Shown here piece by piece: positions 1 to 64,000 of a DNA stretch of 64,000 nucleotides. Numbering within the stretch: the stretch's first letter is position 1; each line of letters opens with the position of its first letter. The notes below the pieces were generated by a model. The model did not search any database. It had not been told where the DNA came from and saw only the letters and a list, made by a program, of their open reading frames with translations. A program made the translations under genes and the position numbers. The stretch is from the NCBI RefSeq assembly GCF_019218265.1, contig NZ_JAHUZE010000002.1, forward strand, positions 496,001 to 560,000. Direction: 5' to 3'. This DNA comes from Maritimibacter dapengensis. GTDB taxonomy: Bacteria > Pseudomonadota > Alphaproteobacteria > Rhodobacterales > Rhodobacteraceae.

Positions 1-534
1 CTCGGGGGCGATGTGACGCTTGCCGCGCGTGATCTGGCGCTTTGGCAACCACCGGCAGGGCGCGGGACGCGGGAGGTCATTCACCTCGACCCGATCGAAC
101 GGCTGGACATCACCCTGATCGACGACGCCTTCAACGCCAACCCGACCTCGATGGCCGCCGCCCTCGAAGTGCTCGCGGCGACCCGTCCGACCGATGGGAT
201 CGGGCGCGTGTCGCAGGGCCGGCGCGTGGCGGTGCTGGGGGATATGCTGGAACTCGGCGCGGACGAAGTCGCGATGCACAGGGATCTCGTGACGCTCGAC
301 GCGATGGCCGACATCGACCTAGTACATTGCGCGGGACCCATGATGCGGGCGCTTTGGGAAGCCCTGCCGGCCGAGAAACAGGGCCGCTACGCCGAGAAAG
401 CCGCCGACCTTGCCGCCGAGGCGCATCACCTGATCGACGCGGGCGACGTGGTTCTGGTCAAGGGATCGAAGGGCGCAAAGGTGTCGCTCGTGGTTGACGC
501 GGTGCGAAAACTGGGCCATCGGCAGAACGCTTGA
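1..534 (+). CDS. murF: UDP-N-acetylmuramoyl-tripeptide--D-alanyl-D-alanine ligase, C-terminal part
   Basis: This is the 3' part of murF, cut by the window start; the frame is open from base 1. MurF joins D-Ala-D-Ala to UDP-MurNAc-tripeptide in the cytoplasm, the last step before the lipid-linked stage of peptidoglycan synthesis. The visible 177 residues cover the end of the central ATPase domain and the C-terminal Rossmann-like domain. The stretch IDDAFNANPTSMAAAL is the conserved Mur-ligase DxYNANP-type motif, with Phe where Tyr is usual, and VLGDMLELG is also a MurF signature. mraY follows after 18 bases, the usual dcw order. The identification is firm from motif and context; the N-terminal UDP-binding domain lies outside the window. 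Confidence 0.95.
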   Translation, partial: LGGDVTLAARDLALWQPPAGRGTREVIHLDPIERLDITLIDDAFNANPTSMAAALEVLAATRPTDGIGRVSQGRRVAVLGDMLELGADEVAMHRDLVTLDAMADIDLVHCAGPMMRALWEALPAEKQGRYAEKAADLAAEAHHLIDAGDVVLVKGSKGAKVSLVVDAVRKLGHRQNA

Positions 535-552
535 GGACAGGACAGACGTGAC

Positions 553-1641
553 ATGCTTTATTGGTTGACCGAGCTTTCGGACGGCGGGGATTTCTTCAAC
601 CTCTTCCGCTACATCACCTTCCGCGCGGGCGCGGCCTTTTTCACCGCCCTGATTTTCGGGTTCATTTTCGGGCGGCCGCTCATCAACCTGTTGAAACGGC
701 GTCAGAAACACGGCCAGCCCATTCGAGCGGACGGACCCGAAGGCCACCTTGAGACAAAGGCCGGTACGCCGACAATGGGCGGTGCCCTGATCCTTGGAGC
801 CGTGACCGCCGCGACGCTTCTGTGGGCACGCCTCGACAACGGGTTCGTCTGGGTCGTGCTCGGTGTGACGCTGAGCTACGGGTTGATCGGCTTCGTCGAT
901 GACTACAGCAAGATCACGAAGAACGACAATTATTCCGGTCTGTCCGGCAAACTGCGTCTCCTGCTCGAAACTCTGATCGCGCTGGCGGCGGTCTATGTCG
1001 TGATGCAGCTCCATCCCGACGAGCTTTCCGGGCAGTTGGCGTTTCCCTTTTTCAAGGATCTTCTCGTGGGCCTCGGTTGGTTCTTCCTGCCGGCCGGAGC
1101 CTTCGTGCTGGTCGGTGCGGCGAACTCGGTGAACCTGACGGACGGGCTCGACGGGTTGGCGATCATGCCGGTGATGATTGCTGCGGCCACATTGGGCGCC
1201 ATTGCCTATGCGGTTGGCCGGGTCGACGTGACCGAATACCTCGAGGTGCACTACGTGCCGGGTACGGGTGAATTGCTTATTTTCGCGGCCGGGCTGATCG
1301 GGGGCGGGCTTGGGTTCCTGTGGTATAACGCGCCACCCGCGGCGGTCTTCATGGGGGACACCGGGTCGCTCGCCCTTGGCGGGGCGCTCGGGTCTATCGC
1401 GGTGGCGATCAAGCACGAAATCGTGCTCGGCATCGTCGGCGGGCTTTTCGTGGTCGAAGCCTTGTCGGTCATCATTCAGGTGCTCTACTTCCGCCGGACC
1501 GGCAAGCGGGTCTTTCTGATGGCCCCGATCCACCACCATTTCGAAAAACGCGGCTGGGCCGAGCCGCAGATCGTCATCCGGTTCTGGATCATCTCACTGG
1601 TCCTCGCGCTGATCGGCCTGGCCACCCTCAAGATACGTTGA
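553..1641 (+). CDS. mraY: Phospho-N-acetylmuramoyl-pentapeptide transferase
   Basis: MraY is an integral membrane enzyme that transfers phospho-MurNAc-pentapeptide from UDP to undecaprenyl phosphate, making lipid I. The 362-residue product has the usual family length and about ten hydrophobic segments. The catalytic signatures are in place: an Asp pair in GFVDDYSK near residue 115, [10 protein letters not shown] near residue 195, [11 protein letters not shown] near residue 267, and the triple His of [12 protein letters not shown] near residue 326. The start ATG follows murF closely, so the two are probably co-transcribed. A gap of about 300 bp, unusually long for this cluster, separates it from murD. 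Confidence 0.97.
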
Positions 1642-1703
1642 CGGGACAGGAGCGCGGGGACTCTACACCCTGTCGCACTTGAAAAGCATTAACGCCGGGA
1701 TCT

Positions 1704-1721
1704 GCCCCTGAAAAACGGGGC
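1704..1721 (+). other. Small hairpin in the mraY-murD gap
   Basis: GCCCC (1704-1708) pairs with GGGGC (1717-1721) across an eight-base A-rich loop. No T-run follows, so it is at most a weak terminator or processing hairpin after mraY. The rest of the 1642-1940 gap shows no gene; its main content is the CGTATG array at 1818-1867. Confidence 0.35.
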
Positions 1722-1817
1722 GGAGGACGGGGTTCGAGGCCTGGGAAACGCATCGTTTTAGGCCCGCCTGGGCTGCTTTCCTAATGGTGCAAAGCCCGAT
1801 CACCGACCGAAAATCCA

Positions 1818-1867
1818 CGTATGTATCGCGTATGGAACACGTATGGAAAGCGTATGGCTCATGTATG
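1818..1867 (+). repeat. 11-bp phased CGTATG array upstream of murD
   Basis: CGTATG starts at 1818, 1829, 1840 and 1851, exactly 11 bp apart, and a fifth variant unit TGTATG starts at 1862. The unit consensus is CGTATGGAANR. The array ends 73 bp before the murD start codon. A second array with the same hexamer, period and orientation lies at 35587-35625. Direct repeats at 11 bp place each unit on the same DNA face, as in sites for OmpR/PhoB-type regulators. The binding protein is unknown, and a role in the murD promoter is inference. Confidence 0.85.
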
Positions 1868-1940
1868 TGCAGAACCACGCCCTCTGGTCTTCGTCCGCCC
1901 CCCGCGTTACGACAATTCCCGAACGGCAAGGAGCTTGAGC

Positions 1941-3338
1941 ATGATCCCGGTGCGAGGGTTTGAAGGGGCGAAGATCGCGGTCTTGGGGCTTGGCCGCTCC
2001 GGGCTCGCGACGGCGAAGGCGCTCGAGGCGGGCGGGGCCGAGGCGCTGTGCTGGGACGACGGGGCCGAAGCGCGGGCACGGGCCGAGGCGGCGGGGCTGA
2101 CCCTGCACGACCTGACCCGGCGCGAGGCGTTTCAGGGCGTCGCGGCGCTCATCACCAGCCCGGGCATCCCGCATCTCTACCCGACCACCAACCCGCATAT
2201 CGCCCGCGCCTATGCCGAGGGCATCCCGGTGGACAACGACATCGGTCTGTTCTTCGCCTCGTTCGGGGCGGGAGACTGGATCACCTTCGACGAGCCGCCC
2301 CGCGTGGTCGCCGTCACCGGGTCGAACGGCAAATCCACGACCTCGGCACTGATCCATCATGTCCTGAGCGAAGCCGGAAAACCGGTGCAACTCGCGGGCA
2401 ATATCGGGCGCGGAGTGCTGGATATCGACCCGCCGGTGAATGGCGAGATCGTGGTGCTGGAACTCTCCAGCTACCAGACCGAGTTGGCCCGCGCTCTGAC
2501 GCCCGACGTGGCCGTGTTCACCAACCTGTCGCCCGATCACCTCGACCGGCACGGCGGGCCCGGCGGGTATTTCGCGGCCAAGCGCCGGCTTTTTGCCGAG
2601 GGCGGGCCGGATCGCGCGGTGATCGGTGTGGACGAACCGGAGGGCTTGTTCCTTGCCGGGCAACTGGCCGAAGGCCCGGGGGACGACCGGGTGATCCGCG
2701 TCTCGGTCGAGCAGAAGCTGTCCGGCCCCGGCTGGCTGGTCTTCGCGCGCAAAGGGTTTCTGTCGGAGAGCCGCAAGGGCCGGCAGGTCGGCAGCATCGA
2801 CCTGCGCGACATCAAGGGGCTGCCGGGCGCGCACAATCACCAGAACGCCTGCGCCGCCTATGCCGTCTGCCGCACGCTGGGCCTGTCGCCCAAGGTGATC
2901 GAAGCGGGGTTCCAGAGCTATCCCGGCCTGCCGCATCGCAGCCAGATCATCGCCGAGAAAGATGGCGTGACCTTCGTGAACGATTCCAAGGCGACCAATG
3001 TGGACGCCGCGCTCATGGCGCTTCTGGCGTTCCGCAACATCCGCTGGATCGTCGGCGGGCTTCAGAAGGATGGCGGGCTCGAGGGGCTTTCGGAAGGGCT
3101 GGGCCATGTCGCGAAAGCCTATGTCATCGGGCGCGAGGCCGAAGCCTTTGCGCGCGATCTGGGCGATGTCGAGGCGGAGGTCTGCACCACGATGGAGACC
3201 GCCGTCGCGCGCGCGATGGCCGAGGCGCAGCCGGGCGACACGGTGCTTCTCGCGCCTGCAGCGGCGAGTTTCGATCAATACGACAATTTCGAGAAGCGAG
3301 GCGAGGATTTCATGGCCTGCGTGAAAGCCGCCTTGTGA
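1941..3338 (+). CDS. murD: UDP-N-acetylmuramoylalanine--D-glutamate ligase
   Basis: MurD adds D-Glu to UDP-MurNAc-L-Ala in the cytoplasm. The 465-residue product has the family length: an N-terminal UDP-binding domain opening with [17 protein letters not shown], a P-loop TGSNGKSTT near residue 127, LELSSYQTE, and a C-terminal domain with VNDSKATN. The ATG at 1941 is chosen because AAGGAG lies 8 bases upstream. ATG codons at 1821 and 1857 in the same frame fall inside or next to the CGTATG array and would give a low-complexity N-terminal extension, so they are rejected. The stop overlaps the next gene's GTG by four bases, implying translational coupling. The long leader with a repeat array suggests a separate promoter here. 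Confidence 0.96.
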
Positions 3339-4273
3339 GCCATGGGATCGAGCATCGGGTAGGATACGGCATCGCGCTCAAGGTGGGGGCGGTGCTGTCC
3401 TTCACGATCATGGGCGCGTTGATCAAGGCGACGGGATCGCGCGTTCCGACCGGGGAGGTGGTGTTTTTCCGGTCCTTCTTCGCCGTGCCGGTGCTTGTGG
3501 GCTACCTCGCCTATATCGGTCAGTTGCACGAGGGCGTGCGCACCGACAGGTTCCTGGGTCACATGTGGCGCGGCGTGATCGGGACGACGGCGATGGGGCT
3601 GATGTTCACCGCGCTGTCGCTCCTGCCTCTGCCGGAAGTCACGGCGCTTCAATACGCGACGCCGCTGTTCATCACGATCCTCGCCGCGATCATGCTGGGC
3701 GAACGGGTGCGTCTGTTTCGCATTTCGGCGGTGCTGCTGGGGCTGATCGGCGTGACGGTCGTGCTCTATCCGCGGTTGACCTCGCTGGGGAGCGAGATCG
3801 GCCATCTCGAAGCGATCGGCGCGCTGGTCATGCTCGGCTCGACGCTCGCGGCGGCGCTGGCGCAGGTGCAGGTGCGCAACCTCGTGGCGACGGAACGACC
3901 CGCGACGGTCGCGCTCTACTTCTCGTTCTCCTCGACGCTTCTCAGCCTGCTGACCCTGCCGTTCGGCTGGGTCGTGCCGGGGGTTCAGGACGCGACGCTT
4001 CTGATCCTGTGCGGGCTCGTCGGGGGGGCCGGGCAGGGGATGTTGTCGACCTCTTACCGCTACGCGCCGGCCAGCGTGGTGGCGCCGTTCGATTACGCGT
4101 CGATCTTCTTCGCGACAGCGATCGGGATGGTGTTCTTCGACGAAGTGCCCACCTCGACGACGCTTCTCGGTGCGGCCATCGTCATCGCGGCGGGCATTCT
4201 CATCATCTGGCGCGAGCGGCAACTGGGGCTGAACCGGTCGAAGTCGAAAGGGTTCAAGCAACCGCCCGCCTGA
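3335..4273 (+). CDS. DMT-superfamily (EamA) transporter
   Basis: The product has 312 residues and about ten predicted membrane segments in two homologous halves, the EamA drug/metabolite transporter layout. Motifs such as ALQYATPLF and the acidic-Arg ending of the first half (MLGERVRLF) fit the family. The substrate cannot be told from sequence. The start is the GTG at 3335, which overlaps the murD stop as GTGA; the nearby ATG at 3342 is out of frame, and the next in-frame ATG would delete the first membrane segment. Translation is therefore likely coupled to murD, although DMT exporters are not core dcw genes. The C terminus is short, basic and cytoplasmic. Confidence 0.85.
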
Positions 4274-4338
4274 TCGGAGCGCGCTGGCGCGCGCGCATGA
4301 TGTGCGCGGCCCCGCCTGCGGCGGGTCCACGCGGATTT

Positions 4339-4401
4339 GCATATTTGGGGCACGATGAAACGGGGCGCAGGTCTTCGTCTTTCATCGTGCCAAAAATATG
4401 C
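4339..4401 (+). repeat. Long imperfect inverted repeat plus adjacent hairpins
   Basis: Bases 4339-4360 and 4380-4401 form 22-base arms with two mismatches and a 19-base loop. The arm contains TTTCATCGTGCC and an A-rich AAATATGC end, related to the TTCATCGTTTC elements near 10246, 22697 and 27981. It is flanked by a CCCGCC-tgc-GGCGGG hairpin (4311-4325) and by a perfect GCGGACGC/GCGTCCGC hairpin (4407-4425, loop GAA). The cluster lies between the DMT transporter and ftsW and probably acts as a transcript end or processing structure. There is no T-run, so simple intrinsic termination is unproven. Confidence 0.75.
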
Positions 4402-4536
4402 ACACCGCGGACGCGAAGCGTCCGCATTCCTTCCGGGGAGCGGGCGTGGAAGTTCTTTCCCCGCGGCGGTTTTCCCGCTATGCTGGATCCAGACCCGGAC
4501 AACCGGGCGTTTTGAGGCAGTTTCAGGCGGTTCATC

Positions 4537-5706
4537 ATGACCGAAATGGTTTACGGCGCAGTTCGTCAGCCGGGGCGGGATCCCATCCTTCCACGTTGGT
4601 GGCGCACGATCGACAAATGGTCGGTTTCCAGCATTCTCCTTCTGTTCGCGATCGGCATTCTTTTGGGCCTTGCAGCCAGCCCGCCGCTTGCCGAGCGCAA
4701 CGGGTTGCACCCGTTCTACTACGTCGAGCGCCAGATCGTGTTCGGGGTCATGGCTTTCATGGTCATGTTCGCGATGACGATGATGTCGCCCAAGATGGTG
4801 CGACGTCTTGGCGTTCTGGGGTTCATCGTGGCGTTCGCGGCCATCTGCGCGCTTCCATGGCTCGGGACCGATTTCGGCAAGGGCGCGGTCCGGTGGTATT
4901 CGCTGGGGTTCGCGAGCCTTCAGCCGTCCGAGTTTCTCAAGCCCTTCTATGTCGTTGTCGCCGCGTGGCTCATGGCTGCGAGCGACGAGATTCAGGGGCC
5001 GCCGGGCAAATCGATGTCGCTGATCCTGACGCTGATCATCGTCGGGTTTCTCGCCATGCAGCCGGATTTCGGTCAATCGGCGCTGGTTCTGTTCGGTTGG
5101 GGCGTGATGTATTTCCTCGCCGGTGCGCCCTATATCCTGATCGTGGGGGTCGCGGCGCTCGTCGTGGGGGCCGGGTTCCTCGCCTATGAGAATTCCGAGC
5201 ACTTCGCGCGCCGGATCGACGGGTTCCTGAACCCCGAAGTCGATCCGACGACCCAGATCGGCTATGCCACCAACGCGATCCGCGAGGGTGGGTTCTTCGG
5301 GGTCGGCGTGGGCGAGGGGCAGGTGAAGTGGAGCCTGCCGGACGCGCACACCGATTTCATCATCGCAGTGGCGGCCGAGGAATACGGCCTCGTCCTCGTG
5401 CTCGTGATCCTTGCGCTTTATGCGACGATCGTCGTGCGGTCGTTCCTCCGGCTGGTTCACGAGCGCGACACCTTCACCCGGCTCGCAGGCACCGGGCTTG
5501 CGGCCATGTTCGGCGTGCAGGCGCTCATCAACATGGGCGTGGCGGTGCGGCTCTTGCCCGCGAAGGGCATGACGCTACCTTTCGTGAGCTACGGGGGCTC
5601 GTCGCTCATTGCGATGGGGCTGTCGGTGGGGATGCTGATCGCGTTCACGCGCACGCGGCCCCAGGGCAAGTTCGAGGATTACCTGACCCAACGGGGACAT
5701 AGATGA
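4537..5706 (+). CDS. ftsW: Lipid II polymerase of the divisome, FtsW (SEDS family)
   Basis: FtsW is the septal SEDS glycosyltransferase that polymerises lipid II at the division site with FtsI. The 389-residue protein starts with a cytoplasmic segment of about 30 residues, followed by about ten membrane segments. SEDS landmarks include [21 protein letters not shown] with the catalytic Asp region, and the C-terminal [13 protein letters not shown]. The last four bases overlap the murG start (ATGA), so the two are probably translated together. No strong ribosome-binding site is visible before the ATG. Confidence 0.96.
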
Positions 5707-6803
5707 CAGACAAGACGCCGCTCCTCGTGATCGCGGCGGGTGGAACCGGGGGGCACATGTTCCCTGCACAGGCGCTCGCCGAGGAAATGCTGGTGCGCGG
5801 ATGGCGCGTGAAGCTTTCGACGGATGCGCGGGGTGCGCGTTATGCGGGTGGCTTTCCAGGTGCGGTGACGATCGAGGAACGGTCTTCGGCCACGCCCTCA
5901 CGGGGCGGGCCGTTCACGAAACTGGCGGTGCCGTTCCGGGTGTTCGGAGGGATTGTCGCGGCCACCGTTCGGATGCTGATCGAGCGTCCGCGTGCGGTTG
6001 TCGGGTTCGGCGGCTATCCGACCATTCCGGCGCTCAGCGCGGCGTGGATGCTGGGCGTGCCGCGGATGATCCATGAACAGAATGGCGTTCTTGGCCGGGT
6101 GAACCGCGTCTTTGCGAAACGCGTGGATACCATCGCCTGTGGCACCTGGCCCACCGAGCTGCCCGGCGGTGTCGAGGGGGTTCACGTCGGAAACCCGGTG
6201 CGCGCCGCGATCCGGGAACGGGCCGGGGCAGGCTACATCCCGCCCGGCGAATACCCGATGTCGATCCTGATGATCGGCGGCAGCCAGGGCGCGCGCGCCT
6301 TGTCGGACAATGTGCCCGCCGCCATCGCGGGATTGCCGGAGGCGCTCAAGCGGCATCTTTCGGTCAGCCACCAGGCGCGGCCCGAGGATCTGGACCGCGT
6401 GGCCGGTTTCTATGAGAGCCACGGCATTCGCGCCGACGTGCAGCCTTTCTTCGACGATGTTCCCAAGCGGCTGGCAGAGGCGCAGCTTCTGATTTCGCGG
6501 GCCGGGGCCTCCACGCTTGCCGATGCCACCGTGATCGGTCGCCCCGCGATCCTCGTCCCGTACCCATACGCCACCGCCGACCACCAGAGCGCCAATGCAC
6601 GCGGCGTGTCGGAGGCGGGCGGCGCGATCCTGATCCCGGAAAGCCGGCTATCCCCCGAGGTTCTGGCCGAACAGATCCTCGCGGTCATGGACAATCCGGA
6701 CGGAGCCATGCAAATGGCGCGGGCGAGCCTGTCGGTGGGCAAACCGGGCGCGGCGCAGACCTTGGCCGACATGGTCGAGGCGTTGGGACAGAAGACAAGC
6801 TAG
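5703..6803 (+). CDS. murG: UDP-GlcNAc--lipid I N-acetylglucosaminyltransferase
   Basis: MurG is a peripheral membrane GT-B enzyme that adds GlcNAc to lipid I, giving lipid II. The 366-residue protein carries the N-terminal glycine-rich loop [10 protein letters not shown] near residue 13, [14 protein letters not shown], the second glycine loop GGSQGARAL, and the donor-binding segment [11 protein letters not shown] with [10 protein letters not shown]. All are standard MurG signatures, and the length is normal. The start overlaps the ftsW stop by four bases. murC follows after ten bases, so ftsW-murG-murC read as one transcription unit. Confidence 0.97.
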
Positions 6804-6813
6804 GGACGGACAG

Positions 6814-8205
6814 ATGAGTGCAGCGGCGACGAAACTCCCCACCGAGATGGGGGCGATCCACTTTGTCGGGATCGGCGGGATCGGTATGTCGGGCATCGCG
6901 GAGGTGCTTCTGAACCACGGATACCGGGTGCAAGGGTCGGACCTGAAAGCCTCGCCCATCACCGAGCGGCTGGCAGGGCTTGGGGCCGAGATTTTCGTGG
7001 GCCAGAAGGCCGAGAACCTCGAGAACGCCGAGGTCGTGGTGATTTCCTCGGCGATCAAGCCGGGCAACCCGGAACTCGACACCGCCCGCGCCCGAGGCCT
7101 GCCGGTCGTGCGCCGGGCCGAGATGCTGGCCGAACTCATGCGATTGAAGTCGAACATCGCCGTCGCAGGCACCCACGGCAAGACGACGACGACCACGCTG
7201 GTCGCCGAATTGCTCGTCGCGGGGGGGATCGACCCCACCGTCATCAACGGCGGGATCATCCACGCCTACGGCTCGAACGCCCGGATGGGGCAGGGCGAGT
7301 GGATGGTGGTCGAGGCCGACGAAAGCGACGGCACCTTCAACCGCCTCCCCGCCACCATTGCGATCGTGACGAATATCGACCCGGAGCATATGGACCACTG
7401 GGGCACCGAAGAGGCGCTGCACAAGGGCTTCTACGATTTCGTGTCGAACATCCCGTTTTATGGCCTCGCCGTGTGCTGCACCGACGATGCGGACGTGCAG
7501 ACGCTGGTCGGAAAGATTTCGGACCGCCGCGTCGTGACCTTCGGCTTCAACGCGCAGGCCGACGTGCGCGCGGTGAACCTCACCTACAAGGCCGGCATCG
7601 CGCAGTTCGACATCGTGCTCCCCGACCTGACCATCGAGGGCTGCACGCTCCCCATGCCAGGAGACCATAACGTGTCGAACGCGCTGGCGGCGGTTGCGGT
7701 GGCCCGCCACCTCGGCATGAAAGGCGAGGAGATCAAGGCGGCGCTCGCGGCGTTCGGCGGCGTCAACCGCCGCTTCACCCGGGTTGGCGAATGGAACGGC
7801 GTGCCGATCATCGACGATTACGGCCACCACCCGGTGGAAATCGCCGCCGTGCTGAAAGCCGCGCGTCAGGCCGTGGAGGGCCGGGTGATCGCCGTCCACC
7901 AGCCCCACCGCTACACGCGGCTGCACACGCTGTTCGAAGATTTCTGCACCTGCTTCAACGAGGCCGACGTGGTGGGCATCGCCGATGTCTATTCGGCAGG
8001 CGAAGACCCGATCGAAGGCGCCTCGCGCGATGACCTCGTGGCCGGGCTGACCGCCCACGGCCACCGCCACGCGCAGGCGGTCGGCTCGGAAGACGAGCTC
8101 GTGGCCCTCGTGCGCGACACGGCGAGGGAGGGCGACATCGTCGTCTGCCTCGGCGCAGGGACGATCAGCACATGGGCCCGGGGGCTGGAGGCGAAGTTGG
8201 GGTGA
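6814..8205 (+). CDS. murC: UDP-N-acetylmuramate--L-alanine ligase
   Basis: MurC adds L-Ala to UDP-MurNAc and opens the cytoplasmic Mur ligase series. The 463-residue product shows the N-terminal [15 protein letters not shown] loop that binds the UDP substrate, the P-loop GTHGKTTTT near residue 120, EADESDGTF in the catalytic centre, and the C-terminal [10 protein letters not shown] and HQPHRYTR motifs. The length is typical. It lies ten bases after murG. The following gap of about 100 bp leads to genes unrelated to the cell wall, so the transcript may pause or restart there. Confidence 0.97.
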
Positions 8206-8306
8206 GGTGGGGCGCACTCACCCTGCGGGCAACGTCCGGCAAACCATCCCTTGACCCCATCCCCCCAATCCCCGACGATCCGCCACACGCTTTGGGAGGA
8301 GCCGTC

Positions 8307-8753
8307 ATGACCATCACCAAGCCCCGTGTGCGGGAGTTGTCCCGCTATGATTTCCCGGACCTCCACGCGCTTTTGTCCGTCCTGTCGGATCAGAAAGTGC
8401 CGGAAGGGTCCGAGGGCGAGGCGATCCTCTATGAGATCCTCGCGATGCCCGGCACCTCGCTTTTCGGGGCGGAATGCGAGGGCAAGATCGTGGCGACCGC
8501 GATGATGTCGGTGCTTCCGAACCTCACCTTCGGGGGCCGGCCTCTGGCGCGGATCGAGAATGTGGTGACCTTGCCGGACTACAGGGGCCGTGGGTTCGCC
8601 TCGGCGGTGATGGAAGCGGCCATCGACAAGGCCAAGGCCAAGAACTGCGCGGATATTTCGCTGCTCTCGCCCAAGTCTCTCCATGCCGAGGGGTTCTACC
8701 GCAAACTCGGGTTTCAGGACGATACGGTCGGGCTGCACCTTTCCATAGGTTGA
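8307..8753 (+). CDS. GNAT-family N-acetyltransferase
   Basis: A 148-residue protein of the GCN5-related acetyltransferase fold, using acetyl-CoA on an unknown amine. Motif A is visible as NVVTLPDYRGRGFASAVME, where the RGRGFA loop binds the CoA pyrophosphate, followed by the helix AIDKAKAKNC. Motif B is represented by FYRKLGFQ near the C terminus. The ATG at 8307 is preceded by GGGAGGA, a strong ribosome-binding site; longer readings into murC lack one. It sits between murC and an APC permease inside the dcw cluster, and nothing ties its substrate to peptidoglycan. Confidence 0.85.
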   Translation: MTITKPRVRELSRYDFPDLHALLSVLSDQKVPEGSEGEAILYEILAMPGTSLFGAECEGKIVATAMMSVLPNLTFGGRPLARIENVVTLPDYRGRGFASAVMEAAIDKAKAKNCADISLLSPKSLHAEGFYRKLGFQDDTVGLHLSIG

Positions 8754-8796
8754 CCGCGCCCGCGCATGCGCACAATCTGCCGGCGGGCAGGGTGTT

Positions 8797-9987
8797 ATGG
8801 CTGACACATTATCGAAACGATTGTCGACCGGATTGCTGACCGCCTATGGCGTGGGCATCATGGTCGGGGCGGGCATCTACGTGCTCGTGGGTTATGCGGC
8901 GGGCGCGGCGGGCGTCTGGGCGCCGCTTGCGTTTCTGGTCGCGGGGCTGGTGGCGGTGCCCTCGGCGCTGTCCTTCGCGGAATTGTCCTCACGCATCCCC
9001 GAAGCGGCGGGCGACAGCGCCTACGTTGAACATGGGCTGCGCGCCCATTGGCTCGCCATGCTGGTCGGGTTCATCAACATCGCGGCAGGCGTCATCGGGG
9101 GCGCGGCGGTGCTGCGCGGAGGCGTCGGATATCTCACGGCGCTGGTCCCGGTCGACCCGATGGCCGCCATGATTGCGCTCGGCGTGGGGCTGACCCTGAT
9201 CGCGGTCGTCGGCGTGGTCGAAAGCCTCGCCTTTGCCGCGATCCTGACGGCGGTCGAAGTGGTCGGCCTGCTGCTCGTCGTGGGCGCAGGGTTCTCGGCC
9301 CCGGCCACGCTCGATTGGTCGGCTCCCGTGTCGCTTCACGTACCGGGGGTCTTCGCCGCCGCGATCTTCGCGTTCTTCGCCTTTCTCGGATTCGACGACC
9401 TCGTGAACATGGCCGAGGAAGCCCGCGATCCGGCGCGCCAGATGCCGCGCGCGATCCTGTGGTCTCTCGCGATCACCTCGGTGCTCTATGCGGTGGTGAC
9501 ACTGGCGGCGGTGCGCGCGGTGCCCTTGGCCGATCTCGCCGCATCCGAGCGCCCGCTTGCGCTTGTCTGGTCGGCAGCGACCGGGACGCCCGCGCATTTC
9601 CTGTCGTCCATCGCGGTGGCGGCGGCGCTCAACGGGGTTCTGGCGCAGGTGGTCATGGCCGCCCGGGTGCTCTTCGGACTGGGACGGCGGTCGGCGGCGC
9701 TGGCGGTCTTCCACCATGCCCACCCCCGCTTCGCCACCCCGGTGCTCGCCACGCTGCTGACCGGGGCCGCAACGGTCGGTGCCGCGCTCGCCCTGCCGGT
9801 GGCGCTTCTGGCCGAATACACGACCATCGCGCTCCTGGTGGTCTTCACCATCGTCAATGCCGCCCTCATCGGTGTGAAACGCCTGCCGGACCCGTCGCCC
9901 TTCTCGGTCCCCGCCATTGTCCCGTGGCTTGGCATCCTCGGATCGGTTATGCTCTTCGTCGTCAATATCCAGGAGCTTCTGCCATGA
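8797..9987 (+). CDS. APC-superfamily amino acid/polyamine permease
   Basis: The 396-residue product is strongly hydrophobic with about twelve membrane segments. The first helix carries [13 protein letters not shown], matching the conserved APC substrate and cation binding helix, and [19 protein letters not shown] matches the segment after the fifth to sixth helix typical of the family. The likely substrate is an amino acid or amine, not further resolvable. Length is slightly short compared with many APC proteins (about 430-480). Its stop overlaps the DUF2484 start by four bases (ATGA). The position between murC and murB is an interposition in the usual Mur/Fts order. Confidence 0.85.
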
Positions 9988-10241
9988 CCCCGTCTCTCAT
10001 CGCCCTGTGCATCTGGGTCGTCGCGGGGTCGATCATCGCCTTCCTGCCGATGCGCTACCAGATGTGGGTCGGCGGGCCGCTCCTATTGTCCGGGCTCGCG
10101 CTCATCGTCTGGATCGGGGCCGAAAACGGCTGGGCTTGGAGCCTTGCCGGTCTCGCGATCTTCATCTCGCTGTTTCGCAAGCCGCTCATGGCGCTTGTGA
10201 AATACCTGCTGGGCAAGCCGGTGGACATCCCCCGCGACTGA
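9984..10241 (+). CDS. DUF2484 family small membrane protein
   Basis: An 85-residue protein with three hydrophobic segments (about residues 4-20, 28-44 and 50-65) and a polar C-terminal tail. I recognise it as the DUF2484 type found in Rhodobacterales just upstream of murB; the function is unknown. The start at 9984 has AGGAG nine bases upstream and overlaps the permease stop. The persistent location beside murB in this order hints at a cell-envelope role, which is inference. Confidence 0.75.
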
Positions 10242-10244
10242 TCC

Positions 10245-10292
10245 CTTCATCGTTTCCCAAATACTTCGGGGGTTCGGGGGTAGAGCCCCCGA
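10245..10292 (+). repeat. Dispersed CATCGTTTC/AAATACTTC element with GC hairpin
   Basis: CTTCATCGTTTCCCAAATAC starts at 10245, followed by TTCGGGG, and then by TCGGGGG (10274-10280) pairing perfectly with CCCCCGA (10286-10292) across a five-base loop. A closely similar core lies on the minus strand at 22697-22720. It follows the DUF2484 stop by only a few bases and precedes murB. The shape suggests a transcript-end or processing element common in intergenic regions of this genome. Confidence 0.6.
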
Positions 10293-10363
10293 TCGGATCG
10301 GACGGGCCCCGGGCCGGTTCGAAACGACTTGTCTCCCTGGGACCGACAAACTACCCATCCCGC

Positions 10364-11284
10364 ATGAGTTTCGAACTTCCCGAAGTGCGCGGCACCCTCA
10401 CCGAGAACCGTGACCTGTCGTCGCTGACCTGGATGCGCGTGGGCGGTCCGGCCGACTGGCTGTTCCAGCCTGCGGATGAGGACGATCTGGCAGCGTTTCT
10501 GACTGAACTGGACCCGTCCATCCCCGTGTTCCCGATGGGGGTCGGGTCGAACCTGATCGTCCGCGACGGTGGCATTCGCGGCGTGGTGATCCGGCTGGGC
10601 CGGGGGTTCAACGGGATCGAGATCGACGGCACGACCGTGACCGCCGGGGCCGCCGCGCTTGACGCCCATGTGGCGCGCAAGGCGGCGGATGCGGGGGTGG
10701 ACCTGACCTTTCTGCGCACAATTCCCGGCTCGATCGGCGGGGCGGTGAAGATGAACGCGGGTTGCTACGGTTCCTACGTGGCCGATCATCTGGTCGAGGC
10801 GCGGGGGATCACGCGGGCCGGCGCACGGGTCACGCTCACGCCCGACGCGCTGAATTTCCGGTATCGGCAGAGCGACGTGCCGGACAGTGTCGTTCTGACG
10901 GGCGCGGTATTTCGGGGCGAAGAGGGCGTGCCCGATGAGCTTCATGCGAAGATGACCGCGCAGCTTGCAAAGCGGGATGAGACGCAGCCGACCAAGGACC
11001 GGACGGCGGGCAGCACGTTTCGCAACCCGGCCGGGTTCAGCTCGACCGGGCAGTCGGACGACAGCCATGAGCTCAAGGCGTGGAAGGTCATCGACGATGC
11101 CGGGATGCGCGGTGCGACCATCGGCGGCGCGACGATGAACGAGAAGCACTCGAACTTCCTGACCAATACCGGGACGGCGACCGCGAAAGACCTCGAATCT
11201 TTGGGCGAAGAGGTGCGAAAAAAGGTTTACGAAACCAGCGGTCTGACCCTAGAATGGGAAATCATGCGGGTGGGCGAACCATAA
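10364..11284 (+). CDS. murB: UDP-N-acetylenolpyruvoylglucosamine reductase
   Basis: MurB reduces UDP-GlcNAc-enolpyruvate to UDP-MurNAc using NADPH and FAD. The 306-residue protein has [12 protein letters not shown], the FAD-binding [15 protein letters not shown], the [19 protein letters not shown] block, and the catalytic Ser in AGSTFRNP. The short length without an extra C-terminal insert suggests the type IIa form. The ATG at 10364 gives the normal N terminus, but no good ribosome-binding site precedes it, so a nearby alternative start is possible. The gap before it holds a hairpin element, and expression may rely on read-through from DUF2484. Confidence 0.95.
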
Positions 11285-11366
11285 GGCGGCCCCGCGCATC
11301 TCGATAACGATAATTCCCGGCAATTTTCGGGGTAAACGGCCACAATAAGGCCGGACGAGGCAGACA

Positions 11367-12287
11367 GTGGGCAATGCGAGCAGGCAAGCCCCCAAGGTCG
11401 TGGTACTGAAAGGTGGTCCTTCCGCGGAACGGGAGGTGTCGCTTTCCACAGGGCGCGAATGCGCCGCGGCGCTCAGGGGCGAAGGGTACGAGGTGATCGA
11501 GGTCGATGCGGACCGCGACCTTTGTGCTGCGCTCGACGAGATCAAGCCGGATGTCGTGTTCAACGCGCTCCACGGACGGTGGGGCGAGGATGGCTGCGTG
11601 CAGGGCCTTCTGGAGTGGTTGCAGCTTCCCTACACCCATTCCGGCGTCTTCGCCTCCGCGCTCGCCATGGACAAGGAACGCTCGAAGGACGTCATGCGGA
11701 CCGCCGGGCTGCCCGTGATGCCGTCGCAGCTTGCCTGCAAGGACGAGGTCGAGGGCCATCACGTGATGGAGCCTCCCTATGTCGTCAAACCCTATAACGA
11801 AGGATCGTCGGTCGGGGTTTATATCGTCGCCAAGGGCGCGAACACACCGCCGAAGCTCGGCCCTGAAATGCCCGACGTCGTGATGGTGGAGGCCTATGCG
11901 CCGGGGCGCGAGCTGACCACGACGGTCATGGGTGACCGGGCGCTGGGCGTGACCGAGATCATCACCGAGGGTTGGTACGATTACGAAGCCAAGTACGCCG
12001 AGGGCGGGTCGCGCCATGAAGTGCCGGCCAACATCCCTGAGAGCATCACCCAGGCCTGCCTCGACATGGCGGTGCGCGCGCATCAGGCGCTCGGCTGCCG
12101 GGGCGTGAGCCGGACCGATTTTCGCTGGGACGAGGAGCGCGGGCTCGCGGGCCTCATCATCCTCGAACAGAACACACAGCCCGGAATGACGCCCACGTCG
12201 CTCGTTCCCGAACAGGCCGCACATGTCGGGATAACCTTCGGGGCCCTGTGTCGCTGGATGGTGGAGGATGCCTCGTGCAACAGATAG
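11367..12287 (+). CDS. ddl: D-alanine--D-alanine ligase
   Basis: Ddl condenses two D-Ala with ATP to make the terminal dipeptide used by MurF. The 306-residue product is an ATP-grasp enzyme with [17 protein letters not shown] at the N terminus, [27 protein letters not shown] in the ATP-binding region, and the C-terminal [20 protein letters not shown] with metal and substrate residues. The start is a GTG at 11367; an ATG six bases further on is out of frame. The 3' end overlaps the proposed ftsQ start by 13 bases. Confidence 0.96.
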
Positions 12288-13201
12288 GCGCCGATCAATA
12301 CGCGCGGCCGGAACCGCCGATGACGCGCAAGCCCAAGAAGGCGAAGCGCGATCCCGCGCCGTCGCGCTGGGCTTACCGGGTCCACCGGATGTGGCTGACG
12401 CCGTTCTATCGCTCGATGCTGCGGGTCGGCCTGCCGACCTTCCTGATCCTGACCGCGGCGGGCTGGTACATCTCGAACCCGACCAACCGTTTCGCCATCG
12501 CCGAGAAGGCCGCCGAGATTCGCAATTCGGTCGAGAGCCGCCCCGAATTCACCGTCAAGCTCATGGCCATCGACGGGGCAACCCCTGTTGTCGATGCCGC
12601 CATTCGCGAGATGGTGCCGGTCGATTTCCCGGTATCGTCCTTCGACCTGGATCTCGAAGGGATGCAGCAGACCATCGCCGCGCTCGACGTGATCGAACGC
12701 GTCTCCGTGCGCGTGCGCCCCGGCGGGGTTTTGCAGGTCGACGTGGCCGAGCGGGAGCCCGCGATCATCTGGCGCACCGGCGGCAACATCGATCTGCTGG
12801 ACCGCACCGGGCATCGCGTCGCGTCGTTGACCGAGCGCCAGGTGCGCGCCGATCTTCCGCTGATCGCGGGGCAGGGCGCGAACGAAGCGGTGGGCGAGGC
12901 GCTCGCCCTGATCACGGCGTCGGGCCCGATCGCGCCGCGCCTGCGCGGGTTGGTGCGGGTCGGCGAACGTCGCTGGGATCTCGTGCTCGACCGCGACCAG
13001 CGTATCATGTTGCCGGAAATCGCCCCGGTCGAAGCGCTCGAGCAAGTGCTCGCGCTGGACGAGGCGCAGGATCTTCTGGACCGCGACATCACCCATATCG
13101 ATATGCGCAACCCTGGGCGACCGACCCTTCGCATGGCAGAGCAGGCCGTCGAAGAACTGCGTCGAATCAGAAGCTTGGACCGTGGAGAGGCAGGCCAATG
13201 A
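12275..13201 (+). CDS. ftsQ: Cell division protein FtsQ
   Basis: FtsQ is a bitopic divisome protein that links the FtsB/FtsL/FtsW/FtsI module to the rest. The 308-residue protein has a basic cytoplasmic head ([10 protein letters not shown]), one membrane segment near residues 48-66, then a periplasmic POTRA domain ([19 protein letters not shown]) and the beta domain. I chose the GTG at 12275 because GGAGG lies about seven bases upstream and the protein then starts just inside ddl; an ATG at 12320 is the alternative. The stop overlaps the ftsA start as ATGA. Confidence 0.88.
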
Positions 13202-14532
13202 CGGAGCTCTATGAACAGCAGCGTGCCATGCGCGCGATGCGAAAGACCGCGATGCAACGCGGCGTGATCGCCATTCTCGACATCGGCACGTCGAAGATCG
13301 GGTGCCTCGTGCTCCGGTTCGACGGGCAGGAGAAGATGCGCGAGACCGACGGGATCGGCTCACTGGCCGGCCAGTCGGGGTTCCGGGTGATCGGCGCAGC
13401 CACGACGCGGTCGCGCGGCGTGCGCTTCGGCGAGATCAGCGCGATGCAGGAAACGGAACGCGCCATCAGGACCGCCGTGCAAGCCGCGCAGAAGATGGCA
13501 AATCTCCGGGTCGACCATGTCATCGCCACCTTCTCCGGCGCCGGGCCGCGCAGCTACGGCGTTGCGGGTGAGGTCGAGGTCGAAGGCGGATCGGTCACGG
13601 AGAACGATATCGCGCGCGTCATGGCCTCCTGCGACGTGCCGGACTACGGCGAAGGGCGGGAAGTGCTGCACGCCCAGCCGGTGAATTTCGCGCTCGACCA
13701 CCGCTCGGGCCTGTCCGATCCGCGCGGGCAGGTGGGCAAGCGTCTTGCCGTCGACATGCACCTGCTCACCGTCGATGCCGATACGATTCGCAACGTGGCT
13801 TATTGCATCAAGCGCTGCGATCTGGAACTCGCGGGGCTTGCCTCGTCGTCCTACACGGCCGGCCTTTCCAGCCTCGTCGAGGACGAGCAGGAACTGGGCG
13901 CGGCCTGCATCGACATGGGAGGTGGTGCAACTGGCGTGTCCATCTTCATGAAAAAGCACATGATTTTCGCCGACAGCGTGCGTCTGGGTGGCGATCACGT
14001 GACCTCCGACATCTCCAAGGGGCTTCAGGTGCCGCTGGCTATCGCCGAGCGGATCAAGACGTTCTACGGCGGTGTCGTCGCGACCGGGATGGACGACCGC
14101 GAGATGATCGAGATCGGCGGAGACAGCGGGGACTGGGAAAAAGACCGCCGCAGGGTGAGTCGCGCGGAACTCATCGGAATCATGCGCCCGCGAGTCGAAG
14201 AGATTCTCGAAGAGGTGCGGGCCCGACTCGATGCCGCGGGATTCGATCATTTGCCGTCGCAACAGATCGTTCTGACCGGCGGTGCAAGTCAGATTCCGGG
14301 TCTCGACGGCCTTGCACCGAGGATTCTCGGCCAACAAGTGCGCATCGGACGCCCGCTGCGGGTTCAGGGGTTGCCACAGGCTGCGACAGGTGCTGCATTC
14401 GCCTCAGCGGTGGGGCTTTCGCTGTTTGCAGCCTGCCCGCAGGACGAATGGTGGGACTTCGACATACCGGCGGAGCGTTACCCATCGAAAAGCCTGCGGT
14501 GGGCGGTCAAATGGTTCAAGGATAACTGGTAA
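13198..14532 (+). CDS. ftsA: Cell division protein FtsA
   Basis: FtsA is the actin-like ATPase that anchors FtsZ to the membrane. The 444-residue product shows the first phosphate loop IAILDIGTSKIGCLVLRF near residue 22, the connecting QPVNFALDH region, the second phosphate loop ACIDMGGGATGVSIF and the adenosine motif IVLTGGASQIPG. The C terminus is amphipathic and basic (KSLRWAVKWFKDNW), fitting the membrane-targeting helix. The ATG overlaps the ftsQ stop by four bases. A 217-bp gap follows before ftsZ, so ftsZ may have its own promoter. Confidence 0.96.
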   Translation: MTELYEQQRAMRAMRKTAMQRGVIAILDIGTSKIGCLVLRFDGQEKMRETDGIGSLAGQSGFRVIGAATTRSRGVRFGEISAMQETERAIRTAVQAAQKMANLRVDHVIATFSGAGPRSYGVAGEVEVEGGSVTENDIARVMASCDVPDYGEGREVLHAQPVNFALDHRSGLSDPRGQVGKRLAVDMHLLTVDADTIRNVAYCIKRCDLELAGLASSSYTAGLSSLVEDEQELGAACIDMGGGATGVSIFMKKHMIFADSVRLGGDHVTSDISKGLQVPLAIAERIKTFYGGVVATGMDDREMIEIGGDSGDWEKDRRRVSRAELIGIMRPRVEEILEEVRARLDAAGFDHLPSQQIVLTGGASQIPGLDGLAPRILGQQVRIGRPLRVQGLPQAATGAAFASAVGLSLFAACPQDEWWDFDIPAERYPSKSLRWAVKWFKDNW

Positions 14533-14586
14533 CCACCATATCTTGTTGTCCTTGGCAAAATCTTGCCGCCTGACGCGGGAATTGCA

Positions 14587-14599
14587 CCCCAAATTGGGG
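14587..14599 (+). promoter_or_regulatory. Palindrome in the ftsA-ftsZ gap
   Basis: CCCCAAATTGGGG is a perfect palindrome in the 217-bp ftsA-ftsZ gap. It lacks room for a hairpin loop and so looks more like a protein-binding site than a terminator. A weak GCAAAA/TTTTGC stem follows at about 14600-14618. No other clear signal was found in the gap; the ftsZ promoter probably lies here, but I cannot place it. Confidence 0.35.
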
Positions 14600-14749
14600 C
14601 AAAATTGCGGTTTTTTGCGTGACGGCGCTAGCTTTCGTGTTTAAGCTTGCGGAAATAGGCAGAAATCCGGCAATGGTCGGCGATAATTGGGACAGGTCGG
14701 AACAAACCGACTATTAGACAGCAAAGTCACAAGACAGGCGGACTAGATC

Positions 14750-16372
14750 ATGACATTGAACCTCACCATGCCCGGTCACGACGATGACCTGAAACCCCGT
14801 ATCACCGTTTTCGGCGTGGGGGGCGCTGGCGGCAATGCGGTGAACAACATGATCGAAAAGGCGCTGGAAGGCGTCGAATTCGTCGTGGCGAACACGGACG
14901 CGCAGGCGCTCGCGCAATCGAAGGCGCAGAGCCGCATCCAGATGGGCGTGAAAGTGACCGAAGGTCTTGGCGCCGGAGCCCGCGCAAGCGTGGGGGCCGC
15001 CGCAGCCGAAGAGAGCATCGAACAGATCGTCGATCAGCTTGCCGGCGCGCATATGTGTTTCATCACCGCCGGCATGGGCGGCGGCACCGGCACGGGTGCT
15101 GCGCCGATCATCGCACAGGCCGCGCGTGAGCTTGGCGTGCTGACCGTCGGTGTCGTGACCAAGCCGTTCCAGTTCGAAGGCGCGAAACGGATGCGTCAGG
15201 CCGAAGACGGCGTGGATGCACTGCAAAAGATGGTCGATACGCTGATCATCATCCCGAACCAGAACCTGTTCCGCCTCGCCAACGAGAAAACCACGTTCAC
15301 CGAAGCCTTCTCGATGGCTGACGACGTGTTGTATCAAGGCGTCAAGGGCGTGACCGACCTGATGGTCCGCCCGGGCCTCATCAACCTCGACTTCGCCGAC
15401 GTCCGCGCGGTGATGGACGAGATGGGCAAGGCCATGATGGGCACCGGCGAGGCCGAGGGCGAAGATCGCGCCATCCAGGCTGCCGAGAAAGCCATAGCGA
15501 ACCCGCTTCTCGACGAAATCAGCCTCAAGGGCGCCAACGGTGTGCTCATCAACATCACCGGCGGCTACGACCTCACGCTGTTCGAGCTGGACGAAGCGGC
15601 GAACCGTATCCGCGAGGAAGTGGACCCGGACGCCAACATCATCGTCGGCTCGACGCTGGACACCGACATGGACGGCGTGATGCGCGTTTCGGTCGTGGCG
15701 ACCGGCATCGACGCAACCGACTCGCATGTGGAAGTGCCACTGCCGCGCCGGTCGATGACCGATCCGATCGCGACTCAGCCGGAACCGCGCCAGGCCGCCG
15801 CCGCGGAAGCGCCGAGCTTCCAGCAGCCGGCCGCCGAGGCACAGCCCCGCGCCGCCGAGCCGCAGCAGTCGCTGTTCCGTGAGGAAATCGACGCGACTCA
15901 GGCCGCTGCGGAAGAGCAGGCCGAGAACATCTTCCCCGCCGAAGAGGCCGGTGACGACGAGCCCGCACCTGTGTTCCAGCCCCAGCCCCGCGCCGCGGCA
16001 CCCGAGCAACAGCCGGCACCGCAACCTGCGCCCCAGCAGCAGCCGGTGACGCAATTCGTCGCACCGAAACCGACCCAGCCCGGACAGCCGACACCGGAAG
16101 CGATGGCGCGTCTCGAAGCCGCCGTTTCGCGGACCCGTCCGCAGGAACAGCCCGTTCAGAACGCACAGCCGCAGGGCGGTGAGCGTCCGCGCTTCGGGAT
16201 CAACTCGCTCATCAACCGGATGACCGGGCAGGGCGAGGGACAAGCGGCCCAGGGCGCCGAACGCGCGATGCCGCAAAGCCATGCCGCGCAGCCCGCGCCG
16301 CGCGAAGAAGAGATGGATCCGGATCAGGAACGTGTGGAAATTCCCGCCTTCCTGCGACGTCAAGCCAACTGA
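14750..16372 (+). CDS. ftsZ: Cell division protein FtsZ
   Basis: FtsZ is the tubulin-like GTPase that builds the cytokinetic ring. The 540-residue protein has an N-terminal GTPase domain with [13 protein letters not shown], the tubulin signature [10 protein letters not shown] near residue 110, and the T7 loop [11 protein letters not shown] that completes GTP hydrolysis. Residues from about 330 to 520 are Ala/Gln/Pro/Glu rich, a long disordered C-terminal linker well beyond the E. coli length (383 residues in total). The last residues [10 protein letters not shown] are the conserved peptide that contacts FtsA and other partners. A strong terminator follows, marking the end of the dcw unit. Confidence 0.98.
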
Positions 16373-16390
16373 TACGGCGACACTTCATCG

Positions 16391-16418
16391 AAAAGGCCGG
16401 CCCAGGGGTCGGCCTTTT
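16391..16418 (+). terminator. Intrinsic terminator after ftsZ
   Basis: AAAAGGCCG (16391-16399) pairs perfectly with CGGCCTTTT (16410-16418) across a ten-base loop, with T residues in the descending arm. It lies 19 bases after the ftsZ stop, before bamD. This is a convincing end of the dcw transcript. The gap from 16419 to 16653 shows no gene; in particular no lpxC frame is present. Confidence 0.85.
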
Positions 16419-16653
16419 GCGTTGTCAATCAGGCCGTTGCACGCCGGAGATAAGGTTGGCACCATTGCGCGCCACCACATTTCGGCGCAGACCGTGGCGG
16501 GTCGGCCAGATCGGGTGTTTTTTGAGGGTCAAAGCCATTTTGCACGGAAAATTTCTGTGCTAGGAAACAGGGCAACGCAAACCGGGCGTCACATACCCGG
16601 TGAATCACATGCGATGGGGTAGGCGCATTTTCATGCAGACACGTCGGGGCGAC

Positions 16654-17550
16654 ATGATCGGGACAAAGGCGCTCAAGGGCGCGACAATCCTTGTGCTGAC
16701 GGTGTCGCTATCCGCCTGCTCCGGCGGCGGCGGTGGCCTGTTCGGCGGCGGAGGTGGCGGCGGCTGGTTCTCGGGCCTGTTCGGCGACGACCGCGAAAGC
16801 AAGCCGATCGAGGATTACACGGCAGAACAGATCTTCGCCCGCGCGGAATACGATCTCGAGAATGGCGACGAGGTCGAAGCGGCCGAACTCTTTGGTGAGG
16901 TCGAGCGGGTCTATCCCTATACCGACATCGCCAAGCGCGCGCTCATCATGCAGAGCTACGCCTATCACAAGGCCGCCAAGTACGAACTGGCCCGCGCAAG
17001 CGCCCAGCGGTTCGTGGATTTCTATCCTGGCGACAAGGATGCGGCCTACGCGCAATACCTTCTGGCGCTCAGCTATTACGACCAGATCGAAGACGTCGGC
17101 CGTGACCAGGGCCTGACCTTCCAGGCGCTGCAAGCGTTGCGCGACGTGATCGAGCTTTACCCGGAAACCGAATATGCGCGTTCGGCGATCCTGAAATTCG
17201 ACCTTGCCTTCGACCACCTCGCGGCGAAGGAAATGGAGATCGGGCGCTATTACCTCAAGCGGCAGCATTACGCGGCTTCAGTGAACCGGTTCCGCGTCGT
17301 CGTCGAGGATTTCCAGACCACGACCCAGACGCCAGAAGCGCTTTATCGCCTGATCGAAGCCTACCTGTCGCTCGGCCTGACCGACGAGGCGCAGACCGCC
17401 GGCGCGATCCTTGGCTACAACTTCCAGTCGACGGAATGGTACGAAGACGGGTTCCGGCTCCTGACCAAGAATGGTCTGAAACCGGAGCAGAAGGGCAACA
17501 ACTGGCTCTCCGCGATCTATCGTCAGATGATCAAGGGCGAATGGCTCTAG
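16654..17550 (+). CDS. bamD: Outer membrane assembly lipoprotein BamD
   Basis: BamD (older name ComL) is the essential lipoprotein of the BAM complex that inserts beta-barrel proteins in the outer membrane. The start at 16654 gives a basic head and hydrophobic core ending in the lipobox LSAC, so Cys is near residue 22. A glycine-rich linker of about 20 residues follows, then TPR repeats covering most of the 298 residues (AEQIFARAEYDLE, YPYTDIAKRALI, FVDFYPGDKDAAYAQYLLALSYYDQI). An in-frame ATG at 16633 is an alternative start. recN follows after 14 bases, the order seen in many Alphaproteobacteria. Confidence 0.93.
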   Translation: MIGTKALKGATILVLTVSLSACSGGGGGLFGGGGGGGWFSGLFGDDRESKPIEDYTAEQIFARAEYDLENGDEVEAAELFGEVERVYPYTDIAKRALIMQSYAYHKAAKYELARASAQRFVDFYPGDKDAAYAQYLLALSYYDQIEDVGRDQGLTFQALQALRDVIELYPETEYARSAILKFDLAFDHLAAKEMEIGRYYLKRQHYAASVNRFRVVVEDFQTTTQTPEALYRLIEAYLSLGLTDEAQTAGAILGYNFQSTEWYEDGFRLLTKNGLKPEQKGNNWLSAIYRQMIKGEWL

Positions 17551-17564
17551 CCTGATCCACGCCC

Positions 17565-19223
17565 ATGCTCGTCAGCCTCGACATCCGGGACATGTTGATC
17601 ATCGACCGGCTGGACCTCGAGTTTCAGCCGGGTCTCAATGTGTTGACCGGTGAGACGGGGGCGGGGAAATCCATTCTGCTCGACTCGTTGGGGTTCGTGC
17701 TCGGCTGGCGCGGGCGCGCCGATCTGGTGCGGCAGGGCGCGGAGGAGGGCGAAGTGGTCGCCGTCTTCGCGCTGCCCGAGGGGCACGCTGCGCATGAGGT
17801 GCTTGCCGAGGCGGGTATCCCGGTCGGAGACGAATTGATCCTGCGTCGGGTCAACCGGGCATCCGGCACGAAATCGGCGTGGATCAACGACCGCCGTGCG
17901 TCGGGCGAGGTGCTCCGGGCCTTGTCGGACACGCTGGTGGAGCTTCATGGACAGCAGGACGACAAGGGGCTTTTGAACCCGCGTATTCACCGACAGCTTC
18001 TCGACCAGTTCGGGGCGCTGGACGGGCAGGTGAGCGCCGTGCGCGCCGCATGGCGGGCGCTGTCTGAGGCGGGCAAGGCGCGGCGGGCGGCGGAAGAACG
18101 GCTTGACGCGGCGCGGGCCGAAGAAGATTTCCTGCGCCATGCCGCCGACAAGTTGGACAAGCTCGCGCCACAGCCGGGCGAGGATGCGGAACTCGACGCC
18201 AAGCGACGGCTCATGCAGGCCGGTCAGAAGATCGGCGAAGACGTGACCAAGGCGGCGCAGGCGTTGGGTCATGGCGAAGGGGCCGAGGGGCGGATGGGCG
18301 ATGCGCTGCGCTGGCTGGAGGGCGTCGCGGACAAGGCGGGCGATGCGCTCGATCCCGCGATCGAGGCGCTTGGTCGCGCCCTGACCGAATTGGGCGAAGC
18401 GACAAGCGCGGTGGAGACGGCGCTTGATGCGCTGGCGTTCGATCCGAGTGAGTTGGAAGCGACCGAGGAACGGCTCTTTGCCATTCGCGCAGCGGCCCGC
18501 AAACACGGCGTCGCGCCAGACGACCTTGGCGCGTTCGCAGCGGAGATGATGGAGAAACTCGCAGCTCTCGACGCCGGGGCGGATGACATCGCCGCTTTGA
18601 CCCGCGCGGAAGAGGCCGCGCGCGAGGCCTATGACGCGGCGGCGGGTGCGCTGGGAACTGCGCGGCGCGAAGCCGGAGCGCGGCTCGACGCGGCGATGGG
18701 GGCGGAGCTTGCGCCGCTCAAGATGGAACGCGCGGTGTTCACCACCGAGATCACCGAGACCGAACCGGGGCCGGAAGGGCGCGATGCGGTGACGTTCACC
18801 GTGGCCACCAACCCGGGCGCGCCATCGGGGCCTTTGAACAAGATCGCCTCGGGCGGGGAGCTATCGCGGTTCCTGCTCGCGCTCAAGGTTTGCCTGACCA
18901 AGGACGCCGACGGGCTGACCATGATCTTCGACGAAATCGACCGGGGCGTGGGCGGGGCGACTGCCGATGCGGTCGGGCGGCGGCTCAAGCAGCTTGCCGA
19001 TGAGGGCGGTCAGGTTCTGGTCGTCACCCACAGCCCGCAGGTGGCCGCGCTGGGAGCGCATCACTGGCAGGTTGCAAAGAGGGTGGACGAGGGCATCACG
19101 CTCTCCAATGTCACGCCGCTTGGCCCGGACGATCGGATCGACGAGATCGCCCGCATGATCTCGGGCGACAAGGTGACGGATGAGGCCCGCGCTGCTGCGA
19201 AGTCACTCTTGGCCTCTGTTTGA
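17565..19223 (+). CDS. recN: DNA repair protein RecN
   Basis: RecN is an SMC-like ATPase acting in double-strand-break repair. The 552-residue protein has an N-terminal Walker A GETGAGKS near residues 29-36, a long Ala/Glu/Arg-rich coiled-coil middle (about residues 155-380), the ABC signature IASGGELSRFLLAL, and the Walker B region MIFDEIDRGVGG near residue 454 followed by VVTHSPQVAALG. The length is normal. It probably shares a transcript with bamD. No LexA-type GTTC direct repeat was noticed in the short gap before it. Confidence 0.97.
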   Translation: MLVSLDIRDMLIIDRLDLEFQPGLNVLTGETGAGKSILLDSLGFVLGWRGRADLVRQGAEEGEVVAVFALPEGHAAHEVLAEAGIPVGDELILRRVNRASGTKSAWINDRRASGEVLRALSDTLVELHGQQDDKGLLNPRIHRQLLDQFGALDGQVSAVRAAWRALSEAGKARRAAEERLDAARAEEDFLRHAADKLDKLAPQPGEDAELDAKRRLMQAGQKIGEDVTKAAQALGHGEGAEGRMGDALRWLEGVADKAGDALDPAIEALGRALTELGEATSAVETALDALAFDPSELEATEERLFAIRAAARKHGVAPDDLGAFAAEMMEKLAALDAGADDIAALTRAEEAAREAYDAAAGALGTARREAGARLDAAMGAELAPLKMERAVFTTEITETEPGPEGRDAVTFTVATNPGAPSGPLNKIASGGELSRFLLALKVCLTKDADGLTMIFDEIDRGVGGATADAVGRRLKQLADEGGQVLVVTHSPQVAALGAHHWQVAKRVDEGITLSNVTPLGPDDRIDEIARMISGDKVTDEARAAAKSLLASV

Positions 19224-19282
19224 AAAGTGCAATTCCGAGGCGGAACTGGACCCCAAAAAGCGTCTGGATTATCGGAAAAATG

Positions 19283-19504
19283 CTATGAGTGGGATTTGCC
19301 CCGAAACCTGCGGATCAGCGGTTTGACGTCCAGCGCGGCCACGGCGACGCCGAGGGGCAGCATCCAGAACCCGAAAATCGGCATGAAGCCGAACACGCCG
19401 AACACCATCAGAAGCAGACCGACGACCAACCGCAATCCGGGCGGCAGCTTGCGCTCGGTCCAGTCGAGCGTGCCCTCCCAGATCTTCTTGATCCTGTCGG
19501 TCAT
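19283..19504 (-). CDS. Small membrane protein, PGPGW-like
   Basis: A 73-residue protein with an amphipathic head (IKKIWEGTLDWTERKLPPG), two adjacent hydrophobic segments (about residues 23-56) and a basic tail. The layout, with a Pro/Phe/Gly-containing turn between two short helices and a positive end, resembles the PGPGW putative membrane family, though the signature turn is not exact. The ATG at 19504 overlaps the stop of the upstream FAD dehydrogenase gene (ATGA), so the pair is likely co-translated. Function unknown. Confidence 0.65.
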   Translation of the reverse strand: MTDRIKKIWEGTLDWTERKLPPGLRLVVGLLLMVFGVFGFMPIFGFWMLPLGVAVAALDVKPLIRRFRGKSHS

Positions 19505-20877
19505 GGAGTCTGTCTGATCATCTTCCCCGGATTGAGTATGTTCTTCGGGTCCAACGCCATCTTTATGTCGTGCATGATGTCCCATGCGTCTCCGTGCTCC
19601 GCCTCCATATAGGCGAGTTTGCCCATTCCGATGCCATGTTCGCCGGTCACGGTGCCGCCCAGCCTCAGGGCGCGTTCGCTCATGCTGGCGGCAAGCCTCT
19701 TGGCTGCCTCCAAATCGGCCGGCTGTGACGGATCAACGAGGAGGATCGCGTGAAAGTTCCCGTCCCCGACATGGCCCAGGATCGGGCCGGGGATGATCGA
19801 CGCGGCGATGTCCTCGCGGGTTTCCTCGACCGCCTCGGCAAGGTTCGAGATCGGAACGCAGACATCCGTCACCAGCCCCCTGGCGCCGGGACGGGCCGCG
19901 AGACAGGCGTAGTAGGCATGGTGGCGCATGGTCCAGAGGGCCGTGCGGTCTTCGGTCCGAGTCGCGGTCTCGACCCCTGTCGCGCCGAAATCCGCGACGA
20001 TCTCGCCGAACCGGGCGGCATCCTCGGCGACGCCAGCCTCGGTTCCGTGAAACTCTACGAACAGATGCGGTTTTTCCGGGACGGACGCGCCCGAATAGGC
20101 GTTCACGGCGGCCACGGCTTCGGCATCCAGAAACTCGATCCGCGCCATCGGCAATCCGGTCTGGATCACCGCGACGACGGCGTCCACCGCATCGCCCATT
20201 TCGTCGAAGGCGCAGAGGCCTGCCGAGATCGCTTCGGGCTGGCCGTGCAGCTTCACGGTCAGTTCCGTGATGATGCCCAACGTGCCTTCGGACCCAAGCA
20301 TCAGCCCGGTCAGATCGTAGCCCGCCGACGATTTCCGGGCCCGCGTCCCGGTGCGAATGACGCGCCCGTCCGCCAGCACGACTTCGAGTGCGAGGACGTT
20401 GTCGCGCATCGTGCCGTAGCGCACGGATGTCGTGCCGGAGGCCCGCGTGCCTGCCATGCCGCCCAGCGAAGCGTTCGCGCCCGGATCGACGGAAAAGAAC
20501 AGCCCGGTCGCGCGCAGTTCGTTGTTCAGGGCCTCGCGCGTTACGCCGGGCTGCAGGACCGCGTCCATGTCGCCGGGGCTGACGCGGATGAGCTTGTTCA
20601 TCCGCACCGTGTCGATGGTGATGCCGCCGTGGATCGCAGACGTATGCCCCTCGAGCGACGTGCCCGCCCCGAACGGAATGACCGGCACGCCGAACCGGTT
20701 GCAGGCGGCCACGATCCGCGACACCTCCTCGGTGGTTTCGGGAAAGACGACGGCGTCCGGCGGCGCGGCGGGGAAATGGGTCTCAGAGCCTCCGTGGGTT
20801 TCCAGATCGGACTTGGAGCGGCTGATCCGATCCCCTAAAACCGGTTCAAGCTCGGTCAGCACAGCGTCGATGGACAC
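19501..20877 (-). CDS. FAD-linked oxidase, D-lactate/glycolate dehydrogenase type
   Basis: A 458-residue flavoprotein of the GlcD/Dld group, which oxidises 2-hydroxy acids such as D-lactate or glycolate and passes electrons to a quinone or cytochrome. The FAD-binding PCMH domain shows VIPFGAGTSLEGH near residue 75 and SVDPGANASLGGM and LMLGSEGTLGIITE further on; the C-terminal domain carries the GTVTGEHGIGMGK motif with its conserved His. The GTG at 20877 is preferred because GGAGAGG lies just upstream; an ATG at 20907 is the alternative. The exact 2-hydroxy acid cannot be read from the sequence. Confidence 0.85.
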   Translation of the reverse strand: MSIDAVLTELEPVLGDRISRSKSDLETHGGSETHFPAAPPDAVVFPETTEEVSRIVAACNRFGVPVIPFGAGTSLEGHTSAIHGGITIDTVRMNKLIRVSPGDMDAVLQPGVTREALNNELRATGLFFSVDPGANASLGGMAGTRASGTTSVRYGTMRDNVLALEVVLADGRVIRTGTRARKSSAGYDLTGLMLGSEGTLGIITELTVKLHGQPEAISAGLCAFDEMGDAVDAVVAVIQTGLPMARIEFLDAEAVAAVNAYSGASVPEKPHLFVEFHGTEAGVAEDAARFGEIVADFGATGVETATRTEDRTALWTMRHHAYYACLAARPGARGLVTDVCVPISNLAEAVEETREDIAASIIPGPILGHVGDGNFHAILLVDPSQPADLEAAKRLAASMSERALRLGGTVTGEHGIGMGKLAYMEAEHGDAWDIMHDIKMALDPKNILNPGKMIRQTP

Positions 20878-20951
20878 GTTCCTCTCCCTCGTAATCCCGG
20901 GTGACAATAGTCGTGCGACTGCGACGCGAAAAGCCCCGGAGGCCCGAGCAT

Positions 20952-22640
20952 ATGGGCGCAGGATGGAAACAGCCGATCCGCGACAGGATCGCGGCGCTGG
21001 CGGAGGCCCGGACGAAAGCGTGGCGGACCATCCGCGAGGACGGGCCGGACCAGGCGCAGTTCTGGGTCATCGCGCTTGTCATCGGGATCGCGGCGGGCTT
21101 TGCAGCGCTGCTGTTTCGCAAGGGGATCGAGCGCTTGCAGGCGTTTCTCTACGGCACCGAAGACACCGCGCACCTTCACAGTTTCGCCGAAACGCTTCCG
21201 TGGTTCTGGATCCTCGTTCTGCCCGCCATCGGCGGGCTGGTCGTCGGTCTTATCCTGAACTGGACGACCCATGATGGGCGCGTGCGTTCGGTCGCCGACG
21301 TGATCGAAGGGGCCGCGATGTGGGAGGGCCGCGTCGAGAAGAGGGCCGGGATCGGCTCGGCGCTCGCGTCGCTCATCACGTTGTCGTCGGGCGGTTCTTC
21401 GGGGCGGGAGGGGCCGGTGGTTCACATGGCGGCGGTCATGGCGACCTGGGTCTCGAGCCGGATCAACGCCTCGGCTGTCGATGCGCGAGACATCTTGGGC
21501 TGCGCGGTGGCCGCGGCGGTCTCGGCCAGTTTCAACGCGCCCATCGCAGGCGCGCTCTTCGCGCTCGAGGTCGTGCTGCGCCACTTCGCCGTGCGCGCCT
21601 TCGCCCCCATCGCCATCGCGAGTGTCGCGGGCACAGTCATCAATCGGCTGGAATTCGGCGGTGTGACCGAATTCGTGCTGCCCGGCATGCTGACGCTCGA
21701 TTTTTACGAGGAACTGCCTGCCTTCCTGCTATTGGGGGCGGTCTGCGGCGTGGTCGCCGTGGCGCTCATGCGGGCGATATTCGTCGCCGAGGATTGGGCA
21801 AGCTGGACGCAGCGCAAGCTGGGTCTGCCGCAGGTCCTGCGGCCTGCGCTGGCCGGGCTGTTGCTCGGGGCGCTCGCCATCGGGTTCCCGCATATCATCG
21901 GCGTCGGCTACGAGACGACCTCGCGCGCGCTGACCGGTGAACTGGTGCTGCACGAGGCGGTGGTCTTCGCGGTGCTCAAGGTGCTCGCGGTCGCAATCAC
22001 CATCGGCGGGCGGATGGGCGGCGGCGTGTTTTCCCCCGCGCTGATGGTCGGGGCGTTGACGGGCCTTGCGTTCGGATTGATTGCAACGAGTGTCTTTCCG
22101 GATGTGTCGGGCACCCAGACGCTCTATGCGCTTGCCGGTATGGGCGCGGTGGCCGCCGCCGTGCTGGGCGCGCCGATTTCGACCACGCTGATCGTGTTCG
22201 AGCTCACCGGCGACTGGCAGACCGGGCTTGCGGTGATGGTCAGCGTGTCGATCTCCACCGCGATTTCGAGCCGCCTTGTCGAGATGTCGTTCTTCCTGCA
22301 CCAACTTGCCCGCCGGGGCGTACGCCTTGCCGCCGGGCCGCAAGCTTGGCTGCTGCGCACGGTGCGTGTCGCGGCGGTCATGCGCAAAAAGGAGGATCCC
22401 AAGGCGGCGAAGGAAGATCGCTGCTGGGAGTTGATCGAGGACGGGATCTACATCGACGGGAATGCGACGCTGGAAAGCGCCATGCCGATGTTCGAGGAAA
22501 CCGGGACGCCGTTCATCCCGGTCGTGACCATCGCGGGCGAGGGCGAGGCGCCGGAACTCTGGGGGTCGCTCCACCACGTCGATGCGTTGAAGGCGTTCAA
22601 CCGGAAGCTCGCGGACGCGGCGCGGGAAGAGCATTCCTGA
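20952..22640 (+). CDS. ClC-family chloride channel or H+/Cl- antiporter
   Basis: A 562-residue ClC protein. The three anion-pathway signatures are present: GGSSGREGP with the gating Glu near residue 153, NAPIAGALFALE, and GGRMGGGVFSPALMVG. Keeping the gating Glu favours proton-coupled antiport, as in bacterial ClC exchangers. About 100 residues follow the membrane domain, ending with a single CBS-like segment (GNATLESAMPMFEETGTPFIPV). The ATG at 20952 has GGAGG nine bases upstream and is preferred to a GTG at 20901. The gene is divergent from the FAD dehydrogenase, with a gap of about 75 bp. Confidence 0.9.
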   Translation: MGAGWKQPIRDRIAALAEARTKAWRTIREDGPDQAQFWVIALVIGIAAGFAALLFRKGIERLQAFLYGTEDTAHLHSFAETLPWFWILVLPAIGGLVVGLILNWTTHDGRVRSVADVIEGAAMWEGRVEKRAGIGSALASLITLSSGGSSGREGPVVHMAAVMATWVSSRINASAVDARDILGCAVAAAVSASFNAPIAGALFALEVVLRHFAVRAFAPIAIASVAGTVINRLEFGGVTEFVLPGMLTLDFYEELPAFLLLGAVCGVVAVALMRAIFVAEDWASWTQRKLGLPQVLRPALAGLLLGALAIGFPHIIGVGYETTSRALTGELVLHEAVVFAVLKVLAVAITIGGRMGGGVFSPALMVGALTGLAFGLIATSVFPDVSGTQTLYALAGMGAVAAAVLGAPISTTLIVFELTGDWQTGLAVMVSVSISTAISSRLVEMSFFLHQLARRGVRLAAGPQAWLLRTVRVAAVMRKKEDPKAAKEDRCWELIEDGIYIDGNATLESAMPMFEETGTPFIPVVTIAGEGEAPELWGSLHHVDALKAFNRKLADAAREEHS

Positions 22641-22696
22641 CCGTTTCGCGCAGGAAGGCGGCCAGCGCCGCCTCTGGAGGGCCAGCCCTCCAGACC

Positions 22697-22720
22697 TCCC
22701 GAAGTATTTTTGAAACGATG
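22697..22720 (-). repeat. Dispersed CATCGTTTC/AAATACTTC element, second copy
   Basis: Read on the minus strand, CTTCATCGTTTCAAAAATAC followed by TTCGGGAG nearly matches the copy at 10245-10270. It lies between the convergent ClC and DUF427 genes, as expected of a transcript-end element. Related but more degenerate sequences occur at 4339-4401 and 27975-28005. Confidence 0.6.
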
Positions 22721-22730
22721 AAGGGGCGGA

Positions 22731-23075
22731 TCAGAGTTGTTCGACGGCGACCGTGTCGCTTGCATAGAAGGCGACGTAATCCTTGATCTGCTCCATGCCC
22801 GCTTTCGGGTCTTCGTAGGACCAGGCGGCATCTTTCAGCACCGTCGACTTGGTATGGATCGCGTAATAGGTCGCGTCGCCCTTGTAGGGGCAATGACTTG
22901 TCGTTTCGGTCTTGTCGAGCATCGCCATGGCGAGGTCGTCGCGCGGGAAATAGATCACCATCGGGTAATCGCCTTCGGTCAGCTCAAGCGCGTTCTGGCT
23001 TTCCCCCAGCACGGCACCGCCGGCGCGCACGACCCATTTTCCGGGGGCTTTGCGGATTTTGATGTGGTCGGCCAT
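22731..23075 (-). CDS. DUF427 domain protein
   Basis: A 114-residue soluble protein of the DUF427 family. Recognisable blocks are GGAVLGESQNALEL, VIYFPRDDLAM, SHCPYKGDATYY and AAWSYEDP. The small beta-fold contains a CPYKG motif thought to bind a small ligand, but no enzymatic role is established that I can cite. The start has an AGGAGAG ribosome-binding site just upstream. It converges with the ClC gene and follows no obvious operon. Confidence 0.85.
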   Translation of the reverse strand: MADHIKIRKAPGKWVVRAGGAVLGESQNALELTEGDYPMVIYFPRDDLAMAMLDKTETTSHCPYKGDATYYAIHTKSTVLKDAAWSYEDPKAGMEQIKDYVAFYASDTVAVEQL

Positions 23076-23133
23076 GTGTCTCTCCTGTCCCCGTTCGCGC
23101 GGACTATATCAGGTTATGAATGAAAGTTGCGTG

Positions 23134-24939
23134 TCAAAGTGGCGCACAGGCCTGTGTCAGCCAAAGCCGCGCCGGGGCCGAGATGCGGCCCGACAAGAGG
23201 CTCAGGCAGGACTTGTGATAGGCGTCGATCCAGTGACGTTCGGCCCGGTCGAGCATGTCGGTCAGGATCATGCGCCGGTCGATCGGCACGTAGGTGAGCG
23301 TTTCGAAGTCGTAGAATTCGCGCCCCCCGTCGACACCGGGATGGTCGGTGTTTTCGCGCACGACGATCAGGTTTTCGATCCGTATTCCAAAGGCGCCGTC
23401 ACGGTAGTAGCCCGGTTCGTTCGACAGGATCATGCCGGGTTCCAGCGGCAGGTCGGAGGTGCGGCTCAGCCGTTGCGGGCCTTCGTGAACGCTCAGGTAG
23501 CTGCCCACGCCGTGGCCCGTGCCATGGCTGTAGTCCATCCCCGCCGTCCAGAGCGGAAAGCGCGCCAAGGCATCTAGATGCGCGCCTGCGACACCCTTGG
23601 GAAACAGCGTGCGCGAGACCGCGATCATGCCCTTGAGCACGCGGGTGAAGGCCTCGCGCTCCTCTTCTCCCACGTCGCCCACGGGGAGCGTGCGGGTGAT
23701 GTCGGTGGTGCCGTCGGGGTATTGCCCGCCACTGTCGAGCACGACCACATCGCCGGGCGCGAGCTTGCGGTTGGTCTTGGCGGTCACGCGGTAGTGGATG
23801 ATCGCGCCGTTCGGCCCGGACCCCGCGATCGTGTCGAAAGAGATGTCGCGCAGATGGTTGGTGGCGCGGCGCTGAGCCTCCAACTCGGTCACGAGGTCGA
23901 TCTCGGTAATGCCGCCATGGGGCACGGTGGCGTCGAACCATGTGAGGAATTCGATCATCGCGGCGGCGTCGCGCAGATGCGCCTCGCGCGCCCCGGCGAT
24001 TTCCGCTTCGGTCTTGCGGGCCTTGGGGAGGATGCAGGGGTCGCTCTCCCATGCGACGTCGACGCCCGCTTCGCTCAGGATCTGGCTCACGGCGACGGGG
24101 GCGGTGCCCTTGTCGAGCCGAACGGGGCCGGTGAGGGCGGCAAGCGCATTGGCGAAGCCCGCGACATCCGTGAAACTCACATCCGGTCCGAGGGTTTCGG
24201 CGATCCCCATGGGCCGGTCGGGAGTCGTGAAGACGGTCACGCGGCTAGCATCGTCGATGATCGCGAAGCCCTGCATCACGGGGATGCGGGGAATGTCGTT
24301 GGCGCGGATGTTCAAAAGCCAGGCGATGCTGTCGGGCAAGGTCAGAACGGCGGCCTTTTGGCCAGCCTCGCGCAGGACGCCCGCGATCTCATCGCGCTTT
24401 TCCGAGGCGGATTTGCCGGCAAATTCCACGGGGTGCGCGACCGGCGTGGAAGCTGGGGGGGCAGGCCGCTCGGACCAGATGCGATCGACGAGGTTCTCGG
24501 TCGTGTGAAGCTCGACGCCTTTGGGCTCGAGGGCCCGGGCCAGTGCCGCGATCTCGGACTGGGTGTGAAGCCACGGGTCGAAGCCGACTTTCGCGCCGGT
24601 GGTCAGGCGCTCGGCGAGCCACGGTCCCGGTTTGGTTTCGGGCCAATCGACGGGAGTATAGGCGTCGAGGTCCACCTGGCTCCTGACCTGGTTGCGGTAG
24701 CGGCCATCGACGAAGACGCCCGCGACATCGGCAAGTGCGATGCAGAAGCCCGCCGACCCGGTGAAGCCGGTGAGCCATTCGAGCCGTGCGTCGCAATCGG
24801 CGACATATTCGCCCTGATGGGCGTCGGCACGGGGGATGAGGAAGGCGTCGAGCCCTTCCGACTGCATTTCGCGGCGCAGGGCGGCAAGGCGTGCCGTGCC
24901 CCGTGCCGGGTCTGCCGTCGTCTCGAATGACTGGAACAT
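23134..24939 (-). CDS. pepP: Xaa-Pro aminopeptidase (M24B family)
   Basis: A 601-residue metallopeptidase that removes an N-terminal residue preceding Pro. Two creatinase-like N-terminal domains are followed by the pita-bread domain from about residue 310. Metal ligands are visible: the Asp pair in VVLDSGGQYPDGTTDITRT, the His of SHGTGHGVG, and Glu in ILSNEPGYY and IRIENL. The length matches the eukaryote-like long form of the family. Its ATG overlaps the cobT stop by one base (TGATG), so it is read behind cobT. The gene symbol is by function; homologues in this order are variously named. Confidence 0.88.
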   Translation of the reverse strand: MFQSFETTADPARGTARLAALRREMQSEGLDAFLIPRADAHQGEYVADCDARLEWLTGFTGSAGFCIALADVAGVFVDGRYRNQVRSQVDLDAYTPVDWPETKPGPWLAERLTTGAKVGFDPWLHTQSEIAALARALEPKGVELHTTENLVDRIWSERPAPPASTPVAHPVEFAGKSASEKRDEIAGVLREAGQKAAVLTLPDSIAWLLNIRANDIPRIPVMQGFAIIDDASRVTVFTTPDRPMGIAETLGPDVSFTDVAGFANALAALTGPVRLDKGTAPVAVSQILSEAGVDVAWESDPCILPKARKTEAEIAGAREAHLRDAAAMIEFLTWFDATVPHGGITEIDLVTELEAQRRATNHLRDISFDTIAGSGPNGAIIHYRVTAKTNRKLAPGDVVVLDSGGQYPDGTTDITRTLPVGDVGEEEREAFTRVLKGMIAVSRTLFPKGVAGAHLDALARFPLWTAGMDYSHGTGHGVGSYLSVHEGPQRLSRTSDLPLEPGMILSNEPGYYRDGAFGIRIENLIVVRENTDHPGVDGGREFYDFETLTYVPIDRRMILTDMLDRAERHWIDAYHKSCLSLLSGRISAPARLWLTQACAPL

Positions 24940-26816
24940 CAGGAGGCTTTCCGAATGCCCATGACCCGTGCGCGGGCACGTGGGTCGGCATCGAAGAGGG
25001 CGGCAAGCTGTTCGGTCATCGCGCCGGCAAGCTGCTCCACATCGGTGATGGTCACGGCGCGGTCGTAATAGCGGGTCACGTCATGGCCGATGCCGATGGC
25101 AAGGAGTTCGACGATCTTCTTGCGCTCAACCATCGCGATCACGTCGCGCAGGTGCTTTTCGAGGTAGTTGGCCGGGTTCACCGAAAGCGTGGAATCGTCC
25201 ACCGGCGCGCCGTCGGAGATGACCATCAGGATCTTGCGCGCCTCATGCCGCCCCATCAGCCGCCGGTGTGCCCATTCGAGCGCTTCGCCGTCGATGTTTT
25301 CCTTGAGCAGCCCCTCTTTCATCATCAGGCCGAGATTGGCGCGGGTCCGGCGCATCGGGGCGTCGGCGGATTTGTAGATGATGTGGCGCAGGTCGTTCAG
25401 GCGACCGGGGCTTTGCGGGCGACCGTCTGCGAGCCATTTCTCACGCGCCTGTCCGCCTTTCCACGCACGGGTGGTGAAGCCCAGAACCTCGACCTTCACG
25501 TCGCAGCGTTCGAGGGTGCGGGCGAGCACATCGGCACAGATCGCCGCGATGGAGATCGGGCGACCCCGCATGGAGCCGGAATTGTCCAGAAGCAGCGTCA
25601 CCACGGTGTCGCGAAACTCGGTGTCCTTCTCGACCTTGAAGCTGAGCGGTGTGGTCGGGTTGGCGACGACCCGGGCGAGGCGACCCGCATCGAGGATGCC
25701 TTCCTCGCGGTCGAATTCCCATGAGCGGTTCTGCTGGGCCTGCAACCGGCGCTGAAGCTTGTTGGCCAACCGACCGACCGCGCCCTTGAGCGGTTCAAGC
25801 TGCTGGTCGAGATAGGCACGCAGACGTTCCAGCTCGGCAGGTTCGGCGAGGTCTTCGGCCATGATCTCTTCGTCATGCTCGGCGAGATAGACGTGGTAAT
25901 TCGGATCGGCCTCGGAGGCGGGTGGCGGGGGCGGCGGGTCGAGCGGTGCGTCGGCCTCGGGCATCTCGGCCTCGTCGCCCATCTCCTCGTCGGCAAGCTC
26001 GTCCATCGAGACCTGGGCCTCGCTGTCGTCCTGTTGCTGCTCCTGCTCCTGTTCGGGCGACGCGCCTTCCTCGCTGTCGTCGTCCTCGGCCTGTTCCTGG
26101 CCTTCCTCTTCGTCCTGTTCCTGTTCTTCCTGATCCTCGGACTGGTCGTCCTCATCGTCGTCGTAATCGGGGTCTTCGCCCAATTGGTCGCCGTAGCCGA
26201 GATCCTCGATCACCTTGCGAGTGAAGCGGGCGAATTCGGTCTGATCCGAAAGCTTGTCCTGAAGATCCTCGAACGTGTCGCCTGCCTGCCCCTCGATGAA
26301 GTCGCGCCACAGGTCGAGCACGCGGTCGGCCCCCATGGGGAGGTCGCGGCCCGTGGCGGCCTGCCGCACGAAATATCCGGCAGCTTCGGGCAGGGGGGCG
26401 TCGGTCTGCTGGGTGATGCCGGGATAGCCCTTCTTGATCGCTTCCTCGGCGATCTTGTGGTCGATGTTCGACGCCGTGCCGGGCATGACCCGCGCCCCCA
26501 TCGCCTCGCACCGGGCGGTTTCCATCGCCTCGTAGATCGCACGGGCCATGTCGCCCTCGGGCGCAAAGCGGGCATGGGTGGCGTTGTCGTGGAACTTGCG
26601 CCGCATGGCGAGCGCATCGGCGGTGCCACGGGCCAGGAGAACCTCGTCGCGCGCCATGCGCCGCGTCACCTGCGGCAGGCGCATCGTGTCCCCGGACGTG
26701 CCGGAAGGATCGACCGTGTAGGTCACGTTCAACTCGGTGTCGTCGGCCAGCACTTTCGTGGCTTCGGCGAGCGCCTTCTTGAACGGATCGGCGGGGTTGT
26801 CGGAGGTCTTTGCCAT
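24939..26816 (-). CDS. cobT: Cobaltochelatase subunit CobT
   Basis: CobT forms, with CobS, the AAA+/VWA chaperone that drives CobN in aerobic cobalt insertion for cobalamin. The 625-residue protein has an N-terminal domain, a very acidic Asp/Glu/Gln-rich stretch (about residues 215-320) with poly-Pro, and a C-terminal von Willebrand A domain with the metal-site motif DNSGSM near residue 411 and [13 protein letters not shown]. The ATG at 26816 fits the known N terminus ([15 protein letters not shown]); longer frames give low-complexity sequence. cobS lies 2.2 kb upstream rather than adjacent. pepP is coupled downstream. Confidence 0.95.
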
Positions 26817-26987
26817 GGCATGAGTTAAACCACCGGGCGGGGGCGGTAGCAAGCGGTGACGCAGGGTGGTGGCGTATCGCGGTCCTTGCACAAACTATGC
26901 GCAAAATCGCGCAGAACTCATCATTGAAGCGCGAGTTGTGCAGTCGCAAGTATCACGCAGAGACGAAACCCCAACAGGAGATCTGTT

Positions 26988-27590
26988 ATGACGACCCCCA
27001 AGATTGCCCTCATCATCGGCTCCACGCGCGATGCGCGCTGGGCCGACGAACCCGCGAACTGGCTGCTGACGCAGGCGAAGAAACGCAGCGATATCGAGGT
27101 TGAACTCGTCGATCTGCGCGATTTCGATCTGCCCCTGTTCAACGAAGCCGCCTCGAACCTCTGGGTGCCGTCCCAAGACCCGAAAGCGGTGGCCTGGCAG
27201 GAGAAGATCGCCGAATTCGACGGCTATGTCTGGCTCACCGCCGAATACAACCACACCATGCCCGCAGCGATGAAAAACGCGCTGGATCAGGCCTATAACG
27301 AATGGGTGAAAAAGCCGGTGACGGCGTTTGGCTACGGCTCGATGGGGGCCGTGCGCTCGGTCGAGCACCTGCGCCAGATCGCGGTGGAGTTGCAGATGGT
27401 CCCGGTGCGCTCGGCGCTGCACCTCGGCGGGGCCGATTTCTTTGCGGCCCATCCGATGGGGGCTGGCAAAGGCATCGAAGCGGTGGAAGAGAACCTGCTG
27501 CCCTCCGCCTCCGGCATGTTCGATGATCTGGTCTGGTGGGCGCACGCCACCATGTCGGCGCGTGCCGAGGATCAGGCGAAAGCGGCCTGA
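26988..27590 (+). CDS. NADPH-dependent FMN reductase-like flavoprotein
   Basis: A 200-residue flavodoxin-fold oxidoreductase. It opens with IALIIGSTRDARWADEPANW, the phosphate-binding loop of the NAD(P)H-dependent FMN reductase family, and carries WLTAEYNHTMPAAMKNALD, the conserved flavin-contact segment, plus GYGSMGAVRSVEHLR. It probably reduces quinones, azo or other compounds with FMN. An AGGAGA ribosome-binding site precedes the ATG. It lies divergently from cobT and is followed by a convergent gene, so it is likely monocistronic. Confidence 0.88.
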   Translation: MTTPKIALIIGSTRDARWADEPANWLLTQAKKRSDIEVELVDLRDFDLPLFNEAASNLWVPSQDPKAVAWQEKIAEFDGYVWLTAEYNHTMPAAMKNALDQAYNEWVKKPVTAFGYGSMGAVRSVEHLRQIAVELQMVPVRSALHLGGADFFAAHPMGAGKGIEAVEENLLPSASGMFDDLVWWAHATMSARAEDQAKAA

Positions 27591-27594
27591 ACCG

Positions 27595-27978
27595 TTACGA
27601 CAGGATCAGCGCCCGGCAGGCGCCGAGTTCCATCTCGGCGCGGCCGCGCGCCCAATCCGCGTCATCCGCGTCGCGATTGAACGTGGCGCGGGTGAGAAGA
27701 CGCGACTGCGCCAGCTTCGCTTCGATCCGTTTGTGAAGAAGCTCCCGCGCCGCGTCGGGCGGCGTAACCGCTTGAAGAAGCGAGATCATGGCCGCGCGTT
27801 CGGCTTCGGTCCGATCCGCCGCAGCATCATTCGTGAGCCATTGAAATTCCATCTGGGCTGAAAGCCGCCCCGCGCAGCGGGCGAATTGTTCGGCCAGATC
27901 CGAGGCCCCCGCAAGAAGCGGGGTCGGCAGGGCGAGTGCGACGAGGCCCGCCTTCAGAAAAGTTTTCAAACGGCCCAT
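27595..27978 (-). CDS. Hypothetical secreted protein
   Basis: A 127-residue protein of unknown function. The N terminus has a basic head (GRLKTFLK), a hydrophobic core and an ALA-type cleavage region near residue 25, so it is probably exported to the periplasm. The mature part is helical with two Cys residues (RCAGRL and GACRAL) that could form a disulfide, and many acidic and Arg residues. I did not recognise a family. The ATG at 27978 lies inside one arm of a perfect hairpin (27975-28005), and no ribosome-binding site is visible. A TTG at 27969 would also give a good signal peptide. Confidence 0.65.
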   Translation of the reverse strand: MGRLKTFLKAGLVALALPTPLLAGASDLAEQFARCAGRLSAQMEFQWLTNDAAADRTEAERAAMISLLQAVTPPDAARELLHKRIEAKLAQSRLLTRATFNRDADDADWARGRAEMELGACRALILS

Positions 27979-28005
27979 ATTTTCATCGTTTACGAGAAAA
28001 TATGG
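27975..28005 (-). promoter_or_regulatory. Hairpin covering the start codon of the secreted protein
   Basis: CCATATTTTC (27975-27984) and GAAAATATGG (27996-28005) are perfect ten-base arms with an 11-base loop. On the minus-strand transcript the ATG of the 27978 gene falls inside the second arm, so folding would hide the start. The plus strand reads TTTTCATCGTTT here, linking it to the dispersed intergenic repeats. It could instead be a bidirectional transcript-end element. Confidence 0.6.
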
Positions 28006-28052
28006 TCAGTAAAGGAAAAAAGCCGAAACTTTCCGTTACCTTGCGACGCGGT

Positions 28053-29012
28053 TCAGGCCTCGTCTTCGGCTTTCAGTATCTCGACATACCGATCTACGAC
28101 CGAGGCATAGACATAGGTCGAGGGCATGTCGGCAGACCGGCAGAGCACGTAATTCGACACGTTCGAGTTGCCGTGGACCAGATGCGCACAGCGCGCCAGC
28201 AGGTGCGCTTCCGCCACGATGTCGAGCCCCAGTTTGAAGGTCGAGAACCGCATCCCCTCGTTCTCGGGGTGGCTGTCATGCATCTCGCCGAAATCCGAGC
28301 GGGTCGAGGGATAGGTGATAAGCCGGTCGCCATATTGCGCGCGGCAGCGTTCGATCACCATCGCGCTGTCGGAACACGCGAAAACCTGTGCGTCCGGCTG
28401 GTCGGCAAGCACCGCATCGACAGCGGCGAAGTAATGCTTGAACGGCACCGGCTGCGTGTCGTCCAGAAGCGCGCGCATCCGGTCGGCACCGCCGTGGTTG
28501 CGCCCCGGACCGCGCATATGCAGCCCGATCACCGGACCTTTGAAGAAAGTGTCCGCGAAATCCTCGACCGTCGCGCGGGTGAGCGCGTTGGGCCGGATGA
28601 AGCGATGCAGGATCGCGCCCGCCGCGTGCCGGTCGGGGGGTAGACCCATCGTGTCCAGCCGTCCTTCAATCAGGCGCGGGTTGAGCGGGTGATCGACCGA
28701 AAAGTCGGCGTTCTTGTAATATTTGCGGACCGGATCGTAGGCGTCGCCCAACGTGGCATCGGCAAACACAGGCTCAAAGAAGTAGCGCCAGGGTTCGCCG
28801 CCGATATCGGGGTCGGCATAGGGGCTTTTCGCCCAGTCGACCACGAAATCGCGCCCGTCGCGCGCCACGAGATCGGCGAAATAGGCGACCCGGTTGACCG
28901 CGTTGAACATGCCCGCGCCACCGATCGGCAGCACCATCGTTCGGTCAGGACCAGCCGCATCCTCTGCCCGGGCCGAGCCGGGCGAGAGCAGCCGTCGCAA
29001 GCGCCCCAGCAT
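28053..29012 (-). CDS. NodZ/fucosyltransferase-like protein
   Basis: A 319-residue protein that looks like a GT-B fucosyltransferase-type enzyme. The clearest signal is GLHMRGPGRNHGG near residue 168, comparable with the HxR motif of NodZ/FUT8-type transferases. FACSDSAMVIERCRAQYGDRLITYP resembles the downstream nucleotide-sugar loop, and HLVHGNSNVSNYVL the C-terminal block. No signal peptide is obvious. Its ATG overlaps the cobS stop by one base, so it is co-translated with cobS although the two functions seem unrelated. The donor and acceptor are unknown. Confidence 0.6.
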   Translation of the reverse strand: MLGRLRRLLSPGSARAEDAAGPDRTMVLPIGGAGMFNAVNRVAYFADLVARDGRDFVVDWAKSPYADPDIGGEPWRYFFEPVFADATLGDAYDPVRKYYKNADFSVDHPLNPRLIEGRLDTMGLPPDRHAAGAILHRFIRPNALTRATVEDFADTFFKGPVIGLHMRGPGRNHGGADRMRALLDDTQPVPFKHYFAAVDAVLADQPDAQVFACSDSAMVIERCRAQYGDRLITYPSTRSDFGEMHDSHPENEGMRFSTFKLGLDIVAEAHLLARCAHLVHGNSNVSNYVLCRSADMPSTYVYASVVDRYVEILKAEDEA

Positions 29013-29998
29013 CAGCCGAGCGCGACGTTGGCCGCCGATTCCGGCAGTTCCTCGTCAAAGCAGCGCTGGTAGAATTCCGCCACCGTCTGCCGCTCCAGCT
29101 CATCGCATTTGTTGAGGAAGGTCAGACGGAACGCATAGCCGACGTTGCGGAAAATCTCGGCATTCTGCGCCCAGTTGATGACGGTCCGGGGGCTCATCAC
29201 CGTGGACAGATCGCCGTTCATGAACGCCGTGCGGGTGAGGTCTGCGACCGTCACCATCTGGCTCACGGTCTTGCGGCCCTTCTCGGTGTTGTAATGCGGC
29301 GATTTTGCCAGAACGATATTCGTCTCGGCGTCGTGGCTGAGGTAGTTCAGCGTCGCGACGAGGCTCCAACGGTCCATCTGCGCCTGGTTGATCTGCTGCA
29401 CCCCGTGGTAAAGCCCGGTGGTGTCGCCCAAGCCGACGGTGTTCGACGTGGCGAACAGGCGGAAGAACGGGTTGGGCGTCAGGATCTTGTTCTGGTCGAG
29501 CAGTGTCAGCTTGCCGTCGGTCTCCAGCACGCGCTGGATCACGAACATCACGTCGGCACGGCCCGCATCGTATTCGTCGAACACGATGGCGACCGGGTTG
29601 CGCAGCGCCCAGGGCAGGATGCCTTCGTGGAACTCGGTGACCTGTTTGCCGTCCTTGAGCTTGATCGCGTCCTTGCCGATCAGGTCGATCCGGCTGATGT
29701 GGCTATCGAGGTTCACCCGCACGGTGGGCCAGTTGAGCCGCGCCGCGACCTGTTCGATATGGGTCGATTTGCCGGTGCCGTGGTAACCCTGAACCATCAC
29801 GCGGCGATTGCGCGCGAAACCTGCGAGGATCGCCAGCGTGGTGTCGGGATCGAATTTATAGGTCGTGTCGAGCTCGGGCACACGGTCGGTTTTCTCCGCG
29901 AACCCTTTGACCGCCATGTCGGAATCGATACCGAAAACATCGCGCACGGAAACTTCTTCGGTGGGTTTTGCGTTGATATCGCTCGTGCCGTCCGCCAT
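29012..29998 (-). CDS. cobS: Cobaltochelatase subunit CobS
   Basis: CobS is the AAA+ subunit that with CobT and CobN inserts cobalt into hydrogenobyrinate a,c-diamide. The 328-residue product has Walker A GYHGTGKS (71-78), Walker B IVFDEYD with Asp/Glu at 141-142, and sensor [11 protein letters not shown]. The ATG at 29998 gives the usual N terminus and length; longer frames are spurious. In many relatives a J-domain gene precedes cobS and cobT follows. Here the J-domain gene lies 3.5 kb away beyond a sigma-factor island, and a glycosyltransferase gene follows cobS. Confidence 0.96.
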
Positions 29999-30133
29999 TC
30001 GGTGAATCCTAAGCCTTCGTTTCGTCAGGGCCGCAACATAACGGTTTCGCGGACGAGCGAAAGGGGGCGCAATCGGCCGACTGTGGACAGGCGGGCAAAT
30101 TCGCCTAGAGTGACGTGAGGTTCGGGGGGGTAT

Positions 30134-30676
30134 ATGGCCACACGCGACGACATCGAAACGTGGATCGCCCGGACGGCTCTGGGCGACCGACGCGCGTTTC
30201 AGAACCTCTATGACCATACGTCCGCGAAACTTTTTGGCATTTCACTCCGTGTGTTGAAAGACAGGGCCGAGGCCGAGGACGCGCTCCAGGAGGTGTTCGT
30301 CAAGATCTGGCACGGGTCCAAGAAATATACGGCGGGGAAGGCCAGCCCGATGACCTGGCTCATTACGATCGCGCGCAATCATTCGATCGACCGGCTGCGC
30401 GCGCGGAAGGGAGACACCGAGGGCGACGACAAGATCGCCGAGATGCCAGACACCGCGCCGGGGGCGGAAGCCCGCGTGGTCGCGATGGGCGAGGCGAAAC
30501 GGATCGAGGAGTGTTTCGATACACTTGAAGTCGACCGCGCCGAGGCCGTGCGCCGCGCCTACCTGGACGGCGAGTCCTATGCCGATCTTTCCGAGCGGTT
30601 TTCCGTGCCGCTCAACACGATGAGAACCTGGCTGCGCCGCAGCCTGATCAAACTGAGGGAATGCCTGGAGCCATGA
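30134..30676 (+). CDS. ECF-family RNA polymerase sigma factor
   Basis: A 180-residue ECF sigma factor with region 2 ([46 protein letters not shown], about residues 18-90) and region 4 ([21 protein letters not shown], about 133-160, with the helix-turn-helix). It resembles the SigK type, which pairs with RskA-like membrane anti-sigma factors. The downstream anti-sigma overlaps by four bases (ATGA), so the two are made together. A FAS1-domain gene follows, as in the known SigK-MPT70/MPT83 link of mycobacteria. The ATG at 30134 is preceded only by a run of G. Confidence 0.92.
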
Positions 30677-31347
30677 GCGACAGCGAAATGCCAGAAGACG
30701 ACCGCGCGAAGGCCGGGGAATATGCCCTGGGCCTGATGACGCGTGCGGAAGCGGCCGAGTTTGCCGCCCGTCTCGACCGTGAGCCCGGTCTCGCGGCGCT
30801 GGTTGCGCGTTGGCAGGAGGATTTCGCGATGCTCGCCGACGAGGTCGAGCCTGTCGCGCCCCCGGCGCGTGTCCGCCGCCGGATCGAGGCACGGCTGTTC
30901 GACGACACGAAAAGCCCGCGCTGGCTTGCCCCCGGTGTCATGGGTCTTCTGGCGGCATCGCTCGCGCTGGTGCTTCTGTTCGTTCCCGTGGGCACGGGCG
31001 TCCGCCCGCCTGCGAACCCGCTCTACCATGCCGATCTTGCCAGCGAGAGCGGCGAGCTCATTCTCGCAGCAGGATATGACGGCGAGACGGGCGAGTTGTA
31101 TGTGATCCCCGAACTGGCGCCCGAAGAGGGCACCGCGCATGAGCTGTGGCTCATAGAAGGGGACAACCCGCCGGTGTCGCTCGGCCTGATGCCGGCCGAC
31201 GCGCCCGCGCGGGTGCTGCTTGCCCCGGAACAGGCGCAGGCACTCCAGGGTGCCGTCCTGGCGATTTCGGTGGAGCCCCCGACCGGATCGCCGACGGGTG
31301 CGCCGACCGGCCCTGTGATCGCGACCGGCGAAGTTATGACCCTGTAA
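30673..31347 (+). CDS. Anti-sigma factor, RskA-like
   Basis: A 224-residue membrane anti-sigma factor. The N-terminal 80 residues form an Ala/Glu-rich helical sigma-binding domain (AGEYALGLMTRAEAAEF, where YALGLM is a common signature), followed by one membrane segment near residues 86-106 and a periplasmic RskA C-terminal domain (GELYVIPELAPEEGTAHELWLIEG). It should hold the adjacent ECF factor inactive until an envelope or redox signal triggers release or proteolysis. I chose the ATG at 30673, which overlaps the sigma stop; an ATG at 30661 is possible. No zinc-binding HxxxCxxC motif is present. Confidence 0.9.
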   Translation: MSDSEMPEDDRAKAGEYALGLMTRAEAAEFAARLDREPGLAALVARWQEDFAMLADEVEPVAPPARVRRRIEARLFDDTKSPRWLAPGVMGLLAASLALVLLFVPVGTGVRPPANPLYHADLASESGELILAAGYDGETGELYVIPELAPEEGTAHELWLIEGDNPPVSLGLMPADAPARVLLAPEQAQALQGAVLAISVEPPTGSPTGAPTGPVIATGEVMTL

Positions 31348-31378
31348 CGGGTCTGTGATCGAAAAAAAATCTAAACTC

Positions 31379-31407
31379 TGAAACTCCCTTCGAAGCCCGT
31401 CCGTAGC
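31379..31407 (+). promoter_or_regulatory. Possible ECF-type promoter upstream of the FAS1 gene
   Basis: TGAAAC (31379-31384), a 17-base spacer, then CGTAGC (31402-31407) resembles the AAC ... CGT pattern of many ECF promoters, 57 bp upstream of the FAS1 start. I could not find a clear matching pair upstream of the sigma gene itself, so assignment to the adjacent sigma factor is tentative. Confidence 0.3.
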
Positions 31408-31463
31408 TTCGAGTGATCCCGGCCAAGAGGGTTTGGGACTGATTTTATCAAGGGAGATACAAC

Positions 31464-32018
31464 ATGCTTCGCAACACACTTCTGACCGCAGGCACCGCCA
31501 TCGCGCTGACCACTGGCGCGGCTTTCGCACAGGAAAACCCGATGGTGGGTGGCGCGCCGATGTACGCCGACAAGAACATCGTCGAAAACGCGGTGAACTC
31601 GGAGGACCACACCACGCTGGTCGCTGCGGTCAAGGCTGCAGGCCTGGTCGAGACGCTTTCGGGCGACGGTCCGTTCACGGTGTTCGCACCGACGAACGCG
31701 GCGTTCGACAACCTTCAGGCCGGCACTGTCGAAGACCTGCTCAAGCCGGAAAACAAAGACATGCTGACCAAGGTTCTGACCTGTCACGTCGTGTCCGCTG
31801 ACGCCATGTCGGATGCCATCAAGGGCATGATCGACGACGATGGCGGCAAGCACCCGGTGCCGACCGTGGGCGGCTGCACCCTGCAGGCGACCTATGACGG
31901 CGACGAGATCATGATCGAAGACGAGCGTGGCCGCGTTGCAAACGTGACTATCGCGGATGTCGACCAGTCGAACGGCGTCATCCACGTGATCGACGAGGTT
32001 CTGCTGCCCGCCATGTAA
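31464..32018 (+). CDS. Secreted fasciclin (FAS1) domain protein
   Basis: A 184-residue exported protein. A Sec signal peptide ends at GAAFAQ near residue 23, and one FAS1 domain follows, with the H1 block DHTTLVAAVKAAGLVETL, the core FTVFAPTNAAFDNL and the H2 block GVIHVIDEVLLP. FAS1 domains are usually adhesive or matrix-binding. Two Cys residues (LTCHVV, GGCTL) may form a disulfide. The gene lies directly after the sigma/anti-sigma pair, making it a likely target of that sigma factor by analogy with SigK and MPT70/MPT83. A good AGGGAGA ribosome-binding site precedes the ATG. Confidence 0.92.
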   Translation: MLRNTLLTAGTAIALTTGAAFAQENPMVGGAPMYADKNIVENAVNSEDHTTLVAAVKAAGLVETLSGDGPFTVFAPTNAAFDNLQAGTVEDLLKPENKDMLTKVLTCHVVSADAMSDAIKGMIDDDGGKHPVPTVGGCTLQATYDGDEIMIEDERGRVANVTIADVDQSNGVIHVIDEVLLPAM

Positions 32019-32083
32019 GGCGAGCGCCGAGCAGTCGGGTCGGGGCCACAGCGCCCCGGCCCGTCACCGAAAGGAGGAAAGCC

Positions 32084-32548
32084 ATGAAACGCCGCCATTT
32101 TCTGACCTGCGCCATGAGCGCGCTCGCCGCCCCGGCCTTCGCCGGCAAGGCAGGTGTCACCTACGAGGTGACCCGGAGCGAGGAAGAATGGCGTGCCATG
32201 CTGTCGGATGCCGAATACCGCGTGATGCGCGAAGAGGGCACCGAACGCGCCTACACTTCGCCGCTGAACGATGAAAAGCGCGACGGTATCTTTCTGTGCC
32301 GAGGCTGTGACCTCCCGGTCTATGCCTCAGATGCCAAATACGACAGCGGCACGGGCTGGCCGTCCTTCACCGACAATCTTCCGGGCGCGATCGGCACCAA
32401 GGAAGACCGAAAGCTTCTGATGACTCGCACGGAATGCCATTGCGCGCGTTGCGGGTCGCATCTGGGCCACATCTTCGACGATGGCCCGCCCCCGACCGGC
32501 AAACGCCATTGCATCAACGGCGTGAGCCTGACGTTGCAGCCGTCCTGA
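32084..32548 (+). CDS. msrB: Peptide-methionine (R)-S-oxide reductase with Tat signal
   Basis: MsrB reduces methionine-R-sulfoxide in proteins. The 154-residue product has a twin-Arg leader (KRRHFLT, cleavage near residue 20 after APAFA), pointing to periplasmic export by Tat, whereas classical MsrB is cytoplasmic. The family blocks are GIFLCRGCDLPVY, SGTGWPSF and RHCINGVSL with the catalytic Cys143; the zinc ligands are Cys72, Cys75, Cys120 and Cys123. It follows the FAS1 gene by 65 bp with an AAGGAGG site and probably belongs to the same sigma-linked island, as a repair enzyme for envelope proteins. Confidence 0.9.
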   Translation: MKRRHFLTCAMSALAAPAFAGKAGVTYEVTRSEEEWRAMLSDAEYRVMREEGTERAYTSPLNDEKRDGIFLCRGCDLPVYASDAKYDSGTGWPSFTDNLPGAIGTKEDRKLLMTRTECHCARCGSHLGHIFDDGPPPTGKRHCINGVSLTLQPS

Positions 32549-32643
32549 CGGCACGAATTGCAAGAACGGGACCGCGCCGACAGGCAAGGTTCCACGCGGC
32601 GGGCCGATATGTCTGTCCCGTCCCCCGGTCCGCCGCACAAGAC

Positions 32644-32680
32644 ACGGCCCCCAAGCTCCCGATTAGAGCGCGGGGGCCGT
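32644..32680 (+). terminator. GC-rich hairpin after msrB
   Basis: ACGGCCCCC (32644-32652) pairs perfectly with GGGGGCCGT (32672-32680) over a 19-base loop. It lies 95 bp after the msrB stop and 60 bp before the channel gene. No T-run follows, so termination may be partial or Rho-assisted. The hairpin suggests that the channel gene has its own transcription start. Confidence 0.45.
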
Positions 32681-32739
32681 GCGCGTGACATGCCTTGCGC
32701 AATGGGGGCGATCGGGTTTTGATCGGCCAGAGGCAGGAC

Positions 32740-33501
32740 ATGCAGACACGACTTCGCGAACTCTACTATGGCCATTCCGACCGGGCGCATCGCTTTCGGT
32801 ATGCGCTGCTCGCGTTCGACCTCACGACGATCCTGTTCGTGATCGTCACATCGTTTTTTCCGCACGGCCCGGTGATCGAGGGGATCGACATGCTGATCGG
32901 TGTCGTGATCCTTGCCGATTTCATCGCGCATCTCTGGGCGACCCGGCGCCGTTTTCGCCATTTCACCAAGCTGTCGACATGGGCCGATCTCGTGGCGATG
33001 GTCAGCTTTCTCGCCCCCATCGCGGGCGAGGGCTTCGGCTTCCTGCGCATATTGCGCACGCTCAGGCTCCTGCACACCTATCAGCTCACCTCTCGGCTCA
33101 GGCAGGACTTCCGGTTTTTCAAGGAAAATCAGCAGGTTATCATGGCGAGTGTCAATCTGCTCGTGTTCCTTTTCATCATGACCGGCGTGATCTATGCCAC
33201 GCAGGAGGGCGAGAACGAGCAGATCGGGAACTACGCCGACGCGCTCTATTTCACCGTGACGACGCTGACCACCACGGGGTTCGGGGACATCACGCTCGAG
33301 GGCACGTCCGGCAGGCTCCTGGCGGTGGCGGTCATGATCGTGGGCATCACACTGTTTCTGCGGCTTGCCACGGCGCTGTTTCGCCCGCCGAAGGTGCGCC
33401 ACGAATGCTCGAATTGCGGCCTGCTTCTGCACGATACCGACGCGGTGCATTGCAAGCATTGCGGCGAGGTCGTGCACATCGAAACCGAGGGTACGGTGTG
33501 A
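32740..33501 (+). CDS. Voltage-gated-type potassium channel with C-terminal zinc ribbon
   Basis: A 253-residue ion channel subunit. It shows an S1-S4-like sensor region with regularly spaced Arg in S4 (FLRILRTLRLLH, residues 101-112), a pore helix and the selectivity filter TTTGFGD (177-183), a variant of the K+ filter TVGYGD, then S6. After the membrane domain comes a CxxC-x11-CxxC zinc ribbon (Cys223, 226, 238, 241), probably a cytoplasmic regulatory or assembly domain. The ATG at 32740 is chosen for its AGGCAGGA site; an upstream TTG at 32695 adds no conserved sequence. The gene is convergent with the J-domain gene. Confidence 0.85.
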   Translation: MQTRLRELYYGHSDRAHRFRYALLAFDLTTILFVIVTSFFPHGPVIEGIDMLIGVVILADFIAHLWATRRRFRHFTKLSTWADLVAMVSFLAPIAGEGFGFLRILRTLRLLHTYQLTSRLRQDFRFFKENQQVIMASVNLLVFLFIMTGVIYATQEGENEQIGNYADALYFTVTTLTTTGFGDITLEGTSGRLLAVAVMIVGITLFLRLATALFRPPKVRHECSNCGLLLHDTDAVHCKHCGEVVHIETEGTV

Positions 33502-33534
33502 AAGCGGCCCAGTTCATGCCGGGCCGGGTTCTGC

Positions 33535-34164
33535 TCACTGGAAGCTGCGGCTGTCCTTGATCTGGTCCCAGGCCCAGACGACCTCTTGCAACTGTTCTTC
33601 CTGGCTGCGGTCGCCACCGTTCATGTCGGGATGAAGAACCTTGATCAAAGCCTTGTAAGCCTTGCGGATTTCCGCCTTGTTCCAGTGGTCTTTCGCCTCG
33701 AGAATCTCGATCGCGCGGCGTTCCTTCGGCGGAAGCCGCCGGGTGCCGCCCGTGGTGGACTTGCCCGGATTCTGCGTCGCATTTCCGCCCAGAACCTGAT
33801 GCGGATCGTCCACACCCAGTCGCGCCCAGGCGCGTTCCTCGGCGCTTTGCTTGAAATCCTTGGTCTGGCGTTCCCAGACGCGGTCGCTCGCCGCCTGCGC
33901 GTCCATTTCCTCTTCGGTCGCGCCGTTGAAGAAATTCCATTTCAGATTGTATTCGCGCACATGGTCCTTGCAGAACCACAGGTATTCGTCGAGGTGATCG
34001 GGGCTGCGGGGCGCGCGATACTGGCCCTGTTCCTCGCATCCCGGATGCTCGCACACCTTGGTCGAGGTCTCGAACGCCCCCGACATCCCGCGCTTTCCGC
34101 GAGGTTTTTTCTTCTTGGAGGCAGACACCGAGATGTCGAAACCGAAAGGGTCATCTTTGTTCAT
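33535..34164 (-). CDS. J-domain (DnaJ-like) co-chaperone of the cobS neighbourhood
   Basis: A 209-residue protein with a basic N-terminal head (KKKKPRGKRG), a Cys-containing motif CEHPGC with WFCKDH that may bind zinc (residues 38-68), and a C-terminal J domain (about 151-206) with the HPD tripeptide at 178-180 that stimulates Hsp70. The family is usually found between bolA and cobS in Alphaproteobacteria. Here bolA is divergent next door, but cobS is displaced by the sigma/FAS1/msrB/channel island. The ATG at 34164 gives the family N terminus (NKDDPFGFDISVS); longer frames are not supported. Confidence 0.9.
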   Translation of the reverse strand: MNKDDPFGFDISVSASKKKKPRGKRGMSGAFETSTKVCEHPGCEEQGQYRAPRSPDHLDEYLWFCKDHVREYNLKWNFFNGATEEEMDAQAASDRVWERQTKDFKQSAEERAWARLGVDDPHQVLGGNATQNPGKSTTGGTRRLPPKERRAIEILEAKDHWNKAEIRKAYKALIKVLHPDMNGGDRSQEEQLQEVVWAWDQIKDSRSFQ

Positions 34165-34284
34165 CGCACTACTCTTCTCGACTCGGACGCAGGAGTTTAG
34201 ACCTTTTTCAGCAAGTGAGAAGGGGGCGCGGGAAAAAATGCGCCCCATGGTCAACTTTGGCCGAACACGTTGGCGCGAGGGAAC

Positions 34285-34542
34285 ATGACACGAGCTGAAG
34301 AAATCGAAGCGGCTTTGCACGCGGCGTTCACGCCGCGTGAGCTGGAGGTGATCAACGAGAGCGGGCATCACGCCGGACATGCGGGCGACGATGGCAGTGG
34401 AGAAAGCCATTTCCGGGTGCGCATCGCTGCGCAGGATTTTGCCGGCACGACGCGCGTCGCACGGCATCGGATGGTGCATCGCGCATTGGGGCCGGAGCTT
34501 GTCGCGAAGATTCACGCGCTCGCGCTGGACGTCTCGGACTAG
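34285..34542 (+). CDS. bolA: BolA-family protein
   Basis: An 85-residue BolA protein. The core ELEVINESGHHAGH contains the conserved His involved in [2Fe-2S] sharing with monothiol glutaredoxins, and HFRVRI plus RHRMVHRALG match the rest of the fold. BolA-like proteins act in iron-sulfur trafficking and envelope or morphology control. The ATG at 34285 has GAGG just upstream; a TTG at 34270 would add five residues. It is divergent from the J-domain gene with a gap of 120 bp, so the two probably share a control region. Confidence 0.93.
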   Translation: MTRAEEIEAALHAAFTPRELEVINESGHHAGHAGDDGSGESHFRVRIAAQDFAGTTRVARHRMVHRALGPELVAKIHALALDVSD

Positions 34543-34549
34543 GCGAACG

Positions 34550-34927
34550 TCACTCTGCGGCGTCGGATTTCGGCTTGGTCAGAGGGGGCTCGGGTTTGCT
34601 GTCGGAACTGCGATGAATGAGGCTGACGTCGTCGTCGTCCTCTTCAGGAATGAGCGGGTGCGAATGGTCTTCGATCAGACCTACTGTCTCGGGGTCGAAG
34701 TCGCGGCGAAAGACCAGAAGTGTCTGGAAAGACGTCGTTTTCGACGTCAGACCCGCGCGCTCCTCGGCCGGCAGCGTGTCGGCGCGGAGGTATTCCCAGC
34801 CGTCGGCGGCCATCTGGTTCATGGTCTGAGTCAGAGCATGCGCAAAGCGGCCGTCAGTGCCTTTCACACCCTTGGCGCGTTTGCCTTTCTTGGGGGCGGG
34901 CAGGACCCGGTATTCGTAACGCTGCAT
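34550..34927 (-). CDS. DUF4177-like hypothetical protein
   Basis: A 125-residue protein that begins with RYEYRVLPAPKKGK and continues with MNQMAADGWEYLRADTLP, the pattern of the DUF4177 family (Tyr-rich strand, then GWE near a helix). The middle strand TSFQTLLVFRRDF completes the small domain, and the last 45 residues are acidic and probably disordered (EEDDDD). No function is established. It is convergent with bolA, with only seven bases between stop codons. The ATG is preceded by AAGGGA. Confidence 0.7.
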   Translation of the reverse strand: MQRYEYRVLPAPKKGKRAKGVKGTDGRFAHALTQTMNQMAADGWEYLRADTLPAEERAGLTSKTTSFQTLLVFRRDFDPETVGLIEDHSHPLIPEEDDDDVSLIHRSSDSKPEPPLTKPKSDAAE

Positions 34928-34993
34928 TTGGGATTCCCTTGCTGATCGGCGCGAAACTACGCGATTTCGAAGGGCGGTGCCAATGGGGGGCGG

Positions 34994-35467
34994 TCAGCGG
35001 CGGGTCAGGCCGATGGCGCGGCCGGCGCGATCGGGCCAGTTGTCGGGTTTGTGGGCCTCGGCGAAGTCCGAGAAGCGGGCGAAGACATCGTCCGGCATCG
35101 GCGCGACACGGGGGCCGGACATGTCGATATGCAATCCCAGCGCTTCGCCGGTGGCGGCGATCCAGCCGTCTTCGTGGTGGATTTCCTGAAAGGTGTGAAA
35201 CCGTTTCTCGTCGTAATCCAGTATCCACGAATGGATCTTCACCTTTGCCCCCAGATGGAGTTCCCGGAGGTAGCAGATGTGAAACTCGGCGGTATATGTG
35301 GTGTGCTGGCGCGTCTGGGCATAGTCCGCGCCGATGCCGATGATCGGATAGAATTCGTCGGCGGCCTGATCGAACAGGACGTTGTAGTAGGCCATGTTCA
35401 TGTGGCCGTTGTAGTCGATCCAGTCCGAGATCACTTCGCGTGTTGTCGAGATATGTGGTTTGCCCAT
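34994..35467 (-). CDS. Thioesterase family protein (hot-dog fold)
   Basis: A 157-residue single hot-dog domain protein. WIDYNGHMNMAYYNVLFD carries the conserved Asp and His region of 4-hydroxybenzoyl-CoA-type thioesterases, and FHICYLRELHLGAKVKIHSWILDYDEKRFHTFQEI forms the central strands. Related proteins hydrolyse acyl-CoA, including betainyl-CoA in carnitine breakdown, but no carnitine gene is adjacent. A GGAGGACC site precedes the ATG. The CGTATG array at 35587 lies 120 bp upstream, so it could serve this gene as well as the PhnA-like gene. Confidence 0.85.
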   Translation of the reverse strand: MGKPHISTTREVISDWIDYNGHMNMAYYNVLFDQAADEFYPIIGIGADYAQTRQHTTYTAEFHICYLRELHLGAKVKIHSWILDYDEKRFHTFQEIHHEDGWIAATGEALGLHIDMSGPRVAPMPDDVFARFSDFAEAHKPDNWPDRAGRAIGLTRR

Positions 35468-35586
35468 CTGGTCCTCCCTGTCGCGCCGAGACTAGGGGCT
35501 CTGGCGCGACCCGCAAGGGAAACGTGGGGTCCGACGGGGTGGCAGCGTCCGGGCGCGTTAACGGGATCGACCCGCGATTTCGACCA

Positions 35587-35625
35587 CGTATGGAACACGT
35601 ATGTATGACGTATGGAATGCGTATG
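35587..35625 (+). repeat. 11-bp phased CGTATG array upstream of the PhnA-like gene
   Basis: CGTATG starts at 35587, 35598, 35609 and 35620, exactly 11 bp apart. Both this array and the one at 1818 are entered as CCACGTATG, and the spacers of most units fit GAANR. Orientation is the same relative to the plus-strand gene. It ends 121 bp before the PhnA-like start and 120 bp from the divergent thioesterase start. The shared period and sequence imply one binding protein for both loci; its identity is unknown. Confidence 0.85.
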
Positions 35626-35670
35626 GCAGAAGGTCGGGCAACGCCGCTGCGCGAAATCGGTTAATCCGGC

Positions 35671-35688
35671 GTGCGCACCGTGCGCACC
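35671..35688 (+). repeat. Tandem GTGCGCACC repeat
   Basis: Two copies of GTGCGCACC stand directly side by side (35671-35679 and 35680-35688); each contains the perfect palindrome GTGCGCAC. The pair lies between the CGTATG array and the PhnA-like start, about 60 bp upstream of the ATG, where a repressor or activator could act. Confidence 0.5.
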
Positions 35689-35746
35689 GTGCCGCCTGCG
35701 GCGATTTGCGACTGGCGCGATGGCGCGTCGGGCCGTAAGGAGCCCC

Positions 35747-36076
35747 ATGACCGAGACCTTGCCTCCGTGCCCCGACTGCGCTTCGACCTTCACCTATGAA
35801 ATGGATGCGCTGTTCGTCTGCCCCGAATGCGGGCATGAATGGACCCCCGAAACCGAAACCCGGGTGCGCGACAGCGTGGGCAACGTGCTTGCAGATGGCG
35901 ATACGGTGACGGTGATCAAGGACCTCAAGGTGAAGGGCTCGTCTTCGGTCGTGAAGGTGGGGACGAAGGTGCGAGGGATCCGGTTGGTCGAGGGCGATCA
36001 CGACATCGACTGCAAGGTGCCGGGGATCGGCCAGATGGGGCTGAAATCGGAATTCGTGAAGAAGGTAGCGCAATAA
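35747..36076 (+). CDS. PhnA/YjdM-like zinc-ribbon protein
   Basis: A 109-residue protein of the alkylphosphonate-utilisation PhnA (YjdM) family. The N-terminal zinc ribbon has [15 protein letters not shown] with a second pair in [10 protein letters not shown], and the C-terminal beta domain has [19 protein letters not shown] and [20 protein letters not shown]. Despite the name, PhnA proteins are not established phosphonate enzymes; the cellular role is unclear. The ATG has AAGGAG five bases upstream. Upstream lie the CGTATG array and the GTGCGCACC pair, so this small gene has an unusually complex leader. Confidence 0.9.
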
Positions 36077-36131
36077 CGCGCGGGGCCTTATTATGCGCCG
36101 AAAGACCGAGGGACAATTTGAGGGTGAAGTG

Positions 36132-36722
36132 ATGGCGAAACCTGCGATGCGTTGGGCAATGGCCGGGATTCTCATTGGCGCGACGGCACTTTCCGGGTGC
36201 GCGAAGCGGGGCGGGACGGAACGGTTCAGCTCGAGCCAGCTAAACTGCATGTCACGCGCGATGTATTTCGAGTCGAACCGGTCGAGCCGGGACGGGATGG
36301 TCGCGGTCGGAAGCGTGGTGATGAACCGCGTCGCATCGGCGGATTTCCCCAACACCGTCTGCGGCGTGGTCGGCCAGAGGGGTCAGTTCGCGCCGGGCGT
36401 CATGTCCAAGCCGATGACCGAAAAGGCTTCGGTCGCCCGCGTGCAGGAAGCGGCGAGCTCGGTTCTGGCTGGCGAGCGTCATCCAAACACCGGAAACGCA
36501 CGGTTCTTCCATGCGCAATACTACCGGGCGAATTACGACAACATGCACTATGTGGCATCGGCCGGTGGCAATGCGTTTTACGAAAAACGCCGCCCCGAAC
36601 TGGTCACGCAAGCGACGCCGCTCCCCAACCGCGAGGGGCTGACCGGCGGTGGTGAAACCGTGCTGACCATGAACGCGCCGCGAGAGCGCCGGGGAATCCT
36701 CGGGCGTCTGTTCGGCGGTTAA
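36132..36722 (+). CDS. Cell wall hydrolase, SleB-like lipoprotein
   Basis: A 196-residue putative murein hydrolase. The N terminus has a hydrophobic signal ending in the lipobox LSGC (Cys near residue 23), so it is probably an outer membrane lipoprotein. The SleB/CwlJ-type hydrolase domain follows: LNCMSRAMYFESNRSSRDGMVAVGSVVMNRV with the catalytic Glu in YFES, then NTVCGVVGQRGQF, ARFFHAQYY and the terminal basic tail. It would cleave peptidoglycan in the periplasm. The ATG at 36132 is chosen because it gives a proper lipoprotein signal. Confidence 0.85.
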   Translation: MAKPAMRWAMAGILIGATALSGCAKRGGTERFSSSQLNCMSRAMYFESNRSSRDGMVAVGSVVMNRVASADFPNTVCGVVGQRGQFAPGVMSKPMTEKASVARVQEAASSVLAGERHPNTGNARFFHAQYYRANYDNMHYVASAGGNAFYEKRRPELVTQATPLPNREGLTGGGETVLTMNAPRERRGILGRLFGG

Positions 36723-36726
36723 GACG

Positions 36727-37290
36727 TCAGCCCGAAGCGTCGAGGCCGTCGCGGAAGTCGTTCCAGCCGGCATCCACGGAAGATTGCGTATCGCGCCATT
36801 GGGTGAGCGGTTGGCCGGTCACGGGGTCGGTTGCCGGGATGGGCAGGGACATGATGAGTTTCGCAGCGGCGCGGAAATCGGCCTCGCTCACGAATTCCTC
36901 TTGGATGTTGTCCCAGTCGCGGCCCTCGGGGTAGCCGCCGATCACCATGACGTTGTCGGAATTGCCGATCATCGCGTGAGACACGCCGGCGGGCATGACG
37001 ACCACGTCACCCGCGTCGACGCGCACCTTCGTGCCGCCTTTGCCGAAAAGCTCCAGCTCCATCCAGCCGTCGGCGACGCCGAGGCATTCATGCGTGGTGG
37101 AGTGGAAATGGTGATAGAGATAGATGCCGGGATAATGCCAGTTGTTCAGCCAGCCGCTTTTCTGGAAGCGGTCGCGCACGGCGTCCATGCCGCCGCCGGG
37201 CACGCCGCCCCGGTGAATGAGCAGCGGAAAGCGGCTGTTGGGCACGCGTCCGCGCGGCATGGAATGATGCGTTTCGATGGTTCCGGTCAT
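36727..37290 (-). CDS. Cupin-domain protein at the end of the sugar operon
   Basis: A 187-residue protein with one cupin barrel. HYPGIYLYHHFHSTTHECLGVADGWMEL holds the first motif with His and Glu metal ligands, and VDAGDVVVMPAGVSHAMIG is the second motif with its His. Such proteins can be sugar isomerases, dioxygenases or binding proteins. The start has GGAGGAGA upstream. It is the last gene of the minus-strand ABC/epimerase operon, separated from the binding-protein gene by a hairpin, and likely serves the same carbohydrate pathway. Confidence 0.8.
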   Translation of the reverse strand: MTGTIETHHSMPRGRVPNSRFPLLIHRGGVPGGGMDAVRDRFQKSGWLNNWHYPGIYLYHHFHSTTHECLGVADGWMELELFGKGGTKVRVDAGDVVVMPAGVSHAMIGNSDNVMVIGGYPEGRDWDNIQEEFVSEADFRAAAKLIMSLPIPATDPVTGQPLTQWRDTQSSVDAGWNDFRDGLDASG

Positions 37291-37329
37291 GGTTCTCCTC
37301 CCTTGTCCATGAGACCCGCCAAATGAAAT

Positions 37330-37349
37330 GGGGCGGCTCGCGCCGCCCC
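37330..37349 (-). terminator. Attenuator-like hairpin between binding protein and cupin genes
   Basis: GGGGCGGC (37330-37337) pairs with GCCGCCCC (37342-37349) over a four-base loop. On the minus strand the hairpin comes 11 bases after the binding-protein stop and is followed by ATTTCATTT. It could stabilise the 3' end of the abundant binding-protein message or reduce read-through into the cupin gene. Confidence 0.5.
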
Positions 37350-37360
37350 GTTCCATCGGA

Positions 37361-38479
37361 TCAATTGCCACCCCAAGCGCCGGGGTAGTTGGCCATGTCC
37401 TCGCAGCCGCACATTGCGTAGTGCAGCGGCGGCATTGCCGGGTTCACGTATTCATCCAGGTTGTCCTGGGTGATCGCCGGTTGCGGCAAGACCCATTCCG
37501 GGCCGGGGACCGCTTCGCCCTCGATCACATGCGCCGCCGCGATGACCGCTGTGCGCCACTGGAACGTCGGGTAGGTCGGGGCGATGGCCGTCAGACCTTC
37601 GTCCTGCCACTTGCGCAGGAAGTCCTGCTGATCCTCGCCCACGAAGACCGGGATCTCGTAGCCGGAATCCTCGAACGCCTCGATCGCCGCCACGGCGGTC
37701 GCGCCTGCGTCCATCCAGACAGCGTCGATCTCGCCGCGCATCAGGTAGTCTTCCACGATCGACTTGGTCTTGGCGTTGTCGCCATCGGTGAATTCGGCTC
37801 CGACGATGTTGAGTCCGGCCTCATCGAGGATGCGGCGACCGGCGGAATAGCGGGTCTCCAGCACGTCCACGCCGGGCAGGATGCGCAGCATGAGGACGTT
37901 GCCGCCTTCGTCGACGTTGTCGGCGATGAACTCGGCTCCCTGGATGCCGAAGCCGTAGCCGCCGACCGGGTGCACGAAGGTCACCGGGCAGTCGGTGTTC
38001 ACGCCGCGGTCGAAGACGATGACCGGCATCGCCTCACAGGCGCGTTCGACGGCCGGGGTGAGGGCCGCCGTGGTGTTCGGCGATACGATCATCACGTCGC
38101 AATCGCCGCCTGCGAGCAGGTCGTCGATGTCGGCGATCTGCTTGTCGTCCGACCCTTCGGCGTCGACATGGATGAATTCGCCGATAGATTCGTGGTTGGC
38201 GACCTCTTCGGTCATGTTCGTGTAGCCCACGACCCGCCACGGGTTGTTCACGCCCGCGTTGGAGAAGCAGACCGTTGCCGGGGCTTCGACCCCGAGATCG
38301 GCGGTTTCGACCATGGCGTCACCGATATGCTGAAGCCACGGCTGGTCTGCCGGTCCCATCGGCTCCGCCGCGAGCTGTTCCTGCTGTTTGGCGAATTCTT
38401 CCGGGTCGTCGAAGTTCTGGGCGTGAAGGGGCGCGAGGCTGAGGGCCAGCGCTCCCGTCGCCATCAGGATATGTTTCAT
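37361..38479 (-). CDS. Sugar ABC transporter, periplasmic substrate-binding protein
   Basis: A 372-residue binding protein with a Sec signal peptide (hydrophobic core then PLHAQ, cleavage near residue 20). The mature part fits the periplasmic-binding-protein type I fold (ribose/galactose-like): VCFSNAGVNNPWRVVGYTNMTEEV, CDVMIVSPNTTAALTPAVE, VIVFDRGVN, and VWMDAGATAVAAIEAFEDSG. It should deliver a sugar or polyol to the adjacent permeases. It carries two Cys near the C terminus (CGCEDM). GGGAGAGAGAG precedes the ATG. The sugar is unknown; the operon enzymes suggest a rare sugar or cyclic polyol. Confidence 0.9.
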   Translation of the reverse strand: MKHILMATGALALSLAPLHAQNFDDPEEFAKQQEQLAAEPMGPADQPWLQHIGDAMVETADLGVEAPATVCFSNAGVNNPWRVVGYTNMTEEVANHESIGEFIHVDAEGSDDKQIADIDDLLAGGDCDVMIVSPNTTAALTPAVERACEAMPVIVFDRGVNTDCPVTFVHPVGGYGFGIQGAEFIADNVDEGGNVLMLRILPGVDVLETRYSAGRRILDEAGLNIVGAEFTDGDNAKTKSIVEDYLMRGEIDAVWMDAGATAVAAIEAFEDSGYEIPVFVGEDQQDFLRKWQDEGLTAIAPTYPTFQWRTAVIAAAHVIEGEAVPGPEWVLPQPAITQDNLDEYVNPAMPPLHYAMCGCEDMANYPGAWGGN

Positions 38480-38520
38480 CTCTCTCTCCCTAGTGGTTTG
38501 GGGGCCGCAGCATGCGCCCC

Positions 38521-39501
38521 TCAGGTTCCCGTCTGTTTCCTTCGGTGCATGGCGAGCGCGACGGCCGCGATCAGAATAAGACCTTGCACCACCTGCCGGA
38601 CGGGTTGCGGCAGGCCGAGGAAGTTCAGAAGTGTGAATATGGCGGTAAGGGCGAGCGCGCCGCCGAGGGCGGCCGGGACGGAGCCGCGCCCTCCGAGAAG
38701 CTGCGCGCCGCCGAGGACGGCGGCTGTGATCGCCTGAAGCTCGTAGCCGGTGCCGACATCGGTCGAGACGCCCGCGAAGCCGCCGAGCAGGATGCCGGCG
38801 ATGGCCCCGGACAGGCCCGAGAGCATGAAGGCGGTGATGCGGGTGCGGTTGACCGAGACCCCGGCGAGGCGGGCGGCCACGGGGTTGTCGCCGATGGCGT
38901 GGACCTGCCGGCCCAGGTTCGTGCGGTGCATGAGCCAGGCGAAGAGGCCGACGACGACGATCAGCACGATCACCGAAACCGGGATGAAGCGCACGAGGGG
39001 CACGTCGCGGATCAGTTCGCGTCCGAAGAAGCGGAAGGTGTCGGGCAGGTAGCCGCGCGGTGCGCCGCCGGACCACATGAAGGCCAGCCCGTTGAGCGTG
39101 ATCATCATGCCCAGCGTGGCGATGAGCGAGGGGACCCGCAGGAAGCAGACCACGAGCCCGTTCACGAGCCCGGTGCCCAGCCCAATCCCGAGCATGACGG
39201 GGATCACCCAATAGGTCGCGGTGGGGTCGTTGTTGGTCAGCATGGACGAGCCGACCACGACCAGCGTGATGAGCGAACCGACCGAGAGGTCGAAGCCGCC
39301 GGAGGTGATGACATAGACCTGACCGGCCGCGAGGATTGCGAGCGGGGCTGCGCGTTTGAGGAAATTCATATAGCCGGTCGGCTCCACGAAGCCGGGGTTC
39401 ATGAAGATGATCGCCACGATCAGCGCGGCCAGGAGCACCCAGACCGGGTTGATCTGGGGCAGGCGGCTGAACAGCCCGCGGGTTTCGGTGCGCTCGGTCA
39501 T
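38521..39501 (-). CDS. Sugar ABC transporter permease (second of two)
   Basis: A 326-residue inner membrane permease of the ribose-type BPD_transp_2 family with about ten hydrophobic segments. Signature blocks are YVITSGGFDLSVGSLITL, NGLVVCFLRVPSLIATLGM and the cytoplasmic coupling region GRQVHAIGDNPVAARLAGV. With the other permease it would form a heterodimeric channel. Its start overlaps the upstream permease stop by four bases, so synthesis is coupled. The gene ends about 40 bases before the binding-protein gene. Confidence 0.92.
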   Translation of the reverse strand: MTERTETRGLFSRLPQINPVWVLLAALIVAIIFMNPGFVEPTGYMNFLKRAAPLAILAAGQVYVITSGGFDLSVGSLITLVVVGSSMLTNNDPTATYWVIPVMLGIGLGTGLVNGLVVCFLRVPSLIATLGMMITLNGLAFMWSGGAPRGYLPDTFRFFGRELIRDVPLVRFIPVSVIVLIVVVGLFAWLMHRTNLGRQVHAIGDNPVAARLAGVSVNRTRITAFMLSGLSGAIAGILLGGFAGVSTDVGTGYELQAITAAVLGGAQLLGGRGSVPAALGGALALTAIFTLLNFLGLPQPVRQVVQGLILIAAVALAMHRRKQTGT

Positions 39502-40484
39502 GCCACGATCCTTTTCGAGCGGATCGCGTAGAAGGCGACGGCGGCGACGATGATGATGCCGCGCAGCACCTGCTTGGCGAAGCTGTCGACGCCCGCGATG
39601 TTGAACACGCTGTCGATGAGCGAGAAGATCAGCATCCCCGCCATCGTCCCCCAGATGCCGCCGCGTCCGCCCGCGAGCACGGTGCCGCCGATCACCACGA
39701 CGGCGATGCTTTCGAGGTCGTAGACCCCGTCGGAGCCGATCCACGGCGCGCCGGAGCGCAGGCGGGAGGCGAGATAGAGCCCGGCTATCGCCGCGCAGAC
39801 CGAGCAGATGACGTGGGAGAGGACCACGATCCGCCCGGTCTTGATGCCCGCGAAGCGTGCGGCTTCTTCGTTGCCGCCGACCGCATACATGTCGGAGCCG
39901 AACTTGGTGAAGCGGAGCACGATCCATGCGAGCACCGCGAGCCCCGCGAGGAACAGGAGCGCGATGGGGAAGGGGCCGACTTCGCCATAGGCGAAGACCT
40001 GAAACGCCGCCGGGACTTCGCCCGCGAAGTTGGAAACGAAGGCGGAGAGGCACCCTTGAATGATAAGGCTCATGCCGAGGGTCGCGATGAGCGGGTTGAC
40101 CTTCAGCACGCTGACCACGATCCCGTTGGTCACGCCGACGACACCGCCGAGCACGAGGGCCGCCAGCACCGCGGGCACGATCATCGCGGGAGAGCCGTCC
40201 ATCACCACTGAGGCGAGAACGGCGGTGGCGGAGATCAGGCTCGCCACGCTCAGGTCGATAGAGGCGACGAGGATCACGAAGGTCTGGCCGACCGCCGTGA
40301 TGCCGAGCGCGATGGAGCGGCCAAGAATGGCGATCAGGTTGTCGAAGGTCAGGTATTGCGCCTGTCCCGTGGCGAGCGCGACGATGACGTAGATCACCAG
40401 CGCCCCGCCCAGAAGGATGAGCGGTGCCCAGCGTTCGAACCGGAAGCCGGTTTTGCGCGGCGGCGTGTCTTCGGCGAGGCTCAT
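39498..40484 (-). CDS. Sugar ABC transporter permease (first of two)
   Basis: A 328-residue membrane protein of the same family as the following permease but clearly diverged from it. Key blocks are TFVILVASIDLSVASLISAT, NGIVVSVLKVNPLIATLGMS and the coupling helix region SDMYAVGGNEEAARFAGIK. Two distinct permeases point to a heterodimer rather than the homodimer common in ribose importers. The start overlaps the ATPase stop (ATGA). Confidence 0.92.
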   Translation of the reverse strand: MSLAEDTPPRKTGFRFERWAPLILLGGALVIYVIVALATGQAQYLTFDNLIAILGRSIALGITAVGQTFVILVASIDLSVASLISATAVLASVVMDGSPAMIVPAVLAALVLGGVVGVTNGIVVSVLKVNPLIATLGMSLIIQGCLSAFVSNFAGEVPAAFQVFAYGEVGPFPIALLFLAGLAVLAWIVLRFTKFGSDMYAVGGNEEAARFAGIKTGRIVVLSHVICSVCAAIAGLYLASRLRSGAPWIGSDGVYDLESIAVVVIGGTVLAGGRGGIWGTMAGMLIFSLIDSVFNIAGVDSFAKQVLRGIIIVAAVAFYAIRSKRIVA

Positions 40485-41998
40485 GCGGCCACCCCCGTTT
40501 CGCCCGTTGCGGCGTGCATGACATCCTGTTCGCTGGCCCCGTGAGGAAACTCGGCGGCGATACGGCCTTCCTGCATGACGAGCACGCGGTCGGCCGCTCC
40601 GATCACCTCCGGGAGGTCGGAGGAGATCATCAGGATACCGGCGCCTTCGCGCGCGAGGTCGCGCATCAGGTGGTAGATGCCCGCCTTGGAATTCACGTCG
40701 ATGCCGCGGGTCGGTTCGATGAAAATCAGGAGCTTCGGGCGCATCGAGAGCCAGCGGGCCACGATGGCCTTTTGCTGGTTGCCACCCGAAAGCGCGCGGA
40801 TGTCCTGATCGTAGGAAGCCGCGCGGATTTCCATGTGGTCGAGCAATTCGTCCATGCGATCGGTATCGGCGTGGGCGTTCTTGCGGTCACTACCCCAAAG
40901 CTTGCCGAAAGCGCGCGAGGTCAGCATGCCGTTGTCGCGCACGGATTGCATGAGGACGAGCCCCTCGGCCTTGCGATCACCGGGCAGAAGCCCGACACCA
41001 CCCATGATCGCGGTGCGCGGGTTGCGGAAGGTGACGGTGTCGCCGTTCAGCGTGACGTCGCCATGTTCGAACGGGGTCTGGCCGAAGAGCGCCATGGCGA
41101 GGGCGACGCGGCCCGCGCCCTGTATCCCCGCCAGTCCGACGATTTCGCCCGCCCGCACGTCGAGGTCGATATCGTGGAGCATCGCGTTTCCCGCGCCGCG
41201 CACGGAGAGGATCGTTTCGCCGATCTCGTCCGGTGTGGCGGGCGGGGCATAGAAATCCTCGATGTCGCGCCCGACCATGGCGCGCACGATGGCGTCGGGG
41301 GCTGGCACCTCGTCGAACCGGGCGGCCACTTCGCCGTCCTTGAGCACAGTGACGCGGTCGGCCAGCCGCGTGATTTCGCGCATCCGGTGGGTGATGTAGA
41401 TGATGGCGACGCCGCGTTTGCGCAGGGTGTCAACGGTGGCGAAGAGCTCCTCGCATTCGGCTTCGTTCAGGGCGGCGGTCGGTTCGTCCATCACCACGAC
41501 GCGCGCGCCGGTCGAGACGGCCTTGGCGATTTCGACGACCTGCTGCGTGGCGACGTCCAGCTCACCCACGGTGCGGTCGGGGTCGATGCGTCCGGCCGCA
41601 GCGAAAAGCGACAGCACCTCGCGGGTCTCGGCGCGCATCCTGGCCCCGTCGATGAGGCCGAACCGGGTGCGCGGCTCCCGGCCCAGAAACAGGTTCTGCG
41701 CGACGGTGCGTTCGGGAAGTAGCGAAAACTCTTGATAAATAACGGCAATCCCCGCCTGAAGCGATTCCACGGGATGGGCGAAGTGGACCGCTTCACCGCC
41801 CACGTGAACTTCGCCCGCATCGGCGTGGTAGACACCGGAGAGGATCTTGATGAGGGTCGATTTGCCCGCGCCATTCTCGCCCACGAGCGCCTGCACTTCG
41901 CCGGGCCGGACGTCGAAGCTGACTTCCGAGAGGGCGCGCACGCCGGGGAAGGACTTGGTGATCCCCTTCATCTCGATCACGGGGGCGCTGTCGGTCAT
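40481..41998 (-). CDS. Sugar ABC transporter ATP-binding protein (two NBDs)
   Basis: A 505-residue fused ATPase of the RbsA/MglA type. The first half has Walker A GENGAGKST, a signature region near LDVATQQVVEIAKA, and Walker B VVVMDEPTAAL. The second half begins near residue 255; its Walker A is degenerate (GIQGAGRVAL), as is normal in this family, with the signature LSGGNQQKAIVARW. Unusually, its Walker B reads LLIFIEPTRGIDV, so the Asp of the usual LDEPT is replaced by Ile while the Glu is kept. The ATG at 41998 overlaps the upstream epimerase stop. It powers the two permeases. Confidence 0.93.
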   Translation of the reverse strand: MTDSAPVIEMKGITKSFPGVRALSEVSFDVRPGEVQALVGENGAGKSTLIKILSGVYHADAGEVHVGGEAVHFAHPVESLQAGIAVIYQEFSLLPERTVAQNLFLGREPRTRFGLIDGARMRAETREVLSLFAAAGRIDPDRTVGELDVATQQVVEIAKAVSTGARVVVMDEPTAALNEAECEELFATVDTLRKRGVAIIYITHRMREITRLADRVTVLKDGEVAARFDEVPAPDAIVRAMVGRDIEDFYAPPATPDEIGETILSVRGAGNAMLHDIDLDVRAGEIVGLAGIQGAGRVALAMALFGQTPFEHGDVTLNGDTVTFRNPRTAIMGGVGLLPGDRKAEGLVLMQSVRDNGMLTSRAFGKLWGSDRKNAHADTDRMDELLDHMEIRAASYDQDIRALSGGNQQKAIVARWLSMRPKLLIFIEPTRGIDVNSKAGIYHLMRDLAREGAGILMISSDLPEVIGAADRVLVMQEGRIAAEFPHGASEQDVMHAATGETGVAA

Positions 41999-42843
41999 GC
42001 GGCCTCCCATGTCGCGCGGACGAAATCGTGGGACTCCGTGAAGAGCGTTTCGAAGTCGGGAAACAGCGGACGCCAGACGCGGGTGGCGGCGGCGAGTTCG
42101 GGGAGGCCCGCGCCGAAGGCCTCGATCACGACATGGCCGTCGAAACCGGTCGCCTTGACCGCTTTGCAGACCGCCGCGAAGTCGATCTGTCCGCGACCGA
42201 CCACGCCACGGTCGTTCTCGGACAGGTGGAGCACGCCGAGCCGGGGACCGAGATGCTCGATCGCGCGGGGTTGATCCTGCTCCTCGATATTGGCGTGGAA
42301 CGTGTCGTACATGATGCCGAAAGCGGGGTGATCGACCGCATCGGCATAGGCGCGGGCCTGTTCCATCGTGTTGAGGAAATAGGTCTCGAACCGGTTGAGA
42401 TGTTCGAGCGCGAGCCGGTAGCCGTTGCGCCCGGCCCGTTCGGCCATGGTGTGGTGTGCGGCGACATCACGCTCGATTTCGGCCTTCGTCGGACCCGCGC
42501 CGGTGAAATGGCCGATGGGCGCGTGGAACGGGCCGCCGATGGTCTCGGACCCCAGCGCCTCGGCGCAATCCTGTATCCACGACAGGTGGTCGAGACCGCG
42601 CTGGCGGACGCTCGCATCCTCGGACAGCGGGTTGGCGTCGGGATCGGGGACGATGGAGGTCTGCGCGCGGCCAAGGCCGAAGCCCGCGAGGCGTTCGCCC
42701 AACCAGGCGTAATGGTCGGGATCGCCGCGCATGACAGGGATTTCGACGTGGTCGTAACCGATCTCCGCGATACGCTCTATCTGGGGCAGGTGACTCTCGT
42801 CGATATGGCCTGCCAGACAGAGGAGGTTGATGCCCAGCTTCAT
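41995..42843 (-). CDS. Sugar isomerase/epimerase (TIM barrel), second copy
   Basis: A 282-residue protein of the xylose isomerase-like TIM-barrel family (AP endonuclease 2 fold). Recognisable strands include KLGINLLCLAGHI, YDHVEIPVM, LALEHLNRFETYFLN with the metal-binding Glu, MYDTFHANIEEQD with Asp/His, and VVIEAFG with the final Glu. Members epimerise ketoses such as D-tagatose or D-allulose at C3, or isomerise keto-inositols. The ATG is coupled to the upstream dehydrogenase stop (ATGA). The specific sugar is not determinable here. Confidence 0.85.
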   Translation of the reverse strand: MKLGINLLCLAGHIDESHLPQIERIAEIGYDHVEIPVMRGDPDHYAWLGERLAGFGLGRAQTSIVPDPDANPLSEDASVRQRGLDHLSWIQDCAEALGSETIGGPFHAPIGHFTGAGPTKAEIERDVAAHHTMAERAGRNGYRLALEHLNRFETYFLNTMEQARAYADAVDHPAFGIMYDTFHANIEEQDQPRAIEHLGPRLGVLHLSENDRGVVGRGQIDFAAVCKAVKATGFDGHVVIEAFGAGLPELAAATRVWRPLFPDFETLFTESHDFVRATWEAA

Positions 42844-43970
42844 GGCGTCACCCAGGCGCTGTCGCTGGCCGACGAACGGACGCACGCGTCGATGAAGCGC
42901 ATACCGTCGAGACCGTCGTCTATGGTCGGGAAGAGCAGGTCGTCGGGTAGGGCCGTGCCGGCTCGGTGCGCGTGGATCGCGCGGGCGGCATCGGAATAGA
43001 GGTTGGCGAAGGCTTCGAGGTAGCCTTCGGGGTGGCCACCGGGGATACGACTGGCGTCGAGGTTGCCTTGGGTCGCGCCTGCGCCCGCGCGGGTGAGGAG
43101 GCGTTTAGGTTCTCCGAAGGGGGTGAACCAGAGCTTGTTCGGTTCCTCCTGCGACCAGTCGAGCCCGCCCTTGTCGCCGTAAAGGCGCAGGCGGAGCGTG
43201 TTCTCGTTGCCCGGGGCGACCTGGCTGCACCAGAGCATCCCCTTGGCGCCGCCCTGCCAGCGCAGCATCACATGGGCGTTGTCGTCGAGCGCGCGGCCGG
43301 ACCCGAAGGCGTCGAGGTCGGCGGCGAGGCGGTCGAGCGTAAGGCCCGAGACGAAGCAGGCGAGGTTGTAGGCATGGGTCCCGATATCGCCGATTGCGCC
43401 GCCCGCGCCGGAGCGGGCGGGATCGACGCGCCATTCGGCCTGTTTGCCTTCGGCGGGACCAGTCATCCAATCCTGCACGTATTCGACATTCACCAGACGA
43501 AGCGCGCCGAGATCGCCCGCCGCGACCATGTCGCGGGCCTGACGGATCATCGGGTAGCCGGTGTAATTATGCGTGAGCATGAACAGAGCGGAGGAGGCGC
43601 GGGCGATGTCGGCCAGTCGCTCGGCGTCTTCCATCGAGGCTGTCAGGGGCTTGTCGCAGATCACATGGATGCCGCGTTCGAGGAACGCGATGGCGGCAGG
43701 CGCGTGGACGTGGTTCGGGGTCACGATGGAGACCGCTTCGATCCCGTCGTCGCGCGCGGCTTCGGCTTCGGCCATCTCGTCGTAGCTGCCATAGCTGCGG
43801 GGCAGGCCGAGGGCCTCGGCGCTGGCATGGGCCTTGTCCGGCGTCGAACTCAGCGCACCGGCGACAAGAGCATAGTGTCCGTCGATCCGCGAGGCGATGC
43901 GGTGGACGCCGCCGATGAAGGCATCCGTGCCGCCGCCGACCATCCCGAGCCTGATGGGAGCCTCCGCCAT
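42840..43970 (-). CDS. Gfo/Idh/MocA-family oxidoreductase
   Basis: A 376-residue NAD(P)-dependent sugar or inositol dehydrogenase. The Rossmann loop RLGMVGGGTDAFIGG lies at the N terminus, followed by VSIVTPNHVHAPAAI, then the family signature IHVICDKPLTASMEDAE with the catalytic Lys, and GGAIGDIGTHAYNLACF with the active-site Asp and His. It probably oxidises a sugar hydroxyl to a keto group that the neighbouring epimerases rearrange. The ATG at 43970 lies one base after the preceding gene's stop and overlaps the following gene at its own stop. Confidence 0.92.
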   Translation of the reverse strand: MAEAPIRLGMVGGGTDAFIGGVHRIASRIDGHYALVAGALSSTPDKAHASAEALGLPRSYGSYDEMAEAEAARDDGIEAVSIVTPNHVHAPAAIAFLERGIHVICDKPLTASMEDAERLADIARASSALFMLTHNYTGYPMIRQARDMVAAGDLGALRLVNVEYVQDWMTGPAEGKQAEWRVDPARSGAGGAIGDIGTHAYNLACFVSGLTLDRLAADLDAFGSGRALDDNAHVMLRWQGGAKGMLWCSQVAPGNENTLRLRLYGDKGGLDWSQEEPNKLWFTPFGEPKRLLTRAGAGATQGNLDASRIPGGHPEGYLEAFANLYSDAARAIHAHRAGTALPDDLLFPTIDDGLDGMRFIDACVRSSASDSAWVTP

Positions 43971-43971
43971 G

Positions 43972-45030
43972 TCAGCCTTCCAATCCGAGCATCTTGCGGT
44001 TGGCCGCGTCGTCTGCGCCACCTGCGGCGAAATCGTCGAACGCGTGGTCGGTCACGCGGATGATGTGGTCGCGCACGAACGCCGCGCCTTCGCGGGCGCC
44101 GTCCTCGGGGTGTTTGAGCGCGCATTCCCATTCGACCACCGCCCAGCCGTCAAAGCCCATCGTGGTGAGTTTCGAGAAGATCGCGCCGAAATCCACGTGG
44201 CCGTCGCCGGGGCTGCGAAAGCGCCCCGCGCGGTTCGGCCAGGACTGGTAGCCGCCATAGACGCCCTGTTTGCCGGTCGGATTGAATTCGGCATCCTTGA
44301 CGTGGAACATTCCGATCCGGTCTGCGTAGTCGTCAAGATGTGCAACGTAATCAAGGCATTGCAGGACGTAATGCGAGGGGTCGTAGAGCATCCGGGCGCG
44401 GGCGTGTCCATCGACGCGGTCGAGGAACATCTCGTAGCTGACCCCGTCATGCAGGTCTTCGCCGGGGTGGATTTCATAGCAGATGTCGATGCCGTTCTCT
44501 TCGGCATGATCGAGGATCGGGCGCCAGCGGTCGGCGAGTTCGTCGAACGCGGCTTCCACCAATCCTTCGGGGCGTTGCGGCCACGGGTAAATGTAGGGCC
44601 AGGCCAGCGCGCCGGAGAAGGTGCCGAGTGCGGACAATCCGAGGTTGCGCGAGGCGTCGAGCGCCATCTTGACCTGACGGACCGCCCAGTCCTGCCGTGC
44701 CTTGGGGTCGCCGTGGACAGAGGCATGGGCGAAACCGTCGAAGGCGATGTCGTAGGCCGGGTGGACCGCGACGAGCTGGCCTTGGAGATGCGCGGACAGC
44801 TCGGTCACCTCGATCCCGTTTTCGGCGGCCCGACCTTTGAACGTGTCGCAATAGTCGCGTGACGTGGCGGCGGTTTCGAGATCGAACAGCCGGGCGTCCC
44901 AGCTTGGCACCTGCACCCCGATATAGCCGCAATCGGCGGCCCAACGTGTGATGGATGCCCAATCGTTGAACGGGGTGTCGTCCGACGCGAATTGCGCCAG
45001 GAACAGGGCGGGGCCCTTGATCGTCTTCAT
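43972..45030 (-). CDS. Sugar isomerase/epimerase (TIM barrel), first operon gene
   Basis: A 352-residue TIM-barrel protein of the same broad family as the 41995 gene but longer and diverged. It starts KTIKGPALFLAQFASDD; the metal ligands are suggested by ICYEIHPGEDLHD, MLYDPSHYVLQ, MFHVKDAEF and AVVEWECAL. It is the first gene of the operon, with GGGAGGAC before the ATG, and the two LacI-type operators lie 56-113 bp upstream of its start. With the dehydrogenase and second epimerase it suggests an oxidation-isomerisation route on an unknown sugar. Confidence 0.87.
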   Translation of the reverse strand: MKTIKGPALFLAQFASDDTPFNDWASITRWAADCGYIGVQVPSWDARLFDLETAATSRDYCDTFKGRAAENGIEVTELSAHLQGQLVAVHPAYDIAFDGFAHASVHGDPKARQDWAVRQVKMALDASRNLGLSALGTFSGALAWPYIYPWPQRPEGLVEAAFDELADRWRPILDHAEENGIDICYEIHPGEDLHDGVSYEMFLDRVDGHARARMLYDPSHYVLQCLDYVAHLDDYADRIGMFHVKDAEFNPTGKQGVYGGYQSWPNRAGRFRSPGDGHVDFGAIFSKLTTMGFDGWAVVEWECALKHPEDGAREGAAFVRDHIIRVTDHAFDDFAAGGADDAANRKMLGLEG

Positions 45031-45085
45031 ATGTCCTCCCAACGGCGCCGCCTCCACGGCGCCCGATGCCTTTTCCGGCATCTTA

Positions 45086-45099
45086 TGAAATCGATTACA
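45086..45099 (+). promoter_or_regulatory. LacI-type operator 1
   Basis: TGAAATCGATTACA, a near-perfect 14-bp palindrome (one mismatch) with the central CG typical of LacI/GalR operators. It lies 56 bp upstream of the epimerase start on the minus strand. Its centre is 44 bp from operator 2, about four helical turns, so one repressor tetramer or two dimers on the same face could control both divergent promoters. Confidence 0.75.
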
Positions 45100-45129
45100 T
45101 CTGATTCACCATCGCATTGCAATGAAAAA

Positions 45130-45143
45130 TGTAATCGATTACG
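45130..45143 (+). promoter_or_regulatory. LacI-type operator 2
   Basis: TGTAATCGATTACG, a 14-bp palindrome with one end mismatch, 24 bp upstream of the lacI-family start. It shares AATCGATTAC with operator 1. The position suggests autoregulation of the repressor together with control of the sugar operon. Confidence 0.78.
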
Positions 45144-45166
45144 AAACGAAGGGGACAGGAGATGGA

Positions 45167-46171
45167 ATGACGGCCAGGGCAAGGATCAAGGACGTGGCGA
45201 CGCTTGCGGGTGTGTCCACGGCCACCGTGAGCCGGGCGCTTTCGTCGCCGGACAGTGTCGGTCCGGCCACGCGCGAGCGGGTGATGGAGGCGGTGAAGGC
45301 CACGGGCTACCGCATCAACGCCGCCGCGCGCGATTTGCGGCAACGGCGTGCGCGCTCGATCCTGATGCTTGCGCCGAACCTGTCGAACACCTTTTTCAGC
45401 CAGATCATCGCGGCGGTTCAGGACGTGGCGAGCGAGGCGGGGTTGACCGTGCAGATCTCGGACAGCCGGATAGGGCGGGAGCGGCTCGTGTCGCTGGGCT
45501 ACGACGGGCGGGCGGATGGAATCGTCCTGCTCGACGGGAACCTCGCCCCGGACGTGGTGAACGGTTGGCACCTGCCGCTGATCCAGCTGTCGGAATGGAA
45601 CGATGCCTACAACGCGCCCCGGCTTGGGATCGACAACCGGGCCGCGGCGCATCTGGCAGCGGGGCATCTGGCCGCGCTGGGCCACCGGACCGTGCTGCAT
45701 GTGAGCGGGCCGGAGGACAACGTGCTCGCGGTGACGCGCCGCGCCGGGTTTCTGGAGAAGGCCGGAGACCTCGGGTTGGAGACCGGAGTGTTCGAAGCGG
45801 ATTTCACGCTCGAAGCCGGGGCCGAGGCCGCGCGGCGTTGGGCCGCTCTGGACGCGCGCCCGACCGGGGTGTTCTGCGCCTCGGACGAATGTGCGCTCGG
45901 CTTCATCTCGGAATGCGTTCACATGGGATTCGATGTGCCGGGTGACGTGTCGGTGATGGGCTTCGACGATATTGATTTCGCCGACAGGTTCCTTCCGGCC
46001 CTGACCACCATCCACCAGCCGCGCAAGCGCATGGGGGCGGCTGCCGCCGAACGGCTGATCGAGATGATGCAGGGGGCGCAGGGCAAGGGCCGGCATTCAA
46101 TCTCCGCCGCGCCAACCCATATCGACGCGACGCTGGTCGAACGCGATTCGACGGGGCCTGTTCCAGGCTGA
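45167..46171 (+). CDS. LacI/GalR-family transcriptional regulator
   Basis: A 334-residue repressor. The N-terminal helix-turn-helix RIKDVATLAGVSTATVSRAL is followed by the hinge region (AARDLRQRRARSI) and a periplasmic-binding-like sugar domain (SNTFFSQIIAAVQDVASEAG, DGIVLLDG, GVFCASDECALGF, SVMGFDDIDFADRFLPALTTI). The ATG at 45167 has AGGAG five bases upstream; an upstream ATG at 45122 lies next to operator 2 and is rejected. It is divergent from the sugar isomerase/ABC operon and almost certainly represses it until a pathway sugar binds. Confidence 0.93.
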   Translation: MTARARIKDVATLAGVSTATVSRALSSPDSVGPATRERVMEAVKATGYRINAAARDLRQRRARSILMLAPNLSNTFFSQIIAAVQDVASEAGLTVQISDSRIGRERLVSLGYDGRADGIVLLDGNLAPDVVNGWHLPLIQLSEWNDAYNAPRLGIDNRAAAHLAAGHLAALGHRTVLHVSGPEDNVLAVTRRAGFLEKAGDLGLETGVFEADFTLEAGAEAARRWAALDARPTGVFCASDECALGFISECVHMGFDVPGDVSVMGFDDIDFADRFLPALTTIHQPRKRMGAAAAERLIEMMQGAQGKGRHSISAAPTHIDATLVERDSTGPVPG

Positions 46172-46179
46172 TCTGCCCG

Positions 46180-46198
46180 ACCGGCGGTCCGCGCCGGT
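46180..46198 (+). terminator. Hairpin after the lacI-family gene
   Basis: ACCGGCG (46180-46186) pairs with CGCCGGT (46192-46198) across a five-base loop, nine bases after the repressor stop. Only TTT follows, so termination strength is uncertain. It separates the regulator from the TRAP operon. Confidence 0.5.
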
Positions 46199-46326
46199 TT
46201 GGTCGCGCCCTATGCGGCAATGTTGACTGGACGGCGGAAGGTTGTTTTGCTGGCGTCACTCGGAACCAAAAACAAATGCCGAGCGTGCGACCCATGACGG
46301 GCGCACAGATAATCTGGGAGGATTAC

Positions 46327-47283
46327 ATGAAAGTATTCAGTGTGATTACCGCTGTTGCCCTGCTGGCAGCGGCCCCTGCCGTTGCGCAGACGTCGTTGTC
46401 GGTTGCGACCGGCGGGACCGGCGGCGTTTACTACCCCATGGGGGGCGGTCTGGCCGAAGTGATCAACGGGAAGGTCGAAGGCTACAGCGCGACCGCCGAA
46501 GTCACCGGGGCCTCGGTCGAGAACATGGGTCTGGTCGCGACCGGCGACGCCGATCTGGCGATCGGGCTTGCCGACACGGTTTACCAGGCGCAAACCGGCA
46601 CGGGCCGGTTCGAAGGCCAGCAGCTCGACATGATCCGGGGCATCGCGTCGATGTATGCGAACATGATCCAGATCGTGGCGCTGGCCGACAGCGGGATCAC
46701 GTCGCTCGAGGATATCAAGGGCAAACGCGTGTCGATCGGTGCGCCGGGGTCCGGGACCGAGGTCAATACCGCGCAGGTTCTGGAAGCGGCCGGGATCACC
46801 TATGACGATATCGAAGAGCAGCGGCTGAATTTCAACGAGACTGCCGATGCGCTTGCCAATGGCGATATCGACGTCGGGTTCTGGAGCGTGGGCGCACCGA
46901 CGTCTTCGATCCTGAACCTTGCCACGACGAACCAGATTACGGTGCTTCAGCTGACCGACGAGCAGATCGCGGCGGCGCAGGAGATCCAGCCGCTGTTCGC
47001 GAGCACGACGTTGTCGGCCGGTATCTATGAAGGTGTGGATGACGTGAACGTGCTTGGCGTGCCGAACGTTCTGGTCGCCTCGTCAGAGATGTCGGACGAT
47101 CTTGCCTATACGATCACGAAAGCGATGTTCGAGAATATCGCGGATCTGCAGGCCGTGCATCCGGCAGCGAACCAGACCACGGTGGAGTTCACGCTCTCGG
47201 CGACGCCGATCCCGCTCCATCCGGGGGCGATCCGGTATTACGAAGAGGCGGGGGCGGAGATCCCTGATCGTCTGCGTCCGTGA
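46327..47283 (+). CDS. TAXI-family TRAP transporter solute-binding protein
   Basis: A 318-residue periplasmic binding protein with a Sec signal peptide (cleavage near PAVAQ, residue 20). LSVATGGTGGVYYPMGGGLAEVIN is the hallmark N-terminal block of TAXI binding proteins, and VTGASVENMGLVATGDADLAIGLADT and GKRVSIGAPGSGTEVNTAQVLEAAG are also diagnostic. TAXI systems take up glutamate-like or other small organic acids; this ligand is unknown. GGGAGG precedes the ATG. It is the first gene of a four-gene operon and its stop overlaps the next GTG. Confidence 0.94.
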   Translation: MKVFSVITAVALLAAAPAVAQTSLSVATGGTGGVYYPMGGGLAEVINGKVEGYSATAEVTGASVENMGLVATGDADLAIGLADTVYQAQTGTGRFEGQQLDMIRGIASMYANMIQIVALADSGITSLEDIKGKRVSIGAPGSGTEVNTAQVLEAAGITYDDIEEQRLNFNETADALANGDIDVGFWSVGAPTSSILNLATTNQITVLQLTDEQIAAAQEIQPLFASTTLSAGIYEGVDDVNVLGVPNVLVASSEMSDDLAYTITKAMFENIADLQAVHPAANQTTVEFTLSATPIPLHPGAIRYYEEAGAEIPDRLRP

Positions 47284-47756
47284 CGCGGAGAGTCGGGGGA
47301 GCGCTTCTGGCGCTCCTCCTATCCAATCCGACATTGCCGGCATCTGCCGGAACGCTGATCGCCGCGCGTGTCGACGGGGGCGAGGTTCTGGCCCGGTTCG
47401 AGGTGGACGAGGGCGCGGGCTGGTGCGTGCTCTGGCGGCATTCGGTGCAAGGCTTCGAGGTCGAGGATTGCTACGTGAACCGCGCGGGGCGGATGGTTCT
47501 GGACCGCTCGCATCTGCCGGATTTCGCGGCCGGGCTGGACCATATTCCGGGCCGTGGCGTGCAGGTGTCTGACGGGCAGGGCGGCTACTGGATCGAGGAT
47601 CTGGACGAGCCGGTGCCGGGCGATGCCTATGTCCTGCGCCCCGGTAGCATGGCGGTGGATCACCGGTTGCGCGTCGGGGACCGGGTCGTGTCGCTCTCGG
47701 CCTTGGCGGAGCATGAGCGGGTGCGCATATCGCTTGCGGGCGGTGAGGGGTCATGA
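47280..47756 (+). CDS. DUF1850 protein of TAXI-TRAP operons
   Basis: A 158-residue protein with an N-terminal signal peptide and the DUF1850 pattern: FEVDEGAGWCVLWRHSVQGFEVEDCYV, then strands rich in Asp and Gly, ending VSLSALAEHERVRISL. The family is found next to TAXI binding proteins and TRAP permeases and may assist the transporter in the periplasm; the function is not established. The GTG start overlaps the binding-protein stop (GTGA), and its own stop overlaps the permease start (ATGA), so all three are translated as a chain. Confidence 0.85.
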   Translation: MTRRVGGALLALLLSNPTLPASAGTLIAARVDGGEVLARFEVDEGAGWCVLWRHSVQGFEVEDCYVNRAGRMVLDRSHLPDFAAGLDHIPGRGVQVSDGQGGYWIEDLDEPVPGDAYVLRPGSMAVDHRLRVGDRVVSLSALAEHERVRISLAGGEGS

Positions 47757-49729
47757 CCGATACCGACGAACGCCACGACGCCTACCCCGCGCCGCATTGG
47801 GTGGTGCTGCGGCTGATCGCCATCATCGGGATCGCGTTTTCGCTGTTTCAGCTCTATGCCGCCGGGATCAGGCCGCTCGGGCTGTTCTATCAGCGGCCCA
47901 TTCACCTTGGCTTCGTTCTGGTCCTTTGCTTCCTGATCTACCCGGTGACGGGTAAGACGCGTCGGCGCGGCGTGTTCGGTTGGCTGATCGACGGGCCACT
48001 GATCCTCGGCGGCGTGCTGGTCGGGTTCTGGGTGCCTTGGAACATCGACACCATCGCCAATGCGATTTTCCCGCGCACCATCGACGTGACCATCGGGATC
48101 ATCACGACGATCATCGTTCTGGAAGCCGCGCGACGGGCCGTGGGGGTGGTCATGACGATCATCGGCGCGGTGTTCGTCGTCTATGCCTTCGCCGGGTCGC
48201 GGGGGGCGATGCCGTTCCTTGCGGATTGGATGCCGGGTATCCTGAACCATCGCGGCTATTCGATCGAGCGGGTGGCGAGCCAGTTGACGCTCGGGGCGGA
48301 AGGGCTGTTCGGCATACCGCTTGGCGTCGCGGCCACGTTCATCTTCGTCTTCGTGCTGTTCGGCGCGTTTCTTGAAGTGACCGGGGCGGGCAAGTTTTTC
48401 ATCGACCTCGCCTATGCCGCGACGGGTCGGCAGCGGGGCGGGCCGGCGAAGGCGGCGGTGATCGCGTCGGCGGGCATGGGGTCGATTTCCGGCTCGGCCA
48501 TCGCCAATGTCGTGACCACCGGGGCCTTCACCATTCCGCTGATGAAGCGATTGGGCTACCGCCCCGCGCAGGCGGGCGGGATCGAGGCGGCGGCTTCGAC
48601 CGGCGGGCAGATCATGCCGCCGCTCATGGGGGCGGGGGCGTTCCTGATGAGCGAGTTCACGCAGGTGCCCTATATCGAGATCGTCCTGGTCTCGATCTTC
48701 CCGGCGATCCTCTATTTCGGGTCTGTCTATCTGCTCGTCCATATCGCCGCCGTGAAGCTCGGGCTGGAAGGCATGCCGTCTGCCGATCTTCCCAAGGTGC
48801 GCGAGGTTATGGCGCAGGGCTGGCATTTCCTGCTGCCGCTCGGGGTGCTGCTTTATTTCCTGATCGCGGGTTATTCGCCCATGCGGGTCGGGTTCTTTGC
48901 GGTCGTGTCGATCGCGCTCGCCGCCTCGGCCCGCGCGCTTTGGCATTTCGCGACCGAAGGTCCGACCTTCGCCAAGCTCGTCGCGCTCGCGCGGCGGGGG
49001 CTGTCGCTCACGCTCGAGGCGCTGGAACTGGGGGCGCGGAACGCGGTCGCGGTGTCGATGGCCTGTGCGGTGGCGGGGATCATCGTCGGTGTCGTTGGCC
49101 TCACCGGGCTGGGGCTCAAATTCTCGGCCATGATGCTCGCGTTTTCGGGCGGGAACATGGTGCTGGCGTTGCTTCTCGTGCTGATCGCGAGCCTGATCCT
49201 CGGGATGGGGTTGCCGGTGACGGCGGCCTATATCGTGCTCATCATCCTCGTCGGCCCTGCTCTGACCAATGAGTTCGGCGTGCCGCTCCTCGTCGCGCAT
49301 CTGGTGGTGTTCTGGTATTCGCAGGACTCGAACGTGACGCCACCCGTGGCGCTTGCGGGGTTCGCGGCTTCGGCCGTGGCCGGGTCGAAACCGATGGAGA
49401 CGAGTTTCCAAGCGTGGAAATACGCCAAGGGCCTCTACCTGATCCCGCTGTTCATGGTCTTCAACGAAGCGATCATCGTCGGCGGTCCGCTGCCCTTGGT
49501 GATCTGGAACGGGGCGATTGCGATCGTGGCCCTCACGGCCTTCGCCGCGATGCTCGAAGGGCATCTGTTTGCGCCGATCCCGCTTTGGCAGCGCATCGCA
49601 CTGGCCCCCGCGATCCTCGCGGTGTTCTGGTCGGACATCACCATCGAGGCCATTGGTGTGGTCGTCATCGTCGGATTGCTTGCGCTCAATCGCTTCTCGG
49701 AGGGGCGCCGCGCGGAAACCGGGGCTTGA
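47753..49729 (+). CDS. TRAP transporter fused permease (DctQ-DctM type)
   Basis: A 658-residue inner membrane protein in which the small and large TRAP permease subunits are fused, as usual for TAXI systems. The first four hydrophobic segments (about residues 18-160) represent the small subunit. The large subunit follows with AAVIASAGMGSISGSAIANVVTTGAFTIPLMKR, IEAAASTGGQIMPPLMGAGAFLM and FWYSQDSNVTPPVALAGFAA. Transport is driven by a sodium or proton gradient. It overlaps the DUF1850 stop. About 50 bases separate it from the aminotransferase gene. Confidence 0.94.
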   Translation: MTDTDERHDAYPAPHWVVLRLIAIIGIAFSLFQLYAAGIRPLGLFYQRPIHLGFVLVLCFLIYPVTGKTRRRGVFGWLIDGPLILGGVLVGFWVPWNIDTIANAIFPRTIDVTIGIITTIIVLEAARRAVGVVMTIIGAVFVVYAFAGSRGAMPFLADWMPGILNHRGYSIERVASQLTLGAEGLFGIPLGVAATFIFVFVLFGAFLEVTGAGKFFIDLAYAATGRQRGGPAKAAVIASAGMGSISGSAIANVVTTGAFTIPLMKRLGYRPAQAGGIEAAASTGGQIMPPLMGAGAFLMSEFTQVPYIEIVLVSIFPAILYFGSVYLLVHIAAVKLGLEGMPSADLPKVREVMAQGWHFLLPLGVLLYFLIAGYSPMRVGFFAVVSIALAASARALWHFATEGPTFAKLVALARRGLSLTLEALELGARNAVAVSMACAVAGIIVGVVGLTGLGLKFSAMMLAFSGGNMVLALLLVLIASLILGMGLPVTAAYIVLIILVGPALTNEFGVPLLVAHLVVFWYSQDSNVTPPVALAGFAASAVAGSKPMETSFQAWKYAKGLYLIPLFMVFNEAIIVGGPLPLVIWNGAIAIVALTAFAAMLEGHLFAPIPLWQRIALAPAILAVFWSDITIEAIGVVVIVGLLALNRFSEGRRAETGA

Positions 49730-49783
49730 ACCTTGCCGCGCCTGCACGCATCCATGTGAGACCGCGAACCACCAGACCCAGAC

Positions 49784-51055
49784 ATGGAGCCGCCTGTGAC
49801 CCACATCACGCCTGATCTTCTGACCGACATCCGCGCCAAGTTCGCGCATGTGGACACCTGTCCGTTCGACGGGGAGCGGATATTCTTCGAGAACGCGGGC
49901 GGTGCCCTGACGCTCAACACCGTGGTCGAGACCTCGGGCAAGATGGCGGCGATCCCGGACAACCAGGGCCGCGACAACCCGGCGTCTGCGGCATTGCAGA
50001 ACATGATCGACACCGCCAAGGCGGATATGCAGGTGTTTTTCGGTGCGCCGAGCAACCGGTTCTTCGTGGGCGAGAGCGGCACGGAGCTTCTGTTCCGGCT
50101 GATCCGGGCGGCGTGTCTTGGGACGCCGGAGGGAAAGGTGCTGGGGTCCACGCTCGAACATCCGGCGAGCCGGAGCGCCTGTGACCGCTGGGCGAAGATC
50201 GCGGGCAAGCCGTATGTCACCGTCGGGCATGATGATGCGAGGGGGTCGGTTTTCGCCGAAAACTACGCGCCGGAGGTCACGCCGGATACGGTGGTCGCGA
50301 CGATCCTGCACACCTCGCCGGTCACTGGCATGGCGGTGGACGTGGCGGCGATTGCCAAGGCGATCCGCGCGGTCGCGCCGGAATGCATCATCATCGTCGA
50401 TGGTATCCAGCACGCGGCACACGGGCGGCTCGATATCGAGAGCTACGACATCGACGGTTACGTGATCTCACCCTACAAGGTGTTTTCGCGCCATGGCTAC
50501 GGCGTGGCGTGGATGTCGGAGCGTTTGGCGGGGTTGTCCCACGATCACCTCTTGAACGCACCGGGCGAGCCGTGGGAGTTGGGGACGCGCGACACCGGGG
50601 CTTATGCGACCTTCTCGGACGTGGTCGGGTATTTCGACTGGCTCGGCGCGCAGGTGTCGGACGAGAGCGACCGGCGCGCCCGGATCATGGCGGCGGGCGA
50701 GGCGATACATGCGCAGGAAAAGGCGCTGACCGAGGCGATGCTGCATGGCACCGGGAACCTCAAGGGGCTGGCCGAGTTCGAGGGCGTGACCATTCTGGGG
50801 GGCGTGGACAACCCGCTGCGCGAGGGGCTGGTGTCTTTCGCGCTCGATGCGATCCCGGCACCTGAGCTTGTGTCGGCGTTGCGCGAGCATGGGGTGCGGG
50901 TTCACACGCGGAAGGCGGATCATTATTCCGGCAATATCCTCGACCCGCTGGGCATGGCGCATTGCGTACGGGTGTCGATGTGCCACTACAACAGCGAGGC
51001 CGAGGTGGCGCGGTTCCTGCAGGCGATGAAGGACATCACCGAAGCGAAGGGCTGA
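49784..51055 (+). CDS. Class V aminotransferase/cysteine desulfurase-like PLP enzyme
   Basis: A 423-residue fold-type I PLP enzyme of class V. The catalytic Lys is probably Lys232 in ISPYKVFSRHGYG, with Asp206 and His210 in IVDGIQHAAHG binding the cofactor; FFENAGGALTL and GTLEHPASRS-like segments (GSTLEHPASRS) complete the phosphate and ring contacts. No obvious mobile Cys loop of a desulfurase stands out. Its place at the end of the TAXI-TRAP operon suggests it acts on the imported amino compound, for example by transamination, lyase or decarboxylation chemistry. A GTG at 49796 is an alternative start. Confidence 0.85.
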   Translation: MEPPVTHITPDLLTDIRAKFAHVDTCPFDGERIFFENAGGALTLNTVVETSGKMAAIPDNQGRDNPASAALQNMIDTAKADMQVFFGAPSNRFFVGESGTELLFRLIRAACLGTPEGKVLGSTLEHPASRSACDRWAKIAGKPYVTVGHDDARGSVFAENYAPEVTPDTVVATILHTSPVTGMAVDVAAIAKAIRAVAPECIIIVDGIQHAAHGRLDIESYDIDGYVISPYKVFSRHGYGVAWMSERLAGLSHDHLLNAPGEPWELGTRDTGAYATFSDVVGYFDWLGAQVSDESDRRARIMAAGEAIHAQEKALTEAMLHGTGNLKGLAEFEGVTILGGVDNPLREGLVSFALDAIPAPELVSALREHGVRVHTRKADHYSGNILDPLGMAHCVRVSMCHYNSEAEVARFLQAMKDITEAKG

Positions 51056-51156
51056 TGTCGTCCCTCAAGGCGTGACGCCTATCCGATGGGAGAGGCATGT
51101 TTCGCGCCCGAAGCGTGGTATCTTCGCGCGGATACCGACACGGCCTGGAGATATGG

Positions 51157-51729
51157 ATGCACGACCATGATCCCGAGGACCGACCCGCGCTCCGGGCCGG
51201 AGACCTGATACGGTGCCTCGCGCGGTTCGATGTGCGCTGGGTGCTGTGCGGATCGCAGGTGCTTGCGCTTCACGGTGCGAAGTTCACTCCCAATGACCTC
51301 GACGTCGTGCCGGACCTGACGCCCGAAAACCTCGAGCGGGTCGCTGCCTGTCTCGAAGACCTGGGGGCGACTGCCGCCTATCTCGAGGGGTGGGGCGGGG
51401 CGCGGGGGACGATGGACGCCTGCAAGGCTTGGCGGCCGTGGCCGGCGACGGCGGAGAACCTCGATTGGCTGTTCGTCACGCGGTTCGGGATGCTGGATAT
51501 CGTCATCAAGAAGGCCGACAGCTACGCGGCCCTGATCGAGGGGGCGACATGGGAGGCGGTGGATGGTGCGGAGTGCTGGGTCTGTGACCCTCGCAAGGTG
51601 CTTGCCGCGCTCGAAGGTCGCCGCCGGGCCAAGGACCACGCCCGCCGCGCGGCCTATCGCGAAATGCGCCAAGTGTTCGGGATGCCCGATGAGCTTGGCG
51701 AACAAGGCTCCGCCGAGCCGATGCCGTGA
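51157..51729 (+). CDS. Nucleotidyltransferase-fold protein
   Basis: A 190-residue protein that carries the minimal nucleotidyltransferase motif WVLCGSQVLALHG followed by TPNDLDVVPDL, that is, a GS loop and a DxD metal pair (DLD). This matches the MNT/AbiEii-like group used in tRNA- or protein-modifying toxins and antitoxins, but no partner toxin or HEPN gene is adjacent. The C-terminal half is helical and basic (LEGRRRAKDHARRAAYREMRQ). The ATG at 51157 has GGAG seven bases upstream. It sits alone between the TRAP operon and convergent gatB. Confidence 0.6.
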   Translation: MHDHDPEDRPALRAGDLIRCLARFDVRWVLCGSQVLALHGAKFTPNDLDVVPDLTPENLERVAACLEDLGATAAYLEGWGGARGTMDACKAWRPWPATAENLDWLFVTRFGMLDIVIKKADSYAALIEGATWEAVDGAECWVCDPRKVLAALEGRRRAKDHARRAAYREMRQVFGMPDELGEQGSAEPMP

Positions 51730-51772
51730 GCATCGCCTGAGATGCGGTCAGAAGCGTCGGATCGGACCGAAT

Positions 51773-53287
51773 TCAGAGGCCGAGCTTGGCGGCGACGATT
51801 TCGTTCACGGCTTTGGGGTTGGCCTTGCCGCCCGTGGCTTTCATCACCTGACCCACGAACCAGCCTGCGAGTTTCGGGTTCTGCTTGGCCTTTTCGACCT
51901 GTTCGGGGTTGGCCGCGATGACCTCGTCCACGGCGGTTTCGATCGCGCCTGTGTCCGTGACCTGTTTCATCCCGCGTTCTTCGACGATCTTCGCCGGGTC
52001 GCCGCCCTCGGTATAGACGATTTCGAACAGATCCTTGGCGATCTTGCCGGAGATGTCGCCCTTGGTGATGAGCGCGATGACGCCGCCGAGTTGTTCGGGG
52101 CTGACCGGGCTTTCGGTGATGTCCTTGTCGTCTTTCTTGAGCCGTCCGAAAAGCTCGTTGATGACCCAGTTGGCGGCGAGCTTGCCGTCGTTGCCGTCAG
52201 CGACTTTCTCAAAAAAATGCGCGCTCTCGACGTCTGCGGTCAGGACCGAGGCATCGTATTCGGACAGGCCGAAATCCTTGACGAACCGGGCCTTCTTCTC
52301 ATCAGGCAGTTCCGGCAGACCCTTTTCGATATCGTCCACCCAGCCTTGTTCGATCTCGAGCGGCAGGAGATCGGGGCAGGGGAAGTAGCGGTAATCGTGC
52401 GCCTCTTCCTTGGATCGCATCGAGCGGGTTTCGTTCTTGTCCGGGTCGTAAAGGCGGGTTTCCTGATCGACGGTGCCGCCGTCTTCGACGATGGCGATCT
52501 GGCGGCGGGCCTCGTAGTCGATGGCGGCCTGAATGAAGCGCATGGAGTTCATGTTCTTGATCTCGCAGCGGGTGCCTAGATGTGAGAAATCCTGTGTCTC
52601 CTGATAGCGTTCGTAATCGCCGGGGCGACAGACCGAGACGTTGACGTCGGCGCGCAGGTTGCCGTTCTGCATGTTGCCGTCGCAGGTGCCGAGGTAGCGC
52701 AGGATCTGGCGCAGCTTGGTGACGTAGGCGGCAGCCTCTTCGGGGCCGCGGATGTCGGGGCGCGACACGATTTCCATGAGCGCGACGCCGGTGCGGTTGA
52801 GGTCGACGAAGGACATGTTCGGGTCCATGTCGTGAATCGACTTGCCCGCATCCTGTTCGAGGTGGATGCGTTCAATGCGCACGCGGCGGGCCACGCCGGG
52901 CGCCATGTCCACGATCACTTCGCCTTCGCCCACGATCGGGTGGTAGAGCTGCGAAATCTGGTAGCCCTGCGGCAGGTCGGGGTAGAAGTAGTTCTTGCGG
53001 TCGAAGGCGGAGAAAAGGTTGATCTCGGCCTTGAGGCCAAGGCCCGTGCGCACCGCCTGCTCCACGCAGAATTCGTTGATGACCGGCAGCATCCCCGGCA
53101 TCGCCGCGTCGACGAAAGCGACGTTCGAGTTGGGTTCGGCCCCGAATTTTGTGGACGCGCCCGAGAACAGTTTGGCCTTGGACGAGACCTGCGCGTGCAC
53201 TTCCATCCCGATGACGAGTTCCCAATCCTCTTTCGCACCGGCGATGACGGTGGGTTTCGGGGTCTCAAAGGCGAGATGGTCGAGCAT
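51773..53287 (-). CDS. gatB: Aspartyl/glutamyl-tRNA amidotransferase subunit B
   Basis: GatB is the kinase/transferase subunit of GatCAB, which converts Glu-tRNA(Gln) and Asp-tRNA(Asn) to the amidated forms. The 504-residue protein opens with [24 protein letters not shown], then [33 protein letters not shown], and [21 protein letters not shown]; the C-terminal YqeY-like tail domain contains [15 protein letters not shown]. The length is standard. gatA and gatC are not in the window. AGAGGA precedes the ATG. The gene converges with the nucleotidyltransferase gene. Confidence 0.97.
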
Positions 53288-53649
53288 GGTCCGCGTCCTC
53301 TTGATCGGGTCTGGGGCGTTCTAGGCCAGCGTCCGCGAGCGTGCAAGAGCGGCCCGCGCCGCCGTCAGGAGAGGCGGAGGGCGCGTTTCATGTCGGCCAG
53401 CACTTCGCCCTGCTCGGCGGATGGGCCATTGCCAGCCTCGGCGACGTCTTTTGCCAACCCGCGCGGCGACCGTGTCTCCAGACGCGACAGTAGGGTTGCG
53501 GGGGCCGTTTGGTTGCATAAATCGAACTCCGCGTCCCGGATTTGAGCGAAAAATGGCTGAAATGTGGCAAAGGCCTCTGCCGGGAGCTTGATTTTGCGGT
53601 TTCGGGCGTGTTTCTGCCCGCGACCGCAACAACGGACGAGATTTTTTAC
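53288..53649. other. Gene-poor gap between gatB and the transglycosylase gene
   Basis: No supported gene lies in these 362 bases. A minus-strand frame is open to a stop at 53365 and reads like protein for about 70 codons, but it has no plausible start codon in that stretch. A divergent promoter region for gatB and the transglycosylase should lie here; I could not place it. The last 20 bases before 53650 are T-rich without a strong ribosome-binding site. Confidence 0.5.
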
Positions 53650-54261
53650 ATGGGACTTAAAACCGTACTCATGGGAGGATTGGTGGCACTCACGGCAGGG
53701 TGTGCCCAAATGGACGTGGAAGAAGTGTTCTCCTCGAAGAGCGACGCCTCCGTCCCGATGACCATGCGCTGGGATCACAAACCCCACGGCGCGGTCTGGA
53801 CCAAGGCCACCCTGGATGCGTTGGACACCCACGGCACGAACCTGACCGCCATCATTCCGGCGGATATCGACACCTGGTGCCCCGGCTATCGCGAACAGAA
53901 TCTTGATGGGCGCAAGGCATTCTGGACCGGGCTTCTGTCCAGCCTGACGTTTCACGAAAGCACCTGGCGGCAGACCGCCGTGGGCGGGGGCGGCAAATGG
54001 TATGGTCTGACACAGATCCTGCCGTCGACCGCACGGCTTTACGGCTGTCAGGCGCGCTCGGGCGCGGCATTGAAGGATGGGGCATCGAACCTGTCCTGTG
54101 CGGTGCGGATCATGAACAAGACCGTCGCGCGTGACGGCGTGGTCAGCCACGGGATGCGCGGTGTCGCTGCGGACTGGGGCCCGTTCCACAGCTCGAAGAA
54201 GCGCAACGACATGATCGCATGGGTGCGCGAGCAGCCCTATTGCCAGGCATCGTCGAGCTGA
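53650..54261 (+). CDS. Lytic transglycosylase-like lipoprotein
   Basis: A 203-residue SLT-type enzyme. A short hydrophobic signal ends in the lipobox LTAGC (Cys near residue 18). The lysozyme-like domain contains SLTFHESTWRQTAVGGGGKWYGLTQILPSTARLYGC, with the catalytic Glu in FHES and the GLTQI/LPSTA pattern of the family, and later SCAVRIMNKTV. It would cleave glycosidic bonds of peptidoglycan without hydrolysis. Small size and a lipid anchor suggest a local role in wall remodelling. An intrinsic terminator follows. Confidence 0.85.
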   Translation: MGLKTVLMGGLVALTAGCAQMDVEEVFSSKSDASVPMTMRWDHKPHGAVWTKATLDALDTHGTNLTAIIPADIDTWCPGYREQNLDGRKAFWTGLLSSLTFHESTWRQTAVGGGGKWYGLTQILPSTARLYGCQARSGAALKDGASNLSCAVRIMNKTVARDGVVSHGMRGVAADWGPFHSSKKRNDMIAWVREQPYCQASSS

Positions 54262-54292
54262 TACGGCAGAACAGACAGGCAAAACATGCACG

Positions 54293-54321
54293 AAGGGCGC
54301 TCCGGGAGGGGCGCCTTTTTT
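54293..54321 (+). terminator. Intrinsic terminator after the transglycosylase gene
   Basis: AAGGGCGC (54293-54300) pairs with GCGCCTTT (from 54311), with one G-T wobble, and the hairpin runs into a tract of six T. This is a standard Rho-independent terminator, 30 bases after the stop codon. Confidence 0.8.
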
Positions 54322-54457
54322 CGTGTCGGTTCGTGCCTGTCCCGGTCGCGGGGTCGTGAATGGCCTTGAACGCGCGAGGGCTTAGGGAACGGGGCGCTCG
54401 GGTTACACTGGCGTCGGGCTGTGCCCGAAAGTGTCAGACAAAACGATCGGAGGAACC

Positions 54458-55195
54458 ATGCGCAACATTTCATTCGCCGGTGCCGCGCTGCTGCTCGCGG
54501 CCCCGGCTGTCGCCGAGGACGTGAGTTACAGCGTCGACGGTGAGACTTTCACCGGCTATTTCGCCAAGGCCGATGCGCCCAAGGGGCTGGTCCTGATTGC
54601 CCACGACTGGGACGGGATGACCGATTACGAACGCGAACGCGCCGACATGCTGGCCGAGATGGGCTATGACGCATTCGCGCTCGACATGTTCGGGGACGAC
54701 ACGCCGACCGACACGATGGATCATCGCATGGCCGCGACCGGCACGCTTTACGAGAACCGGGACCGGATGCGCGCCTTGATCGAGGCGGGCGTGTCGCAGG
54801 CGATGGAACGGTCGGAAGCTGATGCGATGGTGGTGACGGGCTATTGCTTCGGCGGGGCCGTGGCACTGGAAATGGCGCGCAGCGACATGGCCGACATGGC
54901 GGCGGGGTTCGCCACGTTTCACGGCGGGCTGTCCACGCCGGACGGGCAGGGCTGGGGCGGTGACGAGCCGCCGGTCATGGTGTTTCACGGCGGGGCGGAC
55001 ACGTCGATCACGATGGAGGATGTGGCGGGCTTCGCAACGGAGATGGAAGCGGCCGGCAATACTTACACCATCGAGGTCTATTCCAAGGCACCCCATGCCT
55101 TCACGGTGTTCGGATCGGACCGCTACCAGGAGCGCGCGGATGCCGCGTCCTGGGAGGCGTTCTCGGGCTTTCTGGCCGAACGGCTTTCGGGCTAA
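54458..55195 (+). CDS. Dienelactone hydrolase family protein, exported
   Basis: A 245-residue alpha/beta hydrolase. The N terminus is a Sec-type signal (AAPAVAED, cleavage near residue 19). The DLH signature is GYCFGGAVAL with nucleophile Cys130; Asp181 in FHGGADTSI and His213 in KAPHAFTVFGSDRY complete the triad. Canonical dienelactone hydrolases are cytoplasmic and act in chloroaromatic breakdown; this exported relative probably hydrolyses another ester or lactone. GGAGGA sits before the ATG, and no pathway genes adjoin it. An upstream GTG at 54431 is less likely because it would hide the signal peptide. Confidence 0.87.
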   Translation: MRNISFAGAALLLAAPAVAEDVSYSVDGETFTGYFAKADAPKGLVLIAHDWDGMTDYERERADMLAEMGYDAFALDMFGDDTPTDTMDHRMAATGTLYENRDRMRALIEAGVSQAMERSEADAMVVTGYCFGGAVALEMARSDMADMAAGFATFHGGLSTPDGQGWGGDEPPVMVFHGGADTSITMEDVAGFATEMEAAGNTYTIEVYSKAPHAFTVFGSDRYQERADAASWEAFSGFLAERLSG

Positions 55196-55281
55196 CGGCC
55201 CTGCTGCCTGACGGCGCCGTCTGTTTCCCCTACCGCGTGATTGCGATATCACGGCGGGCGGGGGCAGGCAGGAGAGGCGTC

Positions 55282-56022
55282 ATGCAGGGCATTTTCGTGG
55301 TCGGCACGGGCCGGTCGGGGACGCATTTCACGATCCGGTTGCTCGAAGGATTCTCGGGGGCGCATGACCCCCTGGCGGGGGTCGAGAACAACGCGGTCCT
55401 CATGGATATCGCCAAGGCCGCGATTCACCATCGGATGCCATCGGAGGCGACCGCGGATTACTACCGGCGGCAGATGCTTTACCTGAACGGCGTGTTCCTC
55501 GACCAGCACCACCCGAACCTGTTTTTCGTCGAACACTGGGCGGCAATGTTTCCGGGACTGGTGTTCCTCTACCCGGATCGGCCGGCCTATCAGGTCGTCG
55601 CTTCGATGCTGAGGCATGGGGGCGTGATGAGTTGGTATCGCCACGCGGGCGCGTGGCAGGACGACGCCAAGCCCCGCGTGCCTTTCCCGAACCGTTTCCT
55701 CGGGCTGGATCGGTTCGAAGACATCGAGGCGCTGCCGAAGCATTTGCTGTGCGCGCATCGGGTATTCGCCCACCGTCGCGCATTTCTGGACCGGGAGGAG
55801 GCCATGGGCGGTGCGTTGCGCCGGGTGGATTACGAGGCGCTGGTGGCGGACCCGGAGGGGGCATTTCGGCGGGTGTTTACAGAAGACGAGCAGGCGGCGC
55901 TGGGGGACTTCGAGCTTGTGGAGGAGCCTCGGGCAGGGTCGCTTAAGAAGTATCTCGATGTTCTGACCAAGGACCAGATCGACGAGATTGAGGCGTTGGA
56001 GGGGGCGGCGTTCGGGCGTTAG
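55282..56022 (+). CDS. Sulfotransferase family protein
   Basis: A 246-residue protein with the 5'-phosphosulfate loop VGTGRSGTHFTIRLLE (residues 7-22), the site that binds PAPS. The later segment FLYPDRPAYQVVASMLRHGGVMSWY is the 3'-phosphate region with conserved Arg. The acceptor may be a lipid, sugar or protein and is unknown. GGAGAGG precedes the ATG. Its stop codon overlaps the stop of the convergent chaC gene by four bases, so the two messages are antisense at their ends. Confidence 0.8.
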   Translation: MQGIFVVGTGRSGTHFTIRLLEGFSGAHDPLAGVENNAVLMDIAKAAIHHRMPSEATADYYRRQMLYLNGVFLDQHHPNLFFVEHWAAMFPGLVFLYPDRPAYQVVASMLRHGGVMSWYRHAGAWQDDAKPRVPFPNRFLGLDRFEDIEALPKHLLCAHRVFAHRRAFLDREEAMGGALRRVDYEALVADPEGAFRRVFTEDEQAALGDFELVEEPRAGSLKKYLDVLTKDQIDEIEALEGAAFGR

Positions 56023-56750
56023 CCGCTGTTGCCTCGCAACGCCACGACCCGCGCGTAGAGGTCTTCGACATAGGCATCGCGCACGTCGAGTTCGACGAGG
56101 TGCGCACGCAGGTTGTCCAGATAGGCGAAATTGCTGCCCAGGTCCCCTTCGGCAACGGCGATCATGCGGGCCTGATCCTCGATCGGGATATCCGGGACGA
56201 TGTTGTCCTTGGTGTGGTCGGCGACGAAGGTGAGCGCCGTCAGCGCGCCGAAATCGGTGGAGACCTCCACCCATGTCGGCACGTAGCCTTCGGCGATCAT
56301 TTCGCGTCGGAACAGCACGAAGGTTTCGTGTTCGATCCTGTCCTGGGCGATGCGAAAGGCCAGACCGTGACAGCCCGAACCGGCGCCGTTCGCGTCGATC
56401 CCGAGCATCAGTCCGGGTTGATCGGGCGACCCGCGCGCGCCGTCGTCCCACATGCAGAACGCCCGCGCATGGTCGGGCGTATGGGCGCGGCGCACCTCGG
56501 CGAAGATCATGGCGGGGTCCCACATGAGCGAGCCATAGGCGAAGACCCAGAGATCGCCGCCGCGGTGGTCGTCGATGACCGCCTTGCGGCCCGCTTCGCG
56601 AATGTCGTCCGGCGTGCGCCAGTCCGCCGGTTGCCCTGCCGCCACCAACCGCGCGTCAAGTTCGGCCAGGTCCAGATCGCGAAAGAACGAAGCATCCGCC
56701 GGGGCAATCCTGTCGCGCAGATTGGGGTGGTGGCGGAAGGGATCGTCCAT
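56019..56750 (-). CDS. chaC: ChaC-like gamma-glutamylcyclotransferase
   Basis: A 243-residue protein of the ChaC family, which cleaves glutathione to 5-oxoproline and Cys-Gly. WVFAYGSLMWDP (residues 68-79) is the substrate-binding YGSL motif; GLMLGIDANGAGSGCHGLAFRI and VPTWVEV lead to the domain centre, and DHTKDNIVPDIPIEDQA follows. The ATG overlaps the pepN stop by one base (TGATG), so the gene is read directly behind an aminopeptidase known in E. coli to accept Cys-Gly. The pair could salvage glutathione. The symbol is by family. Confidence 0.88.
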   Translation of the reverse strand: MDDPFRHHPNLRDRIAPADASFFRDLDLAELDARLVAAGQPADWRTPDDIREAGRKAVIDDHRGGDLWVFAYGSLMWDPAMIFAEVRRAHTPDHARAFCMWDDGARGSPDQPGLMLGIDANGAGSGCHGLAFRIAQDRIEHETFVLFRREMIAEGYVPTWVEVSTDFGALTALTFVADHTKDNIVPDIPIEDQARMIAVAEGDLGSNFAYLDNLRAHLVELDVRDAYVEDLYARVVALRGNSG

Positions 56751-59356
56751 CAGGCGTTTCTGATCCGGGTCACCATTTCGGTCGTGTCGCGGCTGAGGCC
56801 GTCGGTCGCAAGGATGCGGTCGAGTTCGGACTTGATAAGCCCTTGCCGGTCGGCGTCGTAGCGTTTCCACGTCTCGAACGCGCCGGACATGCGGGCGGTG
56901 ATCTGCGGGTTCAGCGGGTCGAGCCTGATGAGCCAGTCTGCGAGCAGGCGGTAGCCGGAGCCGTCTTTCTGGTGAAAGCCCGCCGGATGCCCTGCGAAGG
57001 CCCCGAAGACCGAGCGGAAGCGGTTCGGGTTCTTCATGGTGAATGCGGGGTCTTCGGTCAGGCGCTCGACGGTGGCTGCCGCGTCTTCGGGGTCGGCATG
57101 CATGATCTGGAGCATGAACCATTTGTCCATGACCAGCGCGTCGTCCTTCCAACGCTCGCGGAAGGTGGCGAGCGGGCCTTCGGCCTTACCCGCGTCCAGC
57201 AGGCAGGCCAGCGCGCCGAGGCTCAGGGTCATATTATCTGCGCGGTCCCATTGCGCTTGTGCAGCCTTGCCGCCGTCGAGCCGGGTGGCGAGTTTGAGAA
57301 GGCCCAGCCCGAGCGCCCGTTTGCCGGATTGTTCGGCGTTGGAGACGAACGGTTCGGTCACCTCCATATCCGCCATCAGCCGGGGCAGGAGGTCTTGCAG
57401 ATGTTCGGCGCGTGCCTGTTTCAGCGTTTCGGCGGCGTTGTGGATGGCATCTGGGTCCGGGGTCACTCCTGCGTCGAACAGGGTCTGGGCAAGGTCGTCT
57501 TCGCCCGGCATCTGGAGCGCGAGCGCCCGGAACGCCGGGTCCAGGTCGTCGTTGCGCAGCATGGTCGCAAGCGCGTCGAGGTAGAGCGATTGCGGCGTGT
57601 CTTCGCCTGTCACAAGGCCCACCAGCACCTCTTTCGCGAGCGACCGGCCCGCTTCCCAGCGATTGAAGGCGTCGGTGTCGTGGGCGAAGAGGAAGGCGCG
57701 TTCCTCTGGCGGGGTTTCACGGGTGAGGATCACCGGGGCCGAGAAATGGCGCAGGATCGAGGGGGTCGGGCGGTACGACAGGCCCTCGAACGTGAAGGTC
57801 TGGGTGCCTTCGGTCATTTCGAGCACTTTTGTCGCCTGCACCTCGTCTCCGTTGGGGCCGAGCAGGCCCACGGCGATGGGGATGAGGAAGGGTTCCTTCA
57901 CATCCTGACCCGGCGTGGGCGGAGTCGTCTGGGTGAAGGTGAGTTGATAGGTCCCGTCGTCCCAGTTCTCGGTCACGTCGAGGCGCGGGGTGCCCGCCTG
58001 CTTGTACCAGCGTTTGAACTGGGTGAGGTCGCGGCCCGTCGAATCCTGAAACACCGTGAGCCAGTCGTCGATGGTGCAGGCCTGTCCGTCGTGGCGGTCG
58101 AAATAGAGGTCGAGCGCCTTGCGGTAGGCGTCGTCGCCCACGAGCGTTTTCAGCATACGGATGATCTCGGCGCCTTTTTCGTAGATCGTCGCGGTGTAGA
58201 AATTGTTGATCTCGACGAAGCTGTCGGGCTGCACCTGATGCGCCAGCGGGCCGTTGTCCTCGCGGAACTGGCGGCCACGGAGCGCAATCACGTCCGAGAT
58301 ACGGGCCACGGCTTCGGAGCGGACATCGGCGGTGAAACTCTGGTCACGGAAGACCGTCAGCCCCTCTTTCAGCGACAGTTGAAACCAGTCGCGGCAGGTG
58401 ATGCGGTTGCCGGTCCAGTTGTGGAAATATTCATGCGCGATGATCGCCTCGATCCGCTCGAAATTCGCATCCGTGGAGGTTTCGGGCGAACAGAGCACGG
58501 CGGAGGTGTTGAAGATGTTCAGCCCCTTGTTCTCCATCGCGCCCATGTTGAAGTCGGACACGGCGACGATCTGGAAGATGTCGAGGTCGTATTCGCGGCC
58601 ATAGACCTCTTCGTCCCACTTCATCGACTTCTTGAGGGCTTCCATGCCGAAGGCGGTCTTGCCCTCGTCGCCGGGGCGAACCCAGAGTTTCAGGTCCACG
58701 TGTTTGCCGGACATCGTGGTGAAGCTGTCTTCGCGCGCGACGAGGTCACCTGCCACGAGCGCGAAGAGGTAAGCGGGCTTGGGCCATGGGTCGGTCCATT
58801 CGCACCAGCCGTCGCCTTCGCCGGTCGGGTTGCCGTTGGACAGCATCACGGGTTCGTCGCCCTCGATGCGGACGGTGAAGGGGGCCATGACGTCGGGGCG
58901 GTCGGGGTAGTAGGTGATCTTGCGGAAGCCTTCGGCCTCGCATTGCGTGCAGTACATCGGCTTAATTGCTGGCAGGCTATCGCGCCCACTCGCGTTGCTC
59001 TCTCCCACGTCCTGCGGCGACATGTAGAGACCTTCGAGCGCGGTGTTGTTCTTGGGGTCGATCTCGACCTCGGCTTCCCACACGAACGGGGCGTCCGGCA
59101 CGTCCGCCTCGATGCCGTTTTCGACATCGCGAACGTCGATATCGCTGCCATCGACACGTGAAGATATGAGTTTAAGTCCTTCGCCATGAAGGAAAAAGCG
59201 CTTGGACGCCGCGTCCGGGTTCGGGCGGAACGAAATGCGTGAGATCACGCGGGTCGCGGTCGGGTCCAGCCGGAAGGTGAGATGCACGTCGTCCACGAGG
59301 TAAGCGGGCGGCGTGTAGTCGGTCAGGTAGATCGGCTGCGGAGATGCGTCTTTCAT
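56750..59356 (-). CDS. pepN: Aminopeptidase N (M1 family)
   Basis: A broad-specificity zinc aminopeptidase of 868 residues, the proteobacterial PepN length. The exopeptidase motif GAMENKGLN lies near residue 271 and the zinc site HEYFHNWTGNRI near residue 308, with the second Glu in LSLKEGLTVFRDQ. The N-terminal beta domain and the long C-terminal helical domain are complete. It digests cytoplasmic peptides. AAGGTGAG precedes the ATG. It is the first gene of the pepN-chaC unit. Confidence 0.97.
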   Translation of the reverse strand: MKDASPQPIYLTDYTPPAYLVDDVHLTFRLDPTATRVISRISFRPNPDAASKRFFLHGEGLKLISSRVDGSDIDVRDVENGIEADVPDAPFVWEAEVEIDPKNNTALEGLYMSPQDVGESNASGRDSLPAIKPMYCTQCEAEGFRKITYYPDRPDVMAPFTVRIEGDEPVMLSNGNPTGEGDGWCEWTDPWPKPAYLFALVAGDLVAREDSFTTMSGKHVDLKLWVRPGDEGKTAFGMEALKKSMKWDEEVYGREYDLDIFQIVAVSDFNMGAMENKGLNIFNTSAVLCSPETSTDANFERIEAIIAHEYFHNWTGNRITCRDWFQLSLKEGLTVFRDQSFTADVRSEAVARISDVIALRGRQFREDNGPLAHQVQPDSFVEINNFYTATIYEKGAEIIRMLKTLVGDDAYRKALDLYFDRHDGQACTIDDWLTVFQDSTGRDLTQFKRWYKQAGTPRLDVTENWDDGTYQLTFTQTTPPTPGQDVKEPFLIPIAVGLLGPNGDEVQATKVLEMTEGTQTFTFEGLSYRPTPSILRHFSAPVILTRETPPEERAFLFAHDTDAFNRWEAGRSLAKEVLVGLVTGEDTPQSLYLDALATMLRNDDLDPAFRALALQMPGEDDLAQTLFDAGVTPDPDAIHNAAETLKQARAEHLQDLLPRLMADMEVTEPFVSNAEQSGKRALGLGLLKLATRLDGGKAAQAQWDRADNMTLSLGALACLLDAGKAEGPLATFRERWKDDALVMDKWFMLQIMHADPEDAAATVERLTEDPAFTMKNPNRFRSVFGAFAGHPAGFHQKDGSGYRLLADWLIRLDPLNPQITARMSGAFETWKRYDADRQGLIKSELDRILATDGLSRDTTEMVTRIRNA

Positions 59357-59469
59357 GGCTCACCTTTTCGGGAGGATGTGAACTGTAGCGGTTCTCCTGA
59401 CGTTATGTGTGTGACTGACGGGCTACAAGAGCAGGCCCGCGCAAACATAAGACGGGAAGGAACACAGAT

Positions 59470-59661
59470 ATGTCAGCACCCACCACCAATACGGAACGCG
59501 AAACGCGCCGCCATGCGCCCTCGCTTTTCGGCATCGCCATCGCGGTCTTGATCGGCGGGATCATGGGGGCGGCAATTACCTTCACCGCGATCGACCGTTC
59601 CGACGAGGTCGCGGCGGATCAGCCCGTCATGGGCGAAACCAACGATTCCACGACCAACTGA
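59470..59661 (+). CDS. Small single-span membrane protein
   Basis: A 63-residue protein with a polar, Thr- and Arg-rich head, one membrane segment (about residues 19-41, LFGIAIAVLIGGIMGAA) and an acidic tail. No family is recognised. AAGGAA lies before the ATG, and a strong terminator follows directly, which supports it as a real monocistronic gene. It is divergent from pepN. Confidence 0.65.
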   Translation: MSAPTTNTERETRRHAPSLFGIAIAVLIGGIMGAAITFTAIDRSDEVAADQPVMGETNDSTTN

Positions 59662-59669
59662 TTTCAGAC

Positions 59670-59710
59670 AGGCCCCGGCGAACCTCACCCAGCGCGTCGG
59701 GGCCTTTTTT
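59670..59710 (+). terminator. Intrinsic terminator after the small membrane protein gene
   Basis: AGGCCCCG (59670-59677) pairs perfectly with CGGGGCCT (59698-59705) over a 20-base loop, followed by TTTTT. It ends the small gene's transcript seven bases before the DUF2256 start codon, so DUF2256 needs either its own start or read-through. Confidence 0.85.
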
Positions 59711-59716
59711 ACGAAA

Positions 59717-59872
59717 ATGCCCCCGAAACCTGCCAGAAAGATGCGCAAGAAGGCCGATTTGCCGGTCAAGACCTGTGCGCGGTGTGGCCGTTCCTTCACG
59801 TGGCGGCGCAAATGGGCGCGGGTCTGGGACGAGGTGCGCTATTGCTCCAAGGCCTGTCGTCGCGCAGGGTAG
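59717..59872 (+). CDS. DUF2256 zinc-finger-like small protein
   Basis: A 51-residue basic protein, easily missed because of its size. It reads KKADLPVKTCARCGRSFTWR, then RKWARVWDEVRYCSKACRR, the complete DUF2256 pattern with four Cys as CxxC-x21-CxxxC, likely a small zinc finger. The function is unknown; in other bacteria the family occurs near DNA photolyase/cryptochrome-type or redox genes, a recollection not visible here. It starts just after the terminator at 59670, without a good ribosome-binding site. Confidence 0.85.
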   Translation: MPPKPARKMRKKADLPVKTCARCGRSFTWRRKWARVWDEVRYCSKACRRAG

Positions 59873-59956
59873 ACGAGCCAAGGTTTTTCGCTTGTTTCCT
59901 ATCGGAAACTTTCCTAAGCCCGGTGTGTTGTCGAACACTACTGAATCGGGGGGCTC

Positions 59957-62080
59957 ATGGAGCGTCGTGTCGAGCATTTTGGCCTGAAAATCGCACCGGA
60001 AATCGCATTGTTCGTGGAGACGCGGGCGCTTCCGAAGACCGGCGTGAAGGTGGACGATTTCTGGCGCGGCTTCGCGCAGATCGTCGAGGACCTGACGCCG
60101 AAAAACCGTGCGCTTCTTGCAAAGCGCGAGGAGATGCAGGCGCAAATCGACGCGTGGTATCGTGATGGCGGCGGCGATGTACCCGCGCAGAAGAGCTTTC
60201 TGGAAGAGATCGGCTATCTCGTGCCCGAGGGGGAGGCGTTCTCCATCGAGACGCAGAACGTGGACCCCGAGATCGCGACGATCGCCGGGCCTCAGCTTGT
60301 CGTGCCGATCACCAACGCACGTTATGCTTTGAACGCGGCCAACGCGCGGTGGGGGTCGTTATACGATGCGCTTTACGGCACTGATGCGATGGGCGATCTG
60401 CCGTCGGGCAAGGGGTATGACCCGGAGCGCGGTGCGCGCGTCATCGCCTGGGCCAAGGCGCATCTGGACGCGGTCGCGCCGTTGGCGAGCGGATCGTGGG
60501 CCGATGTTTCGGAATTGGCTGTCGAGGACGGGGGTCTCGTCCCGGCGCTGGCCGATCCGGCGCAATTCGTGGGGTATTCGAGCGAGTTGTGTGACCTGCA
60601 GGTGATCTTGCGCGTCAACGGGCTGCATATCGAGATTCTTGTCGATCCTTCGACCGACGTGGGCAAGCAAGACCCTGCCGGGATTGCCGACATCTGGCTT
60701 GAAAGCGCGACGTCCGCGATCATGGATTGCGAGGATTCCGTGGCCTGTGTCGATGGTGAGGACAAGGCGCTTGCCTATGACAACTGGCTTGGCCTGATGA
60801 AAGGCACCCTGACCGAAGAGGTCACAAAGGGGGGCAAGACCTTCACCCGCAAGCTGAACCCCGACAGCCCCTATCGGACGCCGGACGGGGGCGAGCTGGT
60901 CCTGAAGGGCCGCGCGCTCCTGCTTGTGCGCAACGTGGGCCATCTGATGACCAATCCGGCCATTCTGGACGCCAATGGCGACGAGGTGTTCGAGGGCATC
61001 ATGGACGCGATGATGACGACGCTCGCCTCGATGCACGACCTCGACCGCAAGGCGAATTCCGCGACCGGAAGTTTCTATGTCGTGAAGCCCAAGATGCATG
61101 GGCCGGAGGAAGTGGCGTTCGCGGATGAGCTGTTCACGCGGGTCGAAGAGGTGCTGGGCCTGCCGCGTTACACCGTGAAGCTCGGGATCATGGATGAGGA
61201 ACGGCGCACGAGCGTGAACCTCAAGGAATGTATCCGCGCCGCGAAACATCGCGTGGCGTTCATCAACACAGGGTTCCTCGACCGAACCGGTGACGAGATC
61301 CACACCGCGATGGAAGCCGGGCCGATGATCCGCAAGGGCGAGATGAAGAATTCCGCCTGGATCGCCTCCTACGAAGATCGGAACGTGGATATCGGGCTCG
61401 CTTGTGGCTTGAAGGGCCGGGCGCAGATCGGGAAGGGCATGTGGGCCATGCCGGACCGGATGGAAGCGATGCTGGAGGCCAAGATCGGGCATCCGAAGGC
61501 GGGGGCAAATTGCGCCTGGGTGCCGTCTCCGACCGCCGCCACGCTCCATGCCACGCATTATCACCGGGTCGATGTTGCCGACGTGCAGGACGAGATCGCC
61601 AAGGGCGGGCCGCGCGGGACGCTGGACGATCTTCTGACCGTGCCGCTCGCGGACGGGGCGAACTGGTCCGAGGACGAGGTGCGCGAAGAGATCGAGAACA
61701 ACGCGCAGGGCATTCTTGGCTACGTGGTGCGCTGGATCGACCACGGGGTCGGATGCTCCAAGGTGCCGGACATTCACGATGTGGGCCTGATGGAGGACCG
61801 CGCGACCTGTCGGATTTCATCTCAGGCGCTGGCCAATTGGCTGCACCACGGGGTCGTCAGCGAGGACGAGGTGATGGGTGCGATGCGCAAGATGGCCGAG
61901 GTCGTCGACCGGCAGAACGCGGACGATCCGACCTATGAGCCGATGGCGCCCGGTTTCGACGGGGTCGCGTTCAATGCGGCATGTGACCTTGTTTTCAAGG
62001 GGCGCGAGCAGCCGTCGGGTTATACCGAACCGGTGCTTCATGCCCGCCGGCTGGAGTTGAAAGCCTTGCGCCGGGGCTGA
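59957..62080 (+). CDS. glcB: Malate synthase G
   Basis: A 707-residue enzyme that condenses glyoxylate with acetyl-CoA to malate, supporting growth on two-carbon compounds and glycolate. The long G-type architecture is complete: [51 protein letters not shown] with the catalytic Arg and metal Glu, [18 protein letters not shown], and the catalytic C-terminal helix NWLHHGV. Isocitrate lyase is not in the window. The leader has a GTTTCC-tatc-GGAAAC inverted repeat at about 59895-59912 that could be a regulator site. It is probably monocistronic. Confidence 0.96.
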
Positions 62081-62115
62081 CCATGTCTCGGGATCGCACG
62101 CGATCCGGGACGGGA

Positions 62116-62511
62116 TCAGGCTTCGTAATCCTTGTCGGTGACATGTTCGAGCCACGTCACCGTCGAGCCGTCGACCGCTTCCTGAATCGCGATATGGGTC
62201 ATCGCGGTTTCTGAGGACGCGCCGTGCCAGTGTTTCTCGCCCGCGTCGAACCAGATCACGTCGCCGGGATGGATTTCCTCGACCGGTCCGCCGTCGCGTT
62301 GCACCCGCCCGCGGCCCTGCGTCACGATGAGGGTCTGACCGGCGGGGTGGGTGTGCCATGCGGTGCGCGCACCCGGTTCGAAGGTGACGAGCGCGCCGGC
62401 GGCGCGGCCCGGTGCCTCGGCGGTGAAAAGCGGATCGAGGCGCACCTGTCCGGTGAACCAGTCTGCGGGGCCCGCTTTCGACGGTGTGCTTCCAGCGCGG
62501 GTGATTTTCAT
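62116..62511 (-). CDS. Small cupin-domain protein
   Basis: A 131-residue single-domain cupin. [24 protein letters not shown] is motif 1 with two His and the Gly-rich turn, and [32 protein letters not shown] is motif 2 with a further His. The pattern matches the cupins annotated as carboxymuconolactone-decarboxylase-associated or hydroxynitrile-lyase-like, with Mn or Fe bound by His residues. The natural substrate is unknown. It is convergent with glcB and divergent from the hydrolase. Confidence 0.85.
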
Positions 62512-62637
62512 AGGCGATCCCTTTGTCGATTGCCCACTCAGCGTGACGTGGGAGGCAGAGCGAGTCTACGTGAATCTCCGGTGTTGCCGTGATGGCGCCG
62601 GGGCGGCAGTCTGACCAGGCAACCGGAGGAGTGCGAG

Positions 62638-63693
62638 ATGTCGATACCAGTGATGACCGAGGCCCGCCGCGTCAAGAGCGCGCGGATGGAGACGCGGGTT
62701 CTGTTTGCGGGGCCTGAGGACGGGGTGCCTGTCGTTTTCATCCATGGCAACCTGTCGGCGGCGACGTGGTGGGAAGAGACCATGCTACGCCTGCCGGAGG
62801 GGTTCCGGGCGATCGCCCCCGATCTGCGCGCCTATGGCGAGGCCGACGACGCCGCCAAGGTCGATGCGACGCGGGGCATGAAGGATTTCTCGGACGATCT
62901 CGATGCGTTGATGGAGGAACTGGGCATCGCGGGGGCGCATATGGTCGGACATTCGCTCGGCGGCGCGGTGCTGTGGCAGATGCTGGCCGATCACCCGTCG
63001 CGTGTTCTGAGCGTCACGCAGGTGTGCCCCGGTGCGCCACAGGGGTTCGGGGCCTGCGGGCCGGATGGCGGGCCGGCGTTCCCGGACAATGCCGGGTCGG
63101 GTGGGGGTGCGGTGAACCCGGACCTGATCGCGCTCATGAAAGCCGGAGACCGGGGCGACGAGACGCCCAATCATATGCGTAACGTCCTGAATGCGTTCGT
63201 CTGGAAGCCGCCCTTCGTGCCGGAGCGGATGGAGGATATTCTCACATCGGCGCTGGCCCAGCACACGGGTGATGCCGATTATCCGGGCGATGCGACGTCG
63301 TCGGACAATTGGCCGGGGGCTGCGCCGGGCAAACTCGGCCCGATCAACGCGATGGCGCCGATCTACCAGTCCGATCCGCTCGGGTTCACGAAATCCGGGG
63401 CGAACGCGCCGATCCTGTGGATACGCGGGGCCGACGATCAGGTGGTGGCGGATGGATCGCTCTTTGACATGGGGACTCTGGGAGCGGCAGGCGCGGTGCC
63501 CGGGTGGCCAGGGGCCGATGTCATGCCGCCTCAACCGATGATCTCGCAGACTGAAGCGGCGCTCACCGTTTACGAAGGGCAGGGAGGTGACGTCGAGCGG
63601 GTTGTGCTGGACGATTGCGGCCATTCGCCTTACCTCGAGAAGCCAGAGGCGTTCGACGAGGCGTTCCACGCTTTCCTCGCGCGCCACGGCTGA
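62638..63693 (+). CDS. Alpha/beta-fold hydrolase
   Basis: A 351-residue hydrolase. The oxyanion region VVFIHGNLSAATWW comes first, the nucleophile elbow is MVGHSLGGAVLW with Ser106, the acid is probably Asp in IRGADDQVVADG, and the His lies in LDDCGHSPYLEKPEAF near residue 331. A long insert between residues 130 and 270 forms the cap. It may cleave an ester, lactone or epoxide; the substrate is unknown. GGAGGAG precedes the ATG. The GlcG/HbpS-like gene follows after 19 bases and is probably in the same operon. Confidence 0.88.
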   Translation: MSIPVMTEARRVKSARMETRVLFAGPEDGVPVVFIHGNLSAATWWEETMLRLPEGFRAIAPDLRAYGEADDAAKVDATRGMKDFSDDLDALMEELGIAGAHMVGHSLGGAVLWQMLADHPSRVLSVTQVCPGAPQGFGACGPDGGPAFPDNAGSGGGAVNPDLIALMKAGDRGDETPNHMRNVLNAFVWKPPFVPERMEDILTSALAQHTGDADYPGDATSSDNWPGAAPGKLGPINAMAPIYQSDPLGFTKSGANAPILWIRGADDQVVADGSLFDMGTLGAAGAVPGWPGADVMPPQPMISQTEAALTVYEGQGGDVERVVLDDCGHSPYLEKPEAFDEAFHAFLARHG

Positions 63694-63712
63694 ACCAACG
63701 GGAGGTAAGGAC

Positions 63713-64000
63713 ATGCCGGGCATTTCCCTGCGCCGCGCGCGCACGATCATTCGCAAGACCATGGACAAGGGCCGGGAGATGGGGCTGAAGCCGCTGTCGG
63801 TCGTGGTCGTGGATGCAGGCGGTCATGTGATCGCCTTCGAACGGTCGGACGGAGCGCCCGCGGGACGGTTCGACATTGCGCTGGGCAAGGCGCGGGGCTG
63901 CGTGCTCATGGGCATGACCGGGACGCAACTGCGCGACCGGGCCGAGCAGCAGGCCTATTTCGTCGGGGCCGCCGGGGCCGCGCTGGGTGACAAGCTGGTG
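63713..64000 (+). CDS. GlcG/HbpS-like heme-binding family protein, N-terminal part
   Basis: The first 96 codons of a protein cut by the window end. SLRRARTIIRKTMDKGREMGLKPLSVVVVDAGGHVIAFERSDGA is the start of the GlcG/HbpS domain, followed by the family's conserved KARGCVLMGM helix region. Family members bind heme or accompany glycolate and diol metabolism genes. GGAGG lies seven bases before the ATG. It probably belongs to a unit with the upstream alpha/beta hydrolase. Confidence 0.85.
   Translation, partial: MPGISLRRARTIIRKTMDKGREMGLKPLSVVVVDAGGHVIAFERSDGAPAGRFDIALGKARGCVLMGMTGTQLRDRAEQQAYFVGAAGAALGDKLV

Follow-up and report, generated by a model that had tools for sequence, protein, structure and literature searches.

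The four CGTATG hexamers examined here form one of 32 phased arrays dispersed over the genome of Maritimibacter dapengensis, and on balance we think that a solitary ribbon-helix-helix (RHH) protein of the BrnA type binds the array cooperatively, and we regard the array as a member of a dispersed network of sites on the chromosome. The observations behind this reading are the 32-site network itself with its intergenic placement, even spacing and positions common to different genera, the array in front of the RHH gene, the agreement of the lineage-specific units at RHH promoters with those elsewhere in the same genome, and a protein residue that covaries with the unit.

The array in the window and its neighbours

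In the window, i.e., the whole stretch of 64,000 nucleotides that was analysed, the array consists of four 11-bp CGTATG-N5 units at positions 35587..35630 of the forward strand, with hexamers at 35587, 35598, 35609 and 35620, and an ATTT step (35577..35580, forward strand) lies 7-10 bp ahead of the first unit; both features were read directly from the sequence. A second array of the same set is located at 1818..1861 on the same strand, with CGTATG at 1818, 1829, 1840 and 1851, after which a degenerate unit, ATGTATG, comes next. It lies upstream of murD (1941..3338, forward strand), which was recognized by its Mur ligase domains in a domain search, and both arrays have the leading sequence CCACGTATG in common. 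Direct reading bears out the preliminary description in this respect, as it had reported four hexamers in an 11-bp step, with the leading sequence of the murD array. The distances it gave to the two neighbouring genes are also correct, since the array lies 120 bp from the start (35467) of the divergent gene for a 4HBT_2 thioesterase (34994..35467, reverse strand), while the YjdM/PhnA gene (35747..36076, forward strand) starts at 35747, 121 bp past the last hexamer.

Taken by itself, CGTATG is not enriched in the window (14 occurrences vs. 14.6 expected), and the feature that stands out is the 11-bp phasing, not the frequency of the hexamer. When up to two mismatches were allowed, CGTATG-N5-CGTATG gave seven matches vs. 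3.2 expected, and 5 of 100 shuffled sequences reached seven, so this loose count is only weakly unusual. Two further features of the surroundings were noted. Just downstream of the YjdM gene, a gene at 36132-36722 encodes a cell wall hydrolase (PF07486) whose start resembles that of a lipoprotein, and its nearness to the array may be a coincidence. A GTTAAC/TTAAC sequence is present at 35557-35562, and the same sequence occurs some tens of bases from many arrays elsewhere, which may merely be a general intergenic feature.

The genome-wide set of arrays

The genome of the window (G000) comprises 3,959,618 bases in 20 contigs, with the window at C2:496001-560000. The exact pattern CGTATG-N5-CGTATG was found there in 74 matches at 32 loci, while the reversed pattern gave none; it is this genome-wide count of the exact pattern, not the loose count in the window, that is decisive for the reality of the arrays. 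The genome-wide motif search had been suggested in the preliminary description, in which two loci were known; both are real, and yet two proved a large undercount. A pattern of three units with up to three mismatches gave 81 matches, all inside the same 32 loci and without a single added locus, and the set of sites is therefore sharp, with no degenerate tail. The reversed control of this relaxed search gave 45 matches, which we do not take as a proper null expectation, since a single mismatch per unit is enough for the reversed hexamer to match these very arrays.

All 32 arrays are situated on the four largest contigs (C1-C4), which hold about 3.6 of the 3.96 Mb. Four perfect CRTATG units were counted in 25 arrays, three in six and two in one; with one mismatch allowed, 24 arrays have four units, five have five and three have three. 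The first unit is frequently CATATG, and the consensus of the arrays is ccACgTATGgA.cACGTATGGAA.ACGTATGGAA.GCGTATGG. Upstream of the first unit, A or T makes up 50-84% of the bases at positions -9 to -5 vs. 9-22% at -13 to -10, and an uninterrupted stretch of three A or T occurs inside 12 bp in only 17 of the 32 arrays. Outside the array, the sequence differs from copy to copy.

The candidate binding protein

Comparison of the genes adjacent to arrays revealed one protein whose gene neighbours an array in G000 as well as in G056. The two proteins (141 and 140 aa, respectively) are 39-40% identical and contain the RHH domain PF14384, BrnA_antitoxin, with scores of 35.2 bits in G000 and 44.6 bits in G056; together with the protein of an uncultured Amylibacter (47.8 bits), they lie above the curated cut-off of 26.1. 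In G000, the gene lies at C1:862734-863156, outside the window, with an array just upstream of it. G191 and G102 likewise have an RHH gene no more than about 0.35 kb away from an array, and in the Amylibacter (L119) the gene and an array are neighbours.

Genomes of the family were scanned with three CRTATG units, and 20 out of 295 had a match, while a two-sequence profile built from the G000 and G056 proteins matched 82 of the 295 at an E-value of 1e-8 or better. The profile match was present in 16 of the 20 genomes with CRTATG arrays vs. 66 of the 275 others (p=7e-7). The four array genomes lacking it are G026, G055, G076 and G194, and two of the 16 matches are weak (G081 and G283, E about 3e-9), that of G283 having two in-frame stops. 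The 66 RHH-positive genomes are not simply counter-examples, because G182, G198, G238, G039 and G091 are array-negative by CRTATG only.

In the toxin-antitoxin layout, brnT is adjacent to brnA and upstream of it. The RHH genes of G000 and G056 do not have this module layout, as an array and not a gene lies directly upstream of them, and no BrnT domain was detected in the five neighbours tested in these two genomes. Recurrent neighbours are a divergent upstream gene (12 loci), which encodes a ketoacyl-ACP synthase III in both members that were checked (G056 and Amylibacter), and a downstream gene read as carB (12 loci). The protein had no match in plasmid or phage collections at 1e-6 and no NCBIfam family; sequence comparison with the PDB gave nothing meaningful (best E 0.42), and single-sequence structure prediction of the Amylibacter protein reached a mean pLDDT of 54. 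Among the best matches in the open-access PMC literature, outside which most subscription papers fall, no paper was found that deals with this array or with a BrnA-type protein acting chromosome-wide.

These sequence comparisons suggest that the RHH protein very probably binds the arrays, and autoregulation of its gene through the upstream array is nearly as probable. Candidate response regulators had been considered in the preliminary description; the likely, putative binder is the RHH protein instead. The notion of a shared sequence-specific regulator with a genome-wide network of sites is nevertheless strongly supported by the 32 arrays, with the binding itself putative. According to the mechanism that we propose, one RHH dimer would occupy each 11-bp unit, with four dimers in line on one helical face, and the A/T step would provide an extra contact or a bend. 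The protein would control its own gene and would occupy the 31 other intergenic sites on the chromosome.

In G191, two RHH matches were found, as well as three arrays of a second flavour with GTCGGCA/GTATGCA units, besides the CATATGA type; the second-flavour arrays (L241, L243 and L244) lie on C1 at 1,299, 1,327 and 3,071 kb. As there are two RHH matches in this genome, each flavour may have its own RHH protein.

Lineage-specific units at RHH promoters and across genomes

Upstream regions of 72 RHH genes were inspected, comprising 30 loci from the profile search with its weakest matches left out, 40 regions retrieved by place, G191 and Amylibacter. Within the range of 7-15, the best period was 11 in 55 of the 72 regions, where 8 would be expected by equal chance, and another period was best in the remaining 17. 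A period-11 score of at least 0.75 was reached in 45 regions, while any other period reached it in two. From the end of the array to the start codon, the distance in these 45 is 50-113 bp, with a median of 71. The units at the promoters differ by lineage and include GTATGG, GTCTGGC, GTCGGTATC, ATCGGAC, ATGCACA, GTACAC, CGTCTTCC, GTTCATGC and others.

If the promoter array displays the target of the protein, the same unit is expected all over that genome. Three GTCTGGC units with up to three mismatches gave 80 matches in G182, 19 in G198 and 7 in G046, vs. none in G000, two in G001 and one in G056 (inside a CGTATG array); the reversed control gave three in G182. Likewise, three ATGCACA units gave 114 matches in G238, 87 in G039, 36 in G091, 12 in G004 and 11 in G005, and none in G000 and G001. 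No match was obtained in G237, which carries an RHH gene with the promoter unit GTGCACAC. The reversed ATGCACA control is similar to the CGTATG arrays of G000 and gave 25 matches there, vs. none in the other genomes. Units present at two kinds of RHH promoter, GTCTGGC and ATGCACA, therefore recur genome-wide, with 7 to 114 matches in each of those genomes.

Among 46 proteins whose units were classed by eye, the alignment column most strongly associated with unit class, out of 105 variable ones, was that of G000 residue 58, which belongs to the beta-strand segment of this domain. This residue is R in all 18 proteins with GCAC/ACAC-type units and K in 23 of the 28 others, the exceptions being one H and four R; the units that go with these four have A or T, not G, after TATG. 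Because the K/R difference had been noticed in the first 30 loci, only the other 42 loci offer a fair test, which was performed with an automatic rule. There, R was found in 6 of 6 CAC-type and in none of 17 GG-type proteins (16 K, 1 H; p=1e-5), while the eight proteins with other units had five R, two K and one P; in the full set of 72, 21 rows were excluded for weak arrays. One RHH beta-strand residue apparently tracks the unit type, in a test that ignores shared ancestry, which all columns share.

Spacing and positions common to different genera

Evenness of spacing was evaluated in three genomes. Distances between arrays, computed within contigs, are more even than random in G000 (CV 0.56, p<0.001), and a similar result was obtained for the 41 arrays on the single-contig chromosome of G182 (CV 0.69, p=0.007), after exclusion of a weak site at 3,409 kb. 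The 14 arrays of G056 are unevenly spaced (CV 1.39) because of one 1.38-Mb gap. The orientations of the arrays are mixed, and no replication-strand polarity was seen by eye.

Arrays were also found in orthologous gaps of G000 and G056, with both flanking genes alike at leuC-leuD, L058/L223, L035/L226 and L046/L232, and one flank alike at L055/L237. The array gaps at leuC-leuD and L058/L223 are common to G191 as well, and the one at L035 to G020. Within the genus of the window, three of five loci in G004 and three of three in G005 match array sites of G000. Inspected by eye in 30 genomes, the gap between leuC and leuD, or the region before leuD, holds an array in 10 (G000, G004, G005, G046, G056, G074, G102, G191, G212 and G152, the last with a different upstream gene) and none in the other 20; in G004 and G005, the unit at this place is TGTGCACA-like. 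Between secE and nusG, a CATATG-type array is present at the same place in G005, and six other relatives are without one. Both the presence of arrays and the unit vary between species of one genus. In G001, of the same genus, no phased arrays were detected by 11-bp self-similarity or by three TRTG units in 400 kb around parS, where the one 11-bp hit of the self-similarity search was a run of N, and no RHH profile match was obtained at 1e-8.

Placement relative to genes and the regulon alternative

According to a simple gene caller made for this analysis and trained on the window, all 32 arrays are intergenic. Their gaps comprise 20 tandem, 7 convergent (22%) and 5 divergent (16%) ones, vs. 168 tandem, 36 convergent (13%) and 78 divergent (28%) among the 282 gaps in the retrieved parts of G000 that lack an array and span 80 bp or more. 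Arrays are somewhat commoner than expected in convergent gaps, not significantly (p=0.17), and rarer in divergent ones. Ten flanking genes were assigned by NCBIfam (uvrC, pgsA, leuC, leuD, secE, nusG, dnaE, cobQ, homoserine dehydrogenase and an ammonium transporter), and no common functional theme was visible among these or the others, which were examined by eye.

These data bear on the possibility that the RHH protein regulates transcription globally, with the arrays as the ordinary operators of a large mixed regulon, so that common positions would reflect common regulation. At least one gene start adjoins the gap in 25 of 32 cases, the array ahead of the RHH gene ends 50-113 bp from the start codon as an operator would, and positions are common between genera, all of which is in accordance with such a regulator. 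On the other hand, sites of a promoter-bound regulon should be concentrated in promoter-bearing gaps, and no such concentration was observed (20/7/5 vs. 168/36/78), as convergent gaps are used as expected or more and divergent gaps less; moreover, the flanking genes have no theme in common, and even spacing is not expected of a regulon. We consider this explanation rather unlikely, while still the foremost alternative. The narrower proposal of the preliminary description, a regulon tying cell-wall precursors to the genes next to the array, is not supported, with mixed flanking genes and 7 of 32 arrays in convergent and 5 of 32 in divergent gaps. Even spacing, placement that is blind to genes and cross-genus positions favour architecture, segregation or timing over a regulon, and for chromosome architecture as the function of the network, the chances suggested by sequence data appear evenly balanced.

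Arrays and the replication terminus

A second possibility is that the arrays are nucleoid-occlusion sites, similar to those of Noc or SlmA, where the bound protein would block division over the origin-proximal chromosome. In G056 (C1, 3,328,778 bp), with a parS pair at 3.24 Mb and a perfect dif match at 1.53 Mb, the array-free stretch of 1.38 Mb spans dif (gap p=0.013). The largest gaps of two other genomes contain dif candidates as well: that of G191 (1.74-3.07 Mb) one with two mismatches, at an odd distance of 0.98 Mb from the parS pair, and that of G182 (2.36-2.68 Mb) a dif core at 2,546,363, detected when 400 kb of the 4.16 Mb were sampled. This speaks for occlusion, whereas in G000 the terminus, as located from a weak KOPS-like polarity, falls between about 740 and 990 kb of C2, a range that includes the arrays at 751 and 842 kb. 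Since arrays of the window's own genome lie within the terminus placed in this way, terminus avoidance is not established, and the idea of it as a general rule was dropped after this check; it appears in some genomes and probably not in that of the window. The gap of G056 could also be a variable region, as may be the case for big array gaps in general. For these reasons, we find nucleoid occlusion improbable. As a separate observation, G000 C4 at about 280-440 kb (L434-L442) holds no array and has a G+C content of 58-61%, compared with 61-65% in pieces of C2; it is possibly an acquired island.

Finally, a small mobile or selfish repeat spread by transposition could account for many near-identical copies per genome and for the variation of presence and unit within one genus, but it is highly improbable given the unlike flanks of the copies, their occurrence in orthologous gaps of different genera, the units that track the RHH residue, and an RHH protein without a plasmid or phage match.

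Comparison with known systems

The ParR/parC system of plasmid R1 has an RHH protein on tandem 11-bp direct repeats, which also serve as the promoter operator. The arrays described here resemble it in the combination of an RHH protein with 11-bp direct repeats at a promoter and differ in number and setting, as R1 has one plasmid centromere with an actin-like motor, whereas here there are tens of chromosomal sites. The DNA-binding domain is that of the BrnA antitoxin (PF14384), and the promoter array is consistent with autoregulation as in BrnA, whereas, unlike in BrnA of toxin-antitoxin pairs, the array lies directly upstream and no brnT is found there (G000 and G056).

Among chromosomal systems, SegB of the Sulfolobales is an archaeal RHH chromosome-segregation protein that works with the ATPase SegA; according to PMC12284271, it has single sites in the form of imperfect palindromes, 83.7% of them inside genes, which are most enriched near segAB. 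Both cases combine an RHH protein with sites next to its gene and tens of others scattered over the chromosome, the binding being putative in ours, whereas the arrays are phased 11-bp direct repeats, intergenic and evenly spread, unlike the palindromic and mostly intragenic SegB sites. Among the genes read around the RHH gene, no ParA-type ATPase that could be a partner was noticed. Noc of Bacillus subtilis is a ParB-family protein with about 70 palindromic sites that are absent from the terminus (PMC4331003). Dispersed sites for one sequence-specific protein, in a count of the same order, are again the common trait, with binding presumed for the arrays; the differences are an RHH instead of a ParB-family protein, direct repeats, and an apparent terminus avoidance in some genomes only. 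In the same bacterial family, CenR of Rhodobacter sphaeroides is an OmpR-family response regulator with the motif TGA-N8-TGA (PMC9275681), and its direct-repeat motif near cell-envelope genes is a point of likeness. CenR was rejected as the binder, given this published motif and the CGTATG-N5 units of the arrays.

CGTATG arrays with an 11-bp period were also seen at several loci in Bacteroidales MAGs from horse faeces (L114, L117, L146, L148, L150, L156 and L163). There, the sequence after the array is common to the copies (GGAGGGGGATAGGC...), and it therefore looks like a true dispersed repeat.

Implications

Returning to the network of sites putatively bound by the RHH protein, it can be tentatively proposed, at a little under even chances, that Rhodobacteraceae have a system for organising the chromosome or timing division, in which a BrnA-type RHH protein acting alone marks intergenic sites that number in the tens and are conserved and evenly spaced. 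Its recognition code would have been rewritten repeatedly (TATGG, TCTGG, TCGG, GCACA and others), with every site in a genome changing along with the protein. Few lineages are known to have chromosome systems of dispersed sites. Here there is one candidate gene, the site code can be read, and the family offers natural cases of recoding, so that a role in the chromosome becomes directly testable, as does the question of how a protein carries dozens of sites to a new sequence. The solitary genes also suggest that proteins with the BrnA-antitoxin domain are not always part of toxin-antitoxin pairs.
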